From Synechococcus sp. WH 8109 (GTDB lineage: Bacteria; Cyanobacteriota; Cyanobacteriia; PCC-6307; Cyanobiaceae): a DNA stretch of 64,000 bases. Below, in pieces: positions 1 through 64,000 of the stretch; positions within the stretch are counted from its first letter, which is position 1, and every line of letters begins with the position of its first letter. The translations under genes were made by a program, and so were the position numbers. The stretch lies in NCBI RefSeq assembly GCF_000161795.2, contig NZ_CP006882.1:620001-684000 (forward strand), read 5' to 3'. The notes under the pieces were generated by a model that worked only from the letters and a program-made list of their open reading frames with translations, had not been told where the DNA came from and did no database searches.

Positions 1-157
1 CCCCGAAGGCAACGTTGTTGTCCTGGGCGACAACCGCCGCAACAGCCAGGACGCCCGTCGTTGGCCAGGCGGCCCGTTTTTGCCAGACGGTCAGATCATT
101 GGCCGTGCCGTCTTCCGCTTCTGGCCCCCTTCGCGCATCGGTTCGCTCAGCAACTGA
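1..157 (+). CDS. lepB: signal peptidase I, C-terminal fragment
   Basis: This is the 3' end of a gene that begins before the window; about 51 codons are visible up to TGA at 155-157. The residues include [11 protein letters not shown], which matches the conserved C-terminal box of type I signal peptidases (GDNRxNSxDSR), the membrane-bound serine/lysine proteases that remove signal peptides from exported proteins. The catalytic Ser and Lys lie upstream and cannot be checked. Its last 11 bases overlap the end of the convergent gene on the minus strand. Confidence 0.85.
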
Positions 158-1412
158 GGCCACAGGCCACAACGCGTCCATGAAGCTCACGGCCCAGCCA
201 GGGAATGTTGGCGGCACGCGGTGCGCCGGGGGTGTTGCTGCTGATGGTCCAGCGTTGATCGGGATCGAACAGCAACCAGCGCCGGCTGCCCTGCTCAAGC
301 TGTTCAGGGGGCTGGTCGATCAGGGCCGACGGCCCAAAGCTGAGGGCCTGCCAAAGATCTTCCGCGGTCCAGCGGCCCGGCCGCACCATGGCATTCCACA
401 GCGCAGCAAGCACCACATGGTGGCCGCTGAGGCCTGCGGGGCGCTGGTCACCCGGCAACAGCATGTCCTCCGCATCCAGAGGAACAGCATGCACAGCCAC
501 GGCGGTGATCGTTCGCTGCTGAACGGCCTGGATCAACTGCTCGCGATCATCTGGGCCACCGAGGGAGGGGCATACGCGCGAGCCCGGATCGCTGCTGGCC
601 AGCATGCTGCGGTCGGTCAGAAGATGCCACCAGCTCACGCTGCTCAGGGGCGGGAATTCGCAGCCTGAAATCTGCTGCACCGCTGCTGCTGTGGAGAGGT
701 TCATCAGCCGCAGCTGTCGTTCCGGATGGCGTTGATGCAGCAGCAGCAACTGGCTGAGGGGAACGGTCTCGCTGGTGATCGGATCCGCTGGCCACCCGGC
801 CCGCAGCGTCTCCACGCCTTCCCGCACCAGCCCCTCCCCCTGCAGCGCGGGATCCCGGGGTGCCACGAGCACTGGGCATCCCCCCATCTCTCCGAGCAGC
901 AGTCCCCGTTCCAGCAACGGGGTTGGAACCATGGCGTCATCATCCGCCAGTCCGATGGCACCGTGTTCGAGAAGATCGCCGTGGGGGGCGAGTTCATCCG
1001 CCTTGCCGCCGCGGCTGAAGCCTGCCCAAAGGTGCAGACGAACCGATGCCATCTGATCCTGATCGAGGCTGAATCCCTGAAGCCGCTCCGGACAATCGCG
1101 CCAGCTGCTGCTGCGGGGAAGCAGACCAATCTGGCCATAGCCCCCTGCGGCGGCACAGTGGCGCAGGCTCACAGCTGTTTCTTGATCCCCGCTGAAGGGG
1201 GTCTCAAGGATGGAATGGGGATCCACCAGGCAGGGGGCGACCAGTTGATCCGGTGCTGGGCTGGCCTTGATGCCCAGGCCGAGGGCCTGCTGCCGGGCCT
1301 CGTCGTCAAAGCCGACGAGCACCCCCTGGTTGATCAGGACTGCACCGAGCTGTATTGAATGTCCGGGGCCACGCAGGACGCGCACCGGATCCAGCAGCAA
1401 GGTGTCGTTCAT
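147..1412 (-). CDS. dihydroorotase-family protein, probably non-catalytic
   Basis: A 421-residue protein of the dihydroorotase/amidohydrolase family, which in pyrimidine synthesis closes carbamoyl-aspartate to dihydroorotate. The N-terminal segment reads [14 protein letters not shown] where active enzymes have PGxxDxHxHxRE: one metal-binding His is kept but the second is replaced by Ile, so the zinc site looks broken. Non-catalytic paralogues occur in many bacteria, sometimes as partners of aspartate transcarbamoylase. I chose the ATG at 1412, because it lies 4 bases after the stop of the upstream phosphatase gene; a longer start at 1445 would overlap that gene. The pair is probably one transcript. 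Family assignment is good, lack of activity is inferred. Confidence 0.7.
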
Positions 1413-1416
1413 GACG

Positions 1417-2745
1417 TCAGAGAGCGCCTGCTGCCGTGCGGTCAATCACGCTTCCGAAATGGGAGGTGAGGTTGAGGCAGGTCACCACTGCAGGCTGGCC
1501 TGGATCGGCGGCGATGTCGACCACCGTGACACCACCGTTGCCTTGTTTGACGGCCCAGATGTCGGCCGGGGTCAGCCCCAACAGATCGCAGAGGATCGTT
1601 TTGTTGACGGCGTCGTGGGCCACCACCAGCACCGTTTCCTCAGGCTTCAGCTCGTCAGCGATCTCCCCCCAGCTCCGGACGGAACGGGCCCACACGTCCT
1701 GGATGGTTTCCCCCTCGGGCATCTGCACGGTTTCCGGAGCCCGTTTCCAGGTGTCCAGCAGCTCCGACCAGTCCTCTCTGATTTCGGATTCGAGCTTGCC
1801 TTCCCAGACTCCGTGTCCGATCTCCACCAGTCCGTCGATCTGGGTCAGGGGCACATCGGGATGCGCCTCCAGAATGATTTGGGCCGTTTCGGTTGGACGC
1901 GACAGCGTGCTGCTCCAGGCCCGATTAATGGAGATGTCTTTGAGGAAATCGCGGGCAGCCACGGCTTGACGGCGACCGTTCTCATTCAGCGGGATATCGA
2001 TTTGCCCTTGGAAGCGCCCGGCTTTGTTCCAGTCGGTTTCGCCGTGTCGCACCAAAATCAGTCTGGCGTTTTTGCTCTTCTCCGGCAGCGGTTGCAGGTG
2101 GGTGGTGCTGTTCAGGCATTCGATCTGCACCTGGGGGCCGTTGTCTCCTGGCCGGATGTTGAAGACCGAAAGGGAGGTGTTGTCTACGCGGAGACGCCGG
2201 AAGCCTTGGTTGGGTTCCCCTAGCAACACCAGCATCAGGCAGCGCAGGATGGCGTTGTGGGCCACCACCAGCACCGTGTCGTTGCCGTTGGCGGGATGGC
2301 GCTCCAACAGCTTGCTGATGAAGCCCCGCGCCTGTTCCATCAGCTCAGGCAGTGGCTTGTAGCTCGAACCATCACGACGCTGGAGCTCCAGCTCCATGGG
2401 CCGCTGCTTCCAGATCTTGTAGGCCTCCGTTGAGCCTTGCATCAGCTCGTCGATGGTCTGGCCGGACCAGGGCTCAAGATCCACTTCCAGTAGTCCGTCA
2501 TCAAAGTCGGGATCTGGGGTCTGGCCGCCTTGGGTCTCCAGCAGGCTCGCCGTCGTCGCGGCCGCCCGCTGTAAAGGAGAGCTGTAGATGGCTTGGATGC
2601 GCACGTCCTGAAGCGAGCGGCCCAGGGCCCGGGCCTGCTCATGCCCCTCCTCGCTGAGGTTCGAGAGATCATCGCGGCCCTGGATCCGCCGTTCCTTGTT
2701 GAAACTGCTGAGACCGTGGCGGACCAGAAGTAGACGAAGGGGCAC
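1417..2745 (-). CDS. tandem histidine phosphatase (phosphoglycerate-mutase family)
   Basis: A 442-residue protein made of two complete histidine-phosphatase domains. The first begins LLLVRHGLSSFNKERRIQG near residue 6 and the second LILVRHGETDWNKAGRFQG near residue 228. Each half also has the second active-site His in a VVAH motif (VVAHNAILR and VVAHDAVNK), so both look competent. Cyanobacterial proteins of this kind are usually annotated phosphoglycerate mutase, but related enzymes are phosphoserine or sugar-phosphate phosphatases, so the substrate cannot be read from sequence. It lies just upstream of the dihydroorotase-like gene with a 4-base gap, on the same strand. Confidence 0.8.
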   Translation of the reverse strand: MPLRLLLVRHGLSSFNKERRIQGRDDLSNLSEEGHEQARALGRSLQDVRIQAIYSSPLQRAAATTASLLETQGGQTPDPDFDDGLLEVDLEPWSGQTIDELMQGSTEAYKIWKQRPMELELQRRDGSSYKPLPELMEQARGFISKLLERHPANGNDTVLVVAHNAILRCLMLVLLGEPNQGFRRLRVDNTSLSVFNIRPGDNGPQVQIECLNSTTHLQPLPEKSKNARLILVRHGETDWNKAGRFQGQIDIPLNENGRRQAVAARDFLKDISINRAWSSTLSRPTETAQIILEAHPDVPLTQIDGLVEIGHGVWEGKLESEIREDWSELLDTWKRAPETVQMPEGETIQDVWARSVRSWGEIADELKPEETVLVVAHDAVNKTILCDLLGLTPADIWAVKQGNGGVTVVDIAADPGQPAVVTCLNLTSHFGSVIDRTAAGAL

Positions 2746-2821
2746 GGTTCAGCGTCAGGGCGCGGCCATCGTATGGAAGCGGCCGTTCGGGGGGACAATC
2801 GTGGGCAGTTGAAGCCCGCTG

Positions 2822-4084
2822 GTGCCCAGTTCCCCTCACCCGGTTTCCCCGCGCTGGAAGGGACTTCTAGCGGCCTTGTCCCTCGCTTTGGCCGGTTTTA
2901 TCTGGTTGTCGGGCTTGATGGACAGCCTCTCGCGACCTTCGGTGGCACCGGCCCTGAGCCTTCAGCAGCAGGATCTGACGCTTCTTGCTGAACCAGCGGT
3001 GCCGCCCCCGTTGCGGGACGCTCTCCTGGGGGAGTCGCCGCGGGATGCGCTGCTAAAGGCCCTGGAGGGAATCAGCCCAGAGGAGCGCAATGAGCGTCAG
3101 CAACAAATGTTCCTGTTGTTGCAGGGCCAAGGTTCCGCATTAGCGGAGCTCGAACGCCTTGACGACGACCCATTGCTCCAGCAGCTGTATTGCGAAGCGG
3201 GCGCCTCTGATCCGACGCTCTGCATCGATGCTGCAGCCGCAGGGCAAGCGGCGTTCCGTTTGGTCCTCAGCACGGTGCTGCCACTGGTGACGGCCCTGCT
3301 CGGTGGACTGTTGCTGCTCGGTCAGGCCTGGCGTCTGCTGCGCGGTCGGCTGATGGCCTCGCCCGATGTTCAGGGGCCGGAGCTGACCCTTGTTGATATG
3401 GCCCTGCTGGTGGCCGGTGGCTTTGTGGTGATCAGTGCCGTTGGCGTTCCGCTGGTGGCGTTTCCGTTGGTGGGTGCACTGACGGCTGGGCTGGGCAGTC
3501 CTCGTCGTGAAGCCGTGAGTGTGGTGATCAACTACGGCGTGATGGCCCTGCCGAGCCTGCTGATCCTGTGGCGGCAACTCCGTTCGTTGCCCAGGGAGAG
3601 GGCACCGCTGGGGGGGTGGATGCAGTGGCGATTGCGTCCGCTGCTTTCAGCTCTGCGGGATGCACTGGCGGGCTGGTTGATGGTGACGCCGGTGGTGATG
3701 CTTACGGGGTGGTTGCTCGTGCGCCTGGTCGGTGATCCCGGGGGCAGCAACCCGCTGTTGGAGTTGGTGCTCGGCAGCCGTGATCCGCTTGCCCTGGCCT
3801 TGCTTGCGCTCACTGCGGTTGTGCTGGCCCCGCTGTTCGAGGAGACGATTTTCCGCGGTGCCTTGCTGCCGGTGTTGGCGACCCGACTCGGTCCCATCCC
3901 GGGGGTCCTGCTCAGTGGCCTGTTGTTTGCCATGGCCCACATCAGTGTTGGCGAGTTGGCGCCGCTCACGATGTTGGGAATTGGGCTTGGTTTGGTGCGG
4001 CTGCGCAGCGGACGCCTGTGGCCCTCGGTACTGATGCATGGGCTCTGGAACGCCGTGACGTTCCTGAACCTGCTGCTGCTCTGA
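2822..4084 (+). CDS. CPBP-family intramembrane glutamic protease
   Basis: A 420-residue polytopic membrane protein starting at GTG. The C-terminal third carries the CPBP (CAAX protease/bacteriocin processing) signature: FEETIFRG with the Glu pair near residues 340-341 and Arg about four residues later, followed by a MAHIS segment and an LMHGLWN segment that supply the other conserved residues. The N-terminal part has one membrane helix and then a hydrophilic loop of about 100 residues before the main helix bundle. The family cleaves within membranes; cyanobacterial substrates are mostly unknown. The gene heads the run leading into ftsI, with 3 bases before the next start. Confidence 0.8.
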   Translation: MPSSPHPVSPRWKGLLAALSLALAGFIWLSGLMDSLSRPSVAPALSLQQQDLTLLAEPAVPPPLRDALLGESPRDALLKALEGISPEERNERQQQMFLLLQGQGSALAELERLDDDPLLQQLYCEAGASDPTLCIDAAAAGQAAFRLVLSTVLPLVTALLGGLLLLGQAWRLLRGRLMASPDVQGPELTLVDMALLVAGGFVVISAVGVPLVAFPLVGALTAGLGSPRREAVSVVINYGVMALPSLLILWRQLRSLPRERAPLGGWMQWRLRPLLSALRDALAGWLMVTPVVMLTGWLLVRLVGDPGGSNPLLELVLGSRDPLALALLALTAVVLAPLFEETIFRGALLPVLATRLGPIPGVLLSGLLFAMAHISVGELAPLTMLGIGLGLVRLRSGRLWPSVLMHGLWNAVTFLNLLLL

Positions 4085-4087
4085 ACC

Positions 4088-4576
4088 TTGCCCCGCCTTT
4101 CTGCAGATGGTTCACTGGCTTATTCGCCTGTGATACCGGTGGTTGCCGCTCCGGAACAGCGTGCATCGACCACGGCTTTCGAGCTGATTCAAGGGTCACT
4201 GTCCTCCGGACGCATTGCACGACGCTCTCCTCTCCTTGGGGGGCTCCATCGCCTGATGGATGGCACGCTGCTGGGATTGATTGCGGCGGTTGCCGTTCTT
4301 GCTGGTCTCACGCTGCACTGGCAGCATCGCTGGACTGTGGCCTTCCGCCTGCTGGAGGCAACTCGCACCCAGGCGCACCGGTTGACGGAATCAACCGCAG
4401 TGATGGAACAGCATCTGTTGCTGCGTTCTCAGCAGCCCAACCGCCTGGTGCCAACGCAGGTGGCCAATCTGGTGCATCTTGATCGCCCTGATTTGGGCTC
4501 GTTGCAAGCCTCCGCCTCGTCTCCCGTGGCATCGCTCCAGGCCCTGGGGAATCAGCCCATCCGCGCGGGGTACTGA
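4088..4576 (+). CDS. small bitopic membrane protein upstream of ftsI (FtsL-like by position)
   Basis: A 162-residue protein with a TTG start at 4088. It has a hydrophilic N-terminus of about 57 residues, one membrane helix (LLGLIAAVAVLAGLTLHW, roughly 60-77), then a stretch with heptad-like spacing (FRLLEATRTQAHRLTESTAV) and a Pro/Ser-rich tail. This topology, with the position directly before ftsI and a TGATG overlap with it, is what is seen for the divisome protein FtsL, which is too divergent to recognise by residues. The function is therefore inferred from context only. Confidence 0.6.
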   Translation: MPRLSADGSLAYSPVIPVVAAPEQRASTTAFELIQGSLSSGRIARRSPLLGGLHRLMDGTLLGLIAAVAVLAGLTLHWQHRWTVAFRLLEATRTQAHRLTESTAVMEQHLLLRSQQPNRLVPTQVANLVHLDRPDLGSLQASASSPVASLQALGNQPIRAGY

Positions 4577-6381
4577 TGACGCGGGTGTCAGGGCATCGAC
4601 CCATCCGTTCGCGCCGCTCCCGCACGCGGGTCGTTCCCCTGATCCAGGTTCCCCCCAAGCGGCTCTGGATCACTTTCTGGATCCTGGCGGCAGGCTTGCT
4701 GGGGCTGGTGGGTCGCATGGCATGGCTGCAGTTGGTGCAAGCCCCCGACTTGGAGCAGCGTGCCCGTCAGCTGCAAACTCAGCGCACCCAACCCTTGGGG
4801 CAACGCCGTCCGATCGTCGATCGCACCGGCCGTTTGGTCGCGATGGATGAAAAGCGTTTCCGGCTCTGGGCTCATCCCCGGTACTTCAACATGCCGGGAG
4901 ATTCCCCCAACCTCGTCCGCCCTGCCGACGATGTGGCGGCGGTGTTAGCAGATCCCTTGGCTCGTCCTGCGCCTGCTCTGCTGAAGGCCATGGGAACCCA
5001 GGCCTCGGGAATCAAATTGGCTGAGGAGCTGGATCCGGAAACGGCCGATCGCATCCGGGCACTTGGAATCAGCGGCCTGGATCTGGAGGCCTATCCCCAG
5101 CGGGTGTACCCCCAGGCGTCGTTGTTCGCCAATGTGGTGGGCTTTCTCAATGCGGAGCGACAACCTCAAGCGGGTCTTGAGCAGAGCCGGGATGGGGACC
5201 TGGCTCGCCATGAGCAAACCCGATACCTCCGCCGGGGTGCTGATGGCACGCCATTGCCTGCCAACCTCGCCCCGGGAGCCTTCTATGGCGATGATTTGCG
5301 CCTGCAGCTGACGTTGGATTCCAGGCTCCAGCAGGTGGCACTCAAAGCTCTTGCTGAGCAGGTTGCCAAGTGGAAAGCCCAGAAGGGCGCCGCAATCGTG
5401 ATGGATGCCACTAACGGTGAGTTGTTGGTGCTGGCATCAACACCTACCTATGACCCCAACCGCTACTGGGACTTCCCCACGGGGCGCTTTCGTGAATGGT
5501 CCGTTCAGGATCTCTATGAACCAGGCTCGACGTTCAAGCCGATCAACCTGGCTCTGGCCCTCCAGGACGGCGCCATTCAGGCCACGGATCGGGTCAATGA
5601 TGTGGGCAAGCTGATGGTCGGTGGTTGGCCGATCAATAACCACGACAAAAAAGCCCATGGTTTGGTGGATTTCGCCACCGTTCTGCAGGTGTCAAGCAAC
5701 GTCGGCATGGTCCAGGCCATGCGCCGTCTTGACGACGACGCCTACTGGAACTGGATGGAGCGTCTTGGCATCAATCAGCGTCCTGACACCGACCTCCCTG
5801 GAGCGGTGGCTGGTCAGCTCAAGAGCAAGAAGCAGTTCACCAGTCAGCCGATCGAGCCGGCGACGACGGCCTTTGGTCAGGGGTTTTCGCTCACACCGCT
5901 CAAGCTGGTGCAGCTGCACGGAATGCTGGCCAACGGTGGCAAGTTGATCAGTCCCCACATCACCCGTGGCTTTCGCTCGGGTGATGCCTTGGCTCCGGCG
6001 GCGGCACCCAGTGGTCAGCAGTTGCTGAACCCGGAGGTCACGCGCACGGTGCTCCAGTGGATGGAATCTGTGGTGGATCAGGGCAGTGGCAAGGGGGTGA
6101 AAACACCCGGCTACCGAATTGGTGGCAAAACAGGGACGGCGCAGAAGGCCCTGAATGGGACCTATCTCCCAGGAGCAAAGATCTGCAGCTTTATAGCGAC
6201 CTTGCCGATTGAGGATCCCCGTTATGTGGTTTTTGTGGTGGTGGATGAGCCCCAGGGTGAACACGCCTATGGCTCCACCGTGGCCGTTCCTGTCGCCAAG
6301 CAGATCATTGATGCCTTGTTGGTTGTGGAGCGTATCGCCCCTTCAAAACCTGCTGAATTGAACAAGCTTTTGAACAGCTGA
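4576..6381 (+). CDS. ftsI: peptidoglycan D,D-transpeptidase FtsI (PBP2/PBP3 class)
   Basis: A 601-residue class B penicillin-binding protein that cross-links septal peptidoglycan during cell division. An N-terminal membrane anchor (about residues 28-50) is followed by the dimerisation domain with the RRPIVDRTG segment and by the transpeptidase domain. The three catalytic motifs are complete: SxxK as STFK at 318-321, SxN as SSN from 373, and KTGT from 518. The ATG overlaps the TGA of the preceding small membrane protein, so the two are probably translationally coupled. Family length and motif spacing are normal. Confidence 0.95.
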   Translation: MTRVSGHRPIRSRRSRTRVVPLIQVPPKRLWITFWILAAGLLGLVGRMAWLQLVQAPDLEQRARQLQTQRTQPLGQRRPIVDRTGRLVAMDEKRFRLWAHPRYFNMPGDSPNLVRPADDVAAVLADPLARPAPALLKAMGTQASGIKLAEELDPETADRIRALGISGLDLEAYPQRVYPQASLFANVVGFLNAERQPQAGLEQSRDGDLARHEQTRYLRRGADGTPLPANLAPGAFYGDDLRLQLTLDSRLQQVALKALAEQVAKWKAQKGAAIVMDATNGELLVLASTPTYDPNRYWDFPTGRFREWSVQDLYEPGSTFKPINLALALQDGAIQATDRVNDVGKLMVGGWPINNHDKKAHGLVDFATVLQVSSNVGMVQAMRRLDDDAYWNWMERLGINQRPDTDLPGAVAGQLKSKKQFTSQPIEPATTAFGQGFSLTPLKLVQLHGMLANGGKLISPHITRGFRSGDALAPAAAPSGQQLLNPEVTRTVLQWMESVVDQGSGKGVKTPGYRIGGKTGTAQKALNGTYLPGAKICSFIATLPIEDPRYVVFVVVDEPQGEHAYGSTVAVPVAKQIIDALLVVERIAPSKPAELNKLLNS

Positions 6382-6429
6382 CGCATCAAAAAGCGCGGCT
6401 ACGTTACGAGTATTGAGCCGTCTTACATC

Positions 6430-7602
6430 ATGGCCAGCTTGCTCGATCAGCTTTCACAAATGACCGTGGTCGTCGCCGACACGGGTGATCTGGAGGCGAT
6501 CCGCAAGTTCACCCCTCGGGATGCGACCACCAACCCGTCGTTGATCCTGGCTGCTGCACAGATTCCGGCCTACCAGAGCCTGATTGATGAGGCTTTGCGG
6601 TCATCGCGCAAGTTGATGGGCAGCGACGCAGCGGTGGAAGACGTGGTGCGGGAAGCTCTCGATGAGATCAGTGTGATCTTCGGTAAGGAGATTCTCAAGA
6701 TTGTTCCCCGTCGTGTGTCAACGGAGGTGGATGCTCGTTTGAGTTTTGACACCGACGCCACGATTGAAAAAGGGCGCAAGCTGATTCGTCTGTACAACGA
6801 TGCCGGCATCAGCAACGATCGCGTTCTGATCAAAATTGCCTCCACCTGGGAAGGCATCAAAGCCGCCGAGGTGCTGGAGAAAGAGGGGATTCACTGCAAC
6901 CTCACCCTCCTGTTTGGTTTCGGTCAGGCCGTTGCCTGTGCTGAAGCCGGCGTCACTCTGATCTCCCCTTTCGTGGGGCGCATCCTGGATTGGTACAAGG
7001 CTGAAACCGGTCGCGACTCTTACCCCGGACCTCAGGACCCGGGTGTGATTTCGGTGACCAAGATCTTCAACTACTACAAGACCCACGGCTACGGCACGGA
7101 GGTGATGGGGGCGAGCTTCCGCAACATCGATGAGATCACGGAGTTGGCCGGTTGCGATCTGCTCACGATTTCACCGAAGTTGTTGGATCAGCTCCGTGAG
7201 ACTGAAGCTGTGCTGACCCAGAAATTGGATGCCACCCATCCCACCGATGGCGAAGCCAAGATCCACGTCGATCGCGCCACCTTTGATGCACAGATGCAGG
7301 ACGATCGGATGGCCAGCGACAAACTCACTGAGGGTATTAAGGGCTTCAGCAAGGCCATTGAAACGCTGGAGCATCAACTGGCCCATCGTTTGGCTGAACT
7401 GGAGGGTGGATCCGCCTTCCGCCACGCCGTTTCTGAGATCTTCATGCTCAACGACATGAACGGCGATGGCTCGATCACCCGTGATGAATGGCTCGGCAGT
7501 GATGCCATCTTTGATGCCCTCGATCAGGACCACGACGGTCTGATCTCTCAGGAGGACGTGCGCCAAGGCTTTGGCGCAGCTCTGACTCTGACCTCTGTCT
7601 GA
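6430..7602 (+). CDS. tal: transaldolase with C-terminal EF-hand pair
   Basis: Transaldolase moves a three-carbon unit between sugar phosphates (sedoheptulose-7-P + GAP to erythrose-4-P + fructose-6-P) in the pentose phosphate pathway. The class I catalytic segment [10 protein letters not shown] places the Schiff-base Lys at about residue 135, and the N-terminal DATTNPSLI motif is typical. At 390 residues it is some 55-70 longer than a standard enzyme. The extra C-terminus holds two canonical EF-hand loops: [12 protein letters not shown] at 342-353 and [12 protein letters not shown] at 365-376, with Asp/Asn at positions 1, 3 and 5 and an acid at 12. Calcium binding is thus likely; an effect on activity is inferred. 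A separate short gene follows 14 bases downstream. Confidence 0.93.
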
Positions 7603-7616
7603 GTTGAGCTGGTTCC

Positions 7617-8000
7617 ATGCATGCGCTCGACACCATGCGTGCTTTGGCCAGCAAGGCCGAAGTGATTCACCTCAACCAGGGTGACTTGCTGTTTCGTACG
7701 GGCGAAACCGGCACCTGCATGTATGGCCTGCTGGAGGGATCGGTGCGGCTCACCTGGATCGACTCAGCAGGCCATGAGGGACATGAGGACATCCCTGTGG
7801 GTCATGTGTTCGGCGCGGGGGCCTTGGTGATGGAGGACCATCAGCGATTGAGCACCGCCATGGCCACCAGTGATTGCCGTTTGATTGCCATGAACCGCGA
7901 CAAGTTCCTGTTTGCGGTTCAGGAGACGCCGATGTTCGCAGTGCAACTCCTCGCATCGATTGATGCCCGTTTGCGGGACATCAAGTTGGCCGAAGGATGA
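7617..8000 (+). CDS. stand-alone cyclic-nucleotide-binding-like domain (Crp/Fnr type)
   Basis: A 127-residue protein that consists only of the beta-roll sensor domain of the Crp/Fnr family; the segment around GDLLFRTGETGTCMYGLLEG is typical. There is no helix-turn-helix after it, so it is not a DNA-binding regulator by itself. The Arg and Glu that bind cAMP phosphate are not evident, so a nucleotide ligand is doubtful. It starts 14 bases after transaldolase on the same strand and probably shares its transcript. Function unknown. Confidence 0.75.
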   Translation: MHALDTMRALASKAEVIHLNQGDLLFRTGETGTCMYGLLEGSVRLTWIDSAGHEGHEDIPVGHVFGAGALVMEDHQRLSTAMATSDCRLIAMNRDKFLFAVQETPMFAVQLLASIDARLRDIKLAEG

Positions 8001-8037
8001 TCGACGGGCGGTGCGATCCAGCGAAAGGGCGAGGACG

Positions 8038-8277
8038 TCATGGATTCGGCTCCGCTGCCGACCGGTAGACGGCGGGCACGAGCACCAGAAACATCAGCCA
8101 CCAGGCCAGTACGCCTATGGCCAGGGGAAGGCTGATCCAGAGCCGGTGCAGCAGCGTCCAGGACCCGCTGACCATCAGCACTCCCGTGCAGATGATGGAC
8201 CAGGGCTGGCACCACCAGGGTTTCAGCGACCAGAACGGTGGCTGCTCCGGCGGTTTAGCGGAGGGCGTCGAGTTCAC
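8038..8277 (-). CDS. small two-helix membrane protein (DUF6737-like)
   Basis: About 79 residues from the GTG at 8277. The segment PFWSLKPWWCQPWSI followed by two hydrophobic stretches resembles a short cyanobacterial membrane family that I recall as DUF6737. It begins inside the end of the PPC-glutaredoxin gene (overlap of 23 bases), pointing to co-expression. A longer start at 8316 is possible but adds residues unlike the family. Function unknown. Confidence 0.6.
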   Translation of the reverse strand: MNSTPSAKPPEQPPFWSLKPWWCQPWSIICTGVLMVSGSWTLLHRLWISLPLAIGVLAWWLMFLVLVPAVYRSAAEPNP

Positions 8278-8863
8278 CAGCTGCGTGCATGGCGGCGAGA
8301 TCGTCGTAGCCACCAATCACTGATCCGTCGATGAACACCTGGGGGAAGGTGGTCATCTCACTGCGCTGCTGCACAGCCTGGAAGGCTGCGTCGTCGTTGA
8401 CGGTGGTGACGTTGTGGGGCAGATCCAGGGTTCTCAGGATGCGCAGGGCGCGGCTGCACCAGGGGCATCCCGGCAGCACGGCGATCTCGATCCTTGGTGC
8501 TGCTGCTGCGGTCTGACGCGCGGGGCGGCCTTCGCGTTGCTCCAGCACGCCAACCAGGAGATCGACGCCCTTCTGCACGATCGTGCCGGGCTCAAGGTGG
8601 CCTCCCCACACCTGACAGGCCCCATCCGAGAGGCTCAGGTGCAGGTGCACGCCCTCAGGGGAAAAGGTTCCATTGAGGGTGATCACCTCAAGATCGCCCT
8701 CCAGCACGGTTGGCTCCGCCTGGCCGGGGCACTGGAACGACGCCTTGGTCAGGTTGCCGACAACGCCGAGAACAAAGCCGCTGATGCCGTCCCGCTGAGC
8801 CAGTTCTTCGAGGCTGAGGCGTAGATCGCTGCCGGGAGCAAGCTTCAGCGGCAGAGGTTGCAT
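8255..8863 (-). CDS. PPC (DUF296) domain fused to glutaredoxin
   Basis: A 202-residue protein with two domains. Residues 1-108 or so match the PPC/DUF296 fold: LAPGSDLRLSLEELA, then TVLEGDLEVITLNGTFS and GVHLHLSLSD with GGHLEPG. Residues 124-202 form a glutaredoxin: IEIAVLPGCPWCSRA with a CPWC dithiol site, the cis-Pro segment TTFPQVFIDG, and the GGYDDL glutathione-binding turn. Glutaredoxins reduce disulfides with glutathione or carry Fe-S clusters. Free-standing PPC proteins are seen in bacteria and fused to AT-hooks in plants; pairing with glutaredoxin suggests redox control of the PPC function (inference). It faces the RHH gene across an 85-base divergent promoter region. Confidence 0.85.
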   Translation of the reverse strand: MQPLPLKLAPGSDLRLSLEELAQRDGISGFVLGVVGNLTKASFQCPGQAEPTVLEGDLEVITLNGTFSPEGVHLHLSLSDGACQVWGGHLEPGTIVQKGVDLLVGVLEQREGRPARQTAAAAPRIEIAVLPGCPWCSRALRILRTLDLPHNVTTVNDDAAFQAVQQRSEMTTFPQVFIDGSVIGGYDDLAAMHAAGELDALR

Positions 8864-8907
8864 GGCGCCTCAAAAAGTGTGTCCAACATTACGCAATCTT
8901 GTTTAGC

Positions 8908-8950
8908 ACGATATCGTTTATTCAACGTAAGCATATTCTCACGAAATCGT
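8908..8950. promoter_or_regulatory. two ACGAWATCGT palindromes, candidate RHH operator
   Basis: The 10-bp palindrome ACGATATCGT lies at 8908-8917, and a near copy, ACGAAATCGT, at 8941-8950, 33 bp away (about three helical turns). The second covers the GTG start of the adjacent ribbon-helix-helix gene. A weaker match (ACGCAATCTT) is at 8891. Spacing and position suit autoregulation by that protein; inference only. Confidence 0.4.
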
Positions 8951-9185
8951 GTCTCTCCTCCAGGATCTGGTTCAAGAGTTGCAGCAGCGGATTGAAGGCC
9001 AGGCCGCGGCTCCCAGCACGGCTGCGGTGGCGGATGCGGCTGGTTCCGAGCGCATCAACGTCACCCTGCCCCGCGGCGTGATGGATGACCTCAAGCGTCA
9101 TGCCCTCACTGAAGGGCGCAGTTGCGGCAATCTGGCCGCCTATCTGTTGGAGGAGGCCCTGCGCCGCCATCGCCCTCTGGGCTGA
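8949..9185 (+). CDS. ribbon-helix-helix (CopG/Arc-type) protein
   Basis: A 78-residue protein starting at GTG. The C-terminal half has the RHH pattern: the strand RINVTLPRGVMDDL followed by helix KRHALTEGRSCGNLAAYL and helix LEEALRRH. The N-terminal 35 residues look like a linker with Ala/Ser and a short amphipathic helix (LLQDLVQELQQRI). RHH dimers bind short palindromes through their beta-ribbon, and two similar palindromes sit in and before this gene. No toxin gene lies next to it, so it is more likely a small regulator than an antitoxin. Confidence 0.7.
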   Translation: MSLLQDLVQELQQRIEGQAAAPSTAAVADAAGSERINVTLPRGVMDDLKRHALTEGRSCGNLAAYLLEEALRRHRPLG

Positions 9186-9204
9186 GTGGGTTGAGGCTTC
9201 AGTT

Positions 9205-10278
9205 TCAATTCAGTAGCCGGTTGGCAATGGCTGCCACCTTTCCCTGCCGTTGCAATTTGAGGATGGAGACGTCCATGGGCGTGCGCATTGGGCTGTCCGG
9301 TTTGATCACAAAGCCGTAGGTCTCTTCCGACAGGGTGAAGGAGGCGAGGCGCAGGGCGAGGTCGGGATTGTTTTTGAGGTGGTAGCGAATGGCCGGTCGA
9401 TCAAAGATCAAGGCATCGACCTGCTGATTAACCAACAGTTGAACTGCGCTCCTGAGGTTAGTGGCGCTAACGATCCGCATGTCGCCGCGTTGGGCCAGCT
9501 CCATGCCACTGGTGCCCTCCACCACAGCAACTCGACGTCCGTTCAGTTGCTCAGGAGCGCTGATGGCCGTTTCTGTTGCACCGGAGAGGAACAGAGTGAA
9601 CGCCGAGGCCAGGCTGGCTGTGAGGGACGACACTGCGATCAGGGAGATCACCATCCAGGCACCGGTGATGCCCCGGCCGGTTCGTGTGATCGGAGCCTTG
9701 TCGCCGTAGCCCACCGTGGTCAAGGTCACCAGGGCGAACCACATGCCGCTGCTGATGCCCGGTAGCCAGTTCTGCGGAAACTGCTCACTGTTGCGGTTGC
9801 GTTCCGCCAGCCAGATCAGGCTGCCCACCACCAGCAGAACGCTGATCAGCACAAGCACCGAGGAGATCACCGCCCAGCCGAAGAACACCTGAACGCGGCT
9901 TAGGATTGACGGTGGGCGCATCGGCAGCAACACCCCAGATTTGCCCAGGTAGTAGGGCTGGGTGAAGTCAATGCCCGGGATGGCCAGCCGGCGTGAGGTG
10001 ATGCTGATCGGGCCCACCAGCACGTCGATCTCACCGTCATCCACCGCCTCAATCCCGGCTTTGGGGGATGGCTGCTCAACCAGTTCGTAGCTGAGATTGT
10101 TGTCTTCGGCGACGCGGCGCCAAATGTTGAGGCTGATGCCGCTGAGCTGATCGCCGTTCTTGATCACGAAGGGGGCCGATCCACTGATCCCCACCTTCAG
10201 TTGATTGGCCTGCAGGGGCAGTGTGCTGCCGAAGCAGGCGAGCGCGAGGACGACGGACCAGCGCTGGACCCTTTGCAT
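9205..10278 (-). CDS. GluR0-type ligand-gated potassium channel
   Basis: A 357-residue channel of the prokaryotic ionotropic glutamate receptor type. A signal peptide (about 1-25) is followed by the S1 half of a periplasmic amino-acid-binding domain (27-115), a membrane helix, a pore loop with the K+ selectivity filter TTVGYGD at 187-193, a second helix with SSLTASLASAF at 217-227 (compare SYTANLAAF of animal receptors), and the S2 half of the binding domain. Known relatives such as Synechocystis GluR0 open to K+ on glutamate binding. I chose the ATG at 10278 because it starts a clean signal peptide; the longer frame upstream reads as non-coding and overlaps other ORFs. It shares one base with the stop of a 26-codon ORF. 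Confidence 0.88.
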   Translation of the reverse strand: MQRVQRWSVVLALACFGSTLPLQANQLKVGISGSAPFVIKNGDQLSGISLNIWRRVAEDNNLSYELVEQPSPKAGIEAVDDGEIDVLVGPISITSRRLAIPGIDFTQPYYLGKSGVLLPMRPPSILSRVQVFFGWAVISSVLVLISVLLVVGSLIWLAERNRNSEQFPQNWLPGISSGMWFALVTLTTVGYGDKAPITRTGRGITGAWMVISLIAVSSLTASLASAFTLFLSGATETAISAPEQLNGRRVAVVEGTSGMELAQRGDMRIVSATNLRSAVQLLVNQQVDALIFDRPAIRYHLKNNPDLALRLASFTLSEETYGFVIKPDSPMRTPMDVSILKLQRQGKVAAIANRLLN

Positions 10279-10358
10279 CAGCGGTGTTCCAGACGACGCA
10301 CGATCACGGCCATTGCCGCCAGGGAACCCGCCAGCGCTATAAGCAGGGCAATGGTCAT
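10278..10358 (-). CDS. possible 26-residue membrane peptide coupled to the GluR0 gene
   Basis: ATG at 10358 opens a 26-codon frame, mainly one hydrophobic helix (TIALLIALAGSLAAMAVIV) ending in the basic tail RRLEHR. Its TGA overlaps the ATG of the channel gene by one base (TGATG), and its start lies 6 bases after the stop of the upstream 74-residue ORF, so all three look like one transcript. No Shine-Dalgarno sequence is evident. It could be a real small subunit or only a coupling leader. Confidence 0.45.
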   Translation of the reverse strand: MTIALLIALAGSLAAMAVIVRRLEHR

Positions 10359-10364
10359 GGAGGG

Positions 10365-10589
10365 TCAGGTCAGCGGTGCGTCCAGGTTGGCATCCCTCAC
10401 CCCGAGCAGCCAGTCGGCCACTTCCATTCTCAGGGCGTAGGCACATTCGAAACGGCCTTCGTCTTCCAGCACGCTCAGGCGTTGTTCGAGCGTGTGCAGG
10501 GTTGAACTAGCGACCTGGTGGAGGCCATTGCTCCGCGCCACAATGAGTCTTCTGGGGCCCCCTGAAGCTTGCGGCACGACGTCAGCCAT
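10365..10589 (-). CDS. small hypothetical protein
   Basis: A 74-residue frame. The C-terminal half (LEQRLSVLEDEGRFECAYALRMEVADWLL) is charged, helical and protein-like. The N-terminal 25 residues are less convincing and the true start may be internal. It precedes the 26-codon ORF and the channel gene on the minus strand and is divergent from the phosphoesterase gene. No recognised domain. Confidence 0.5.
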   Translation of the reverse strand: MADVVPQASGGPRRLIVARSNGLHQVASSTLHTLEQRLSVLEDEGRFECAYALRMEVADWLLGVRDANLDAPLT

Positions 10590-10630
10590 CCAATGCAGCC
10601 AGCGCTACAGATCTGCGATCTGCACCGTTC

Positions 10631-11305
10631 ATGACCGTTTTGGAGTGGTCCTGGGGCGACAGCCCACTCACGTTCCTGCCCCAGCGAGCGCTGTGGCGGC
10701 TTGAGGGGCGGGAGTTGTTTGTTGCCGATCTGCATCTCGGCAAGGCCGAGGTGTTCCAGGCCCATGGCATCCCCATTCCCAGCGATGGGGATCAAGGAAC
10801 CCTGAATCCGCTGCTGGAGCTCTGCCATGCCTGGTCACCTCAGCGCTTGTTTTTGATGGGTGATCTCGTGCATGCCCGGATCGGCATCACCGCTCCCCTG
10901 CGCGAAACCCTGCTGGCGCTGCCCGATCTCTGTGGTTGCCCGGTGGTGCTGATCGGTGGCAACCACGACCAGGACAGCTGGATTGAAGGCTTGCCCCAGC
11001 AGCCTTCTCAACGTCTGGGCAATCTCTGGTTGAGCCACATGCCCGAACGGGTGCCGGAGCCGGGGTTGTTGAACGTGTGCGGTCACCTGCACCCCACCAC
11101 CCGGATTCGCAGCCGTTCCGATCAGTTGCGTTTGCCCTGCTTCGCCTTTGATCCGGAGGGGCCGCGTCTGGTTATTCCTTCGTTCGGGCAGTTGACGGGA
11201 GGCCATGACTGCGGCGAGCGTTACCAGCAATGGCTGGTGGCCGAAGGCTCCATCGTTCCTTGGTTCGATACAAACCCCAACAACCGAGAGCGAAAGGTCG
11301 CGTGA
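10631..11305 (+). CDS. PdeM-like metallophosphoesterase
   Basis: A 224-residue calcineurin-like phosphoesterase. The metal-binding motifs appear in order: DLHLGK near residue 36, GDLVHAR near 78, GGNHDQD near 112, and then LSHMPE and GHLHP for the last histidines. The order, the DLHLGKAEVFQAHGIPIPS segment and the length match the family named for the ligase-associated DNA damage response nuclease PdeM, though no ligase or helicase partner is nearby, so a DNA-repair role is uncertain. Its end overlaps the next gene by four bases (GTGA). Confidence 0.8.
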   Translation: MTVLEWSWGDSPLTFLPQRALWRLEGRELFVADLHLGKAEVFQAHGIPIPSDGDQGTLNPLLELCHAWSPQRLFLMGDLVHARIGITAPLRETLLALPDLCGCPVVLIGGNHDQDSWIEGLPQQPSQRLGNLWLSHMPERVPEPGLLNVCGHLHPTTRIRSRSDQLRLPCFAFDPEGPRLVIPSFGQLTGGHDCGERYQQWLVAEGSIVPWFDTNPNNRERKVA

Positions 11306-12735
11306 CTCAGCCTGCTGTGCCGCGACCCAGGCCCCGACCCAAGCGCAGGATCCGTCTGCGCAAGCGCTGGCTCTTGCTGGCTATGCCGTTTGTGGTGTTC
11401 GGCGGCTTGGTCGCCTTGGCGCCTGTGGCTCCTGAGCGCTCCGAGCTGCATGATCAAGCTGTTCTTTCGCCCCAGCTCCGCGGCCGGGATGCCAAGCCGT
11501 TCCGCTACATCCCCGACGATGAGGTGTACGCGTTGGAGCTCGATCCACGGCGGGTGCGTTTCGGGCTGCTGGAGGGTTGGGATCGAGAACAGGACGCCTA
11601 CCAGGACAGCTCTGCCCTGGCCTACGTGTCCGGCCCGATGTACGAGCGCCATGTGGACGACGATGGCCGCGAGATCACGGTCCCCCTGGGGGATCTCAAA
11701 TTCGGCAAGCAGGTCTGGCGCGGTCGTAATCGCTCGGCTTCACGCCAACGGGCCTTCGTAGGCATCCGCCACAACGGCAGCATTGATTTCGGCTACGGGG
11801 AGCTGACTGATGAGCGCAGCCGCGCCTACGACACCTTCATCGGCGGCCTGCACAGCCTCTACAACGACATCGAGGCTCCGCCGGAGAGCTACAAGGGGGC
11901 CTACAGCATCAGCATGGGCCAGCGCATCCGCTACTACCTGCCGCGGATCCGCATGGTGATGGGCCTGCGTCAGGACGGCCAGATGGAGGTGCTGATGAGC
12001 CGAGATGGCCTGACCCTCGAGCAGACCAAAGACCTCGCCCGTCGCCGGGGCTATCTGGCGGCCTACATGCCCGACCATGCCTCGAAGAGTCGTTTGATTA
12101 TCCCTGGGGTGAAGGGCTTCACTGAAGAAGACGCCAACTGGATCAGCGGCGGTGCCACCAGCTTTGTGCATGTGCCTTATCTGTTGCGGTTGAGCCCCCG
12201 CCAGATCCCCCTGCAGGGCAATTTGATCGCCGCGCTGACGCCCAAGCTGGTGCTGGATAAGGGTTGCGATGGCCCGCTCGAATGTGTGTCCTCTTTAAGC
12301 AATCAGCTCGCCGATCGCGCTCTGGTGGGCTTGAACCGGGTAATGGAACAGGGCGTGGAACCCCTGGCCCGGATGATCTGGGGGCCCTCCAACAACCTCA
12401 CCAAGCCGGGTTTGCCCGCGGATGCCGACGACCGCAGCGTCGATCTGGACCGTGCACCCCTGAGGGAACCCCCGATCACGGCGGATCCTTTGGTGTTGCG
12501 CGAGCCATCGGCTGTGATCCGGGAGCCGGAGCCAGCTGAACTCGATTCCGATGACAGCTGGACAGAGCCGCAGCCGTTTGTGCCGTTGCCCCCCGATCTG
12601 CCGCCGCCGATTGTGCTCGATGAGCCGATGCTCAACCCCGCCGAGGTTCTGCTGGATGAGCCAGCCTCATCGGTGATGCCACCGCCAGCTCTGCCGCCTC
12701 TGCAGCCGGTGCCCGTGCCGCCTATTCAGGGTTGA
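11302..12735 (+). CDS. membrane-anchored protein of unknown function with Pro-rich tail
   Basis: A 477-residue protein. The N-terminus is strongly basic and Pro/Arg-rich, followed by one membrane helix (WLLLAMPFVVFGGLVALAPV, about 24-43), a well-conserved-looking domain to about residue 370, and a C-terminal tail rich in Pro, Glu and Asp (e.g. FVPLPPDLPPPIVLDEP). I chose the GTG at 11302 because it overlaps the phosphoesterase stop as GTGA; an upstream ATG at 11230 would run through that gene. I recognise no enzyme motif. The topology suggests a periplasm-exposed domain. The next gene, a phosphopantetheinyl transferase, begins 3 bases later. Confidence 0.75.
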   Translation: MTQPAVPRPRPRPKRRIRLRKRWLLLAMPFVVFGGLVALAPVAPERSELHDQAVLSPQLRGRDAKPFRYIPDDEVYALELDPRRVRFGLLEGWDREQDAYQDSSALAYVSGPMYERHVDDDGREITVPLGDLKFGKQVWRGRNRSASRQRAFVGIRHNGSIDFGYGELTDERSRAYDTFIGGLHSLYNDIEAPPESYKGAYSISMGQRIRYYLPRIRMVMGLRQDGQMEVLMSRDGLTLEQTKDLARRRGYLAAYMPDHASKSRLIIPGVKGFTEEDANWISGGATSFVHVPYLLRLSPRQIPLQGNLIAALTPKLVLDKGCDGPLECVSSLSNQLADRALVGLNRVMEQGVEPLARMIWGPSNNLTKPGLPADADDRSVDLDRAPLREPPITADPLVLREPSAVIREPEPAELDSDDSWTEPQPFVPLPPDLPPPIVLDEPMLNPAEVLLDEPASSVMPPPALPPLQPVPVPPIQG

Positions 12736-12738
12736 GCT

Positions 12739-13308
12739 TTGGACGCCGTTTGGTCCTGGTGGTCGATCCCCAGCACGCAACGTCGGGTGTTGGTGGCCCA
12801 TATCACTCAACCCCCGACGCGTGCTGACCAGCGGGCCTTGAGCGACAGTCTCACCTGCCGGATGTTCGCCGATGCAGGCCAGATGGTTACTGCTGATGAC
12901 ATCGGCCGCACGATCTACGGCAAGCCGCAGCTGCGCAATTCCCCGCTGCACCACAGCATTTCCAATACCGGATCCCTCAGTATCGGAGTGGTGGGGCCAG
13001 ATCCGATTGGCATTGATGTGGAAGTGCTGGACCGGCCGTTGCGCTTGGCGTCTGAACTACTGAAGCGGCGCATGTTTGCTTCAGCCGCTGAAGCGACGGA
13101 CTGCCTGGAGCATTGGACGCTGATTCAGGCCTGGACGGCGAAGGAGGCTGTATTGAAGGCAGCGGGTTTAGGGCTGGGCGGCGGACTGGCGAACGTGACC
13201 ATTGCTCCAGACGGGGCCGCGGCATGGCTGCATGGTTCGCGTTATTCCCTCTACCTCTGGACCCAGGAGGGCTTCAGCGTTGCGGTCGCTGAGGGCATCC
13301 GTGGCTAG
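12739..13308 (+). CDS. 4'-phosphopantetheinyl transferase (Sfp/HetI type)
   Basis: A 189-residue enzyme that transfers phosphopantetheine from CoA to a Ser of acyl-, peptidyl- or aryl-carrier proteins. The motif IGIDVEVLDR puts the Mg2+-binding Asp at residue 93, and WTAKEAVLKA from residue 132 supplies the catalytic Glu/Lys. The segment IYGKPQLRN is also typical. Start is TTG at 12739. In marine cyanobacteria this single broad enzyme likely activates the fatty-acid carrier protein. The following small gene overlaps its end by 8 bases. Confidence 0.88.
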   Translation: MDAVWSWWSIPSTQRRVLVAHITQPPTRADQRALSDSLTCRMFADAGQMVTADDIGRTIYGKPQLRNSPLHHSISNTGSLSIGVVGPDPIGIDVEVLDRPLRLASELLKRRMFASAAEATDCLEHWTLIQAWTAKEAVLKAAGLGLGGGLANVTIAPDGAAAWLHGSRYSLYLWTQEGFSVAVAEGIRG

Positions 13309-13534
13309 AGGAAGGGACGGAGCATCGAGCAACAGCGTGAGATCTCTTTTTCAGCAACGTCTCGCCAAGGCCAACAACTTTCAGAAGTCGTTGATCACGT
13401 CTCTGCTCGCCTGGGTGGCCCTGGGGGTGTGGAGCTATCTGATCGCCGTTCCGATCCTTTCGGCTGTGGCGTTCCTCTGGCTCGGGGTGACGGGCTGGCT
13501 GGTGTGGCGGATCTGGCGCAAACCCGTGGCCTGA
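13301..13534 (+). CDS. small two-helix membrane protein
   Basis: A 77-residue frame from the GTG at 13301, overlapping the end of the phosphopantetheinyl transferase gene. After a basic N-terminus (RSLFQQRLAKANNFQ) come two hydrophobic segments (SLLAWVALGVWSYLI and AVAFLWLGVTGWLVW) and a basic tail, so the ends probably face the cytoplasm. A later GTG start near residue 13 is possible. No function recognised. Confidence 0.55.
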   Translation: MARGRDGASSNSVRSLFQQRLAKANNFQKSLITSLLAWVALGVWSYLIAVPILSAVAFLWLGVTGWLVWRIWRKPVA

Positions 13535-13590
13535 AACAGGCAATTGCGGTTCAACAACTTAGAGTTTCGGCCGGTTTTGGTTCGCGTTCG

Positions 13591-13833
13591 GTGGAATTCA
13601 CGGTAGTGATTCTGAGTGAGCAGGTTGGCTCATACCCAAAAATCAACTGGACGGAATGGAAAGATCGCAATCGCAAGCAGATGATGAGTCAGGGCGATGT
13701 GTGGTCGATGGCAACACTGTCTGGAACTACAATCTGGGATTGTTTGGACAATAACAAGATCGACCGGCTTCATCTTGTGCAGTGGAAACCTGCTGAAGAC
13801 ACGATGTATCAAGTCAGCCTCCCGCGCCGCTGA
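13591..13833 (+). CDS. possible small protein, unknown
   Basis: An 80-residue frame from GTG 13591 (or about 50 residues from ATG 13681). The residues around DVWSMATLSGTTIWDCLD and DRLHLVQWKP have a natural composition and a strand-like pattern, unlike the upstream part of the same frame, which is a shadow of another gene. It lies alone between the membrane protein and a convergent small gene. No homology recognised. Confidence 0.4.
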   Translation: MEFTVVILSEQVGSYPKINWTEWKDRNRKQMMSQGDVWSMATLSGTTIWDCLDNNKIDRLHLVQWKPAEDTMYQVSLPRR

Positions 13834-13878
13834 GGTTTAACTGCTAACCAACGGTTCTTTGATATCAAATTAATAGCG

Positions 13879-13910
13879 AAAAAGCACCTGTTCGTCTTGA
13901 ACAGATGCTT
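13879..13910 (-). terminator. Rho-independent terminator of the 33-residue protein gene
   Basis: A 12-bp stem (13882-13893 with 13899-13910, one G-U type mismatch) closes a 5-base loop; read on the minus strand it is followed by a T-run at 13883-13879. It starts 34 bases after the stop of the small minus-strand gene and supports that gene being expressed. Confidence 0.7.
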
Positions 13911-13943
13911 AGAGGTTGATTCTGAGGATCGGACCTTTCTCTT

Positions 13944-14045
13944 TTAAAGAAGGAAGAGGAAGAACACAGTGAACATTGAACCCAACAGGAAGATCGAGTC
14001 GTCCTTTCGATTGATATCAAAGGGCTCGTGGGGCTCTGGGATCAT
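13944..14045 (-). CDS. 33-residue single-helix membrane protein
   Basis: ATG at 14045 to TAA at 13944. The N-terminal half is hydrophilic (IPEPHEPFDINRKDDS) and the C-terminal half is one hydrophobic helix ending at the stop (FLLGSMFTVFFLFLL), the layout of many small thylakoid subunits. A hairpin terminator follows on the same strand at 13910-13879. I do not recognise it as any named photosystem or cytochrome subunit. Confidence 0.6.
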   Translation of the reverse strand: MIPEPHEPFDINRKDDSIFLLGSMFTVFFLFLL

Positions 14046-14109
14046 GGGAAGGACTGTTGAAGCCGGCAAGCTAAAGGACTCGGCTGTCTGTCGGCGGTTT
14101 GATGCTGTT

Positions 14110-14511
14110 TCAATCGCGCAAATCCGTCAGCCGAGCTCCATTCCATCGCTCACTCGATAACACGTCTTGGAGTTGATCAGCCGCAAGCTGCTTTGCATTA
14201 TTCCAGTCGTGGACTGAGAGCCTGATCAGGTATTCGTGCTGAATGCCTGATCCTCTTTGTCGTGATGTGATGATCAAGACGTCGTCGTAGGTGATGGGGA
14301 ATGAGTCGCCGGCTGGTGCTCCAAGAGCAGCTTCTGATGCGAACAACAGAAAATCAAAAATCACTGGATTGAAATATTCTTCGCTTGCATTTAGGTCTCC
14401 ACAAGCCAGCATTTGTTCTATAGTTTGTGGTGTATAGGTTACAAATGAAAAGCAGTAGGGATCACCGGTGGCTTGCAGGTAGAGCCCTTTGAACCGACGC
14501 GTGCTCATCAA
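14110..14511 (-). CDS. hypothetical protein, second gene of a pair
   Basis: A 133-residue soluble-looking protein with mixed alpha/beta composition and no recognised motif. Its start overlaps the stop of the upstream 147-residue gene by four bases (14508-14511), so they form a two-gene operon. Base composition is lower in GC than the core genes on either side, suggesting an accessory region. The short space before the 33-residue membrane-protein gene could put all three on one transcript. Confidence 0.6.
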   Translation of the reverse strand: MMSTRRFKGLYLQATGDPYCFSFVTYTPQTIEQMLACGDLNASEEYFNPVIFDFLLFASEAALGAPAGDSFPITYDDVLIITSRQRGSGIQHEYLIRLSVHDWNNAKQLAADQLQDVLSSERWNGARLTDLRD

Positions 14512-14951
14512 TCAGCCTTCCGCCAGATGGGAGAGTTGGGATCCCAGACGGGTTTGGCGTAGGTGCCCTTCAGTTGTCGTTGAGGCTCATCGATCCTCAG
14601 CTGGCCATGGCATTGCCTTGCAAATTTAATCGAGTTTTTGTGGTACTCCTTCCAGGGCACCAAGGTTTTGCCATTCCAGATTGGCGGTAAACCTGTCTCT
14701 TTGAGCATCTGATCAAAGGCGTCAAAGTGGTTTTGAAGTTGCTCGTCAGTGAGCACAGTCTCTGGCCTCGGCACCCTTAGAGACTGTTTGAAGGGTGCGC
14801 TTTCAATGCATGCCTTGAAGCTTTGGGTGAGTTCCGTTTGATGGCTTGAGGCCTTTTGTTGGACCACTCCAAAGACAACGAGGCCAATGAGCAAGAGGCC
14901 GATCCCGATGATCGATCTGAGATGACTAACCGGCTCTCTGGTGTTGTCCAT
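14508..14951 (-). CDS. membrane-anchored hypothetical protein, first gene of a pair
   Basis: A 147-residue protein with one N-terminal helix (IIGIGLLLIGLVVFGVV, about 14-30) and a soluble domain with two Cys residues (KACIES and RQCHGQ) that could form a disulfide if it faces the periplasm. The C-terminal segment contains PIWNGKTLVPWKEYH and PVWDPNSPIW. No family recognised. It overlaps the following gene by four bases. Confidence 0.6.
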   Translation of the reverse strand: MDNTREPVSHLRSIIGIGLLLIGLVVFGVVQQKASSHQTELTQSFKACIESAPFKQSLRVPRPETVLTDEQLQNHFDAFDQMLKETGLPPIWNGKTLVPWKEYHKNSIKFARQCHGQLRIDEPQRQLKGTYAKPVWDPNSPIWRKAD

Positions 14952-15052
14952 TGGCTAGCTCTCCCTCGCCAAGCCTAAGAAGGGGTTTCTGCTTCGAGGA
15001 CCACCACCGACGGGTTCTTCCTATCAGACTTGAATACTTCTGCTGCCTACGA

Positions 15053-15247
15053 ATGCGAGTGTATTTCAGGGCTCTTCTCTCGCTCGCGGCTTTCGCCTTG
15101 GTGATAGCGACTGGGGTTAAGAGCACCGAGCGTTTCACAACCCACATTGGTTCTCGGCTACCTCCAGCAGAGCTAGGTTGCGTCCAATCAGGGCACGTTC
15201 ACACGGATGAGGGGCGCCTACTCAGGGTTTTCAAGTGTCCGGTTTAA
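15053..15247 (+). CDS. possible small secreted protein
   Basis: A 64-residue frame from ATG 15053. A basic start plus hydrophobic stretch (FRALLSLAAFALVIATG) looks like a signal peptide or anchor; the remainder has two Cys (GCVQSG and FKCPV). The longer upstream frame to 14951 is poor in coding character. Unrecognised; it could be chance. Confidence 0.4.
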   Translation: MRVYFRALLSLAAFALVIATGVKSTERFTTHIGSRLPPAELGCVQSGHVHTDEGRLLRVFKCPV

Positions 15248-15349
15248 TCAGCCGTTGGCGGGCTTGGTCAGTTTGTAGAGGTTCAAGGCGAACAGGGCCA
15301 TGCCGAAGCTGCCGAACGCGATGAGCAGGTCTTGGGTAGTAAAAGTCAA
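15248..15349 (-). CDS. possible 33-residue membrane protein
   Basis: TTG at 15349 to TGA at 15248. The frame is a single helix (DLLIAFGSFGMALFALNLY) with a short polar tail (KLTKPANG). It is directly convergent with the preceding small gene and shares no bases with it. Composition is typical of one-helix membrane proteins, but the start codon is weak and I recognise no family. Confidence 0.4.
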   Translation of the reverse strand: MTFTTQDLLIAFGSFGMALFALNLYKLTKPANG

Positions 15350-15444
15350 AACTCTCGTTACAAAGCGTTGTTGAATAATGTAACGGAATCGCAGTGATGC
15401 GTTGTTAAGTCGTTGCGACGGCCCTGTGGGCAGTCCTCTCTTTT

Positions 15445-15597
15445 ATGACCTGCCCCTTTGATGCCAGCGAGACAGACCTCGAAAAAACCTTCCGGCTTCC
15501 CGACGCTCCACCGCTTAAGCAGCCTCAGAAGCAAGACACTGCCGAGCTGAGCGAGTCAGTACTGTCGACGGTTTTGTTTGAGCACCCAGGCGTCTGA
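15445..15597 (+). CDS. small hypothetical protein upstream of dcd
   Basis: A 50-residue frame from ATG 15445, acidic and Pro/Gln-rich (e.g. FRLPDAPPLKQPQKQD), without a membrane helix. It ends 36 bases before dcd. Composition is protein-like but nothing is recognised. Confidence 0.4.
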   Translation: MTCPFDASETDLEKTFRLPDAPPLKQPQKQDTAELSESVLSTVLFEHPGV

Positions 15598-15633
15598 GGC
15601 GTCCATACTCATGGCCCAGCGAGGGATTGACCC

Positions 15634-16158
15634 ATGGCGGTGCTCGGACGTCAGGCCATTCTTCAGGCGGTTGATAACGGCCTGATCGCAATTACACCCT
15701 TCAATGCCGACCATGTTGGGCCTGCATCGGTGGATCTGACCCTTGGCACCACGTTTCGGGTGTTCCGCAAAGTGCATGAAGTGATCGAGGTTCGCGATCA
15801 CACCGACTACCGCGAATTCACTGACAAGCTGGAGATCCCAGAGGGCGGGTACATCCTGATCATGCCGGGGGAGACCGTGCTGGGGATCACCAGTGAACGC
15901 GTCAGGCTCGGGCCAGGCCTTTGCGGTTGGCTTGAGGGCCGCAGCCGCTTTGCTCGCCTGGGGCTGATGGTGCATATCAGTGCACCGTTCATGGGGCCAG
16001 GGATCGACAGTCAGCAGGTTCTGGAAATGAGCAACTTCGGCCCGGCTCCACTGGCGGTGGTGCCGGGCACTCTGATCTGTCAGTTCATCTTCCAGTGCAT
16101 GGATGGTGAAGAGCACTACACGGGCCGCTTCGCTGGGCAGAGCCAGAGCAGTTTTTAG
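15634..16158 (+). CDS. dcd: dCTP deaminase
   Basis: A 174-residue enzyme of the dCTP deaminase/dUTPase family, which deaminates dCTP to dUTP and so feeds dTTP synthesis. The motif [15 protein letters not shown] supplies the Ser-Arg substrate-binding residues, and the N-terminal part [11 protein letters not shown] and the central [13 protein letters not shown] are family hallmarks. The segment [15 protein letters not shown] replaces the usual hydrophobic-rich beta segment and looks like the shorter cyanobacterial variant. Its last four bases overlap the convergent ferredoxin gene. Confidence 0.88.
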
Positions 16159-16445
16159 AGGTCTTCTTCTGCTTCTCCTTTGATCTGGCAATCACTTGTC
16201 GGGTAAGCCACGCAAAGCAGGGCAAAGCCTTTGGCGATTTGTTCGTCATCCAGGAAGCTCTGATCCGACTGATCCAGAGAGCCACTCGAGAGCTTGCCTG
16301 CACAGGTGGAGCAGGCACCAGCTCGGCATGAATAGGGCAGATCAGCACCAGCTTCCTCTGCAGCATCAAGGATGTACTGATCGTCGGCACAGGCAAAGCT
16401 GGAGGAGCCTTCCGATGTGGTGATCGTGATTTGATACGAAGCCAT
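16155..16445 (-). CDS. petF: plant-type [2Fe-2S] ferredoxin
   Basis: A 96-residue ferredoxin from the ATG at 16445 (a longer frame to 16469 adds unlikely residues). The cluster ligands are C40, C45 and C48 in [12 protein letters not shown] and C78 in ALLCVAYP, exactly the spacing of photosynthetic ferredoxins that accept electrons from photosystem I and pass them to FNR, thioredoxin reductase and other enzymes. Overall it is acidic, as expected. Whether this is the major PSI acceptor or one of several paralogues cannot be told here. Confidence 0.9.
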
Positions 16446-16622
16446 TGGTTTAATCAATGCACGCATCAATCAAAAATCAAATTGGATGCTGCTGCTGATG
16501 CATTCAAGGAAGACTTCGGGATCGATGTGGCAAGTCATACCGGATTGATTTTGATGTTATTGATCACTGATTTTGTTGGTCAGATTGATTGCTGCTGAGG
16601 GGGGTTGGTTCAACCGTTCATC

Positions 16623-16715
16623 TCAGAAAACCCCGGTTGCGCTTAGGCAAATCAGGGTTGTGGCGAGCAGCACCCAGCCCACCAGCTGAAGCCATTGCGT
16701 GAGTGGCGTTCCCAT
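16623..16715 (-). CDS. 30-residue single-helix membrane protein
   Basis: ATG at 16715 to TGA at 16623. The frame is one helix (WLQLVGWVLLATTLICLSA) with short polar ends. AAAGGG lies just upstream of the ATG, and the start is only 6 bases after the stop of the preceding gene, so it is probably co-transcribed with it. It resembles small photosynthetic-membrane subunits in size only. Confidence 0.5.
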   Translation of the reverse strand: MGTPLTQWLQLVGWVLLATTLICLSATGVF

Positions 16716-16721
16716 GCCCTT

Positions 16722-16901
16722 TCAGTCGAGTGGGTCGTCCCAAAGGGGTGGTTCATCAAATTCTTCCAACAGCGAGTTGGCTTCTAACTCCTTGCCGGCC
16801 AACAGCAGTTGAATCACTTGATTCCAGATGAATCGAGTCAGGCGATCTGCCTCCTTCCCCTGATGTCCGGTCTCGAACTTGATCGGAGGCACATCACCCA
16901 T
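16722..16901 (-). CDS. small conserved hypothetical protein
   Basis: About 59 residues from the ATG at 16901. It is charged and helical; the segment IKFETGHQGKEADRLTRF followed by IWNQVIQLLLAGKELEAN looks well constrained. The frame stays open upstream to 17084, but those residues look non-coding; a GTG start about ten codons earlier is also possible. I recall similar short proteins in other marine picocyanobacteria. Function unknown. A 30-residue membrane peptide follows. Confidence 0.55.
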   Translation of the reverse strand: MGDVPPIKFETGHQGKEADRLTRFIWNQVIQLLLAGKELEANSLLEEFDEPPLWDDPLD

Positions 16902-17068
16902 GTCGTCGTGAAATCGTGAGATGAGCGACACAGGGCTGGGCGCATCAACTGCTCTTTCGTAACTCTCTCGGTTTGATGGTTGAAGTATCAACTGACTCCG
17001 TTTCTTCCCACACGTTGAAAGCCAAACAAGGCCTCGCCGTTGGCAACCCACCGGCGCATGCTCGAGCC

Positions 17069-17224
17069 ATGCAAGCCAAAACATCGGAAGGCTTAGAGGT
17101 TCTCGCGGCTGTTGTTGTCACCGCGGGCTTGGTGGCAGGAAACCTCGTGCTGTTTTCGCCGTTGCGCGTGGACAACCGCCTCATGCAGCCTGCTCCGGCA
17201 TCGCAAACGGCGGAATGCCCCTAG
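17069..17224 (+). CDS. possible small membrane protein
   Basis: A 51-residue frame from ATG 17069: a short polar start, one hydrophobic helix (LEVLAAVVVTAGLVAGNLVLF) and a polar tail ending with a Cys. The frame is open further upstream to 16973, but that part lacks coding character. Its end touches the convergent secreted-protein gene. Unrecognised. Confidence 0.4.
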   Translation: MQAKTSEGLEVLAAVVVTAGLVAGNLVLFSPLRVDNRLMQPAPASQTAECP

Positions 17225-17496
17225 CTCTTGAACATGCCGTTGCAGTCGCCTGGAGCAGGTTTCACAAAGCAGTGACCCTCATCAGACCAGTACCCCAGGG
17301 CAGGAAAGGCCAGGATTTGGGCCCGGGCTTCGGCGTTAACGGCATCAACACCGTGGGCCTGAATCAGCACGTTGCCCTCGCCATCCACCAGGTCAAGGAA
17401 ATCCATTCCCTCGGTCTCGGTCTCGGCCGTGGGGTTGGCATGCCCAAGCAGGGGAACAACCGCCTGCACACAGGCAACCATCAAGGAGCGCAGCAT
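17221..17496 (-). CDS. small secreted hypothetical protein
   Basis: A 91-residue protein from ATG 17496. Residues 1-20 form a signal-peptide-like stretch (LRSLMVACVQAVVPLLGHA), followed by an acidic domain with two Cys in the tail (GHCFVK and GDCNGMF) that could pair in the periplasm. The segment QILAFPALGYWSDEGHC is distinctive. I recognise no function. It sits 34 bases downstream of the CBS gene on the same strand. Confidence 0.5.
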   Translation of the reverse strand: MLRSLMVACVQAVVPLLGHANPTAETETEGMDFLDLVDGEGNVLIQAHGVDAVNAEARAQILAFPALGYWSDEGHCFVKPAPGDCNGMFKS

Positions 17497-17530
17497 TGGC
17501 CTGGAAAGGGAGAACGAACGATCAGTTGAA

Positions 17531-18004
17531 TCAGCCGGCTTGATGGGAGGCCAGGGCACGCACCACGTCGCCTCGGGTGATCACGCCGACAGGACATTGG
17601 TTGCTATCCAGCACGAACAGGCGTTGCGTGCCCCGCTCATGCAGCTGGGATGCCGCCTTGGGCAGCGCTAACTCCGTCCTGCAGCTGTGGGAGTCCTTGC
17701 GCATCAGATCGCTCACCTTAGTGCCGAGCACCTGGTGCACCTGCTTGTCCCAGTTCAAGGGATTGCGCAGGTAGATCACGCTGTCCAGCAGCATCACGTA
17801 GGGGCCGGCATCAACACCGCTCTCCCGCACCATCAGATCCTGCTCCGTCAGCTCGCCGATCAGACGACCCTCTACATTCACCACCGGCAAACCACTCACG
17901 TGGTGGTCGCTGATCATCTGCACGGCCTGCTGCAACGGGGTGTCGGGCGTGACCGTCAGCACCGGCTGGGTCATCACATCAGCCACCGTCAGCTGCAGGA
18001 CCAT
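17531..18004 (-). CDS. CBS-domain pair protein
   Basis: A 157-residue protein composed of two CBS motifs (Bateman module) and nothing else. The first runs from VADVMTQPVLTVTPDTPLQ to GELTEQDL, the second from VSDLMRKDSHSCRTELAL to GVITRGDVVRAL. Such modules bind adenosine nucleotides and control partner enzymes or channels; in plants and cyanobacteria stand-alone pairs (CBSX type) have been linked to thioredoxin activation. An insert of about 25 residues lies between the motifs. It is divergent from pgsA with a gap of 31 bases. Confidence 0.85.
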   Translation of the reverse strand: MVLQLTVADVMTQPVLTVTPDTPLQQAVQMISDHHVSGLPVVNVEGRLIGELTEQDLMVRESGVDAGPYVMLLDSVIYLRNPLNWDKQVHQVLGTKVSDLMRKDSHSCRTELALPKAASQLHERGTQRLFVLDSNQCPVGVITRGDVVRALASHQAG

Positions 18005-18035
18005 GATCGAGATTCAGCTCCTCGCATTCTGAGCG

Positions 18036-18572
18036 TTGTTTCTGTCTTTGCGTTCGATTGCCAACGGACTCACCGTGGCGCGAGCCGTTGCCGGTTTCCC
18101 GCTGATCCTTGCCCTGCAGTTCGGCTGGCAGGGCTGGGCCTGGTGTTTGCTGCTGCTGGCCGGGCTCAGTGATGCGGCCGATGGCTGGCTGGCCCGGCGC
18201 GCCGGGGGTGGCAGCAGCTGGGGCGCTCGCATTGACCCCCTCACCGACAAAGTGCTGATCGCGGCACCGTTGCTCTGGCTGGCGTCGTCGGCTGTGCTGC
18301 CGCTCTGGGCGGTCTGGTTGTTGCTGGTCCGTGAATTGCTGATATCGGGCTGGCGATCCCAGGCCAGTGATGGCGGGCCGGCTTCGCTGTCGGGCAAAGC
18401 AAAGACGATCCTTCAGTTCCTCAGCCTGTTGCTGATGCTCTGGCCCTCCGGCTGGATCGCTGCTGCCGGGCTCCAGAGCCTGGGATGGTGGATGTTCTGG
18501 CCCTCCCTCGCCCTGGCTCTGAGCTCAGCTCTGGGCTACATCACGCCCCGATCAGTGCCTCGTCAGAACTGA
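18036..18572 (+). CDS. pgsA: CDP-alcohol phosphatidyltransferase (phosphatidylglycerophosphate synthase)
   Basis: A 178-residue membrane enzyme starting at TTG. It carries the CDP-alcohol phosphotransferase signature DG(x)2AR(x)8G(x)3D(x)3D as DAADGWLARRAGGGSSWGA followed by RIDPLTDK. PgsA joins CDP-diacylglycerol and glycerol-3-phosphate in phosphatidylglycerol synthesis, the sole phospholipid of thylakoids. About five hydrophobic segments are visible. The choice of PgsA over other family members rests on size and the general cyanobacterial gene set. Its end overlaps the convergent CSP41-like gene by 32 bases. Confidence 0.8.
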   Translation: MFLSLRSIANGLTVARAVAGFPLILALQFGWQGWAWCLLLLAGLSDAADGWLARRAGGGSSWGARIDPLTDKVLIAAPLLWLASSAVLPLWAVWLLLVRELLISGWRSQASDGGPASLSGKAKTILQFLSLLLMLWPSGWIAAAGLQSLGWWMFWPSLALALSSALGYITPRSVPRQN

Positions 18573-19461
18573 AGTCTGGCGCTGCGGTTGGGTTCAGGGC
18601 GTAGTCGTTGCTGTGGCTGTCGGCCAGGCCCTTGGCCAGGTCGAAGCTGGGTTGCCAGGCCAGTTCGCGTTCCACCCGGGTGATGTCGGTGAGGAAGTGA
18701 TTGAGCCGCAGCGGGAAGGCCTTGCGGGCTTTGGGGTCCAGATCCCTGGGGTTGAAGCTGCGCAGCTCTAGGCCATCGGGATCGCGGCCGCAGGCTACGG
18801 CTGCGGCGCGGATCAGGCCCCGGAAGCTGATGCCCTGCTTGCCGGAGCAGTTGTAAATGCGATTTGCTGCAGCATCCACGTCGATGCAACGGGCCATTGC
18901 TTCCGCCAGATCTTCCACATGGCCCAGTTGGGTGATCGTGCTGCCGTCACCGGGCAGCGGAATCGGGCGGTTGTGAACGATGCGATCGAAGAACCAGCGT
19001 TCCACCGGGTTGTAGTTGCCAGGGCCATAGATGTAGGTGGGCCGGAAGCTGGTGAAGGGGATACCCTCCTTGCGCAGCCAGGCCTCGGTGTCGGCCTTGC
19101 CGGCGTGACGGCTCTGCGGATCGGTGGGGCTGGATTCATCCATGGGCCACAGCTCCGAATCGGCGTACACCCCGGCTGAACTCACGTACACAAAGCGATG
19201 GCTGGGGGACCCGGTGATGGCCACCACGCGGCTGCTGTCCTCTTGCTTGCGTCCCGAGCTGTCGACGATCACATCGAAGCTGCGGCCCTGCAGCGCGCTA
19301 AGGCCTTCATCGCTGCTGCGATCGCCACAAAGGTGTTCCACGCCAGCGGGGACGGGGTTCTTACCGCGGGTGAACAGGGTGAGTGCATGGCCCTGGGCCT
19401 GCAGGCGGGCCACCAAGGGCCGGCCCACGAAGCGGGTTCCCCCCATCACCAGGATCTTCAT
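18541..19461 (-). CDS. NAD(P)-binding epimerase-fold protein, CSP41-like
   Basis: A 306-residue extended short-chain dehydrogenase. The N-terminus ILVMGGTRFVGRPLVARL is the nucleotide-binding Rossmann motif, and SSAGVYADSE with the RPTYIYGPGNY segment is typical of the cyanobacterial/plastid CSP41 branch, whose plant members bind and stabilise chloroplast RNA. The catalytic Tyr of epimerases is not in a standard YxxxK position, in line with that branch. The C-terminus overlaps pgsA convergently by 32 bases. hisA starts 71 bases from its divergent start. Confidence 0.75.
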   Translation of the reverse strand: MKILVMGGTRFVGRPLVARLQAQGHALTLFTRGKNPVPAGVEHLCGDRSSDEGLSALQGRSFDVIVDSSGRKQEDSSRVVAITGSPSHRFVYVSSAGVYADSELWPMDESSPTDPQSRHAGKADTEAWLRKEGIPFTSFRPTYIYGPGNYNPVERWFFDRIVHNRPIPLPGDGSTITQLGHVEDLAEAMARCIDVDAAANRIYNCSGKQGISFRGLIRAAAVACGRDPDGLELRSFNPRDLDPKARKAFPLRLNHFLTDITRVERELAWQPSFDLAKGLADSHSNDYALNPTAAPDFSSDEALIGA

Positions 19462-19532
19462 GCACTTGGGCCCGAAAAGCGCAGCTATTGAAGCGTGGCG
19501 CTGCAGGATGGAGGGTCTCTGGTCCGACCCTG

Positions 19533-20300
19533 ATGGAGATCATTCCCGCCATTGATTTGCTCGATGGAGCCTGCGTCCGGCTTCACCAGGGGGATTACGA
19601 CCAGGTGACCCGATTCAGTGAGGATCCTGTGGCGCAGGCCCTCAGCTGGCAGAGCCAGGGGGCAACCCGTCTGCACCTGGTGGATCTCGATGGCGCCAAA
19701 CGGGGTGAGCCGATCAATGACGCAGCGGTGCGGGCCATCACCGCCGCCCTCGACATCCCTGTTCAGCTCGGTGGTGGTGTGCGCTCGCTCGAGCGCGCCG
19801 AAGAGTTGATCGCCTGTGGCCTGGATCGGGTAATTCTCGGCACGGTGGCGATTGAACAGCCGGAGTTGGTTCAGGAGTTGGCCCAACGCCATCCCGGCCG
19901 CATCGTGGTGGGCATTGATGCCAACGATGGCCGGGTGGCCACCCGGGGCTGGATCGAGCAGAGCGATGTTCTGGCCACCGATCTGGCCAAGCAGTTCAGT
20001 GTCGCCGGCATCGCGGCGATAATCACCACCGATATCGCCACCGATGGCACCCTCGCCGGCCCCAACCTGGAGGCGCTGCGAACCATGGCGCAGTGCTGCG
20101 CTGTTCCGGTGATCGCCTCCGGAGGCATTGGCTGCATGGCCGACCTCCTCTCACTCCTGCCCTTGGAGCCCCTTGGTGTGACGGGAGTGATCGTTGGCCG
20201 AGCCCTCTACGACGGCCGTGTCGACCTGGCGGAGGCCATCGCTGCGTTGGGTGAGGCAAGGCTTCAAGACGTCACCGCCGTGGCGGCAGACATCGCCTGA
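19533..20300 (+). CDS. hisA: ProFAR isomerase (histidine biosynthesis)
   Basis: A 255-residue TIM-barrel enzyme that isomerises ProFAR to PRFAR, the fourth step of histidine synthesis. EIIPAIDLLDGACVRLHQGDY carries the first catalytic Asp, LGGGVRSL and GIDANDGRVATRGW are typical half-barrel elements, and TDIATDGTLAGPN has the second catalytic Asp. The ATG at 19533 begins the canonical EIIPAID start; the longer open frame upstream overlaps the neighbouring gene's promoter side and is not coding. No other his genes are adjacent, as is usual in cyanobacteria. Confidence 0.95.
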   Translation: MEIIPAIDLLDGACVRLHQGDYDQVTRFSEDPVAQALSWQSQGATRLHLVDLDGAKRGEPINDAAVRAITAALDIPVQLGGGVRSLERAEELIACGLDRVILGTVAIEQPELVQELAQRHPGRIVVGIDANDGRVATRGWIEQSDVLATDLAKQFSVAGIAAIITTDIATDGTLAGPNLEALRTMAQCCAVPVIASGGIGCMADLLSLLPLEPLGVTGVIVGRALYDGRVDLAEAIAALGEARLQDVTAVAADIA

Positions 20301-20320
20301 GCTGGCCTAGGGACTTATGG

Positions 20321-20797
20321 TTGAAGAAGCAGGCACCTTCTGTGGTAATAGCAGCCGCTGGAAAGAGCAGCACGCAGTCCCCCGCGGGCAGTTTGCAGGA
20401 GGTGTTTGAGCAGTACCGGCGGCTGGGCATGCGTCTCGGCCGTCAGCGGCGCATGGTTCTTGACCTGCTCTGGAGCGAGAAGAGCCACCTCAGCGCTCGC
20501 GACATCTTTGAACAGCTGAATCTGAGGGGTCGCAGCATCGGCCACACCTCGGTGTATCAGAACCTCGAAGCCCTGCAGTCGGCTGGGGTGATTGAGTGTC
20601 TCGATCGCGCCAGTGGTCGCCTCTACGGCTACCGCAGTGATCCTCACAGCCATCTCACCTGTATGGACAGCGGTTCGATCGATGACATCGACGTTGTTCT
20701 TCCTGACGACCTGTTGCGTGAGATCGAACAGCGCACCGGCTTCCGCATCGAGTCGTACACCTTGCAATTGAACGGCAGGCGCACCCTGGAGAACTGA
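20321..20797 (+). CDS. Fur-family transcriptional regulator
   Basis: A 158-residue Fur/Zur/PerR-type protein. The winged-helix segment is GMRLGRQRRMVLDLLW to SIGHTSVYQNLEALQSAGVI, and the metal-binding hinge contains YRSDPHSHLTCMDSG. The usual C-terminal CxxC structural zinc motif is absent and the region HxH-CxxC is reduced to a single Cys, which fits the shorter Fur-type proteins of marine picocyanobacteria. Metal specificity cannot be assigned. Start TTG at 20321; a GTG at 20342 is an alternative. It lies 20 bases behind hisA. Confidence 0.8.
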   Translation: MKKQAPSVVIAAAGKSSTQSPAGSLQEVFEQYRRLGMRLGRQRRMVLDLLWSEKSHLSARDIFEQLNLRGRSIGHTSVYQNLEALQSAGVIECLDRASGRLYGYRSDPHSHLTCMDSGSIDDIDVVLPDDLLREIEQRTGFRIESYTLQLNGRRTLEN

Positions 20798-20841
20798 GCA
20801 GAAGGTCGTTACCTTGAGCCCAACTGTTTCGGGTTCAACCC

Positions 20842-22461
20842 TTGGTCTCCCCTTCGCCGGTGCGGATGTTGCTGCTCGCTCCGGATCTTCTCGGGGAGTC
20901 GCTGGCGCTGAAACTCACCTCCGCCCGGGACGATTGGGAGGTGGTGCTTCGCCCTGAGCGCCTGACGGGTGCCCCGGCGTTGGTGATCTGGTCGATCGAC
21001 ACCTTGGCCTCATTGGCGTCGCTTCAGCAGGAGCTATTCGCCCTGCAGGAGCGCTGGCAGCCCGCCCCTGTGCTGCTGCTGCTGCCCAGCGAGCTACATC
21101 TTTCGCGGGAACAACTGCTGGAGCTGCCGGCGGCCGGCCTACTTCAAAACGTCGATGCCCAGGGGCTTCAGAACGCTATCGAAACCCTGCTGCAGGGCGG
21201 CAGGGACATTCGCCTGGAGGCTGCGTCGGAGACGCAAAGCCAGGAGCAGACCATGGGCCTGGGACAGTGGTTGCTTGTGAGTGGCCTGCAGCAGGTGAGC
21301 CGCGACCTGCAACGGGTGGAGGCCCTGCTCAATCCACCCCCGGAACAGCCGTTGCTGTTTCTGCTGCTGCAGGGGCGCCGCCGCGAATTGCGCTTCGCCA
21401 AGGGCTTTCTGCTCTGGCTCTGGGGGCCGTTGCACCTGGGCCTCGAACATGCAGAACCCCTGGCCCCCTCCGTGTCCAGCGATGGATCACCCACCACTAC
21501 GGCGATCAGCCTGCGCGAACGCAATGCCGTTGCCGTATGGGATGCCATCCGCGACCGCATCGATTCATCAGTTCAGTCTGGATTGACCAATTCCACCGGC
21601 CGTCTGCTGGCAATTGAGGGTCTGCACCCGGATCGCCGCCGGGAGTTGCTGCTGGCCCTGTTGCAACAGCTTGATCAGGTCTTGCAGCGCCTGCGCCGCC
21701 GCCAGGACGGCACTGCGATGGCCCAGGCCTGGGATTCGTTGCAGCCAGAGTTGCGTCAGCAGGCCCTCACTGCCCTGGCCGGCAGTTATGTCCAGATCCC
21801 CTGCGACGGCGAGCTGCAGCCGGTGGTGGCTTCGCTGCTCAGCCGTGCTGATCTCACCGGTGCAGACGTAGAGCTGCCCGATCCAATCGGAATGCTGGCG
21901 CCGCTGGTGGCCGATCAACCGATGCTGGTGAACGGCCTGCTGCTGCCGGCCGATGACCCCAGGGCCTTCCTGCAACTGGAAACCCTGGTCAGCAATTGGC
22001 TGGTGAGGACGGCGGAACTGATTGGTGCCGAATTGCTTGATGCCTGTGGTGACTGGCCGGAGCTGCGCCGTTACCTGCTGCGGGACCCCCTCCTGGCGAC
22101 CCGGGAACTCGACCGGCTCAGGAACCGCTTGAATACACAGCTTCGCTGGGCGGATTGGGTGGAGCGCCCCATTCAGCTCTACGAAAGCCAGCGCACCCTG
22201 TTTCAATTGCGTTCTGGTCGCATCGAACCGATGCTGCTGACTGAGCCCCGCGACAAGGAGCTCAATCAGCTGGGTTGGTGGCAGCGGCAGGTGGCCTTGC
22301 TCCTGGAAGCCCGGGATGCCCTCGCACCCCAGGTGCAGGCACTGGTTCGCCGCATCGGCGACCTTGCTGTGATCCTGCTCACCCAGGTGTTGGGGCGCGC
22401 CATCGGTCTGGTGGGGCGGGGCATTGCCCAGGGCATGGGACGCAGCTTCGGCCGCGGTTAG
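20842..22461 (+). CDS. DUF3685 protein (Ycf55-related)
   Basis: A 539-residue protein found in cyanobacteria and, as Ycf55, in red algal plastids. The C-terminal half, with ELLDACGDWPELRRYLLRD and QLRWADWVERPIQLYESQ, is the DUF3685 domain. Residues 1-115 look like a degenerate receiver-type fold (VRMLLLAPDLLGESLALKL and LPAAGLLQNVDA) but lack the phospho-acceptor Asp arrangement. A short amphipathic/hydrophobic segment at the end (LAVILLTQVLGRAIGLVGRG) may contact membranes. Function unknown. Start TTG at 20842; a GTG seven codons later is possible. Confidence 0.8.
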   Translation: MVSPSPVRMLLLAPDLLGESLALKLTSARDDWEVVLRPERLTGAPALVIWSIDTLASLASLQQELFALQERWQPAPVLLLLPSELHLSREQLLELPAAGLLQNVDAQGLQNAIETLLQGGRDIRLEAASETQSQEQTMGLGQWLLVSGLQQVSRDLQRVEALLNPPPEQPLLFLLLQGRRRELRFAKGFLLWLWGPLHLGLEHAEPLAPSVSSDGSPTTTAISLRERNAVAVWDAIRDRIDSSVQSGLTNSTGRLLAIEGLHPDRRRELLLALLQQLDQVLQRLRRRQDGTAMAQAWDSLQPELRQQALTALAGSYVQIPCDGELQPVVASLLSRADLTGADVELPDPIGMLAPLVADQPMLVNGLLLPADDPRAFLQLETLVSNWLVRTAELIGAELLDACGDWPELRRYLLRDPLLATRELDRLRNRLNTQLRWADWVERPIQLYESQRTLFQLRSGRIEPMLLTEPRDKELNQLGWWQRQVALLLEARDALAPQVQALVRRIGDLAVILLTQVLGRAIGLVGRGIAQGMGRSFGRG

Positions 22462-22476
22462 GCCCCTGGGTCCACA

Positions 22477-23043
22477 ATGGCGATCCGCTGCTTCGGCTTG
22501 ATGCTTGCTTTGGTGCGCTGTCTGATCACCGTTTCGATCGCGCTGCTGCTCCATGTCGCACCAGCCGCCGCTGTGTTGAACAGCGACAGCTACGACGGCA
22601 ACATCTATGCCCTCTACGCTGGCAATGGGTCGTTGGTGCCTCCCGCCAGCACCCTGGAGGAGTCCCTCGCTGAGGGACGCACAGCCGTGATCGTCTATTA
22701 CCTGGATGACAGCGCCGTGAGCAAACGCTTCGCTCCGGTGGTGTCGGAACTGCAACGGCTTTGGGGCCGCAGCATCGATCTGCTGCCGCTTTCCACCGAT
22801 CCGCTGCAGGGCCGTGAAGCGCTGGGGGCCGGTGATCCAGCCACCTATTGGTCTGGAACCATTCCGCAGGTGGTGGTGATCGGCACCGATGGCCGGATTG
22901 TGCTTGATCAGAACGGTCAGGTTCCACTCGTGGCGATCAACGACGCCATCAGCGCCTCCACCGGTCTTCCCGCTCCAGATCTGGGACGCATTGATCAGGG
23001 AGGCAGTTTCAACGAAGTCAACATCGAAGTCACCGCCAACTGA
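22477..23043 (+). CDS. thylakoid-lumen thioredoxin-like protein (PSI accumulation factor type)
   Basis: A 188-residue protein with a signal peptide or anchor (LITVSIALLLHVAPAAAV, about 9-34). The mature part has a thioredoxin-like fold outline (VIVYYLDDSAVSKRFAPVV and GTIPQVVVIGTDGRIVLD with cis-Pro) but no CxxC pair, so it is not a normal disulfide reductase. The pattern matches the family annotated as thylakoid membrane photosystem I accumulation factor (Synechocystis slr1796 type) as I recall it. The gene sits 15 bases after the DUF3685 gene, possibly one transcript. Confidence 0.65.
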   Translation: MAIRCFGLMLALVRCLITVSIALLLHVAPAAAVLNSDSYDGNIYALYAGNGSLVPPASTLEESLAEGRTAVIVYYLDDSAVSKRFAPVVSELQRLWGRSIDLLPLSTDPLQGREALGAGDPATYWSGTIPQVVVIGTDGRIVLDQNGQVPLVAINDAISASTGLPAPDLGRIDQGGSFNEVNIEVTAN

Positions 23044-23107
23044 GACGCTAACCGCCATGGCGCCTACGCTGCCGGCCAGTTGTCCCGGTCGCTGAGCCGG
23101 ATCCGCT

Positions 23108-24268
23108 GTGTCGCTGCTGCTTGCTCCGCTCGGCCTTGGACTTGCTGTGGCTTGGCTGGAGCTCCGCCATCGCCTCAGACCCGCCTCACCGTTGCGGATG
23201 ACCCCTCGCGACTGGCGCGTTAATGATTTGGGCGGGCGGCTCCATATCGAGGGTGTGCTGGAGATCAGCAACCCCCACCCCCGCATGGAGGTTTTTGTGC
23301 CGGAGCTGCGGGTCGAGCCCGTGCTGCTGGGGTCCTCTGATCCCGCCGGCCTGGAAGTGAAAACGCGGATCATTGCCGACCATCCCGACGAGGAGACCCG
23401 CGCAGACGGCTACTGGGCGGCCTACATCGTCAAAGGACGCAAAACCACGCGTGCCCTTGTCTCGATCGAGATCACTGGCCCGATGACATCGGCTCGGGTC
23501 GACAGCCTCTGGGTGGATACCCACTGGGTGAATTATGGACCCTTCGGTCGCCTGCAGCGTCGTCAGGGCGTGCTGGTTCCCTTGAGCCGTCCTCAACCCC
23601 TGCAGCCCGATCAAGCCCCTTTCCGCCAGGGGGAAAGCTGCCGCGTTTTGCCGCTGCGCACCCACCTGCTCGGCCCCCTGGATGACTGCATTGACGTCCT
23701 GCGCACCTACGCCGCCGATCTGGTGGAGCCCGGCGACATCCTCACCATCGGCGAAACCCCCGTGGCTGTGATCCAGGGTCGATATCGCCATCCAAGTGAG
23801 GTGGAACCCGGCATGGTGGCGCGCCTGGCCTGCCGTGTGTTTCACCCCACCAGCAGCCTGGCCACGGCCTGCGGCATGCAGACCTTGATCGATCTGGTGG
23901 GGCCCACCAGGGTTCTTGCCGCCTGGCTGGGGGGTCTGCTGATGAAGCTGGTGGGCATCCCCGGTGGCTTCTATCGCCTCGCCGGTGACCAGGCCCGCTT
24001 GATCGACGACATCACCGGCACCACACCGCCCTACGACCAGACCATTGTTTTGGGGCCATCCCGGGCTGAACAGTTCTGTCGTGATGCCTCTGCCGAACTC
24101 GGGGTCGACATTGCCATCGTCGACGTCAACGACCTCGGCCGTGTGAAGGTGCTGGCTTCCAGCCCCGGCTGTGATGAGGGCTTGCTGGGCCGGGCTCTGC
24201 GTCCCAATCCTGCTGGCAATGCCAATGAGCGCACCCCTCTGGTCCTGGTGCGGCCAGGCCTGGAATGA
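23108..24268 (+). CDS. F420-0:gamma-glutamyl ligase-like protein
   Basis: A 386-residue protein. The C-terminal two thirds resemble the CofE family: a start region LPLRTHLLGPLDD, EPGDILTIGETPVAVIQGR, then DITGTTPPYDQTIVLGPSR and DVNDLGRVKVL. CofE adds glutamates to coenzyme F420 in archaea and actinobacteria, but cyanobacteria of this type are not known to make F420 for this route, so the substrate is uncertain. An N-terminal hydrophobic segment (residues 1-20) and a beta-rich domain of about 130 residues are extra to CofE. Confidence 0.7.
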   Translation: MSLLLAPLGLGLAVAWLELRHRLRPASPLRMTPRDWRVNDLGGRLHIEGVLEISNPHPRMEVFVPELRVEPVLLGSSDPAGLEVKTRIIADHPDEETRADGYWAAYIVKGRKTTRALVSIEITGPMTSARVDSLWVDTHWVNYGPFGRLQRRQGVLVPLSRPQPLQPDQAPFRQGESCRVLPLRTHLLGPLDDCIDVLRTYAADLVEPGDILTIGETPVAVIQGRYRHPSEVEPGMVARLACRVFHPTSSLATACGMQTLIDLVGPTRVLAAWLGGLLMKLVGIPGGFYRLAGDQARLIDDITGTTPPYDQTIVLGPSRAEQFCRDASAELGVDIAIVDVNDLGRVKVLASSPGCDEGLLGRALRPNPAGNANERTPLVLVRPGLE

Positions 24269-24306
24269 GCGATACATTGTGAATAGTTGGGGATGGAGGG
24301 TGTCCG

Positions 24307-25338
24307 GTGACAGAACCCAAGACCACCACCATCCGCATTGAGCCCCTCAATCCAGCCCACCTGGCGAAGTGGGTTCAGGACGCGCCGCTTGATCAGCTCT
24401 CACGTTTTCAGGGCTTTCTGATCGGTGAATGGTTCTCGAGAGTTGAGCAACGCTTCCCCGATCTGCTCCCCAGCCGCTCGCCCCGTTGCCTGATGGCCCT
24501 CGTGGGAGATCGCCCAGTGGCCAGTGTGGTGGCCCGGCCGTTCAACCGCCGCGGCAGCTGCTGGATCCTTCATTTGCCGGAGCTGTTGGGCCCGCTGGAC
24601 GATCACAGCCATCGCGCCATTCAGCAGTCCTTGCTTCAGCAGGCTCTGCAGTCCTGGACCGCCCAGATCTGCAGCTGGGTGATCCGCTGTCCGGCCACCG
24701 ATGCCGATGCCATTGCCCTGCTGCGGGAGCTGGGCTTTCAACCGCTTCGTCCGTATCAATGTTGGTGTCCACCAGGCCCCGGGGTTGAGCCACCAAGCAG
24801 CGATCCATTGCCAGGGGGTCTGCGCTGGGCGGCCTTGAACCGCCGCACCGCGCAGTTGCTCTGGCCGATCGAGCAGGGCGGCAGCCACAGCCACCTGCGT
24901 CAGATCACCGACCGCCATTGGCTGGATCTGCTGGACCGCAACGGCCTCGGCTGCGGCGTGCTCATGGCTGGAGATGCTGTGTTGGCAGGATGCATCCGCC
25001 TTCCCGATGCCGGAGAGGCTGGGTTCCTGGAACTGATGCGCGACGTCACCTGGGATCCCAGGCTGGATCAGGCCCTTCCCCAGGTTTTGAACGGGATCCT
25101 TCAGCGCGGCCGCCCTCGCGGGCTGCTCACGGCCTTTGACGATGCCCCCCTCAGCCGGATCCTGGAGGCGGAGGGCTGGACCCGCGGCGACGAGCAGCTG
25201 CTGTTCGGACGCAGCATGTGGCGGCGTCAGTCACCCCAGCGCAACCTGCAGCTGACCCGATCGCTCGATCAGGTGCTGGGCCGATTGCGGCCTCAGGGCA
25301 CACCCTTGCCCACACCATGTCTGGGTGATCGGCACTGA
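24307..25338 (+). CDS. GNAT-like acetyltransferase-fold protein
   Basis: A 343-residue protein starting at GTG. The layout (RIEPLNPAHLAKWVQ, CLMALVGDRPVASVVARPF and a repeat of strand-helix units to ELMRDVTWDPRLDQALPQV) suggests tandem GNAT domains, but the acetyl-CoA loop is weak. I recall it as a conserved unassigned protein of marine picocyanobacteria. The stop overlaps the ruvX start (TGATG), so it is likely co-translated with ruvX, but no function follows from that. Confidence 0.6.
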   Translation: MTEPKTTTIRIEPLNPAHLAKWVQDAPLDQLSRFQGFLIGEWFSRVEQRFPDLLPSRSPRCLMALVGDRPVASVVARPFNRRGSCWILHLPELLGPLDDHSHRAIQQSLLQQALQSWTAQICSWVIRCPATDADAIALLRELGFQPLRPYQCWCPPGPGVEPPSSDPLPGGLRWAALNRRTAQLLWPIEQGGSHSHLRQITDRHWLDLLDRNGLGCGVLMAGDAVLAGCIRLPDAGEAGFLELMRDVTWDPRLDQALPQVLNGILQRGRPRGLLTAFDDAPLSRILEAEGWTRGDEQLLFGRSMWRRQSPQRNLQLTRSLDQVLGRLRPQGTPLPTPCLGDRH

Positions 25339-25814
25339 TGCGGCCGCGTCCCTGTTCGATCCTCAGCCTCGATGTGGGCCGGCGGCGCATCGGTCTGGCT
25401 GGCTGCGATGCCCTGGGCATCAGCGTTACGCCCCTCGCTGCCCTGCGTCGTGGTCGCTTTGATGCGGATCTGGTCGTTCTGCGGGCCCACTGCCGTGAAC
25501 GGTCGGTGCAGGGGCTTGTGGTGGGATTCCCCCTGGATGACGCGGGTCAGCCCACGGCCCAAGCGGAGCATTGCCAGCGTTACGGCCTGCGGCTGGCTGC
25601 CGCCCTCGATCTGCCCCTGGCCTGGGTGAATGAGCACAGCAGCACCTGGGCGGCCGGTGAACAGTTCGGGCTGACGGGTGATCGCAGCGGACGTCTGGAC
25701 AGTGCAGCCGCTGCCCTGCTGCTGGAGCAATGGCTGGCGGAGGGTCCGGAGCTCAAACCGGCCCAACAGAGTGCGTCAAGGTCGGGCGCCGGGGCGGGCG
25801 ATGGTGGATCCTGA
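25338..25814 (+). CDS. ruvX: Holliday-junction resolvase-like YqgF protein
   Basis: A 158-residue RNase H-fold protein of the YqgF/RuvX family. The first motif SLDVGRRRIGLAGCD holds an active-site Asp, GLVVGFPLDDAGQP supplies the middle motif, and NEHSSTWAA and DSAAAALLLEQWL complete the set. Members process the 5' end of 16S pre-rRNA and have been called Holliday-junction resolvases. The C-terminal 20 residues are a low-complexity tail. It overlaps the upstream gene by one base. Confidence 0.88.
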   Translation: MRPRPCSILSLDVGRRRIGLAGCDALGISVTPLAALRRGRFDADLVVLRAHCRERSVQGLVVGFPLDDAGQPTAQAEHCQRYGLRLAAALDLPLAWVNEHSSTWAAGEQFGLTGDRSGRLDSAAAALLLEQWLAEGPELKPAQQSASRSGAGAGDGGS

Positions 25815-25834
25815 GCCCAGTCAGAGCCGCGTCG

Positions 25835-26386
25835 ATGTCTGAGTCGGGCCCCGGTAAGAGCAGCGATCACCCCACCCTGCTGGTCTGCGACCGCGAGGGC
25901 CACGATCTGCTGTGCTTCCTCGAGCATCTGATCCCCATCGAGGGGCAGGACTACGCCCTGCTTTCGCCGGTCGACACACCGGTGTCGCTGTTTCGGCTCA
26001 ACGACGATGCAGAGCCGGTGCCCATCACGGAAGTTGCCAGCAGCGAGCCGATTCTCTCGGTGGCTGATGTGGTGCTCCAGGAGCACGACCTGGTCCTGGT
26101 GCGATCGGCGATCACCCTCACCGTTAGTGGTGAATTGGAGGAGCCGGATCAGGATGAGCTCGATGAGCTGGAAGACGACGACGTTGATGAGGACGCCGAG
26201 ACCTTTGAACTGCTGGTGAGCTTCATGGTCGACGCGGAGGAATACGGCCTCTACATCCCCCTCGACCCGTTCCTGGTCTTGGTACGGATGGTGGATGGCC
26301 AGGCGGTGCTGCTGAGCGACGATGAGCTCGACCGCGTTCAACCACTGATTGAGGCGGAACTGGAGGAGCGTGAATGGCCGGATTGA
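25835..26386 (+). CDS. DUF3727 protein
   Basis: A 183-residue acidic protein from the ATG at 25835. The N-terminal part HPTLLVCDREGHDLLCFLEH and the second half SFMVDAEEYGLYIPLDPFL form two similar beta modules separated by a long acidic linker (EEPDQDELDELEDDDVDED), the DUF3727 arrangement seen in cyanobacteria and plants. Function unknown. The upstream open frame to 25730 is a shadow of ruvX. Its end overlaps the yqeG start by 13 bases. Confidence 0.75.
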   Translation: MSESGPGKSSDHPTLLVCDREGHDLLCFLEHLIPIEGQDYALLSPVDTPVSLFRLNDDAEPVPITEVASSEPILSVADVVLQEHDLVLVRSAITLTVSGELEEPDQDELDELEDDDVDEDAETFELLVSFMVDAEEYGLYIPLDPFLVLVRMVDGQAVLLSDDELDRVQPLIEAELEEREWPD

Positions 26387-26895
26387 CGGCACAGCAATGG
26401 TTGACCCCCGATTGGGATCCCCACCTCACCATTGCCCAGCTTTCGCTGCCCCACCTCACGGCCCACGGCCTGCAGGCTGCCGTGATAGATGTCGACCGCA
26501 CCCTTCTGCCCGGTCGTGACGTGACCCTGCCAGGCCCGGTGCGCGACTGGCTGGTGGATGCCGGCCGTCGCTTGCAATTGCATCTGTTCAGCAATAACCC
26601 CTCCCGCGACCGGATTGCTGCCGTGGCTGACCAGCTGCAGGTCAGCTTCACCTTTGCTGCCGGTAAGCCCCGCCGTGGCGCCCTGCGCAGCGTGGTTCGT
26701 GATCTCGCACTGCCCCCGGAGGCGATCGCGATGATCGGCGACCGCCTGTTCACGGATGTGCTCTGCGGCAACCGAATGGGGCTTTACACGGTGTTGGTTC
26801 GACCGGTTCGAGACGACGGCAAGCCCTGCCGCCATGACCGGGTGCAGCGGTTTGAACGTGCCATGGCCCGCGTGATGGGGGCGCCTTCAGCATGA
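26374..26895 (+). CDS. yqeG: YqeG-type HAD phosphatase
   Basis: A 173-residue HAD-superfamily phosphatase of subclass IIIA. Motif I is AVIDVDRTLLPG (nucleophile Asp and acid Asp), motif II is LHLFSNNPS, motif III uses the Lys of AAGKPRRGAL, and motif IV is MIGDRLFTDVLCGNR. In plants a relative dephosphorylates phosphatidylglycerophosphate, completing the pathway begun by PgsA; whether this one does is inference. It overlaps DUF3727 by 13 bases and proB by four. Confidence 0.85.
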   Translation: MAGLTAQQWLTPDWDPHLTIAQLSLPHLTAHGLQAAVIDVDRTLLPGRDVTLPGPVRDWLVDAGRRLQLHLFSNNPSRDRIAAVADQLQVSFTFAAGKPRRGALRSVVRDLALPPEAIAMIGDRLFTDVLCGNRMGLYTVLVRPVRDDGKPCRHDRVQRFERAMARVMGAPSA

Positions 26896-27965
26896 CCCTG
26901 TGGGTCGTGAAAATCGGCACCAGCCTGCTTCGGGGGGAGACCACCACCACGATTGATGGCTACGCCCGCTGCTTCGCAGGGGCCATGGCCCGCGGTGACC
27001 AGGTGTTGCTGGTCACCAGTGGTGCCGTCGGGCTGGGCTGCCAGAAGTTGGCCCTCACCAACCGACCCGACACGGTGGTGGCCCTGCAGGCAGCTGCGGC
27101 CATCGGCCAGGGCGCGCTGATGGCGCTGTATGAACGGGCCATGGAACGCCATGGTCGTTCCGTGGCGCAGGTGCTGCTGACCCGCTCCGACCTGGCCGAT
27201 CGCCGTCGTTATCAGAACGCTTCGGGCACCTTGCGGCAGCTGCTGAGCTGGGGGGTGCTGCCGGTGATCAATGAGAACGATGCCCTCTCGCCGGCGGAGT
27301 TGCGCTTCGGCGACAACGACACCCTCTCGGCGTTGGTGGCCGCCGCCGTTGAAGCGCAGCAACTGATCCTGCTCACGGATGTTGATCGCCTCTATTCCTC
27401 GGATCCGCGGGTTAATGCCAACGCCGAACCGATCTCGGATGTTTGCCACCCCCGGGAGCTGGACTCGTTGGAACAGGGGGCCGGCGACGGGGGGCGCTGG
27501 GGCACCGGGGGCATGACCACGAAGCTGGCGGCAGCCCGCATTGCCACCGCCAGTGGCATCACCGTGCAGCTCGCTGATGGTCGCGACCCCGCTCGTCTCG
27601 AGGCTTTGTTGCAGGGGGAACGGGGGGGGACGGTGTTCCATCCTCACCCCGAACCCCTGGGCAATCGACGCAGTTGGCTAGCCCACGTGCTTCGGCCCGA
27701 GGGTGAACTGCAGCTGGATGCAGGGGCCTGTGCTGCGCTTCAGCATCGTGGTGCGTCTCTGCTGCTGGTGGGTGTGACGGCGGTGCGGGGTGACTTCGCC
27801 GCCAATCAACCCGTTCAGTTGCTGGACCCCGATGGAGAGGATCTGGGTCGTGGCCTCTGTTCGATGGCCAGCGACCAGCTGCGGGCCGCGATGAATGACC
27901 CACCACCGGGGGAGTCATCCCCGGTGGTGGTGCATCGCGATGGTCTTGTGCTTCGCAGCCGTTAA
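26892..27965 (+). CDS. proB: glutamate 5-kinase
   Basis: A 357-residue enzyme that phosphorylates glutamate, the first step of proline synthesis. The amino-acid kinase domain begins [12 protein letters not shown] and includes [27 protein letters not shown] and [13 protein letters not shown]. The C-terminal third is a PUA domain (from about residue 270), present in full-length feedback-regulated kinases. The start overlaps the yqeG stop by four bases. A short hairpin-like GC-rich stretch at the end is not clearly a terminator. Confidence 0.95.
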
Positions 27966-28000
27966 CCACGTCTACGATCCGCCGGACTGCCCTGGCCTCC

Positions 28001-29044
28001 ATGCGTTTCAGCACCCTGATCAAGGTTCTGCAGACCGGTGATGCAGGCCTGCGATGGAGCCAGCCGGGCTTGGACCCATCGCTTGAGGGTGCCGCTTCAC
28101 TCGATCAGGCCTCAGCCGCGCAGCTCAGCTTTCTGGAGAAGGGCAACGCCCTGATGGCGGCTTTGGGCACCAGTGGCGTGGGTGCCCTGTTGCTGCCAGA
28201 CCAACAGGATCTCATTGATCTGGCATCGCAGCGTGGCATCGCCTTTGCGGTCTTCGCTGATCCGCGTCTGGCCTTTGCTGAAGCTCTCGATCAATTGCAT
28301 CCTCGCCGCCGGCCCTTGGCGGAGATTCACCCCTCGGCGGTGATCGATGAACGGGCTGTGGTGGGCCCCGGCACGGCGGTGGGCCCGCGGGTCTGCATTG
28401 GGGAAGGAAGCTGTCTTGGTGCCGACTGCATCGTTCATCCAGGGGTGGTGATTTACGACAACGTGGTGGTGGGTGATGGGTGCGAGCTGCACGCCAATGC
28501 CGTACTCCACCCCGGCACCCGTCTCGGTCGTGGCTGTGTGGTGAACTCCAATGCCGTTGTCGGCTCCGAAGGGTTCGGCTTCGTGCCGACGGCCAAGGGA
28601 TGGCGAAAAATGCCGCAGACCGGCCAGGTGGTTCTTGAAGACGGCGTTGAGGTGGGTAGCGGTACCACCATCGACCGCCCTTCCGTTGGGGAGACCCGTA
28701 TTGGTGCCGGCACCAAGATCGACAACCTTGTGCAGATCGGCCATGGGGTCAGCACCGGGCGTGGCTGTGCCTTCGCGGCACAGGTGGGCATCGCCGGCGG
28801 TGCCCGGATCGGTCAGGGGGTCATCCTTGCGGGCCAGGTGGGGGTTGGCAATCGTGTTGTGGTGGGAGACCGCGTCATCGCCAGCTCCAAGACCGGTATT
28901 CACGGTGATGTGGATCCCGGCGAGGTGGTGAGTGGTTTTCCCGCAATTCCGAATCGTCTCTGGCTGCGATGTGCCGCCACCTTCAGCAAGCTGCCGGAGA
29001 TGGCCAAGACCCTGCGGGAGCTCAAACGGGACACCCCTCAGTAA
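28001..29044 (+). CDS. lpxD: UDP-3-O-acylglucosamine N-acyltransferase
   Basis: A 347-residue left-handed beta-helix enzyme that adds the N-linked acyl chain to UDP-3-O-acylglucosamine in lipid A synthesis. The N-terminal uridine-binding domain covers about residues 1-100, and hexapeptide repeats (e.g. [19 protein letters not shown]) follow. The segment [19 protein letters not shown] contains the catalytic His. Its presence fits marine Synechococcus making a lipopolysaccharide. leuB starts 32 bases after its end. Confidence 0.9.
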
Positions 29045-29076
29045 CCTCAGCGGTCGACCTGCCGCACTGCATCGTC

Positions 29077-30150
29077 ATGGCTCAGCACCGCGTTGTTCTC
29101 CTGCCCGGTGATGGCATCGGCCCCGAGATCACCGCTGTTGCCCGTCAGCTGCTGGAGGTAGTGAGCCAGCGCCATGGCTTTTCACTGAGCTTTGAGGAGC
29201 AGCCCATCGGCGGCAGCGCCATCGATGCCACCGGTGAGCCGTTGCCCGCCAGCACCCTCGAAGCCTGTAAGTCAGCCGATGCGGTGTTGCTGGCCGCCAT
29301 CGGCAGCCCCCGTTTCGACAGCCTTCCTCGCGAGAAACGGCCGGAAACCGGCCTGCTTGGTTTGCGCGCCGGCATGGAGCTGTTTGCCAATCTGCGGCCG
29401 GTGAAGATTGTTCCGGCCCTCATCGCTGCCAGCAGCCTCAAGTGTGAGGTCATCGAGGGGGTGGACCTGATGGTGGTGCGGGAACTCACCGGGGGGATCT
29501 ATTTCGGTCAACCCAAGGGACGCATCGAGACCGAGGGAGACGAGCGCGGCTTCAACACCATGACCTACTCCGCCTCGGAGGTGGATCGGATCGCGAAGGT
29601 GGCCTTTGAGCTCGCCCAGGAGCGGCGGGGCCAGCTCTGCTCGGTGGATAAGGCCAATGTGCTTGATGTGAGCCAGCTCTGGCGGGATCGTGTTGATGTC
29701 ATGGCGCCCAGCTATGGCGGTGTGGAGGTGAGCCACATGTATGTGGACAACGCGGCGATGCAACTGGTGCGTGATCCCCGCCAGTTCGATGTGCTGCTCA
29801 CCGGCAACCTCTTCGGCGACATCCTCAGCGATGAGGCGGCGATGCTTACCGGCTCCATCGGCATGCTGCCCTCGGCCTCCCTTGGCAGTGAGGGTCCTGG
29901 TCTGTTTGAGCCTGTGCATGGTTCAGCCCCCGACATCGCCGGTCAGGACAAGGCCAATCCCATGGCCATGGTGCTGTCGGCCGCAATGATGCTGCGCATC
30001 GGCCTGAAACAGGCCGCGGCTGCCGATGATCTTGAGGCCGCTGTGGATGCCGTTCTGGCCAGTGGCTACCGCACCGGTGATCTGATGGCAGAAGGCTGCA
30101 CCCAGCTGGGATGTCGCGCAATGGGTGAGCAATTGCTCAAAGCTCTGTGA
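29077..30150 (+). CDS. leuB: 3-isopropylmalate dehydrogenase
   Basis: A 357-residue NAD-dependent enzyme of leucine biosynthesis, oxidising and decarboxylating 3-isopropylmalate. Key parts are VVLLPGDGIGPEI, RELTGGIYFGQPKG, the substrate-contact segment EKRPETGLLGLRA, YVDNAAMQLVRDP, and GNLFGDILSDEAAMLTGS with the metal-binding Asp residues. The ATG at 29077 gives the normal start; the open frame upstream overlaps lpxD. prk follows after 64 bases. Confidence 0.95.
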   Translation: MAQHRVVLLPGDGIGPEITAVARQLLEVVSQRHGFSLSFEEQPIGGSAIDATGEPLPASTLEACKSADAVLLAAIGSPRFDSLPREKRPETGLLGLRAGMELFANLRPVKIVPALIAASSLKCEVIEGVDLMVVRELTGGIYFGQPKGRIETEGDERGFNTMTYSASEVDRIAKVAFELAQERRGQLCSVDKANVLDVSQLWRDRVDVMAPSYGGVEVSHMYVDNAAMQLVRDPRQFDVLLTGNLFGDILSDEAAMLTGSIGMLPSASLGSEGPGLFEPVHGSAPDIAGQDKANPMAMVLSAAMMLRIGLKQAAAADDLEAAVDAVLASGYRTGDLMAEGCTQLGCRAMGEQLLKAL

Positions 30151-30214
30151 GCCAGAGATTGGTGCAATCGGGCCCTGATCTGGCAGGATCGCCGAGCCCG
30201 TAGTCCCTGCGTCG

Positions 30215-31117
30215 ATGTCGAAGCGTCATCCGGTTGTCGCTGTTACCGGTTCTTCCGGAGCTGGAACCAGCACCGTCAAGCGCGCCTTCGAGCACATCTT
30301 TGCGAGGGAAGGCATTACCCCTGCAGTGGTGGAAGGCGACAGCTACCACCGCTACGAGCGGATGCCCATGAAACAGGCCATGGCTGATGCCCTGGCTAAG
30401 GGTGAGAACTTCTCCCACTTCGGCCCTGAGGCCAACCTCTTCGACAAGCTCGAGGAACTGTTCCGCACCTACGGCGAAACCGGTGCTGGTCAGAAGCGCT
30501 ACTACCTCCACAGCGTCGAAGAAGCGGCTGAGCACAACGCCCGTCTTGGCGTCAACCTCGAGCCGGGTCAGTTCACGCCTTGGGAAGACATCCCTTCAGG
30601 CACTGACGTGCTGTTCTACGAAGGCCTCCACGGCGGTGTGAAGGGCGAGGGCTACGACGTGGCTGCCCTGGCCGACCTGCTGGTGGGTGTGGTGCCGATC
30701 ACCAACCTCGAGTGGATTCAGAAGATCCACCGCGACAACGCTGAGCGTGGTTATTCCGCTGAGGCGATCGTTGACACGATCCTGCGCCGGATGCCCGATT
30801 ACATCAATCACATCTGCCCGCAGTTCAGCCAGACAGACATCAACTTCCAGAGGGTTCCCACCGTGGACACCTCCAACCCATTCATCTGCCGGAACATCCC
30901 GACCCCGGATGAAAGCTTCGTGATCATCCACTTCCGCAAGGGTGCTCGTGAGAAGTGGGGGATCGACTTCGGTTACCTGCTGAGCATGATCCACGATTCC
31001 TTCATGTCCAGCCCCACCAGCATCGTGGTGAATGGCGGCAAGATGGGCTTCGCCATGGAACTGATCCTCACTCCGATCATTCACCGCATGATCGAAGAGA
31101 AGAACAAGCTCAGCTGA
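30215..31117 (+). CDS. prk: phosphoribulokinase, class I (proteobacterial) type
   Basis: A 300-residue kinase that makes ribulose-1,5-bisphosphate for RuBisCO. The P-loop reads VTGSSGAGTSTVKR, and LFYEGLHGGV, NLEWIQKIHRD and QFSQTDINFQRVPTVDTSNPF are followed closely by residues as in the proteobacterial enzyme (Rhodobacter CbbP type). The plant/freshwater-cyanobacterial class II enzyme has a Cys in the P-loop and a partner Cys for thioredoxin control; here the P-loop has no Cys. This enzyme is therefore likely to be controlled by allosteric effectors, not by that switch (inference). Length fits class I. Confidence 0.93.
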   Translation: MSKRHPVVAVTGSSGAGTSTVKRAFEHIFAREGITPAVVEGDSYHRYERMPMKQAMADALAKGENFSHFGPEANLFDKLEELFRTYGETGAGQKRYYLHSVEEAAEHNARLGVNLEPGQFTPWEDIPSGTDVLFYEGLHGGVKGEGYDVAALADLLVGVVPITNLEWIQKIHRDNAERGYSAEAIVDTILRRMPDYINHICPQFSQTDINFQRVPTVDTSNPFICRNIPTPDESFVIIHFRKGAREKWGIDFGYLLSMIHDSFMSSPTSIVVNGGKMGFAMELILTPIIHRMIEEKNKLS

Positions 31118-31169
31118 TCGCTTCCCCTACCAACAATCGTCTCTACAATGGGCTCATCTGAGTGATCAG

Positions 31170-31472
31170 GTGGGCTCTAATTCGTTGTCAACGCCCTCCT
31201 TTGAAATCCGCGGAGCCTCGGGGGTGCCCTCGTCTCCCCGCTGGGACCGCATTGACAGCCGCTCGCTGATCGCCCAGGCACGACGCATTTATTTCGCCTA
31301 TCTCTCCAGCACCCCTGCGGGGCAGGAGCCTCTCGGTGTGGTGGTTGATCCGAAGGAGCCCGATGGCCGCGTGGTCTTCGAGACCCCTGTTCTTCTGCCG
31401 GACGAAGAGTTCATTGCCATCGATCTGATCCGGGGGCGCACGAGCCGTGGTCGGACGCGATGGAAGGGTTGA
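31170..31472 (+). CDS. small hypothetical protein
   Basis: A 100-residue protein starting at GTG. The middle is well structured (SLIAQARRIYFAYLSS, then GVVVDPKEPDGRVVFE and PDEEFIAIDLIRG), with a flexible N-terminus and a basic tail. No recognised domain. Its last 13 bases overlap the start of the broken prepilin peptidase gene, so it may have been co-transcribed with that gene. Confidence 0.6.
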   Translation: MGSNSLSTPSFEIRGASGVPSSPRWDRIDSRSLIAQARRIYFAYLSSTPAGQEPLGVVVDPKEPDGRVVFETPVLLPDEEFIAIDLIRGRTSRGRTRWKG

Positions 31473-32257
31473 TCCTGGCTTGGACCGGCCTGCTGGGAGC
31501 CGGCCTCGGCAGCTTTACCAACGTGGTGGCCTGGCGCTTGCCCCGCCAGGAATCGGTGGTTTTCCGGCAGCCACTGCCCAAAATTCGGCCATGCCATCCG
31601 CTGGCATGACAATCTCCCGTTGCTGGGTTGGCTGCTGCTGAGGGGCCGCTGCCGCGACTGTGATGCAGCGATCAGCTGGCGTTCCCCCGCCGTGGAGGCC
31701 CTGAGTGCCGGCCTCTGGATCTCGGCGCTGTAAGTGCGGCCTTGTGCTGGTGGGGGGGGCTGCCTGATCTCTGGCTCCCCTGGGCTGGACTTCCCCTGAT
31801 TGCGCTGCTGTTGCCGCTGGTGTTGATCGATCTGGATCACCTTTGGTTGCCGGAGCCCCTGTGCCGCTGTGGAGTGGTGCTGGGCTTGCTCGTCAGCACG
31901 GCTGCTGGCATTCCTGTTCTGGCTAGCCATTTGATCGTTGCGGTGCTGGCCTTGCTGCTGTTGGAAGGTCTCAGTGCACTGGCCGAAGGGTTGTTGGGAC
32001 AGCCTGCGCTGGGCCTTGGCGATGCCAAGTTGGCGGCGCTGGGTGGGGCATGGCTGGGCCACGGAGGCATCGCATCGGCGATGGCCCTTGCGGTTGTCTC
32101 GGGAGCCGTGGTCGGAAGCACCGCTCGCCTCAGTGGCTGGTTGGGCCCCAGGGAACGGTTCCCCTTCGGTCCCTTCATTGCACTGGGCATTTGGCTGGTC
32201 TGGTTGACCGGTCCGCAGTGCTGGTGGAGCACCTGGTTGATGCTGTTGGGCGCTTGA
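31460..32257 (+). pseudogene. pilD: prepilin peptidase (type IV pilus), frameshifted
   Basis: Three reading-frame pieces rebuild a TFPP-type prepilin peptidase/N-methylase. Piece 1 (from ATG 31460) gives [23 protein letters not shown]; at about 31564 the frame must change by two missing bases, after which [23 protein letters not shown] continues; at about 31730 a single missing base leads into the last piece (31742-32257), with VLIDLDHLWLPEPL and GLGDAKLAALGG, the two catalytic Asp motifs. The first zinc-ribbon pair is also damaged (CPKF instead of CPxC), while CRDC is intact. The last piece could be translated alone from TTG 31742 but would lack the N-terminal helix. Two sequencing errors are the alternative, though the lost Cys argues for real decay. 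Confidence 0.8.
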
Positions 32258-32312
32258 TTCCCCAGCGTCTTTCACCGGGCCGGCTTTTAATGGTGTGAGC
32301 TGACGGCCCTGT

Positions 32313-33194
32313 GTGTCTCTGTTCGATTGGTTTGCTGATCGCCGTAAGGGTCAGTACGTCGCCAACGTCAAGCAGGAACCCGATGAAGGTGATGGGCTGT
32401 GGAGCAAATGCCCGGAGTGTGGTCAGGTCGTCTATCTCAAAGACCTGAAACTCAATGCCAGTGTTTGCGCCAACTGCGGCCATCACCACCGGATCGACAG
32501 TGCTGAACGCATCGCACTGATTGCGGACCCCGACAGCTTCCAGGTGCTGAATGCGGATCTGTCACCGGTGGATCCCCTCGGATTCAAAGACCGGCGCGCC
32601 TATGCCGACCGGCTGCGGGAAAGTCAGGCCTCGACGGGGCTGCGGGATGGTGTGGTCACCGGGCTCTGCCGGGTGGAAGGCATCCCCATGGGCCTTGCAG
32701 CGATGGACTTCCGCTTCATGGGTGGATCGATGGGCTCGGTGGTTGGGGAGAAGATCACCCGTCTGATCGAGGAGTCCACCGCCCGCAAGCTGCCTCTGCT
32801 GATCGTTTGTGCCTCCGGCGGTGCCCGGATGCAGGAGGGGATGCTCAGCCTGATGCAGATGGCGAAGATCTCCGGCGCGCTGGAACGCCACCGCGAAGCT
32901 GAGCTGCTCTACATGCCCTTGCTCACCCACCCCACCACGGGAGGTGTGACCGCCAGTTTCGCCATGCTGGGCGATCTGATCCTGGCGGAACCGAAGGCTT
33001 TGATTGGTTTTGCTGGGCGCCGGGTGATCGAGCAGACCCTGCGGGAGAAGCTGCCTGACAATTTCCAGACGGCTGAATATCTGCAGGAGCACGGCTTCGT
33101 GGACACGATCGTTCCCCGCACCCAGCTGCGCTCCACCCTGGCCAATCTCCTGCGCCTGCACGGCTGCAAACCGATGGAGCTCACCAGAGCATGA
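32313..33194 (+). CDS. accD: acetyl-CoA carboxylase carboxyltransferase subunit beta
   Basis: A 293-residue subunit of the carboxyltransferase that makes malonyl-CoA for fatty acid synthesis, working with AccA. The N-terminal zinc ribbon has CPECG and CANCG; the crotonase-like domain shows [18 protein letters not shown] and [19 protein letters not shown]. The GTG at 32313 gives [13 protein letters not shown], a normal AccD start. The stop overlaps the ATG of the next gene (ATGA). Confidence 0.95.
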
Positions 33195-33562
33195 TCCGAG
33201 CTGGTTGTGTTCTGATCCTGGCCTTGGTCATTTGGGTCGCTCCCGTGCTGGCGGGCCCCGTGGAATGGATTGAGGTGCCTGCCACCGACGCGGGCCAGCA
33301 GTGGTGGGACCGCGGCAGTGTGCGCATCGATCGGGACGGATACCGAACCGTGCTCAGCCGGTTCGCCCCAGCGGCCACTGAAGATGGAGATCAGCCCTCC
33401 GGCGAGCTCTATGTGATGCAGCTGGACTGCTCCCAGGAGCTGTATCGCGACAAACAGGTGAATGGTTTGCCGCGTTTTCGTGCCCAATGGCAGCCTGCCG
33501 GGGATGACGGGCTTATCACCTCCGTGATTGAGGCTGTCTGCACCGAACCCCTCTCCAGCTGA
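33191..33562 (+). CDS. secreted hypothetical protein
   Basis: A 123-residue protein with a clear signal peptide ([16 protein letters not shown]) and a mature domain of beta-rich composition ([19 protein letters not shown] and [12 protein letters not shown]) with two Cys (LDCSQE and AVCTEP) near the end that could pair. It overlaps accD by four bases and ends one base before the oxidoreductase start. Proteins of this layout recur in marine picocyanobacteria without known function. Confidence 0.65.
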
Positions 33563-33563
33563 G

Positions 33564-34646
33564 ATGTCCCCACAACCCATTGGTGTTGCTGTAGCCGGTC
33601 TCGGTTTTGGGGAGAAGGTGCACCTGCCAGCCCTTGCGGCAGCGACTGAGCTTGAGGCAGTGGCGCTTTGGCACCCGCGCCAGGAGCGCTTGGATGCCGC
33701 CACGGCCGCCCATGGTTTGAAGGGATTCAGCGACTGGGACGCTGTGCTGGCCGATCCCGCGGTGGACGCGGTGATCATCGCCACCCCCCCGGCACCCCGC
33801 TTTGACCTGGCACGCCGGGCCCTGGAGGCGGGCAAGCACCTGCTGCTGGAGAAGCCCATCGCGCTGCATGCCGATCAAGCCCGGGAGCTGCAGCGGCTGG
33901 CCCTGGCACGGGGACTGTCGGTGGCTGTGGATTACGAGTACCGAGCCGTTCCACTGTTCATGCAGGCCGCACGCCTTCTGCAGGCCGGTGCTGTAGGCAC
34001 CCCCTGGTTGGTGAAGCTCGACTGGTTGATGGGCAGCCGTGCCGATCCCCAGCGCGGCTGGAACTGGTATGCCCAGGCGGATCAGGGAGGCGGCGTGATC
34101 GGAGCCCTCGCAACCCATGCCATGGACATGCTGGGCTGGCTGATCGGTCCCCTTGGGGCCGTCCAGGCCCTGAACAGCGTTTCGATCAAGCAACGCCCCC
34201 ACCCCGATGGTGGTCTGGCCGCTGTGGATGCCCCCGATGTGTCGCTGCTGCAGACCGTTGCCCATTGGCAGGGCAGGCAGGATCTGAAGGTGCCGGCTCA
34301 GGTCAGCCTCAGTTCCGTATCGCGCAACGGTCGCGGGTTCTGCCTGGATGTGGTGGGGTCCTCCGGATCGCTGCTGCTCAGCAGCACTAATCAGAAGGAC
34401 TACGTCCATGGCTTTGAGCTGCAGCACGCCCCGCTCGGTGAGCCCTTCCGCGCGGTGGAGCCCGATGCCGACCTCGCCTTCCCGCAAACCTGGTCGGATG
34501 GCCGCATCGCCCCTGTGGTGCGGGTGCTGGGCTGGTGGGCCGAGAGCATTCGCAGTGGGCAACCGATGCTGCCTGGACTGGCCGAGGGCGTGGCCAGTCG
34601 TGTGGCCTGCGATCAAGCAGCAGGCGGCACATTGGATCTTGCGTAA
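33564..34646 (+). CDS. Gfo/Idh/MocA-family oxidoreductase
   Basis: A 360-residue NAD(P)-dependent sugar-type dehydrogenase. The N-terminal Rossmann fold has VAVAGLGFGEKVHLPAL; the conserved EKP motif is HLLLEKPIALH; and GGGVIGALATHAMDML holds the catalytic-domain His that positions substrate. Substrate unknown. The ATG at 33564 directly follows the preceding stop; the frame remains open upstream but inside that gene. It is followed by a 60-base promoter-like gap before fba. Confidence 0.85.
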   Translation: MSPQPIGVAVAGLGFGEKVHLPALAAATELEAVALWHPRQERLDAATAAHGLKGFSDWDAVLADPAVDAVIIATPPAPRFDLARRALEAGKHLLLEKPIALHADQARELQRLALARGLSVAVDYEYRAVPLFMQAARLLQAGAVGTPWLVKLDWLMGSRADPQRGWNWYAQADQGGGVIGALATHAMDMLGWLIGPLGAVQALNSVSIKQRPHPDGGLAAVDAPDVSLLQTVAHWQGRQDLKVPAQVSLSSVSRNGRGFCLDVVGSSGSLLLSSTNQKDYVHGFELQHAPLGEPFRAVEPDADLAFPQTWSDGRIAPVVRVLGWWAESIRSGQPMLPGLAEGVASRVACDQAAGGTLDLA

Positions 34647-34706
34647 CACGCGGTAAAATTGCCGGCGATTCGTCTTTGACGACCCAAACCCTCCGAGGAT
34701 TTATCC

Positions 34707-35780
34707 ATGGCGCTCGTTCCGCTTCGGCTCCTGCTCGACCACGCCGCTGAGAACGGCTACGGCATTCCTGCGTTCAACGTGAACAATCTGGAGCAGGTCC
34801 AGGCCATCATGGAAGCGGCTGACGAGACCGACAGCCCTGTGATCCTCCAGGCCTCCCGCGGCGCCCGCAGCTACGCCGGTGAGATCTTCCTGCGTCACCT
34901 GATCCTGGCCGCGACCGAGACCTATCCCCACATCCCTGTGGTGATGCACCAGGACCACGGCAACGCCCCTGACACCTGCTATTCCGCTGCCATCAACGGC
35001 TTTACCTCCGTGATGATGGACGGCTCCCTGGAAGCCGACGCCAAGACTCCCGCCAGCTACGACTACAACGTCAACGTCACCAAGCAGGTGGTGGACTTCG
35101 CCCACTCCGTGGGTGTGAGCGTTGAGGGTGAGCTGGGTTGCCTGGGCTCCCTGGAAACCGGCAAGGGTGAAGCAGAAGACGGCCACGGTTTTGAGGGCGA
35201 GCTGTCCAAGGACATGCTCCTCACCGATCCCGCAGAGGCTGCCGACTTCGTTGCCAAGACCAAGTGCGACGCCCTGGCCATCGCCATCGGTACCAGCCAC
35301 GGCGCTTACAAGTTCACCCGCAAGCCCACGGGTGAAGTGCTGGCTATCAGCCGCATCGCTGAGATCCACAAAGCCATCCCCAACACCCACCTGGTGATGC
35401 ACGGCTCCTCCTCCGTTCCCCAGGAGTGGCTGGAGATGATCAACAAGCACGGTGGTGCCATCCCCGAGACCTACGGCGTTCCCGTCGAGGAAATCCAGGA
35501 AGGCATTCGCAACGGTGTGCGTAAGGTGAATATCGACACCGACAATCGTCTCGCCTTCACCGCTGCTGTGCGCGAAGCTGCCATGGCCGATCCTTCCAAC
35601 TTCGACCCCCGCCACTTCAACAAGCCGGCTCGCAAGTACATGAAGCAGGTCTGCCTGGACCGTTACCAGCAGTTCTGGGCTGCCGGCAACGCCAGCAAGA
35701 TCCAGCAGCAGAGCATCACCTACTACGCCGGCCTCTACGCCAAGGGTGCTCTTGACCCCAAGGCTGCCGTTACTGCCTGA
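34707..35780 (+). CDS. fba: class II fructose-bisphosphate aldolase
   Basis: A 357-residue zinc-dependent aldolase that splits or forms fructose-1,6- and sedoheptulose-1,7-bisphosphate in the Calvin cycle and glycolysis. Zn-binding His residues lie in [12 protein letters not shown] and in the [14 protein letters not shown] and [10 protein letters not shown] segments; the [17 protein letters not shown] segment binds the second phosphate. The coding region has the strongly biased codon choice of a highly expressed gene. A clear hairpin terminator follows its stop. Confidence 0.95.
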
Positions 35781-35807
35781 TCCTCACGATCAATTGATCC
35801 ATCCCCG

Positions 35808-35829
35808 GGGGCCGAAAGGCCCCTTTTTT
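35808..35829 (+). terminator. Rho-independent terminator after fba
   Basis: A 6-bp GC stem (35808-35813 with 35818-35823) closes a GAAA loop and is followed by a T-run at 35824-35829. It starts 28 bases after the fba stop. Confidence 0.85.
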
Positions 35830-35867
35830 GTGGGGCTTCTCGATCGGTGAGCAGCGTCCCTCTCCGA

Positions 35868-36821
35868 TCAGGCCATCAGGCTGAGCAGGCCGTGCTTGCC
35901 GTTCAGTTGTGCCTGCGCTCCCAGGGGCAAGGCCTGGTTGGGCCGTCCATGGCCCAGCGGCAGATTCAGCACCAGTGGAATGCCCAGATCGCCAAGGCGT
36001 TCTTCCAAGATCTCCTCCATCGTGAAATCGTTTGGAAGGATGTCGTCTTCAGCCCAGCTGAAGCGGCCGCAGGCCACCCCCGCCAGCTGCTGCAACAGGC
36101 CTGCGCTGCGCCACTGGGTCAGCATCCGATCAACCCTGTAGGGCGCTTCGCCCACGTCTTCCAGCACCAGGATGGCCCCCTTCAGGGATGGAAGCCAGGT
36201 TGTGCCGATCAGGTGGGTCGCCACAGTCAGGTTGGTGACCACCAAGGGTCCGCGCGCGATTCCCCGCCGTCGTGGCTCGCCCAGCAGGGGCGCCACAGGA
36301 CGTCCGCAGAGCAAGTCCACCGTGCGTTGCCATTGCGCCTCTGTGCCGCCGCTGGATCCATGGATGGCCCCCGGCAGGCCAGCGGCCCACTGGGCCAGTA
36401 GCAGGCAGCTGGTGTCGGAGAACCCCAGGCTCCATTTGGGATGGCGCGGAAAACGAAAACCGGCTTCGAGAACGCGGGCGGCCCCCCAGCCCCCGCCAAG
36501 GGTCACCACGGCATCCACCGTTGGATCGTTCCAGGCTGATCTCAGGTCCTCAACCCGTTCCTGGTCGGTTCCCGAGAAGTAGTGCCATTGACGGGTGACG
36601 GCTGCGGGAATCTCCAGATGCCACTGCTGTTGATCACAGCGTTCGCGCAAGGTTTCGAGATCCGTGTCCGGATCCATCCAGGTGCCGGGGTTCACGGCGC
36701 GGATGCGTGATCCAGGCTTCAAGGGTTTCAGCCTGCGCTGGGCCGCCATGGCCCTGGAGGAGAGCAGGGCCGTGATGATCGTGGATGCCCCTGAAATCAG
36801 CAGCGTCCGGCGGGTTGGCAT
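35868..36821 (-). CDS. muramoyltetrapeptide (LD-)carboxypeptidase, S66 family
   Basis: A 317-residue S66 peptidase that trims D-Ala from peptidoglycan tetrapeptides during cell wall recycling. The nucleophile lies in SLGFSDTSCLLLAQW (GFSDTS), and the ITNL-type segment VVTNLTVATHLIGTTWLP and LPLGHGRPNQALPLG with the conserved His follow. The N-terminus RRTLLISGASTIITALLSS looks like a Tat- or Sec-type signal, so it may act in the periplasm. Its start overlaps the stop of purQ by one base. Confidence 0.85.
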   Translation of the reverse strand: MPTRRTLLISGASTIITALLSSRAMAAQRRLKPLKPGSRIRAVNPGTWMDPDTDLETLRERCDQQQWHLEIPAAVTRQWHYFSGTDQERVEDLRSAWNDPTVDAVVTLGGGWGAARVLEAGFRFPRHPKWSLGFSDTSCLLLAQWAAGLPGAIHGSSGGTEAQWQRTVDLLCGRPVAPLLGEPRRRGIARGPLVVTNLTVATHLIGTTWLPSLKGAILVLEDVGEAPYRVDRMLTQWRSAGLLQQLAGVACGRFSWAEDDILPNDFTMEEILEERLGDLGIPLVLNLPLGHGRPNQALPLGAQAQLNGKHGLLSLMA

Positions 36822-37471
36822 CAGCCCAGCAGGGCTTCCAGCATGCGGCGGCCGTCGGTTCCTCCCGTGGCCGGATCACAGGCCCGCTCGGGGTGGGGCA
36901 TCAGGCCCAGAACGCTGCCGCTTGCATTGGTGATGCCTGCGATGTTGGACAGCGACCCGTTGGGGTTGTTGCCGTAGCTCAGGGCGATGGCGTCGTCGTC
37001 CTGAAGCTGCTTGAGCGTGTCATCGCTGCACTGGTAGCGGCCTTCACCGTGGGCGATCGGCAGGGTCAGGGCCCCGTCGTTGTACCCCTGCATCCAGGCC
37101 GTGCGCTGGCTCACCACCTTGAGGGGTGCGTCTTCACAGATGAAGTGCAGATCCCGGTTCCGGGTGAGGGCACCGGGGAGCAGGCCCAGTTCTGTAAGCA
37201 CCTGAAATCCGTTGCAGATGCCTAGCACTCGACCGCCCTTGGCTGCAAAGTCGATCAAGGACTGCAGAGCTGGTGCGAAGCGGGCAATTGCGCCGCAACG
37301 CAGGTAGTCGCCGTAGCTGAAACCGCCCGGCAGAACGATGGCGTCAAAGCCGCTGAGGTCGGTTTCCTCATGCCAGACCCGACGCGTGCTCATTCCAAGG
37401 CAACCCTCGGTTGCCCATTGCACATCCCGGTCGCAGTTGGAGCCGGGAAAAACGATGACCCCGATGCTCAT
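36821..37471 (-). CDS. purQ: phosphoribosylformylglycinamidine synthase, glutaminase subunit
   Basis: A 216-residue class I glutamine amidotransferase that supplies ammonia to PurL in purine synthesis (FGAR to FGAM). The nucleophile Cys is in [13 protein letters not shown], and the His/Glu of the triad in [12 protein letters not shown]; the opening [14 protein letters not shown] is typical of PurQ. It overlaps purS by four bases (ATGA) and the carboxypeptidase start by one base. purL is not in the window. Confidence 0.95.
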
Positions 37472-37731
37472 GACTGCTCCAGCTCCAGGCTCCAGTCTTC
37501 GATCACCGGGTTGGCCAGCAAGCGATCACTGAGCAATTCCAACCTGCGGCGGGCCTCGGCCTCATCAGGAGCCTCCAGCTCCATTTCCACGGCTTTACCG
37601 ATCCGCAGCTTGCTGAGGCCTTCCACCCCAAGTCGTTCAGCTGCACCACGCGCGGCTTCTCCGGCTGGATCGAGTACGGAGGGGCGCAGACGCACAAGGA
37701 CGCGGGCTTGAAAACGCGGCACGATCAGCAA
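37468..37731 (-). CDS. purS: phosphoribosylformylglycinamidine synthase, PurS subunit
   Basis: An 87-residue small subunit that bridges PurL and PurQ in the FGAM synthase complex. [19 protein letters not shown] and [15 protein letters not shown] follow the PurS pattern; the C-terminal SLELEQS is usual. The start may be an internal GTG ([13 protein letters not shown]) a few codons in. It overlaps purQ and forms the first gene of purS-purQ, followed by the carboxypeptidase. Confidence 0.92.
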
Positions 37732-37982
37732 CTGGTCTGATCAAATCCTGACAGACACCAAACCCTGAAGAGATCCGGTGCGCCTCAATGGCGTGACCAT
37801 CGCCCGGCCCCATGGTGAAAAGGAGGCCTGTCGCCACCGTGCTGCCAAGTCAGTGACTGTGTTTCGCATTCAGATCTGGACCGCTGTTCTGCTGCTGATT
37901 GGCAGCTCTGCAGATAGGAAGCTCAGCAGCAGCGGCTTCGATGCGTTGCAGGATCGCGCAGCAGGCCTGGAGTCCCTGTCGG

Positions 37983-38183
37983 ATGGTGGCCTCCAGTCCT
38001 AGAGATCGCTGGGTGTTGACCTGGAATCAGCAGCGCGTCGAATTTGTCCATGACGTCAGCGGCCAGATGATGATGCGGGTTGGTGAGGGCGAGGACTGGC
38101 GGGAGGTGCAACCCTTCTGGACGGCGGACCACAGCGTCTGTTGGGGTTCTGTTTGTGCCACGGGTGACGTTCCATTGGAGTGA
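37983..38183 (+). CDS. small hypothetical protein
   Basis: A 66-residue frame from ATG 37983: soluble, aromatic-rich (DRWVLTWNQQRVEFVHD and EVQPFWTADHSVCWG), with two Cys near the end. The composition looks natural; the frame upstream to 37899 does not. It lies in the space between purS and the zinc-ribbon gene. No homology recognised. Confidence 0.5.
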   Translation: MVASSPRDRWVLTWNQQRVEFVHDVSGQMMMRVGEGEDWREVQPFWTADHSVCWGSVCATGDVPLE

Positions 38184-38221
38184 AATCGGGGTGATAGATC
38201 TGAATTGAGGGCAGATACCCA

Positions 38222-38536
38222 ATGGCAGTTTTTTCTCTCCCTTGTTCCAGCTGTGGAACACCCGTTGAGATCCCTGGTCGTTACGGCTTCAAGTTGAAGA
38301 GTGCAGGCGTCACCAACACGGTGTGCACCCGCTGCCGGCAGGGGGCATTTCTGGCGTCACGACGCGACAACATCTCCGGCCAGATCGCCCTTGCTCCTAG
38401 TCCTGATCGTCGTCGCCTGATTCCCTTCACCGCCGCTGTGGCGGCCTTGGCCCTGTTGATCGGTGGTGCTGTTTGGCGCTCTGCTGTGCCGACAGCTCAG
38501 GAGGCTTTGCCGGCGAGTGAATCTCCCTCCAAGTAG
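38222..38536 (+). CDS. zinc-ribbon membrane protein, unknown
   Basis: A 104-residue protein. An N-terminal zinc ribbon has Cys pairs at 8/11 and 35/38 (CSSCG and CTRCR); a single membrane helix (LIPFTAAVAALALLIGGAVW, about 66-85) follows, with a short Ser/Ala-rich tail. Such layouts occur in regulators that sense or bind at the membrane, but I see no partner gene. The last 40 bases overlap the convergent mscS-type gene. Confidence 0.6.
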   Translation: MAVFSLPCSSCGTPVEIPGRYGFKLKSAGVTNTVCTRCRQGAFLASRRDNISGQIALAPSPDRRRLIPFTAAVAALALLIGGAVWRSAVPTAQEALPASESPSK

Positions 38537-39522
38537 AGCGTCCTGCTCGGGAAGGCAAAGTCGATTCCTTTTTGGGCGAAGGCCTCCATGATTCCGAGGT
38601 TGATGGCTTGCTGTTCGTTCAGAGCGACCGTGAAATCTCGAGTATCGATGTAATAAACCAGTTCAAAATTCAAGCTTGAATCAGCAAATTCGGTGAAGTG
38701 GCAGCGGTTGAAGGTGCTGTGGGCCTGAGCGTCGATCACGGCCTGAACCATCGTCGGGATTGCCTTCATCTGCTCGACCGATGTGCTGTAAGTCACGCCA
38801 ATCGAATAGATCATCCGGCGTTGCGCCATTTCAGCGAAGTTGAGGATGGTGGATCCTGTAAGGGATGAGTTGCTCATCACCACTTGTTCGCCGCGCAGGC
38901 TGCGCAGATGGGTGGAGCGAACACCGATGCGTTCTACCGTTGCTGAGGTGGAGCCCACTGTGATGAATTGCCCAACGGTGAAAGGCTTGTCCAGAAGAAT
39001 CATCAGGTAGGCGAACAATTCCTGGGCCGGTTCTTTCAGGGCCAAGCCAATGCCGATGCCGCCGGCACTGAGCAAACCCCAGATCACCGTCATCTTCACG
39101 CCCAGGCTCTGCAGTAGCACCAAGGAGCCGATAGCCCACACCACGGTTTTCAGCAGCGGGAGCAGGCTTTCGAGGAGTTGTTGAAGATCATCCGCGCTTG
39201 CACGGCGCACCAAGCTGAAAAGGAATCGCGCTCCGATTCGGTTGACCAACCGAATCAGAATGATCGTGCCAACAACGCGCAGCGATGTGTCGTAGGCCCT
39301 TGCAATGTTGTTGGGCAAGCCCAAATCGTCCTGAGCAAGGAAAAGGGTGACCACTAAGCCGAAAGGCACCACCGAAGCGGCGAAGGCGTTGAGCACAAAG
39401 TCGTCGAAGTCGGTTTTGCTTCGCTTCGTGAACCGAGGAAAAACTGTCTTGCACAGGAACGACAGGGTCAGGGTGATGGCTGAACCGATCAGTAGCTTCG
39501 CTATGAAATCAGTCAGATCCAT
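38497..39522 (-). CDS. MscS-family mechanosensitive channel
   Basis: A 341-residue small-conductance mechanosensitive channel. Four or five N-terminal helices lead into the pore-lining helix with its Gly/Ala packing (GLLSAGGIGIGLALKEPAQ), then the beta domain (KPFTVGQFITVGSTSATVE, RTTHLR-like segment and GEQVVMSNSSLTGS) and the C-terminal mixed domain. It relieves turgor on hypo-osmotic shock. The ending ESDSLAGKAS-like residues overlap the convergent zinc-ribbon gene. Confidence 0.88.
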   Translation of the reverse strand: MDLTDFIAKLLIGSAITLTLSFLCKTVFPRFTKRSKTDFDDFVLNAFAASVVPFGLVVTLFLAQDDLGLPNNIARAYDTSLRVVGTIILIRLVNRIGARFLFSLVRRASADDLQQLLESLLPLLKTVVWAIGSLVLLQSLGVKMTVIWGLLSAGGIGIGLALKEPAQELFAYLMILLDKPFTVGQFITVGSTSATVERIGVRSTHLRSLRGEQVVMSNSSLTGSTILNFAEMAQRRMIYSIGVTYSTSVEQMKAIPTMVQAVIDAQAHSTFNRCHFTEFADSSLNFELVYYIDTRDFTVALNEQQAINLGIMEAFAQKGIDFAFPSRTLYLEGDSLAGKAS

Positions 39523-39587
39523 CGCTCACACCGGAGATACCGCGTGATTGTCGGTGGCCTTCCAGAAGCTGGCAAGCGAGGTGGGTC

Positions 39588-40205
39588 TTAAGCGCGCTGA
39601 AACACCAAAATCAGATTGTTGGCGGGCATGGAGACCACGTTTTCGGTTTTGAAGCCAGCCTTGGCGGCGATGGCTGTCACTTGATTCAGCTCCCTCAACC
39701 CCCATTGGTGGTTGCGTTCCCTTAGGGATTGGTCGAAGGCGGCATTGCTTGCACTCGTGTGAGCACCATTGCGCCTGAATGGGCCATAAATGATGAAGGG
39801 GGTGCCGTTGGGCAGCAACAGGGCGGATTCCTCGAGCACGGCATCCGTGCAGCAGGCTGGACTGATGTGCAGCAGGTTGATGCAAACAACAGCCTTCACG
39901 GCCCCTTGGAGGTTCTGGGGCAGGGGCCAGGGGCGGTGTTCAACATCTAGGTTGAGGGCTGCTGGCATCACCTGGCTCAGACCCTGGTGCTGGATCCAGG
40001 CGTTGATGCTGGCGCGATGGTCAGGATTCGGATCGCTGGCCTGCCAGCGCAGATGGGGAAAGCGCTGCTGAAAGTAGACGGCGTGCTCACCACTGCCGCT
40101 GGCCAGTTCCAGCACGGTTCCTGAGGCAGGCAACAGTTGCTTCAGCAGATCTCCTATCGGGCCGCGGTTCCGTTCCGTGGCCGGGAAGAAAAGCCGTTGG
40201 TCCAT
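39588..40205 (-). CDS. DUF938 SAM-dependent methyltransferase
   Basis: A 205-residue class I methyltransferase-fold protein. VLELASGSGEHAVYF is the SAM-binding glycine motif, CINLLHISP and YGPFRRNGAHTSASNAAFD are the hallmarks of the DUF938 family. Substrate unknown. It starts 2 bases after the arsR stop, so it belongs to the arsR transcript; members sit near arsenic genes in some cyanobacteria, but a role in arsenic methylation is speculative. Confidence 0.8.
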   Translation of the reverse strand: MDQRLFFPATERNRGPIGDLLKQLLPASGTVLELASGSGEHAVYFQQRFPHLRWQASDPNPDHRASINAWIQHQGLSQVMPAALNLDVEHRPWPLPQNLQGAVKAVVCINLLHISPACCTDAVLEESALLLPNGTPFIIYGPFRRNGAHTSASNAAFDQSLRERNHQWGLRELNQVTAIAAKAGFKTENVVSMPANNLILVFQRA

Positions 40206-40207
40206 CG

Positions 40208-40525
40208 TCAGCTCGGGCAGTGGGTAGCGCTCTTGCTGCAGTGTCGGCGCAGTTCGGCCAGCCAGGCTTCCAGTGCTGCCAGGGCATCCGGTTGCAGGCG
40301 GTAGTAGATCCAGCGGCCGTTCTGCCGATCCGTCAGCAGCCCCGCCTCTCGCAGCACCCTGAGATGGAACGAGAGCTTCGACTGGGAGAGGTTGAGATCA
40401 CCGGTGAGGTCACAGACGCATCGTTCGCCCTGCGCCAGCGCATGGATCACGTCGAGACGGATCGGTTCGGCCAGTGCTTTGAGCAGTTGCCTCGACTGCT
40501 CCCTGTTCAGGGTGTTCTGGATCAC
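40208..40525 (-). CDS. arsR: ArsR/SmtB-family arsenic repressor
   Basis: A 105-residue winged-helix repressor that releases DNA on binding As(III) or Sb(III). The recognition helix is in NLSQSKLSFHLRVLREAG. The metal site ERCVCDL has Cys 36 and 38, and a further pair lies in the tail (HCSKSATHC, C96 and C103). It is divergent from the gap-arsJ operon, with a palindrome between them, so it most likely controls both transcripts. Confidence 0.9.
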   Translation of the reverse strand: MIQNTLNREQSRQLLKALAEPIRLDVIHALAQGERCVCDLTGDLNLSQSKLSFHLRVLREAGLLTDRQNGRWIYYRLQPDALAALEAWLAELRRHCSKSATHCPS

Positions 40526-40552
40526 AAGAGCAGCGTCCCCCGTTCTGTTTGG

Positions 40553-40568
40553 ATCAACATAATTTGAT
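40553..40568. promoter_or_regulatory. ArsR operator, ATCAA-N6-TTGAT
   Basis: ATCAA at 40553-40557 and TTGAT at 40564-40568 form an inverted repeat with a 6-base spacer in the divergent arsR/gap promoter. I recall the same ATCAA-N6-TTGAT form for the ArsR site of Synechocystis. An AT-rich extension (TAATTA) runs to the gap ribosome-binding region. Confidence 0.6.
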
Positions 40569-40585
40569 TAATTAAGGGAGCTGGC

Positions 40586-41608
40586 ATGCGGATCGGCATC
40601 AATGGCTTTGGACGGATTGGTCGCCTGGTGTTCCGGGCCCTCTGGGGACGGCCTGGTATCGAACTGGTGCATGTCAATGATCCCGCTGGCGATGCAGCAA
40701 CGGCGGCCCACCTGCTGGAGTTCGATTCTGTGCATGGTCGCTGGGATCGAGGAATCAGCAGCAGTGCTAATGGATTCAGCGTGGAGGGATCCGCACTCAC
40801 CTGGTCCAGCGAGAAAGACCCCGCCGCCGTGCCCTGGAGCGATCGGGGGGTGGAGATGGTGCTTGAAGCAAGCGGCAAGATCAAAACCCCGGAGACGCTC
40901 AATCCCTATCTCGATCAGCTGGGCCTCAAACGGGTAGTGGTGGCCTGTCCCGTGAAGGGTGTGGTTGGCGGTGAGGACGCGCTCAACATCGTTTATGGGA
41001 TTAATCACCACCTCTATGAACCGGCGCGCCACAAGTTGGTGACGGCCGCCTCCTGCACCACCAACTGCCTGGCGCCTGTGGTGAAGGTGGTGCACGAGAG
41101 CTTCGGCATCGAGCACGGCCTGATCACCACCATTCACGACATGACAAACACCCAGGTGCCGATCGATTCCTTCAAAAGCGACTTGCGCCGGGCGCGCTCC
41201 GGGCTCACCTCACTCATCCCCACCACCACCGGCTCGGCCAAGGCGATCGCGATGATCTTCCCTGAGCTGAAGGGCAAGCTCAACGGTCATGCCGTTCGTG
41301 TTCCCCTGCTGAATGGATCGCTCACCGATGCGGTGTTCGAGCTCAAGCAGAGCGTCACGGTGGAGCAGGTGAATGCTGCGTTCAAAGCTGCTGCGGAAGG
41401 ACCTCTGAAGGGAATCCTGGGTTACGAGGAACGCCCGTTGGTGTCCTGCGATTACACCAACGACAACCGCAGCTCGATTGTCGATGCCCTCTCGACGATG
41501 GTTGTCGATGGCAACCAGCTGAAGGTGTTTGCCTGGTACGACAACGAATGGGGCTACAGCTGCCGCATGGCCGATCTCACCTGCCACGTGGTTGGGCTGG
41601 ACGCATGA
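40586..41608 (+). CDS. gap: glyceraldehyde-3-phosphate dehydrogenase, arsenate-detoxification type
   Basis: A 340-residue GAPDH with [19 protein letters not shown] at the NAD site and the catalytic Cys in [10 protein letters not shown]. In As(V) resistance the paired GAPDH forms 1-arseno-3-phosphoglycerate from GAP and arsenate, which ArsJ exports. The location next to arsR and arsJ, overlapping arsJ (ATGA), and the presence of its own operator assign it to this role and not to the Calvin cycle. Length and motifs are normal. Confidence 0.92.
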
Positions 41609-42852
41609 CGCTTTCCCCTCTGCATCAGTACGGCATCGTCACCGCCAACTACTGGGCCTTCACGCTCACCGATGGGGCCCTGCGGATGTTGGTGGTGTTC
41701 CACTTCCATCAACTCGGCTACACCACCCTCGAGATCGCGTTCCTGTTTCTCTTTTATGAGTTGTTTGGGGTGCTCACCAACCTGTACGGCGGTTGGATCG
41801 GTGCCCGCTACGGGCTTCGGCTCACCCTCTGGGTGGGGACGCTGCTGCAGATTGTTGCGTTGTTGATGCTGATGCCCGTCGCCGCCAGTTGGCCGAAACT
41901 GTTGAGCGTGATCTATGTGATGACCGCCCAAGCCATTAGCGGTATTGCCAAAGATCTCAACAAGATGAGCGCCAAGAGCGCCATCAAGACGGTGGTATCG
42001 GAAACTCCGGAGGATCAGCAGCAGGGGCAGCAGCAGCTGTTCAAGTGGGTGGCGATCCTCACGGGCTCTAAGAACGCCCTCAAGGGTGTGGGTTTCTTTC
42101 TTGGTGGGGTGCTGCTCACCGCCTTTGGCTTCAATGCTGCCGTGGGCTGGATGGCGGCAGGTCTTGCCCTGGCCTTCCTGCTCACGCTGGTGCTGCCCAG
42201 GGAGATCGGAAAGATGAAGGCCAAGCCGGCCCTCTCGTCGCTGTTCTCCAAATCCCAGGGCATCAACGTGCTGTCGCTGGCGCGCTTCTTTTTGTTTGGT
42301 GCCAGGGATGTTTGGTTCGTCGTGGCCTTGCCCGTGTTCCTTGAGGCCTCCCTGGGCTGGAGTTTCTGGGAGATCGGTGGCTTCCTGGGGCTATGGGTGA
42401 TTGGCTACGGCATCGTTCAGGGATCAGCGCCTGTTCTGAGACGGCTCTGGGGGCAGACCACATCCCCGGGAGCATCTGCTGTGCAGTTCTGGAGTGCTCT
42501 GCTCACCGCCATTCCCTCCCTGATCGCGGTGGCGCTGTGGCGCCAGGTGGATGTGGCGGTCGCCATCACCGCAGGCCTTGCCGCCTTTGGGGTGGTGTTC
42601 GCGATGAATTCGTCGATCCACTCCTTCATGGTGCTGGCTTACACCGATGCGGAGAGCGTCAGCCTCAATGTGGGCTTCTATTACATGGCCAACGCTGCCG
42701 GACGGTTGGTGGGCACGTTGCTGTCGGGGGCAGTGTTCATGCTCGGCCGAACCGAATCCGCGGGCATGCAGGCTTGTCTCTGGGCTTCATCCCTGCTGGT
42801 GTTGTTGTCGTGGTTCAGCAGCCTCAGACTGCCGGTTGGGGCCAAACTCTGA
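41605..42852 (+). CDS. arsJ: ArsJ, organoarsenical efflux permease (MFS)
   Basis: A 415-residue major-facilitator protein with about 12 membrane helices. The start [19 protein letters not shown] and the loop segment [17 protein letters not shown] are typical of ArsJ, which exports 1-arseno-3-phosphoglycerate made by the paired GAPDH. The ATG at 41605 overlaps the gap stop as ATGA. The longer frame starting upstream is inside gap. Together with arsR this is a complete arsenate-extrusion cassette. Confidence 0.9.
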
Positions 42853-42853
42853 A

Positions 42854-42919
42854 TTTCTGCTGAATATCGCCGCGTTGGTATGGATTCAGACACCCTCGAG
42901 CCAAGATTTTCTGCTGAAT
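42854..42919. repeat. 12-bp direct repeat flanking the arsJ-distal gap
   Basis: TTTCTGCTGAAT occurs at 42854-42865 just after arsJ and again at 42908-42919, where its end overlaps the ATG of the next gene. The spacing is 54 bases. It may be chance or a short regulatory or duplication trace. Confidence 0.4.
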
Positions 42920-43163
42920 GGATGAAATCGATTGTGATTCCATGCGTGACGAGCCTGGCAGCCCCGATTGTCGTTTGGTGATCGATGCCAAGCGATCCCT
43001 GGAGGATGTGCTGCGTTTGATCTCTGACCTGCCCCATACCGACCACATGCGCCGGCAGCTTTTGTCGGTGTACAACCAGCTGGAGGGCATGCACGACCTG
43101 AAACGCAGTGGTGGCGCCAATGTGTCGTTTCGTTCCGCCGATTGGAGTTCTTCGGCGAAGTGA
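42918..43163 (+). CDS. small hypothetical protein
   Basis: An 81-residue soluble protein. The core PDCRLVIDAKRSLEDVLRL followed by ISDLPHTDHMRRQLLSVYNQ is helical and looks constrained; I recall similar short proteins in other marine picocyanobacteria. N- and C-termini are low-complexity. It follows arsJ on the same strand after 65 bases. Function unknown. Confidence 0.6.
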   Translation: MDEIDCDSMRDEPGSPDCRLVIDAKRSLEDVLRLISDLPHTDHMRRQLLSVYNQLEGMHDLKRSGGANVSFRSADWSSSAK

Positions 43164-43212
43164 TTGGGTTGACACCGATAAGGTCAGGTGTCGCCTTTCG
43201 CTGTCTTGAGAG

Positions 43213-43323
43213 ATGTTTGAAAACGACCGACGTCCGGCTTGGCTGAACTGGGTCTTCCTCGGGATGTTCCTTTGGTCGTCGTGGCAGCTATTTGGTTTTT
43301 GGTCCCAGCGGCTGAGTGGTTGA
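43213..43323 (+). CDS. 36-residue aromatic-rich membrane protein
   Basis: ATG at 43213 to TGA at 43323. The frame is basic at first (ENDRRP), then a Trp/Phe-rich hydrophobic stretch (AWLNWVFLGMFLWSSWQLF) and a short polar end. GAGAG sits just before the ATG. The next gene is convergent after 6 bases. It looks like a single-helix membrane protein; no family recognised. Confidence 0.5.
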   Translation: MFENDRRPAWLNWVFLGMFLWSSWQLFGFWSQRLSG

Positions 43324-43329
43324 AGGTCT

Positions 43330-43593
43330 TTAGACCAACACGCCTGTCAGACGCAGCGTTCCCCACAGGTCGAAGACGCAGAAAATCAGTCCGATCACGA
43401 TGATGTCCCAAGCTTTGTGGCGGATGGCCCAGGGGGCAAGGAACAACTCCGCAATCCCATGCAGTGCCGTTCCAATGGTGATGTGCTCTAGCACCAGCAG
43501 GCCATGGGCCACCAGGAACAGTGCGCTGGCGATACACCGCATTAGGACTTGCCAGGAACCGAGCAAAGTCTGCAGAACTTGATGGTCGACCAC
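43330..43593 (-). CDS. small membrane protein
   Basis: An 87-residue protein with two or three hydrophobic segments (MRCIASALFLVAHGLLVLE, ELFLAPWAI and IIVIGLIFCVFDLWGTL). No motif recognised. Its last bases are next to the convergent 36-residue frame. Upstream, 43594-43780 is AT-rich and holds no further gene that I can see. Confidence 0.6.
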   Translation of the reverse strand: MVDHQVLQTLLGSWQVLMRCIASALFLVAHGLLVLEHITIGTALHGIAELFLAPWAIRHKAWDIIVIGLIFCVFDLWGTLRLTGVLV

Positions 43594-43780
43594 CTTAAAG
43601 CGTGCTGCTGTCTGGACTCAAGCCAAGCAAGGTTATTTTTACGTGTCGGCTATCTTTTTATTGAGGGAATGAACGTCAAAATAATCATTATTTTTGTATG
43701 AAAAAGGGTTGCTTGATTGAAGCAGCCAAAGTCAAGAGTTGATCTGAAGTCTTGCTTTTTCCTTTTTTTGGAGTGGTTTC

Positions 43781-43936
43781 TTAGCCCTTGTAGGGGTAGT
43801 TGTTGGGTACAAAGAATTGCTCGTCGAGGGGAGGCCGTTTGTAGCTTCCTTGCTTCGGGTGCTTCGGCATCTTGATGGGTGGCGGTGTCATGTCTTCATA
43901 GGGCACCCTGCTGAGAATGTGGCGCAGGCAATTCAA
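43781..43936 (-). CDS. 51-residue soluble protein, unknown
   Basis: TTG at 43936 to TAA at 43781. It is Pro/Lys/Tyr-rich (DMTPPPIKMPKHPKQG, then YKRPPLDEQFFVPNNYPYKG as the last residues), without a membrane helix, and its composition is not random. GGGGGCGAC precedes the start. An internal ATG would give 36 residues. It follows the 122-residue membrane protein on the same strand. Confidence 0.5.
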   Translation of the reverse strand: MNCLRHILSRVPYEDMTPPPIKMPKHPKQGSYKRPPLDEQFFVPNNYPYKG

Positions 43937-43954
43937 GCGCTCGCTGTCGCCCCC

Positions 43955-44323
43955 TCAGCGCCTGCCTTGAGTGGGTGGAGAGACCACCAGGCGGATGATA
44001 CGAATCAACCTCCAGAGCGCACCAAGCAAGAGGATGCCCGCTAGGAGCGCTATGGCAGCGATTAGCACGATGGCGGCGAGCCCGAGCATGGCTTCCAGCA
44101 GTTGCTGAACGCCGCCAATCAGGTCATCAATGGCCTTGCTCAGCAGCAGCATGATGTCCACCTGCTGGGGCAGCTGACTCAGCAGTAAAGCGATCCCTGC
44201 GGCAGCAGCCAGCATCAGCGCGACGAACGTCAATTGACGCAGGACGGAGCCATAGGGGAAGCGACGACGGGGGCGGAAGACCCGTCGTTGATCTCGTTTG
44301 CTGCTCCGGCGCGCCTTCCTCAT
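43955..44323 (-). CDS. membrane protein, unknown
   Basis: A 122-residue protein with a very basic N-terminus (RKARRSSKRDQRRVFRPRRR), two hydrophobic segments (LTFVALMLAAAAGIALLLS and AMLGLAAIVLIAAIALLAG) separated by an amphipathic helix, and a basic C-terminal tail. The positive ends suggest both face the cytoplasm. No family recognised. It lies between the DUF4335 gene and the 51-residue ORF. Confidence 0.55.
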   Translation of the reverse strand: MRKARRSSKRDQRRVFRPRRRFPYGSVLRQLTFVALMLAAAAGIALLLSQLPQQVDIMLLLSKAIDDLIGGVQQLLEAMLGLAAIVLIAAIALLAGILLLGALWRLIRIIRLVVSPPTQGRR

Positions 44324-44382
44324 GGCATCGGTGTGATCAGGGTGCCGTTACTGCGGCGATTCTGAAGCGTGTTTCCTGAACG

Positions 44383-44997
44383 TCAACGGTCGGACTGAGT
44401 TTCAGTCTTGTCCACTGGTGCCGCTGCCGGCGATGTCTCCTTGGTCTCCTGAGGCAGAGGAACAAGCCATGCGGCGGAGATGCTGCACGCCAGAGCAACC
44501 CCAGCCAGAAGGGGTGGTCCCAGGCGTTTCTGCAGAGGAATGCGATCGACGATCTCATGACGCTTCAAAGGGCGGTCCTCGGGGAACGTCCAGGTCAGCT
44601 TGACCCGGTTGTCGAGCCGCAAGCGATCGAGGCAACGCACCAGATCGGCCAGTTCGGCGTCATCGAGCTTGAGCTGCAACGGCTCAACGCCCTCTCGGCT
44701 GCTGCGCAGTTCCAGCCGATGGTTGGACTGATCCGGCGCGATGCTCACAAAACCGCTTTCCTGACCAAACCTGCGTTGCACGCCGGACAAGCGATGTCTG
44801 GCGTAGGGCATCACCGCTGCCATCAGAGCCTCGAGATGATCTCGGGTTCCTTCCAGTTCCGGTGCTCCGATCAATTGCAGCCGCCAGGACGACAGGATGC
44901 CGATCGCCTCATTGGACTGTCCGGCGGAGAGGTCGGGAAAGCCTTCCACCACCAGCCGTGCTGCGGTCTGTTCGTATTGGTACGTTGTTTTCAACAT
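44383..44997 (-). CDS. DUF4335 protein
   Basis: A 204-residue cyanobacterial protein from ATG 44997. The N-terminal half (TYQYEQTAARLVVEGFPDL to VMPYARHRLSG) is the DUF4335 domain; near the C-terminus lies one membrane helix (LLAGVALACSISAAWLVPL), followed by a polar tail. It is adjacent to a DUF3038 gene (7-base gap), a pairing seen in other cyanobacteria, so the two probably act together. Function unknown. Confidence 0.8.
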   Translation of the reverse strand: MLKTTYQYEQTAARLVVEGFPDLSAGQSNEAIGILSSWRLQLIGAPELEGTRDHLEALMAAVMPYARHRLSGVQRRFGQESGFVSIAPDQSNHRLELRSSREGVEPLQLKLDDAELADLVRCLDRLRLDNRVKLTWTFPEDRPLKRHEIVDRIPLQKRLGPPLLAGVALACSISAAWLVPLPQETKETSPAAAPVDKTETQSDR

Positions 44998-45004
44998 GGT
45001 CGGC

Positions 45005-45553
45005 CTAGGGCGTGGGGTCGAGCAGGGTTGCGCGGAGTCGATCGATGCCACCTGGGCCTGCGCAGAACGCCAGGGTGCTGATCAGCTGACGGTGCACAGG
45101 GCCCGCCGGCTCCATGGTGAGCAGACGAACAACGGCTTCCCGGCGCTGATTCATCCGCTCTTCGATGAGGTCCCGCAGGCGCTCATGGAACAACTGCCAA
45201 CGTTGTTGGGTGAGCTGTTCCGGTTCGCGGCTCGAGAGGAGTTGGTGGAGCATGGGGTAGAGCCGATTTGCCATGGCACACACCAGACAGATCAGGGATT
45301 CGGCGTCCACCGGGTCGAGCTGGTCCCGCCGTGTGGTGCGCCGAAGCGGGTTATGACAGCGCCGCTTCCAGAGTTCAACCCGGTTGGGGAATTGCGCTTG
45401 GAGGCCCATCTGCTGGCTGGTCCAGACCATCGCCTCGCCACCATTGAGATCCAAAGCCTCAATGGTCAGTAGCAACAGGTCGAGACGCTCAACGCCCCGC
45501 CGGCTGAGACGCGCGCCGTCTGTGGGTGCGCTGGGGGCCGGAGCTTCAGTCAT
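45005..45553 (-). CDS. DUF3038 protein
   Basis: A 182-residue soluble helical protein. GVERLDLLLLTIEALDLNGGEA and NRVELWKRRCHNPLRR are typical of DUF3038, found almost only in cyanobacteria. It is the first gene of a probable DUF3038-DUF4335 operon and the last core gene before the low-GC island. No function is known. Confidence 0.8.
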   Translation of the reverse strand: MTEAPAPSAPTDGARLSRRGVERLDLLLLTIEALDLNGGEAMVWTSQQMGLQAQFPNRVELWKRRCHNPLRRTTRRDQLDPVDAESLICLVCAMANRLYPMLHQLLSSREPEQLTQQRWQLFHERLRDLIEERMNQRREAVVRLLTMEPAGPVHRQLISTLAFCAGPGGIDRLRATLLDPTP

Positions 45554-45652
45554 GGCTGCGATGACAATGAAGTCAGTCGGAGACAGGATGTCTCGAGGGT
45601 TTTACGACTCTCTCGCAGTTCTCTGTCGCAGAACGCTCGCAGTACTGATGCC

Positions 45653-46540
45653 ATGGGCAGACCGAAGAAGCCAATACAGAGAAGGTCGAACGGAGTGTAT
45701 TGCGTTCAGCTGCACCTGGATGGCAGGCGTGTGATGCGTTCTTTGCAGACCGAAGACATTGATGTCGCTCACCTCCGAGCAGGCCAAGCAATGGCAGAAC
45801 TCGAGGCTGAGCACAAGGCCCGGCAGCAAGGCGCGACCAGGTGGAGAGAATCCAAGGAGTTCGCGCACCTGCTTGATCTGGCGGATGTTGTCGACATCCC
45901 AACTACCGCAGAGGGATACACGGGCCAGCAGGAGCGAGACGAGGCGACAGGGATTACTTGGACCAGAACTCCATGCACTTGCTAAGGCGCTCTACGAGAG
46001 GCAGGTTCCGGTCGTCTGGAACGATTTGATTCGTGAGGTGGAGCGGATCCGCAAAAGGAAGGACCAGTCGCCCCTGTCAGCCAGCTGGCACCGAAACGTG
46101 GGTATCGCCCTTACGCACTGTCCTTTCGAACTGGCTGAAGCCACTCCAGAAGCAATCAGGGAGTGGATCGATCAAATGCAGGACTCAGGACTTAGTGGTC
46201 TGACCATCAACAGCGAGTGCTCACTGCTCTCGTCGCTGGCCTCCAAGTGCATGAAGTCTGGGTTGCTGCACGGGATGGCGATGAACCCTTTCGATGCTGC
46301 CGACTACAGCGCTGGGGAGGTCGACCACATCTACACAGCAATCGAACGGGACTACCGCGATCTGTCGGGTCTTTTGCCGAAGCTCCTCGATAGACAGCTC
46401 ATCCCTGTCTTGATTCAGGTCTATTGCGGTACGCGGATTAGTGAGGTCAGAAAGCGGAAGCGTGAGGACTTCGATTTGGAGCGCGGCACGATGCAAGTCG
46501 CTCCAGGTACCGCAAAAAACAAGGCAAAGCCTAGGCTGTT
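45653..46540 (+). pseudogene. tyrosine recombinase (integrase), frameshifted and 3'-truncated
   Basis: Frame 1 (from ATG 45653) gives an AP2-like DNA-binding start (PKKPIQRRSNGVYCVQLHLD) and ends at 45985. The continuation lies in another frame from about 45955: WNDLIREVERIRKRKD, a SAM-like core-binding domain, and the start of the catalytic domain with the first active-site Arg in YCGTRISEVRKRK. The remaining catalytic residues (HxxR, His/Trp, Tyr) are missing, because the sequence diverges into AT-rich DNA near 46540. The gene cannot make an active recombinase. It marks the left side of the island. Confidence 0.75.
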
Positions 46541-46568
46541 AGAAGTAATTGAGTGCTTGATGGGAATT

Positions 46569-46934
46569 ATGACCAAAGACTCAATTAAAGTTTTACTCTG
46601 CTTATTTGTGGCGCAGTTTGCGATCGCAATTCCCGTTCAAAGTGCACCTCATGTGTATGTAGCAAGCTGGATACTTAAATATTCAATGTCAGAGTGTGTC
46701 GACGACGCTTACACAATTGCCAGGAAGCACCAATTCACTTATGGCCAATAGCTTACAAAATACAACGATGGAAAGCTTAAAACTCTGTACGCTACTCACA
46801 AAACTGGTGAGATTTCAATTGTAATTAAGTGCAGCAGCGGCGACGGCACGGCTACGTACTCAGTGAGCGGATATGACAACGATCAAACATACAAAATTTA
46901 CTCAGATATCAATGACTCATTTAGGCAGCTTTAA
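46569..46934 (+). pseudogene. secreted protein gene interrupted by an in-frame amber codon
   Basis: From ATG 46569 a signal-peptide-bearing frame (IKVLLCLFVAQFAIAIPVQSA) runs to TAG at 46749. The same frame continues without another stop to TAA at 46932-46934, with natural residues (NDGKLKTLYATHKTGEISIV and YSVSGYDNDQTYKIYSDIN). Joined, the product is about 120 residues with Cys on both sides of the stop. This suggests a nonsense mutation in a small secreted protein, or, less likely, readthrough. Family not recognised with certainty. Confidence 0.6.
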
Positions 46935-47880
46935 ATCCCTATAGATATTCGATTTTTAAGCAAAGCACTCTTGCGGTTATGCCAGCATGAGCTAAAAATA
47001 GACGTGTCAGCGGTGAGCTGATGAACCCCGAATTAATAGCCACAGGCTTTGTCTTTTCACTACTATAGGCAAAGACGACAATGCTTGCATCAAAGGGATA
47101 ACTGGTGCAAGGAGCCTTTCTATTGAGTGCCTCCTTTTCTGTATTGTTTTGGGCGGGTATACGACCTATTGCTGACGCAATATCTGGCCAAGGATATATC
47201 GGAATCTGGAATAGATATGGCCATTTAACTAAATACAGCAGGGACAAAATCTGAATGTCTATGCATTTATCTTAATTATGTGCTTCGCGACGTCCATGGC
47301 AGTAGTACTAGCTGCATTCGTTGTTCCTCCTATTGATTTACTACAAATAGAAGTTGTCGATTGATTTAGCAGCCTCAGTTATCGCTATCACCCCTTCCAA
47401 ATTGAGAGCTAGTCAGCCTCGGGCACCCAACCCACTTCTTTCTGTCACGTAGTGCCCATAGCTTGCAGCAATTCTTTAGGTGCCTACCGTTCTGCAGCTG
47501 CTTTTGCCTGAGGTTGCACTGAATCAGAAATTCCAACGGAAATTTCCTAGCCCTAATTCCATACCAATCACGGCACTAACTCCCCCATAGTCCCTCCCTG
47601 CAGCTCTACGTCTCTGCAGAGGCTACCCAGCAAGGATCCACGGGCTGCCTAGCGTACAGCGCAACTCCTTCCACAGCTGCTCTGCAGCGTCCCTGCACAC
47701 GTGGATACGGGCCTTGGGGAGCGGAGAAGTGCTTCTTAGTCCACTGAGCGCGATTTCTACACCGCCAAGCCTGCTTCGACAGCGGCACCCGCTGAGAGTG
47801 CAGTCAGACCAGCCAGGCTTATGAGCTGGTTGTTAGTTCCCCCGCACCGTCTTGGTTGGTCCCTGCCCTGGTCCCAGCCT
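46935..47880. other. low-GC island stretch without a convincing gene
   Basis: This stretch is AT-rich to about 47400, then closer to average. A 102-codon frame at 46939-47247 (minus) and a 28-codon hydrophobic frame at 47278-47364 (plus, CFATSMAVVLAAFVVPP) exist but have no support beyond being open. From 47400 to 47880 I see no reading frame or RNA structure that I trust. It may be degraded element DNA. Confidence 0.5.
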
Positions 47881-47975
47881 GTCGTTTAACTCTCGTAGAA
47901 CACTGTCGCAATACACCTGGATAGTTCAGTGTCAGCCCTGTGTTTGCAACGCTTTAGGCCTTGACAAGCCTCATG
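47881..47975 (+). repeat. degenerate copy of the apt promoter and start, left copy
   Basis: These 95 bases align without gaps to 51219-51313 with 73 identities by my count. The best blocks are GTCGTTTAACTCTCGT at the start and CCCTGTGTTTGCAACGC in the second half. The copy ends at an ATG at 47973, and weak similarity continues for a few codons (M-x-A-M) and then stops. It looks like a truncated apt 5' end. Confidence 0.7.
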
Positions 47976-48259
47976 AGTGCCATGGCTCGGGGTTTGATCG
48001 GTCGATCATGGAGACCAAATTCCGTGACTAAGGGTATGACTAAAGCTTTCTGGTGTTCTCTTTGAAAACCACTGCGTTGCATGTGATCTGAGCTTGTCCA
48101 AAGAGAAGTGAGTCCTGGTTAAAGGAGTGTTTATATGTAAAGAAGAAATCAATGATTGCTATTTGTATATATACATGCAAAGGTATGGGATTGGCTTAAG
48201 GGTGCTGTTTGCTCAACTATTCACAGGTAAAGGCTATTATTATTTTACGGTAACTATTA
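47976..48259. other. intergenic, after the truncated apt start
   Basis: Mostly AT-rich sequence. The short frame starting at the left apt-like ATG closes after about 30 codons. Near 48230-48260 there are ATTATT runs next to the end of the secreted protein gene. I see no gene or clear terminator here. Confidence 0.5.
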
Positions 48260-49156
48260 TTATTCTACAACAGTGAATGAGACATTGAACGGTCCTGAGT
48301 CAAACATGACATTACTGCAACCTGGTCCGCTATTATCACAGTAAACAGATGAACCATTATTAGTGACTGTGAAGGTCGCGGTCAGGCCTGTAGTTGCGGT
48401 CGTGATAGTTACGTTGGAATCTAATCGCGCTACTCCAACAATTTTATTAACACCTGAACAGTTTAGGACCGACGTGTTATCTGCAATTAGTGCTGCGCTG
48501 CTGCCTATCAAGTAGCCTGTTAATGTCGCGCCTTTAATAGCTACTGGATCACTTTTAGCCTGACATGAAGTGTTCGGATCAAAAGATGTCATTTCTGCAT
48601 CAAATTCCTCAGCTGATCCCGTTGTTTTCCCAGGGGATCCTGAACTTGTCCACGAATTGGTTGAGTAGTAAGTAGTCCCATCTTTAAAGGGTCCCATTTC
48701 TGCGGCAATGGTAAAAGTTTTACCAAGTTCGATAACGGCAAATCTGTAGTCGCCTATTGCTGGTATTGAAGTTCCTTCTCTCGGAAGTGAGAGAGTTGTA
48801 CCTGCAGCAAAAGACATTGGTGCTCCGGCAGAACTTTCGTAAGTAATTGTGCAAGATGAGTAATTGACTGCGACTCCAGCTGATGTAAATGGGTTTTTAG
48901 TACAAAATCCCATCTTATGTACGGTAACTCCGTACGTGCTCGGAGTGCCGCTGCAGAATCCCTGGTTAGAACCCCAATCATCTTTATCATCCCACAAAGA
49001 AGCATCACATGCTTGTGCTGATACAAAATTTGGATTGAATCCTTCCGCTAATGCAATACCAGAAATGGTGAGAGCTGCGGAAACTAAAGCGGATGAAATT
49101 TTGAGCATTTTAGAAAAATAGAATGGTTTGTGTGAGTAATTTTGATTCCGTAGCAT
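48260..49156 (-). CDS. secreted cysteine-rich protein paired with the barrel
   Basis: A 298-residue exported protein of unknown family. The ATG at 49156 overlaps the barrel's stop (TAATG), so I use it; an ATG 16 codons later begins a normal signal peptide (KISSALVSAALTISGIALA). The mature part has eight Cys residues (e.g. GFCSG, GFCTK, SSCTI, TSCQA, VYCDN and PGCSN) that could form four disulfides, and a Ser/Thr-rich beta composition resembling surface domains. Low GC. Because it is coupled to a passenger-less outer-membrane barrel, it may be the secreted or surface partner (inference). Confidence 0.65.
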   Translation of the reverse strand: MLRNQNYSHKPFYFSKMLKISSALVSAALTISGIALAEGFNPNFVSAQACDASLWDDKDDWGSNQGFCSGTPSTYGVTVHKMGFCTKNPFTSAGVAVNYSSCTITYESSAGAPMSFAAGTTLSLPREGTSIPAIGDYRFAVIELGKTFTIAAEMGPFKDGTTYYSTNSWTSSGSPGKTTGSAEEFDAEMTSFDPNTSCQAKSDPVAIKGATLTGYLIGSSAALIADNTSVLNCSGVNKIVGVARLDSNVTITTATTGLTATFTVTNNGSSVYCDNSGPGCSNVMFDSGPFNVSFTVVE

Positions 49157-50274
49157 TAAGCTCCTCCCACGCTATTTGTAAATGTATTTGTTTTAGCCCA
49201 GCGCTCAAGCAACACGTCGTAGCGACGACGAACTGGCTTCACCATTTCCTGTTGAAGTATTTGTTTGATATTATTTGTTTTGTAAGTTACTGGGTTTGCG
49301 GTCAGGGTGAAATTCAATCCAATAGTGATGTCGTTATTATCCAATTCCCCATTGGTTTGAGTTTGATTTGCAGGTACTTCGTTGGATATCCAGGAATCCA
49401 ATCGCACGTGTGGCGTCATCTGATAAGTAACTTTTCCTTGAAAGCCGGTGTTGTCATTACGATTTCGGTAGTCCCAGCGAAATCCTCGTGCAAAAAATGC
49501 AATATTTGGATTGGAAGGAAGACGGTAGCCGAGTTCAAAATCCCAGCCAGGAACAACCCTTTCGTAGTAATCGGTGTTGTTAGTACTGATGGTTTTTGTT
49601 CCTGTACCAGCGATGTACCAATTGTTGGTAAGGCTCAGTGTTTTCCAAAACAGCTCTCCACCTAAGCCAAAACGACTGTGCGAGGTGCTGTAGTTGGTAG
49701 TTCTGTAATCCCAGTAACCGTTAACGCCAGCCAGCAACTCTTCCCCGATTAAGTGACGAAGACCCAATCCTGCATTCCACGTGGAGTCGTTTGAGAGACT
49801 GCCGGTGTATTTTGTGTGGAGAAAGGCAATTCCATCTCGACTTTCATCATCTTTTAGTCCAAAGTCTGCGATTTTGAAAAGAACATCACCCCCAATATTA
49901 GTAGCTCCTTCAGTCCTTATGTCAAAATTAACGGAAGCCCCCAAGACGAAGGGGTATTTTTGAATTGTCTTTGTTGCATAATCAGATAACTTATTGGAGG
50001 CCAAGTTAAGCGCGAGATTTGAGATCTGATTGCTCCACTCAATTCCATTTTTATTATTTAATGACGTCCAATTGCGTATCAAAAGCTTGTCGATTACCCG
50101 ACTTGCCAATGGAGATTCATGCCAAATACCCTTGCTGTGAGAGCTGTAAAGACTATGGCTACCACGCTCAGTGAAATTCTTCTGGGTTGATTCCGCGCTA
50201 GCTGGCAGGCACTGGAGTGTTAGGCCTGAAGCGATGAGGCTAAAAGCAAGTTTGAATGACACCGATCCACTCAT
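49156..50274 (-). CDS. inverse-autotransporter-type outer-membrane beta-barrel, no passenger
   Basis: A 372-residue protein from ATG 50274 with a signal peptide (FKLAFSLIASGLTLQCLPASA). The body repeats alternating strands ending in aromatic residues (VLGASVNFDIRTEG, GLRHLIGEELLAGVNGYWDY, NIAFFARGFRWDYRNR and HVRLDSWISNE), as in the beta domain of intimin/invasin-type inverse autotransporters. The C-terminus has the family's post-barrel helix segment (PVRRRYDVLLERW) and then stops after about 14 residues, so no Ig-like passenger follows. A TTG start at 50325 is possible but adds an unlikely extension. It is followed, with a TAATG overlap, by a secreted protein gene. Confidence 0.75.
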   Translation of the reverse strand: MSGSVSFKLAFSLIASGLTLQCLPASAESTQKNFTERGSHSLYSSHSKGIWHESPLASRVIDKLLIRNWTSLNNKNGIEWSNQISNLALNLASNKLSDYATKTIQKYPFVLGASVNFDIRTEGATNIGGDVLFKIADFGLKDDESRDGIAFLHTKYTGSLSNDSTWNAGLGLRHLIGEELLAGVNGYWDYRTTNYSTSHSRFGLGGELFWKTLSLTNNWYIAGTGTKTISTNNTDYYERVVPGWDFELGYRLPSNPNIAFFARGFRWDYRNRNDNTGFQGKVTYQMTPHVRLDSWISNEVPANQTQTNGELDNNDITIGLNFTLTANPVTYKTNNIKQILQQEMVKPVRRRYDVLLERWAKTNTFTNSVGGA

Positions 50275-50371
50275 GGCTTGCTTGATATGCTTCGCAGACA
50301 GTAAAAGCCGGTTTGTGGTGCGCAACCTTGCGTAATTATTCTTTACGGCTGTTTGCCGGCTAATTTTTATG

Positions 50372-50635
50372 CTATGGACACATATTTGTCATCACAACTG
50401 TTTGTGCTGGTGTTGGTCTCTCATTAATTGTTGATCCTTTTTTCAGTCTGCCTTCTTTGATTAAGCAAAACTTTGCTGCTTGGTCAATGTCTTTGTCAGT
50501 GATTTTGACTTTTTCGACAGTGATTTTTAGTGGTATCTGATCTGCTCTTGATGGTTGAGCATTTATTGATCGGATGCTGATTCCCTGCATTGTGGCAGCA
50601 ACCAAAAAAAAGATTGGAATTGTCCAGGCCCTCAT
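50372..50635 (-). CDS. small secreted protein, unknown
   Basis: An 87-residue protein from ATG 50635 with a signal peptide (TIPIFFLVAATMQGISI) and a basic mature domain (PLKITVEKVKITDKDIDQA) with two Cys (KFCLIKEG and NMCP at the very end) that may pair. It precedes the barrel gene on the same strand with a gap of about 100 bases and may be in the same transcript. Residues upstream of the ATG in the same frame are not protein-like. Confidence 0.6.
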   Translation of the reverse strand: MRAWTIPIFFLVAATMQGISIRSINAQPSRADQIPLKITVEKVKITDKDIDQAAKFCLIKEGRLKKGSTINERPTPAQTVVMTNMCP

Positions 50636-50964
50636 TTTGTTGAATCTGTGGTGTTGATTTTTGCCCTCTTGACCATGAGCTGACTTTCGTTCGTCATTGT
50701 TTCCTGCTTGTCCCAAGCCATCGAGGCGTTCTAGTATCAAACCGCTTTGTAGTCGTCTTCGGCTTTGGATGCCAGGGTTTCTACTCGTTAGTTCTATCTC
50801 CGTGCTCTCTCCACGGCTATTCCAGTCTCGACTGATGTGCTTGCTGCATACGCAGCAAGACCTTCTACTCCAATCAACTTGATCTGCATCTCTTCTGCAG
50901 CTTCTTCCCTTGCCTGGGGCTACTTTTCGACACCACAGCAATTTTCAGGGCTCTGATCGGCAGC
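50636..50964. other. intergenic stretch in the island
   Basis: A minus-strand frame continuing from the small secreted protein is open to 50941 but has the composition of non-coding sequence (many Arg, Cys and Ser), so I do not call it. No terminator or RNA structure is evident. Confidence 0.5.
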
Positions 50965-51066
50965 CTACAGATAGATCAAAAACAAAGTGCCTACGAAATC
51001 AGCTGTGATTGAAGTTGCAGCACCCAGCTGGATCAATGCCAGGTCAAGAATGAAGTCGCCAACCAT
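50965..51066 (-). CDS. 33-residue single-helix membrane protein
   Basis: ATG at 51066 to TAG at 50965. The frame reads as one hydrophobic segment throughout (DFILDLALIQLGAATSITA, then DFVGTLFLIYL). AGGAG lies 5 bases before the ATG, the best ribosome-binding site among the small frames in this window. It is the first gene on the minus strand next to the apt promoter. No family recognised. Confidence 0.55.
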   Translation of the reverse strand: MVGDFILDLALIQLGAATSITADFVGTLFLIYL

Positions 51067-51218
51067 TTGCTCCTCTTGCCTCTTCTCAATCAATAGGCGA
51101 ACCCGACCTGTCACGGCTGTGTGAACCGAACCTCCTACTCAGATTTCACAGAAATTTCTGAAGCCCTTTTAAGTAAGAAAGACGCTGCAGCCCCCATACC
51201 CCCCTTCACAGTTCTGCT

Positions 51219-51313
51219 GTCGTTTAACTCTCGTTGAACCTTGTGGTAATACTCCCCTAGAACCCAGTCATGACCCTGTGTTTGCAACGCATTAAGCCCT
51301 GACAAACCTCATG
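51219..51313 (+). repeat. apt promoter and start region, right copy of the 95-bp repeat
   Basis: This segment ends at the ATG of apt and matches 47881-47975 without gaps (73 of 95 by my count). Shared blocks include GTCGTTTAACTCTCGT and CCCTGTGTTTGCAACGC. It probably contains the functional apt promoter and leader. Confidence 0.7.
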
Positions 51314-51874
51314 GCTGCGATGATGCCAGGGGCACCGCCATTGCGTCACCTGGATTTGGATCTTCAGTCGCACATTCGTTCAATTCCAGATTTTCCCAAG
51401 CCTGGAATTCTGTTTCGAGATATCAACCCTCTCCTGCGGTCGCCCGACGCCATGGCCGAGGTGATCTGCCAGCTGGGTCAGGTGTGTGACCAGGTGGAGC
51501 CTGATCTGATCGTGGGGATCGAATCCCGGGGATTCATTTTTGGAGCACCCTTGGCCAGCGATCGACAGCTTGGCTTCGTGCCTGTGCGGAAGCCTGGAAA
51601 GCTGCCCGGTGAGGTGGTGGGTCTGGATTACGCCCTGGAGTACGGCAACGATCGGCTCGAGATTCAAGCCGACGCGTTTGAGAATTCACCCCGTGTGCTG
51701 GTGGTGGACGATCTGCTGGCCACCGGTGGAACAGCTGCAGCGACAGGACAATTGGTGGAGCAGGCCGGTGGTTGCTTGGTGGGTTTTGCCTTTGTGATCG
51801 AGCTGGAGGGGCTCGGAGGCCGTCAGGCCTTGCCTGCCGGTCGACCCGTAGAAGTGTTGCTGCGCTACGGCTGA
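51311..51874 (+). CDS. apt: adenine phosphoribosyltransferase
   Basis: A 187-residue purine-salvage enzyme that converts adenine and PRPP into AMP. The PRPP-binding loop is [16 protein letters not shown], and [19 protein letters not shown] and [14 protein letters not shown] are typical. It is the first intact core gene to the right of the island; its promoter lies within the 95-bp repeat. The end overlaps the convergent DUF2949 gene by 10 bases. Several upstream Met codons in the N-terminus make the start slightly uncertain. Confidence 0.93.
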
Positions 51875-52077
51875 CTGTTCTGCCAGTCGAAGACGTCTTC
51901 CAACTGCTGCAAACTCAACAATCCAAAGCTCCACAGCACGATCGGAAGGGGGGCTTGTTCCAGTTCCGCCTGGCGTTGCCCCAGCTCCAGGGCGCTTGGA
52001 CTCAACCCCAAACGCCGCTGAAGAAACTGCAGCAGCGCTTCCGTAGCTGGGGGTTGCCGCTGGCTAGACATGACCAT
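51865..52077 (-). CDS. DUF2949 protein
   Basis: A 70-residue cyanobacterial protein. The segment [19 protein letters not shown] followed by [19 protein letters not shown] and VFDW matches the DUF2949 pattern closely. The start may be the Met at codon 3. It overlaps the end of apt convergently. Function unknown. Confidence 0.8.
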
Positions 52078-52097
52078 GGTCGCTACCCGCGCTTGGC

Positions 52098-53243
52098 TCA
52101 GTTTGGCAAGGTCCGCCAGAGCTGCATGGGACCGTCACTCATGGCCTGCAAGCTGAGTTGGCGCAGCCCAGAGAACTGTTTCAACAGAAGCAAGGCCAAG
52201 CGCCGTAGGGGAAGCAACAGCGGTTCGCGGTTGGAGAACACCCGCACCAGAAGATCCGTCGCCACACCCACCTGGAGCACATCAAGCCAGCGGCTCATCC
52301 CATAGCGCCGAGCGATTGTTGCGGCGCTGCCGCCCCGCTCCACGGCGCGCAGCAAACCATCCACATCACGCCAGCAGAGATTGAGCCCCTGGCCTCCCAC
52401 GGGATGGCAGCGGTGGCCCGCTTCGCCGATCAGCAAGCCCCTTCCGTGATGGAAGCGGCGAGCCAGGAGCCATTGCTGTGGGAAGGCTCGGGGTTGATCC
52501 AGAAGGAAATCCGGTTCAATCCCCTCCGGCAGAACAGCGGCCAGCTGATCGAGAAACGCACCGCGCTGCAGCGTGCTGCGCTGCTGGCAACGCTGCCACG
52601 GTGCACTCCACACCACCTGGAAAGTGCCCTGCCCCAAGGGCAGAACAGCGAGAGGGCCTTCTGGGCGAAACAACTCGCAGGCCCTGTCGTGGGGGAGTCC
52701 CCGCAGGGCAACTTTGGCGGTGAGGCACCCCTGGCGATAGCGGATGCCCCAGTGACGGATGCCCCAGGCCTCTCGTGTGGGGGAGCGTGGTCCATCAGCC
52801 GCCACGATCAGGGCGTCAGGACTTGGATTAGGGGATGGTTCGGCCAGGTGCATGGCCACGTTGCCGTTGGCCATCAGCCGAGCCAGCAACAGCTTCATCA
52901 AGGGACGGTGATCGAGGATCCAGCCAATGCCGTCATGGTGTCGATTGGCTGATGTCAGGTCTTCCAGACCGAAAAGAACGCGGGCGTTGGTGGCCACGTC
53001 CCGCAAATCCAGGTCTCGGAAAGGCACCAAGGCATCGCGCAGGTCGTGCCACAGGCCCAGATTTGTCAACAACCTGCGGCTGGAGTGGGTGATGGCGTAC
53101 GCCCGGCTTCTGGCTTGGAGTTCCGATGCCGTCAGCGGGTCAAACAGGACCACGCGCTGACCACGGTGGCCGAGGGCAAGAGCTGTGAGGGCGCCGGTGG
53201 GACCAGCGCCCAAAACATGAATCTCTGGAGGGGATGGAACCAT
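52098..53243 (-). CDS. UbiH/COQ6-type FAD-dependent monooxygenase
   Basis: A 381-residue aromatic-ring hydroxylase. The FAD-binding Rossmann motif is HVLGAGPTGALTALALGHRG, the DG motif is VAADGPRSP, and the second FAD motif is LIGEAGHRCHPVGGQGLNL. In cyanobacteria members act in plastoquinone or related quinone synthesis or as tocopherol-pathway hydroxylases; the exact substrate cannot be read. The C-terminal residues are basic and hydrophobic, suggesting membrane contact. It precedes the DUF2949 gene on the same strand. Confidence 0.8.
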   Translation of the reverse strand: MVPSPPEIHVLGAGPTGALTALALGHRGQRVVLFDPLTASELQARSRAYAITHSSRRLLTNLGLWHDLRDALVPFRDLDLRDVATNARVLFGLEDLTSANRHHDGIGWILDHRPLMKLLLARLMANGNVAMHLAEPSPNPSPDALIVAADGPRSPTREAWGIRHWGIRYRQGCLTAKVALRGLPHDRACELFRPEGPLAVLPLGQGTFQVVWSAPWQRCQQRSTLQRGAFLDQLAAVLPEGIEPDFLLDQPRAFPQQWLLARRFHHGRGLLIGEAGHRCHPVGGQGLNLCWRDVDGLLRAVERGGSAATIARRYGMSRWLDVLQVGVATDLLVRVFSNREPLLLPLRRLALLLLKQFSGLRQLSLQAMSDGPMQLWRTLPN

Positions 53244-53284
53244 TCAGGGAGTCTGGCCAGCCATCCCGATCCAGCGCGAGGCCA

Positions 53285-53536
53285 TCAGCCCAGGCCGAGC
53301 AGCCCGTGAACGAAGGATTCGCCGCCCAGTGCCAACTCAGTAGCCAGAAGCGCAATAAAACCGAGCATGGCCATGCGGCCGTTCAGTTTTTCGGCGCGGT
53401 CGTGGAAACCCCAACCCTGGCTTGCTTCAACCACTTCCATGCGGGGTTCCGTGGCGAAGGCGTTGAGGCGGCCGCCGTCTTCCGTGGTGACCTGTGCACC
53501 GCGCACGACAGGGGTGGTGGGAGAGGACTGGGACAT
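53285..53536 (-). CDS. hli: high-light-inducible protein
   Basis: An 83-residue one-helix chlorophyll-binding protein. The conserved [17 protein letters not shown] segment has the Glu/Asn and Arg/Met that bind chlorophyll, followed by a short C-terminus. These proteins protect photosystems and chlorophyll synthesis enzymes during high light. The N-terminal 45 residues are a polar extension. The gene lies 41 bases upstream of the monooxygenase gene start on the same strand. Confidence 0.92.
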
Positions 53537-53600
53537 AGATGCTGCCGCTTGATTGCTAAGAAGTGTAAACCAGGTTTAAGAAATGTTCAGTAGTTGCTTT

Positions 53601-54257
53601 TCAGCGCCTGCTGTTCAGGCGGAGTTGGCAGAGCTCCTCAAAGGCGGGACGGAGCAGGAACGGGTACTCACCAACCCACATCCGCATGCCCGGCAGCCAG
53701 GCATCGCTGAGGGCTCCGATCTTTGAGAAATCCTTGCGCTCGCTCAGCACCAAGCAGCGGATCAGGCTGCCGCGGCGGATCGACTGGTGCTTTTTCTCCA
53801 CCGGAAAGGCCACCCTGCCGAGATAACCCTCCTCGTCTTCGAGTTCGAGAAGCATCCAGGTGCGTCGGTTTTCCACGAGTTCCAGCCGCCCGCGGCTGTC
53901 GGCCTGTTCGTGCCGGTTTTCCACCCGCTCTCGCGTGATCACGTCCGCCACCTCGCCCTCAAACAAGGCAGCCGCGGGATAACGCCGCAAGGTGGCATTG
54001 CGTTGGCCGGCCTGAACGATCGGGCCCCAAAGCACATACAGGAAGAACACAACGCTGATCACCAGCCATACCGGGCCCCAGCGGCTGCCGAGCTGCGCCT
54101 GGTTGTAGATCAGGAACGTGATCACCCCACCGATGGCGGCGATCATCAGGCGCTGCAACACTTCCTGGGGGTTGCCAAGGGCGACACGGAACTGGTTGCC
54201 GGTGGCAACGGCGGGGATCAGCCGCTGCAGTTCACCGGGGCGGAGGGGAATGAGCAT
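53601..54257 (-). CDS. conserved membrane protein, unknown
   Basis: A 218-residue protein with two membrane helices (LMIAAIGGVITFLIYNQA and PVWLVISVVFFLYVLWGP, about 37-80) followed by a soluble domain of about 130 residues (LFEGEVADVITRERVENR and WMLLELEDEEGYLGRVAF). Cyanobacterial relatives often carry the label phosphate ABC transporter permease, but I see no permease motif and would not use it. Ten bases separate it from dapB, so they may share a transcript. Confidence 0.65.
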   Translation of the reverse strand: MLIPLRPGELQRLIPAVATGNQFRVALGNPQEVLQRLMIAAIGGVITFLIYNQAQLGSRWGPVWLVISVVFFLYVLWGPIVQAGQRNATLRRYPAAALFEGEVADVITRERVENRHEQADSRGRLELVENRRTWMLLELEDEEGYLGRVAFPVEKKHQSIRRGSLIRCLVLSERKDFSKIGALSDAWLPGMRMWVGEYPFLLRPAFEELCQLRLNSRR

Positions 54258-54267
54258 GGTGTCGCCT

Positions 54268-55101
54268 TCAAATCAGCCGCTCAAGGCCATACACAAGGCT
54301 GCCGAGGCTGCCCACCTTGCGCACCGTGATCAGCACACCGGGCATGTAAGCGGAGCGATCAATGGTGTTGTGACTGAGGGTGTAGCTCTCCCCGGGGGCA
54401 CCGAACATCACTTCCTGGTGAGCCACCAGGCCCGGTAGCCGCACGGAGTGCAGCCGCAGGCCGCTGTCCCGCTGGCCGCCGCGGCAACCTGCCAGGGATT
54501 CGTGCTCGTCCACTTCTTCGGGATTGAAGCTCTTGCCCAGCTCCTCCATCAGCTCAGCGGTTTTGATGCAGGTGCCGCTGGGGGCGTCCGCCTTGCGGTT
54601 GTGGTGTAACTCCGTCAGTTCCGCGTGGTCGTAGAACCGCGCCGCTGCTGCTGCGGCTTGTTGCAATAGCACCATGCCAACAGAAAAATTGGGGATTACG
54701 GCCCCACCCACGGAAGCTTTGGCCGAAAACTCGGTGAGGTTGTTGAGTTGTTCAGGCGAGAGCCCTGTCGTTCCGATCACGGGGTGAACGCCGTAGGCGA
54801 TCGCTGCACGGGTGTGCTCATAAACAACCGAAGGGTGGGTGAAATCCACCAACACGGCGCCGCTGCCGCCGTCCCGCACGGATTGGCTAACGGCGCAGAG
54901 ACAGCCTTCGAAATCAGCCGTCACGGCCACCTCCAGCTCTCCCAGGCCCAGCTCCAGACCCACGTCTGCCCCCTCTTTGCCAGGAGTGTTGTCGATGGCT
55001 CCAACCAGGCTGCAGTCTTCGGCTCCCACCACAGCTTTGATCACCTCGGCGCCCATGCGCCCCAGTGCACCGGCAACAACGACGGGAATCGGAGCGGTCA
55101 T
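54268..55101 (-). CDS. dapB: 4-hydroxy-tetrahydrodipicolinate reductase
   Basis: A 277-residue enzyme of lysine and diaminopimelate synthesis. The nucleotide-binding motif is [17 protein letters not shown], and the substrate segment [18 protein letters not shown] has the catalytic His and Lys. [15 protein letters not shown] is also typical. It is divergent from chlH, separated by 117 bases of promoter region. Confidence 0.95.
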
Positions 55102-55218
55102 GAAAGCGCAGCAGACGTTTTAAAGCCTATGGGTCGGTTCGTGTAACGGCCAATCAGAAATCCTCGCGCCCTAAGGGCCAGTCGCCGTAAGGTTCTTCAC
55201 ACTGCTCAAAGCGCGCTG

Positions 55219-58200
55219 ATGTTCACACAGGTCCGCTCCGCCGATCGCCGCGTTGCTCCTGTGGAGGGCCAGAACCATAAGTCCGTCATGAAGGCGGTTT
55301 ATGTAGTTCTGGAGCCCCAGTACCAAAACGCCCTTACCCAGGCAGCGACGGCTCTCAATGCATCGGGTGGCGATCTTGGGATCGAGCTGAGCGGCTATCT
55401 GATTGAAGAACTCCGCGACGACGACAACTACGCTGGCTTCTGCGCCGACGTGGCTGAGGCTGATGTCTTCGTTGCCTCCTTGATCTTCATCGAAGATCTG
55501 GCGCAGAAGGTTGTGGACGCCGTAGCCCCGCACCGCGATCGACTCAAGGCGGCTGTGGTCTTCCCGTCCATGCCTGAAGTGATGCGGCTGAACAAGCTGG
55601 GCAGCTTCTCGATGGCCCAGCTCGGTCAGAGCAAGAGCGCCATCGCAGGCTTCATGAAGAAGCGGAAGGAAGCCGGAGGTGCTGGCTTCCAGGACGCGAT
55701 GCTCAAGCTGCTAAACACGCTGCCCACCGTTCTCAAGTATTTGCCGGTTGAGAAGGCGCAGGATGCACGCAGCTTCATGCTCAGCTTCCAGTACTGGCTA
55801 GGTGGAACCCCTGACAACCTGCGCAACTTCCTGTTGATGCTGGCGGACAAGTACGTCTTCCCAGCTGCAGAAGGGGAGCAACGTCCAGCAATGGAGGTGG
55901 CGGAGCCAGAAGTGTTCCCCGACCTCGGCATCTGGCACCCCCTGGCTCCCTCGATGTTCGAGGATCTCAAGGAGTACCTGAACTGGACCTCCAGCCGCAC
56001 CGACCTCTCCGAGGAAGCCCGCAAAGGGCCGGTGATCGGTTTGGTGCTTCAGCGCAGCCACATCGTTACCGGTGACGATGCCCATTACGTGGCCACCATC
56101 CAAGAGCTGGAGTTTCGTGGCGCTCGGGTGATTCCGATCTTTTGCGGCGGTCTCGACTTCTCCAAGCCGGTCAACGCTTTCTTCTATGACCCTCTCAATC
56201 CCGAGCAGCCCCTGGTAGACGGCATCGTCTCCCTTACCGGTTTTGCGCTGGTCGGAGGCCCGGCCCGTCAGGACCACCCCAAGGCGATTGAGTCGCTGAA
56301 GAAGCTCAATCGCCCCTACATGGTGGCGCTTCCCCTCGTCTTCCAGACCACCCAGGAGTGGGAACAAAGCGACCTTGGCCTGCACCCGGTGCAGGTGGCC
56401 TTGCAAATTGCCATTCCGGAACTGGATGGCGCCATTGAGCCCATCGTTCTTTCGGGTCGCGACGATGCAACTGGCAAGGCTCACACTCTTCAAGACCGGG
56501 TTGATGCCATTGCTGAGCGGGCCATCCGCTGGTCATCGCTGCGGATCAAGCCCCGTAGCGAGAAGAAGCTGGCGATCACCGTGTTCAGCTTCCCTCCCGA
56601 CAAAGGCAATGTCGGTACGGCGGCTTACCTCGACGTCTTCGGCTCCATCCATCGGGTGATGCAGGAGATGAAGGCGAAGGGCTACGACGTGCAGGACCTG
56701 CCTTCCACACCTCGAGAGCTGCTGGAGGCTGTCATCAACGACGCCGATGCCATGCAGGGCTCTCCTGAGCTGTCGATCGCCCATCGGATGAGCGTTGAGG
56801 AGTACGAGCGTCTGACGCCTTATTCCGATCGGCTTGAAGAGAACTGGGGCAAGCCCCCCGGCAACCTCAACAGCGATGGCCAGAACTTGCTGGTTTTCGG
56901 TCGCCACTTCGGCAACGTTTTCGTTGGCGTTCAGCCCACCTTCGGCTACGAGGGTGATCCGATGCGCCTGCTCTATTCCCGCAGCGCCAGCCCCCACCAC
57001 GGCTTCGCCGCTTACTACACCTATCTCCAGAAGATCTGGAAGGCTGATGCGGTGCTGCACTTCGGCACCCACGGCTCTCTCGAGTTCATGCCTGGCAAGC
57101 AGATGGGCATGAGCGAAACCTGCTATCCCGATTCACTGATCGGTGCGCTCCCCAACCTCTACTACTACGCCGCCAATAACCCCTCCGAGGCCACCATCGC
57201 CAAGCGGCGGGGGTATGCCTCCACCATCAGCTACCTCACTCCTCCGGCTGAGAATGCCGGCCTTTACAAGGGCCTGAAGGAACTGGGTGAGCTGGTGGGC
57301 TCCTACCAGCAGCTGCGTGAGGGTGGCCGCGGAATTCAGATCGTCAACACGATCATTGAGACGGCACGTCAGTGCAACCTCGATAAGGATGTCGACCTTC
57401 CTGAGGAGGACGCCTCGACCCTCCAACTTGAGGGACGTGATGCCCTAGTGGGTGCCGTCTACCGCCAGTTGATGGAGATCGAAAGCCGTCTCCTTCCCTG
57501 TGGCCTGCACACCATTGGCAAGCCTCCCACCGCAGAGGAAGCCGTTGCCACCTTGGTCAACATCGCTGCTCTCGAGCGTGAGGAGGATGGGCTGCGCTCA
57601 CTCCCCGGCCTGCTGGCTGAGGCTATGGGCCGCTCGATCGAAGACATCTACAAAGGAAACGACGAGGGCGTACTCGCCGATGTAGAGCTCAACCGCACTA
57701 TCACGGAGACATCCCGTGCTGCCATTGGCGCCATGGTTCGTACGCTTACCGGCCGTGATGGTCGTGTCAGCCTGCGAAACAGCTTCGGTTGGTTCTACGA
57801 CCTGCTGGCCAAGTTTGGCTTCAAGCTTCCCTCTCCTTGGCTGCGGGCCTGCTGCAGTGCCGGCTTCGTGCAGGTCGATGCCACCGAGCTCGACAAGCTC
57901 TTTGCCTATCTGCGCTTCTGCCTTGAGCAGGTGTGTGCAGACATGGAGATGGAGAGTCTGCTCAAGGCTCTTGATGGTGAATACATCCTTCCAGGCCCCG
58001 GTGGTGATCCGATTCGGAATCCTGGTGTGCTGCCCAGCGGCAAGAACATTCACGCCCTCGACCCGCAGGCGATTCCCACCCGTGCCGCGGTGGCTGCAGC
58101 CAAGAGTGTTGTCGACAAGTTGATTGAGCGTCAGCGCGAGGAGCAGGGCACCTGGCCCGAAACCATCGCCTGCGTGCTCTGGGGAACCGACAACATCAAG

Positions 58201-59229
58201 ACCTACGGTGAATCTCTGGCTCAGATCCTCTGGTTCGTTGGCGTCAAGCCGATGCCTGACTCCGTCGGTCGGGTGAACAAGCTTGAGCTGATCCCTCTGA
58301 AGGAACTCGGCCGACCCCGCGTTGATGTGGTGGTGAACTGCTCCGGTGTCTTCCGCGATCTGTTCATCAACCAGATGGCGCTGATCGATCAGGCCGTGAA
58401 GATGGCTGCTGAGGCAGACGAGCCTCTAGAGCAGAACTTCGTTCGCAAGCACGCCCTTGAACAGGCGGAGAAAGAAGGCACGAGCTTGAGGGATGCGGCA
58501 TGCCGTGTTTTCTCCAACGCCAGCGGCAGCTACAGCTCCAACGTGAACCTCGCGGTCGAGAACAGCACCTGGGAGGAAGAAGGTGAGCTGCAGGAGATGT
58601 ACCTCTCCCGCAAGACCTTCGCCTTCAATGCCGACAATCCAGGTGAGATGAATCAGAAGCGGGAGGTGTTCGAGAACGTGATGAAGACGGCGGATGTCAC
58701 CTTCCAGAACCTCGATTCGGCTGAGATCTCCCTCACAGATGTCAGCCACTATTTCGACTCCGACCCCACCAAGTTGATCGCTGGTTTGCGTGATGACGGC
58801 AAAGCTCCCACCAGCTACATCGCCGATACCACCACGGCCAACGCGCAGGTGCGTTCGCTGAGTGAAACGATCCGCCTGGATTCACGCACCAAGCTGCTGA
58901 ATCCCAAGTGGTACGAAGGCATGCTCGACTCCGGCTACGAGGGTGTGCGTGAGGTGGCCAAGCGCCTCAACTTCACGCTGGGTTGGAGTGCCACCAGCGG
59001 TGCCGTTGACAACTTCGTCTACGAAGAAGCCAACGAAACCTTTATTAACGACCCAGAGATGCGCAAGCGTCTGCTGGAACTCAACCCCAACAGCTTCCGC
59101 CAGATCGTGGGCACTCTGCTTGAGGTGCATGGCCGCGGATACTGGGAGACCTCGGATGAAAACATCGAGCAGCTGCAGGAGCTGTATCAGGAGGTTGAGG
59201 ATCGTATTGAGGGTGTTGTCACCGACTGA
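55219..59229 (+). CDS. chlH: magnesium chelatase subunit H
   Basis: A 1336-residue subunit that binds protoporphyrin IX and, with ChlI and ChlD, inserts Mg2+ as the first committed step of chlorophyll synthesis. [20 protein letters not shown], conserved in CobN/BchH-type proteins, is present, as are [17 protein letters not shown] and [15 protein letters not shown]. The length is normal. The start at 55219 gives a 27-residue extension before a Met followed by [12 protein letters not shown]; either could be used. A strong terminator follows. Confidence 0.96.
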
Positions 59230-59255
59230 TCGTCGACCGAACGTTGAACATCAAA

Positions 59256-59286
59256 GCCAGAGTCCCTGACGGACTCTGGCTTTTTT
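59256..59286 (+). terminator. Rho-independent terminator after chlH
   Basis: A perfect 10-bp stem (59256-59265 with 59271-59280) closes a 5-base loop and is followed by six T residues at 59281-59286. The stem begins 26 bases after the chlH stop. Confidence 0.9.
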
Positions 59287-59309
59287 ATTGGCGATGAATG
59301 CTGTGCAAC

Positions 59310-60293
59310 TCAGGCTTTCAGAGTCTTGAATTCTGCATGTCTTGCGGCTTGGCTGATCTCTGCCGTTTTGAAATCAATTCCAGCCCACTGTTGATACAGA
59401 GGCAGGCTACGTTTTCTCCCTAATCCAAAGGGTTTAAGTTCGCCATGCGCATCATTCAAGCAGCGGATTGATGCCGGTGCGTTGTTAAGACTGCCGAGCA
59501 GTGTGTGTACATGTTTGATTGCGCGAAGGTTGTAATGATGCCAATTGCTGTGATCGCCCCAATGGGTGGCTGCATGCTCTTGATCTATATGATCTGTCTT
59601 GTAAAGATGAAACAGCAGTAGGCGATTCGGGGCGTAAATGTTGAAACCCGAAGTCCACAGCCGTGCCGACATGGCAATCTCTTCTCCATAGAAGTAGAGC
59701 TCGGGGTCGTAGGGCGCTTCGCTCACGATTGAGCCCGGGCCGAACAGGAAGCCTCCGGCGATAAACGCCCCGGGGATGGGTCGATCAGGTTGTTCTTCTG
59801 GAAGTTGGAAACGGCTGATGCCTCGCAGCTTGAGGATGCCGTAGGCATCGAAACCGGCGGCTGCCATCACAGGCAGGGTTGATGTCTGCAAACGGCACGG
59901 CTGTTGAAAGCCGTTCGGGTAAACACTGAGAACGGCACGCTCATCGCTGCATTCCTTCCAGGTCGTCAGCAACAGGTCATCCCAGTGCTCCACAGCCCGC
60001 ATGTGGCTGTCGATCTGCAGCAGAAAGTCTTCCCCGCCGTAGACACCCTGAGCCTGTCGTCGGGCCCAGCAGGCTCCGCGGCTTTCAGTTGCATCGAATC
60101 TGATGCTCTTCAGTTGAAGATGATCCGGAAACGCGCTTGTTCCCCAGTGGGGCGGGTCATCAGCGGCCAGTTGCAGGCAGATGCCGAAGCGCAGCCGCTC
60201 GGGCTGGGCCGCCCGCTCGATCAGGTTGTGCAGTGTGGCCGGGAGATCCGGATCCCGGTAAGCCGCGATCTGAACAAAGATCGTGGAGCTCAC
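59310..60293 (-). CDS. GT60-type N-acetylglucosaminyltransferase-family protein
   Basis: A 327-residue glycosyltransferase. The opening STIFVQIAAYRDPDLPATL and the divalent-metal segment FLLQIDSHMRAVEHWDD (DxH in place of DxD), with YDPELYFYGEEIAMSARL, match the family that includes the eukaryotic Skp1 GlcNAc transferase (PF11397). Bacterial copies probably modify surface polysaccharide or protein. Its start overlaps the folP stop by four bases, so it belongs to the S4-tpiA-folP run, an unexpected place for a glycosyltransferase. Confidence 0.75.
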   Translation of the reverse strand: MSSTIFVQIAAYRDPDLPATLHNLIERAAQPERLRFGICLQLAADDPPHWGTSAFPDHLQLKSIRFDATESRGACWARRQAQGVYGGEDFLLQIDSHMRAVEHWDDLLLTTWKECSDERAVLSVYPNGFQQPCRLQTSTLPVMAAAGFDAYGILKLRGISRFQLPEEQPDRPIPGAFIAGGFLFGPGSIVSEAPYDPELYFYGEEIAMSARLWTSGFNIYAPNRLLLFHLYKTDHIDQEHAATHWGDHSNWHHYNLRAIKHVHTLLGSLNNAPASIRCLNDAHGELKPFGLGRKRSLPLYQQWAGIDFKTAEISQAARHAEFKTLKA

Positions 60294-61168
60294 CAGAGTG
60301 CAGCCGCCATTCGCAGCGTCTGGCTGATGGGGCCTACATCGTGCACCCGCAGCACGGCAGCACCCGCCTGGGCGCAGCGGCAGGCCACGGCAGCTGTTCC
60401 CCAGAGACGAGCTTTGGGCCTGGGCTCATCGAGCACGTCGCCGATGAAGCGTTTGCGTGAAGGGCCGATCAGCACCGGTCGCGGTCCTGCAGTGAGTTGT
60501 TCCAGATCCCGCAGCAGCTGCAGGTTCTGCTCGTGAGTCTTGGCGAAGCCGAGACCCGGATCCCAGATGATTTGGCTTTCATCAACGCCGGCTTGAATCG
60601 CAGCTTCACTGCGCTCCAGTAACGCCTCTTTCACATCTGCCACGACATCGGCATAGGTCGTGAGCTGATCCATGGTTTTGCTGTCACCGCGGCTGTGCAT
60701 CAGCACCACCGGACAGCCCGCATCGGCGACCACCCGGAGCAAATCGGGATCCCGCCGGCCACCGCTCACATCATTGATCCAGTTGGCCCCTGCTTCCAGT
60801 GCTTTGGCGGCCACCGGCGCCAGAAACGTGTCGATGGAGATGAGCGTCTCTGGGCAGCGCTCCCGGATGCTCTTCAGCGCTGGTAGGAGCCGCCGCAACT
60901 CCTCTTCGGAGCCCACCTCCTCCGCTCCAGGTCGGGTGCTTTGCGCCCCGAGATCCAATACGTCCGCACCACGGCTCAGCTGCCGCTGAGCTTCAGCAAG
61001 GGCCCGTTCACTCGCCAGAAATCTCCCTCCGTCGCTGAAGGAATCCGGGGTGACGTTGATCACCCCCATCACGGCTGTGCGTTGGCCCCAACCCTGGGGC
61101 CAGCAGCCTGAATCAAGCCGTTTGGTAGTTGGCAATCCGTCCAAAGCTTTCGGGCTCCAAGGAAGCAC
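60290..61168 (-). CDS. folP: dihydropteroate synthase
   Basis: About 280-292 residues. This folate enzyme condenses p-aminobenzoate with a pterin pyrophosphate and is the sulfonamide target. [19 protein letters not shown] is the first signature, [15 protein letters not shown] the second, and [14 protein letters not shown] (here [14 protein letters not shown]) the third. The open frame begins at GTG 61168, inside tpiA; a TTG at 61135 is an equally possible start. It overlaps tpiA upstream and the glycosyltransferase downstream. Confidence 0.93.
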
Positions 61169-61859
61169 CTCCCACCAGCACCCCGTCGATATCGCTCATG
61201 CCCATCAACTCATCAATGTTGCTGGGTTTGACGGAGCCGCCGTACTGAATCACCAGATCGGGGGAGCCCACCCAGCTTCGGATCAGACCACAGATGCGGT
61301 TGGCTTCTTCGGCTGCGCAGGTCTTGCCTGTGCCAATCGCCCAGATCGGTTCGTAAGCCACCACCAGTTTCTCGGCATCGAGACCCTCCAGGCCCTGCTC
61401 GATCTGACGGCGGATCACCCGTTCAGCTTCGCCCCGCTCGCGCTGTTCATCGCTTTCTCCAACGCAAACGATCGGAATCAGACCGTTGGATTGTGAGGAG
61501 CGGGCCCGGTGGTTGATCTGCTCGTCGCTTTCACTGAAGTATTTCCGCGGTTCGCTGTGGCCCACGATCGTGTGGGTCACCCCGTGCTCCTTGAGCATGG
61601 CTGGGGAGATCTCCCCGGTGAAGGCTCCCTGGCCTTCCCAGTGCACGTTCTGGCTCGACAGGCAGACGCGGGAGTTCTGGCTGAGTTCCGCCATGGTCGA
61701 TAGCGCCGTGAAGGGTGGTGCCAGCACCAGGTCGCGGTCGTCTGGGGTGTCAGCAAGCAATGGCAGGAAGGCTTCCATGAACTCCCGCGACTGGGCACAG
61801 GTCATGTGCATCTTCCAGTTGCCAGCGATCACCGGTCTGCGCACGCCTTGCTTCCCCAT
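61113..61859 (-). CDS. tpiA: triosephosphate isomerase
   Basis: A 248-residue TIM-barrel enzyme interconverting DHAP and GAP in glycolysis and the Calvin cycle. [15 protein letters not shown] has the catalytic Lys, [12 protein letters not shown] the His, and [15 protein letters not shown] the Glu; [15 protein letters not shown] forms the phosphate-binding loop. The 3' end overlaps folP. It sits 17 bases behind the S4-domain gene. Confidence 0.96.
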
Positions 61860-61876
61860 GGAATGTGGGAGCTAAC

Positions 61877-62074
61877 TTACGGCCCGGTCGCGTTTTCGCT
61901 GCCGACAACGGACTCCTCCCCAGCAAGCACAACCCGATCTCCCGGGGAAAGCTGACGTCCCCGTCGGGTTTCAACGCTCCCATTGACCTCCACTTCTCCC
62001 ATCTGGATGCGTTGCTTCGCCTCACCGCCGGTGGAGACCCAACCCTTCCATTTCAGGAACTGATCCAGCTTCAT
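61877..62074 (-). CDS. S4-domain RNA-binding protein (YbcJ/YaaA type)
   Basis: A 65-residue protein from ATG 62074, made up of one S4 domain (KLDQFLKWKGWVSTGGEAK, then EVEVNGSVETRRGRQLSPGD). Such small proteins bind structured RNA, often ribosomal. The longer frame upstream to 62170 runs into the divergent ABC transporter promoter. It begins the S4-tpiA-folP-glycosyltransferase run. Confidence 0.85.
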   Translation of the reverse strand: MKLDQFLKWKGWVSTGGEAKQRIQMGEVEVNGSVETRRGRQLSPGDRVVLAGEESVVGSENATGP

Positions 62075-62113
62075 TGGGCAGAGTTTTGAGCTCACCATTG
62101 ATACTGTGCCGCG

Positions 62114-63859
62114 ATGCTGACCCCATCCAAGGCCGGTTTTCGCCGGCTGCTGCCATTGCTTCGCCCCCACCTGCGGGAACTGCTATGGGGGGGGTGCTGC
62201 ATGGTGATTTACGTGGGCAGCTATCCGTTGCTCGTGCAGCTGGCCGGAGACTTGTTCCCCGCGCTGGGATCGGGTGATCTGGCTCGCGTGCTTCAGCTGA
62301 TCGGGCTGGCATTGCTGATCTTTGCTGTTCAGAAAATCGCCCAGTTCGGTCAGGACTCGCTTCTTGCAGGGCCTGCATTGCTGGTGAGCCAGGACCTACG
62401 GCGTGATCTGTTCCGCCGTTTGCAGACCGTGGAGCTAGGGGCGCTGGAGAAGCTCTCGGCCGGTGATCTCACCTACCGCTTCACCGAAGACGCCGATCGC
62501 GTCAGCGAGGTGCTGTACAAAACCATCCACGACACGGTTCCCAGCGTGCTGCAGCTTGTCGCGGTGCTGGGGATGATGCTCTGGCTCGACTGGAAACTGA
62601 CGCTGGCCATCCTGCTGCTGGCCCCGGTGATCGTCTGGCTGATCAGTCTGTTTGGTGCGCGCGTGATGGCCGCCACGGAACGCAGTCAGAAAAAGGTGAG
62701 TGAACTGGCCGGTCTGCTGGGTGAGGCCATTGAAGGTTTGCCCCTCGTGCGTGCGTTCGCTGCTGAGCCCTGGTTGCAGGACCGCTTCGAGACAGAAATC
62801 GATCAGCACCGGCAGGCCCGCCACCGCACTTACAGCCTCGTGGCGCTGCAGCATCCGGTGGTGGGCATCATCGAGGTGGTTGGTCTGTTTGCCGTGCTGG
62901 CCCTCGGAGCCTGGCGGATTCAGAGCGGTGATCTGAGCATTGCCGGGCTGAGCAGTTACCTGACGGGGCTGATCGTGCTGATCGATCCCATTGCCCACAT
63001 CACCAACAACTTCAACGAATTCCAACAGGGTCAAGCGTCGCTGCGACGCTTGCGGGAGATCGAGCGAGAGCCTCAGGAGGCTGCTGATCCAGCCGAGGCG
63101 CAATCCATCGGTGCTCTCCGTGGTGATCTGGTCTTTGATCAGGTGAGCTTTGGCTATGACCCAGCCCAGCCGGTGCTGCATCAGCTGAATCTGCGAGTGG
63201 ATGCGGGCCAGGTGCTGGCCATTGTTGGCCCCTCCGGTGCGGGTAAAAGTACCCTGCTATCGCTCCTGCTCCGTTTCAAAACGGTGCAACAGGGCGAGAT
63301 CCGTCTCGATGGCACCGACATCAGCTTGATGCGCGCCCGTGAGCTGCGTCAGCAGGTGGCCCTGGTTCCGCAGCGCACAACCGTATTTTCCGGAACCATT
63401 GCCGAAGCGATTCGGTTCGGGCGTCGCGCGACGGATGACGAGGTTCGCGACGCAGCTCGGTTGGCCAATGCGGATGATTTCATCCGTGCTTTGCCCCATG
63501 GGTATGAGACCCAGCTCGAGGAGCGGGGAACCAATGTCTCCGGTGGACAACTGCAGCGGATCGCCATTGCCCGCGCGGTGCTTGGCAATCCAGCGCTGTT
63601 GCTACTGGATGAAGCCACCAGTGCCCTCGATGCTGAAGCCGAGGCTGCGGTCCAACTCGGTCTGAAGCAGGCGATGAAGGGACGAACGGTGTTGGTGATC
63701 GCCCATCGTCTGGCCACGGTGCAGGAGGCCGATCGCATTGTGGTTCTGGAACAAGGAGCCGTTGTCGATCGAGGAACCCACGACGACTTGATGCAGCGTG
63801 GTGGGCGTTACCGCGAACTGTGCGAACGACAGTTCATTCGAGATCGGCAAAAGTCCTGA
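62114..63859 (+). CDS. ABC exporter, fused permease and ATPase
   Basis: A 581-residue half-transporter that works as a homodimer or heterodimer. Six membrane helices occupy about residues 20-300, followed by a nucleotide-binding domain with Walker A VGPSGAGKSTLLS, signature VSGGQLQRIAIARA, Walker B LLLLDEATSALD and the switch His in VIAHRL. It resembles multidrug/lipid A-type exporters. The substrate is unknown. It is divergent from the S4-domain gene with 39 bases between. Confidence 0.9.
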   Translation: MLTPSKAGFRRLLPLLRPHLRELLWGGCCMVIYVGSYPLLVQLAGDLFPALGSGDLARVLQLIGLALLIFAVQKIAQFGQDSLLAGPALLVSQDLRRDLFRRLQTVELGALEKLSAGDLTYRFTEDADRVSEVLYKTIHDTVPSVLQLVAVLGMMLWLDWKLTLAILLLAPVIVWLISLFGARVMAATERSQKKVSELAGLLGEAIEGLPLVRAFAAEPWLQDRFETEIDQHRQARHRTYSLVALQHPVVGIIEVVGLFAVLALGAWRIQSGDLSIAGLSSYLTGLIVLIDPIAHITNNFNEFQQGQASLRRLREIEREPQEAADPAEAQSIGALRGDLVFDQVSFGYDPAQPVLHQLNLRVDAGQVLAIVGPSGAGKSTLLSLLLRFKTVQQGEIRLDGTDISLMRARELRQQVALVPQRTTVFSGTIAEAIRFGRRATDDEVRDAARLANADDFIRALPHGYETQLEERGTNVSGGQLQRIAIARAVLGNPALLLLDEATSALDAEAEAAVQLGLKQAMKGRTVLVIAHRLATVQEADRIVVLEQGAVVDRGTHDDLMQRGGRYRELCERQFIRDRQKS

Positions 63860-63908
63860 ATCCCTCTACGATCTGGCCGCCGGTACACCGCCATCCCGGC
63901 GATGAACG

Positions 63909-64000
63909 ATGACTGACTCTGCAGCCCAGAACCCTGTCTTGACCTTTGAGGGCAAGCGCTACGACCTCAATACGCTTCCCAATGAGCTCAAGGAGCTTGT
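63909..64000 (+). CDS. DUF6447-like protein, N-terminal fragment
   Basis: ATG at 63909 opens a frame that runs off the window end after 30 codons. VLTFEGKRYDLNTLPNELKEL matches, as I recall, the start of the small DUF6447 family of marine cyanobacteria. The rest is not visible. Confidence 0.6.
   Translation, partial: MTDSAAQNPVLTFEGKRYDLNTLPNELKEL

Follow-up and report, generated by a model that had tools for sequence, protein, structure and literature searches.

A probable GluR0-type ligand-gated K+ channel in Synechococcus sp. WH 8109, its ligand cleft and a conserved microprotein at its start

Background

Prokaryotic glutamate receptors carrying a K+ filter were designated Group 1 by Ger et al. 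(2010, PMC2950845), and the definition, as given in the accessible part of that paper, includes a conserved arginine in S1 and a conserved aspartate in S2 which hold the alpha groups of the ligand. Table 2 of the same paper contains two entries annotated as 'possible ligand gated channel (GIC family)' (NP_896860.1 and NP_894348.1) and one annotated as 'ionotropic glutamate receptor' (YP_376778.1), for which the accessible portion of the main text does not give the genus names Synechococcus or Prochlorococcus. A literature search, working mostly by title and covering few subscription journals, recognised only PMC2950845 and the review PMC8786288 as bearing on glutamate receptors of picocyanobacteria.

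The closest described system is GluR0 (Slr1257) of Synechocystis sp. PCC 6803. According to the accessible text of a 2026 study (PMC13099474), it is located in the plasma membrane and mediates K+ uptake in E. coli LB2003, residues Gln127 and Lys354 take part in its dimer, and PhoA fusions place both its N and C halves in the periplasm in a reversed topology (some of the fusions were not statistically significant). GluR0 was also reported there to affect cell volume under KCl, seen as the shrinkage rate 70–150 ms after KCl shock, while deletion of gluR0 left growth in liquid medium with 250 mM KCl unchanged and gave better growth than wild type on KCl agar; its authors presented this as the first direct evidence that a prokaryotic glutamate receptor plays a physiological role (PMC13099474).

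The DNA analysed here, referred to as the window, comprises 64,000 nucleotides of Synechococcus sp. WH 8109 (assembly GCF_000161795.2, contig NZ_CP006882.1, forward-strand positions 620,001 to 684,000). A sequence-only reading of it had proposed a GluR0-type glutamate-gated K+ channel at 9205–10278, and had regarded its role in a cell with a small genome as unknown. The host genome has 2,111,515 bases (2.11 Mb) in one contig, with Synechococcus sp. as the nearest named relatives. As to the role, it is no longer a complete blank, an effect of Synechocystis GluR0 under KCl having been reported in the accessible text of PMC13099474.

Results

Channel gene and domain content

The open reading frame on the minus strand encodes 357 residues plus a stop, with exactly the coordinates proposed earlier (Table 1). 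An alternative in-frame start lies further upstream, at 10446; ATG 10278 was taken as the start because the TGA of a microprotein gene overlaps it and near relatives align from the same residue. Pfam scanning of the protein returned SBP_bac_3 (E = 9e-14), Ion_trans_2 (E = 4e-13) and Lig_chan (E = 2e-11), all above their cut-offs, with Lig_chan-Glu_bd falling under its own (20.5 vs 30 bits), and the NCBIfam scan gave sub-cut-off matches only, to GlnH, LAO, cystine-binding and K+ channel models. Among the best 60 of 367 matches in a PDB sequence search, the GluR0 (Slr1257) ligand core ranked first (1iit/1ii5, E = 9e-42); below it came the core of Nostoc GluR0, glutamine-binding proteins, and receptors of plants and animals. 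At the sequence level this match to a GluR0-type channel is far beyond chance. The split binding domain, the filter TTVGYGD and the segment SSLTASLASAF attributed to the gene in the earlier reading were all recovered, through the open reading frame, Pfam and inspection of residues 187–193 and 217–227.

Table 1. Features of the channel gene and its immediate upstream neighbours (window coordinates)
Feature	Coordinates	Strand	Basis or remark
gluR0-type channel CDS (probable), 357 aa + stop	9205..10278	-	ORF, Pfam, PDB search, structure model
Probable signal peptide, residues 1-23	10210..10278	-	basic start, hydrophobic core; only model segment below pLDDT 50
S1 half of ligand-binding domain, residues 24-121	9916..10209	-	GluR0 core alignment, model
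Arg97, predicted holder of ligand alpha-carboxylate	9988..9990	-	80/80 orthologue rows
M1 helix, residues 135-159	9802..9876	-	model
Pore helix and K+ filter, residues 171-193	9700..9768	-	sequence, conservation, model
Filter TTVGYGD, residues 187-193	9700-9720	-	sequence alignment
M2 helix, residues 199-233	9580..9684	-	sequence, model
Gate segment SSLTASLASAF, residues 217-227	9598-9630	-	sequence; inside M2
S2 half of ligand-binding domain, residues 240-357	9208..9561	-	PDB alignment, model
Gly255-Thr256-Ser257, GluA2 653-655 positions (ligand side chain and backbone)	9508..9516	-	alignment; Ser257 is Asp in a sister sub-clade
Asp293, predicted holder of ligand alpha-amino group	9400..9402	-	79/80 rows Asp, 1 Glu
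Tyr321, GluA2 732 position	9316..9318	-	Tyr in 77/80 rows
Microprotein, 26 residues, one helix; TGA overlaps channel ATG by one base	10278..10358	-	ORF comparison
74-aa ORF, upstream, same direction	10365..10589	-	no Pfam match; in near relatives, not all

Structure model

An AlphaFold2 model was built from a 10-row alignment of the WH 8109 protein and nine relatives taken from named records (mean pLDDT 84.7, pTM 0.66). Residues 1–23 were of low confidence, as expected of a signal peptide, after which the model runs through the S1 half-domain, M1 (135–159), a pore helix (171–186) with the filter, M2 (199–233) and the S2 half-domain. Pfam, PDB search and model alike therefore show a family-3 S1–S2 binding domain interrupted by a pair of membrane helices with a re-entrant loop. 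Foldseek placed 1ii5 first, and its rows 2–50 were AMPA receptors aligned over the binding domain and the pore together. With VIA-align, 1ii5 was again first (Z 32.0, rmsd 1.8 over 219 residues, 41% identity), with 2pyy (Nostoc GluR0) second at Z 29.5 and amino-acid-binding proteins of the glutamine and arginine types next at Z 26–29. The proposed GluR0-type identity thus agrees with the leading match in both sequence and structure searches (E 9e-42 and Z 32.0, respectively), although a fold match by itself is no proof of function.

Comparison with described receptors

Comparisons with GluR0 used its PDB core sequence together with the close relatives L131, L132 and L135, so that the pore of GluR0 itself lies outside them; within a Synechocystis-like genus (5 genomes), no GluR0 identical to that of PCC 6803 was found, the best S1 identity being 86%. 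The WH 8109 protein shares with Synechocystis GluR0 the binding-domain fold (Z 32.0), the Arg and Asp anchors and the letters at Gln127 and Lys354, as well as the K+ filter and domain order published in the accessible text of PMC13099474. Identity to the GluR0 core reaches 50% in S1 and 35% in S2. The two differ in length (357 residues as opposed to at least 397, judging from the PhoA fusion site S397 in the accessible part of PMC13099474), in the S2 loop (Gly-Thr-Ser in place of Asp-Thr-Thr) and in the GNPPF segment of GluR0, whose Asn is replaced by Ser.

The Nostoc punctiforme GluR0 core (2PYY) has the same binding-domain fold (Z 29.5) but only 25% identity over the domain. Animal AMPA receptors (GluA1–4) align over binding domain and pore together (Foldseek rows 2–50) and share the TAxLA gate core, but identity is 17–20% and the K+ filter is a feature of the WH 8109 protein; AMPA receptors possess an M4 helix and an N-terminal domain besides. 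The layout is that of Group 1 (PMC2950845, accessible part), with two helices and a K+ pore loop lying between S1 and S2 and with Arg and Asp conserved, although the WH 8109 protein itself was not identified in the accessible Group 1 list of that paper.

Conservation of filter, gate, anchors and dimer residues

Residues were counted over 80 distinct orthologue rows, the WH 8109 protein being left aside: 23 at ≥ 55% identity (host genus), 44 from the family's other genera (the named row L007 among them) and 13 from other cyanobacteria. Excluded were L045 and L046 (broken or partial), L136, the divergent L101–L110 and L008–L011, duplicates and rows below length limits. The sequence-only reading had set against itself, beforehand, a pocket incompatible with amino acids and a K+ filter that varied among close relatives. 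The filter TTVGYGD was instead found in all 80 rows (the excluded short row L046 reads TTVRYGD), as was the ligand-anchoring S1 arginine, and the S2 aspartate was present in 79 with Glu in the remaining one; Tyr occupied the GluA2-732 position in 77.

SYTANLAAF is the gate motif of animal glutamate receptors, and the likeness to it noted in the earlier reading held up: the TAxLA core is present in the WH 8109 protein and in 76/80 rows, with TAxIA in two and SSLIGGLASAF in two. Of the two dimer-site letters, both of which occur in the WH 8109 protein, Gln is present in 80/80 rows and Lys in only 15/80 (Pro in 49), so the Lys354 dimer contact does not seem to be general among the orthologues.

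Two divergent sets were also encountered. L101–L104, receptor-like proteins from other genera of the family, are 27–29% identical and have the ligand arginine and a TASLSA gate segment, with no K+ filter (LVGGADN is aligned there); L106–L110 make up the second divergent set.

Ligand pocket

In the GluA2-numbered ligand code (PMC12226733, accessible part), any one of Gly, Ser and Thr at position 653 goes with glutamate, together with Thr at 655 and Tyr at 732; the code was built for animal receptors and reaches a bacterial pocket only by extrapolation. The WH 8109 pocket reads Gly255 (653), Ser257 (655) and Tyr321 (732), from which we infer, by analogy, a glutamate-like pocket in which Ser in place of Thr at 655 would retain the hydroxyl. 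Modelling of the ligand domain, suggested earlier as a check, led to the GluR0 core as the best match, and the pocket letters, which are compatible with glutamate-type L-amino acids, predict a ligand of that type.

Across the 80 rows the 655 position was Ser or Thr in 74, Asp in five and Ala in one. The five Asp rows (L005, from Synechococcus sp. MU1642, and L027–L030) form one clade inside the host genus (100/100, in a tree that still included the trait columns), and all of them have His instead of Pro at residue 295. Eighteen fixed differences separate this clade from six close sister rows, WH 8109 included: 14 are in S2 and 4 at residues 110–126, with none in M1, the pore loop or M2. L029 is 96–100% identical to the WH 8109 protein over M1, pore and M2 and 61% identical in S2; for L025 and L029 taken together, S2 is 78% and 61% identical, respectively, and M1, pore loop and M2 are 92–100% identical. 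As Asp at the position of the glutamate side chain is expected to repel glutamate, an altered ligand is predicted in the Asp sub-clade from these residues.

Microprotein at the channel start

The one-base overlap between the microprotein gene and the channel start recurs in 10/23 genus orthologues. A same-strand microprotein within 1.14 kb upstream was found for 23/23 genus orthologues and for 26/44 of those in other genera, 16 of the 18 misses outside the genus having < 300 bases to check; one of 86 microprotein matches in the comparison was false, being a piece of the channel signal region. Thirteen distinct DNA versions all encode one identical protein; the variable sites number 2 at the first codon position, 0 at the second and 22 at the third, a pattern that argues strongly for coding status.

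Its occurrence is wider than that of the channel: at a lenient threshold (E ≤ 1) the microprotein was matched in 240/400 family genomes, detection being insensitive in streamlined genomes, compared with 68 carrying a near full-length channel. In a class-wide sample of 194 genomes (21 of the family and 173 others, judging by the order of the records), all 11 matches at E ≤ 0.01 came from this cyanobacterial family. The microprotein persists beside broken channels and in genomes with no channel, and is therefore not simply a part of the channel. No Pfam match was obtained for the WH 8109 version (a sister version matched IPTL-CTERM at E 2), nothing exceeded the NCBIfam cut-off (best 15.9 vs 29 bits, sister version), and the WH 8109 version had no PDB match. 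PMC5126843, in its accessible portion, deals with other small proteins.

Locus neighbourhood and host genome

A common gene order was seen at many loci of the genus: metallophosphoesterase, 74-aa ORF, microprotein, channel, ribbon-helix-helix protein and PCC-glutaredoxin fusion. It is largely kept in the three g34 loci that have wide flanks and hold a channel (L161, L165 and L166), the 74-aa ORF not being detected in all of them. The channel of G024 (L171) stands away from these neighbours, and the neighbours were absent from 3.3 kb around L133–L135, three relatives in the genus of the Synechocystis-like G475.

Several further observations concern the surroundings of the gene. The minus-strand protein at 8255–8863 is a PCC domain fused to a glutaredoxin domain, and in relatives it adjoins the channel locus, also where the channel is lacking. 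At 11230–11305 on the plus strand, the metallophosphoesterase ORF and the next ORF (501 aa) overlap by 76 bases, an overlap that recurs in relatives. The plus-strand protein at 6430–7602, which we take to be a transaldolase, has putative EF-hand loops at its C-terminus. Elsewhere, the host genome encodes a single TrkH-type transporter, two further Ion_trans_2 proteins and one more family-3 binding protein.

Selection, distribution and loss in relatives

Values of dN/dS between the WH 8109 gene and 13 orthologue rows (two of which repeat another) were 0.12–0.23, indicating that the gene is under selection. A distribution survey, as proposed in the earlier reading, was carried out over 400 genomes of the family, with E ≤ 1e-90 taken as near full-length and matches listed down to about E 1e-13, so that weaker remnants may have been missed. 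A near full-length orthologue was found in 68/400, among them G071 (those of G307 and G324 end at a contig edge and that of G337 is without a start). At least nine genomes carried broken or partial copies (G207, G343, G112, G097, G034, G162, G297, G261 and G279), and G182 had an additional channel remnant. In the remaining family genomes there was no orthologue among the matches listed, the weaker ones being divergent relatives or other proteins. Small-genome genera such as g17, g10 and g56, which we take to be Prochlorococcus, gave no near full-length match in the survey.

Within the host genus (34 genomes), 24 copies were intact and seven broken or partial, and three drafts of 58–79% completeness had no channel among the matches listed. 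The 19 genus genomes of ≥ 98% completeness comprised 15 intact and four broken (G112, G162, G207 and G261). All six broken copies fetched with wide flanks (L091–L096) were at the conserved locus: the frame is broken in G112 and G207, residues ~ 95–240 are missing in G162 and G279, and loss or decay is larger in G297 and G261. Sequencing error is unlikely to account for all of the breaks, since three of the genomes with a broken copy are assembled as one contig each. In G259 (L162) the locus was kept and contained no channel match. The gene is not essential in relatives where it is broken or gone, and the channel seems dispensable in some lineages. In L093 (G162), where the middle of the gene has been lost, a single 245-codon frame joins the S1 and S2 pieces.

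A phage origin of the gene was considered and rejected: tblastn against 50,697 phage records returned three weak matches, each spanning roughly a third of the protein with identity below 27%, and no orthologue.

Discussion

On the combined evidence of sequence, model and analogy, the protein is very probably a GluR0-type ligand-gated K+ channel. Membership of this class follows from a family-3 domain into which a K+-filter pore of two helices and a re-entrant loop is inserted, together with the conserved amino-acid anchor Arg97/Asp293; with S1 and S2 flanking two helices and the K+ loop, and with the Arg and Asp kept, its sequence has the features of the Group 1 definition.

That the protein serves an amino-acid ABC importer as its membrane-anchored substrate-binding component, and is no channel, is extremely improbable. 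The binding domain is indeed homologous to GlnH and LAO-type proteins, and a review of picocyanobacterial binding proteins (PMC8786288, accessible part) includes 1II5 and 2PYY, both of them GluR0 cores, among glutamate-binding proteins when dealing with nutrient uptake. Against this, a complete K+ pore lies within the binding domain and is its best-conserved part. Family-3 binding proteins of importers are encoded with a permease and an ATPase, and no ABC family, nor any other transport family, was matched by the six neighbouring ORFs scanned in Pfam (0/6). The genome also has its separate family-3 binding protein, beside which lies an ORF that presumably encodes an amino-acid ABC permease. 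It is likewise very unlikely that the gene is decaying and of no further importance in this host: four of the 19 most complete genus genomes are broken, all four at the conserved locus, but the gene is intact in WH 8109 and its nearest relatives and its dN/dS is 0.12–0.23.

Within the preferred reading as a ligand-gated K+ channel, the nature of the ligand deserves more hesitation. We entertain tentatively, at appreciable though less than even probability, that it is not glutamate but serine, glutamine or another small amino acid. The Ser that replaces Thr at 655, the faster divergence of the cleft compared with the pore and the Asp at 655 in one sister sub-clade point in this direction, as does the GluR0 structure paper, which, going by its title, reportedly describes complexes with both glutamate and serine. 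However, Arg97 and Asp293 match the glutamate pattern, as do the Gly at 653 and the Tyr at 732, and Ser at 655 still bears a hydroxyl. A further suggestion, that the microprotein is an auxiliary subunit produced together with the glutamate-gated K+ channel, is consistent with their overlap or same-strand adjacency in so many orthologues and with the single protein sequence maintained by 13 DNA versions; it is nevertheless unlikely, as the microprotein outlasts the channel (240/400 genomes at E ≤ 1 vs 68) and their adjacency is explicable by inherited gene order, other neighbours having been kept too. If true, the microprotein would parallel, in a bacterium, the small membrane proteins that accompany animal channels; because it outlives the channel, it would also have further partners.

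As a GluR0-type channel, the protein may operate as follows. By extension from GluR0 and animal receptors, the two halves of the ligand domain would fold in the periplasm and the subunits would pack as dimers of a tetramer, with the pore inserted in the membrane the reverse way round compared with KcsA. The trigger would be an L-amino acid (glutamate or another polar one like it) set free in the vicinity or upon osmotic shock. Its binding would close the periplasmic clamshell, and this closure would pull on the M2 gate and open the K+ pore. K+ concentration is higher inside the cell than in seawater, and K+ would flow outward unless the membrane were strongly negative, with an effect on potential and turgor. 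The channel may thus provide a fast passive path for K+, through which the cell would adapt its turgor and membrane potential to changes in K+, osmolarity or released amino acids, as Synechocystis GluR0 reportedly does.

The class of K+-filter glutamate receptors is already known, and we presume that it had been recorded in marine picocyanobacteria, taking the 2010 accessions NP_896860.1, NP_894348.1 and YP_376778.1 to be from marine Synechococcus and Prochlorococcus. New here are the Asp sub-clade, the breakage of the gene in relatives and the microprotein at the channel start, limited to the family among 194 genomes of the class. K+-filter channels of this kind are at risk of being tallied as glutamate-uptake binding proteins. 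Prokaryotic K+-selective glutamate receptors serve as a reference point for the origin of animal and plant receptors, and the present gene is useful mainly because its close relatives vary at one sensor position or have lost the channel. Marine picocyanobacteria in this sense offer a natural experiment, with near-identical pores, a diverging cleft, one charge change at the position of the ligand side chain and loss in sister genomes.
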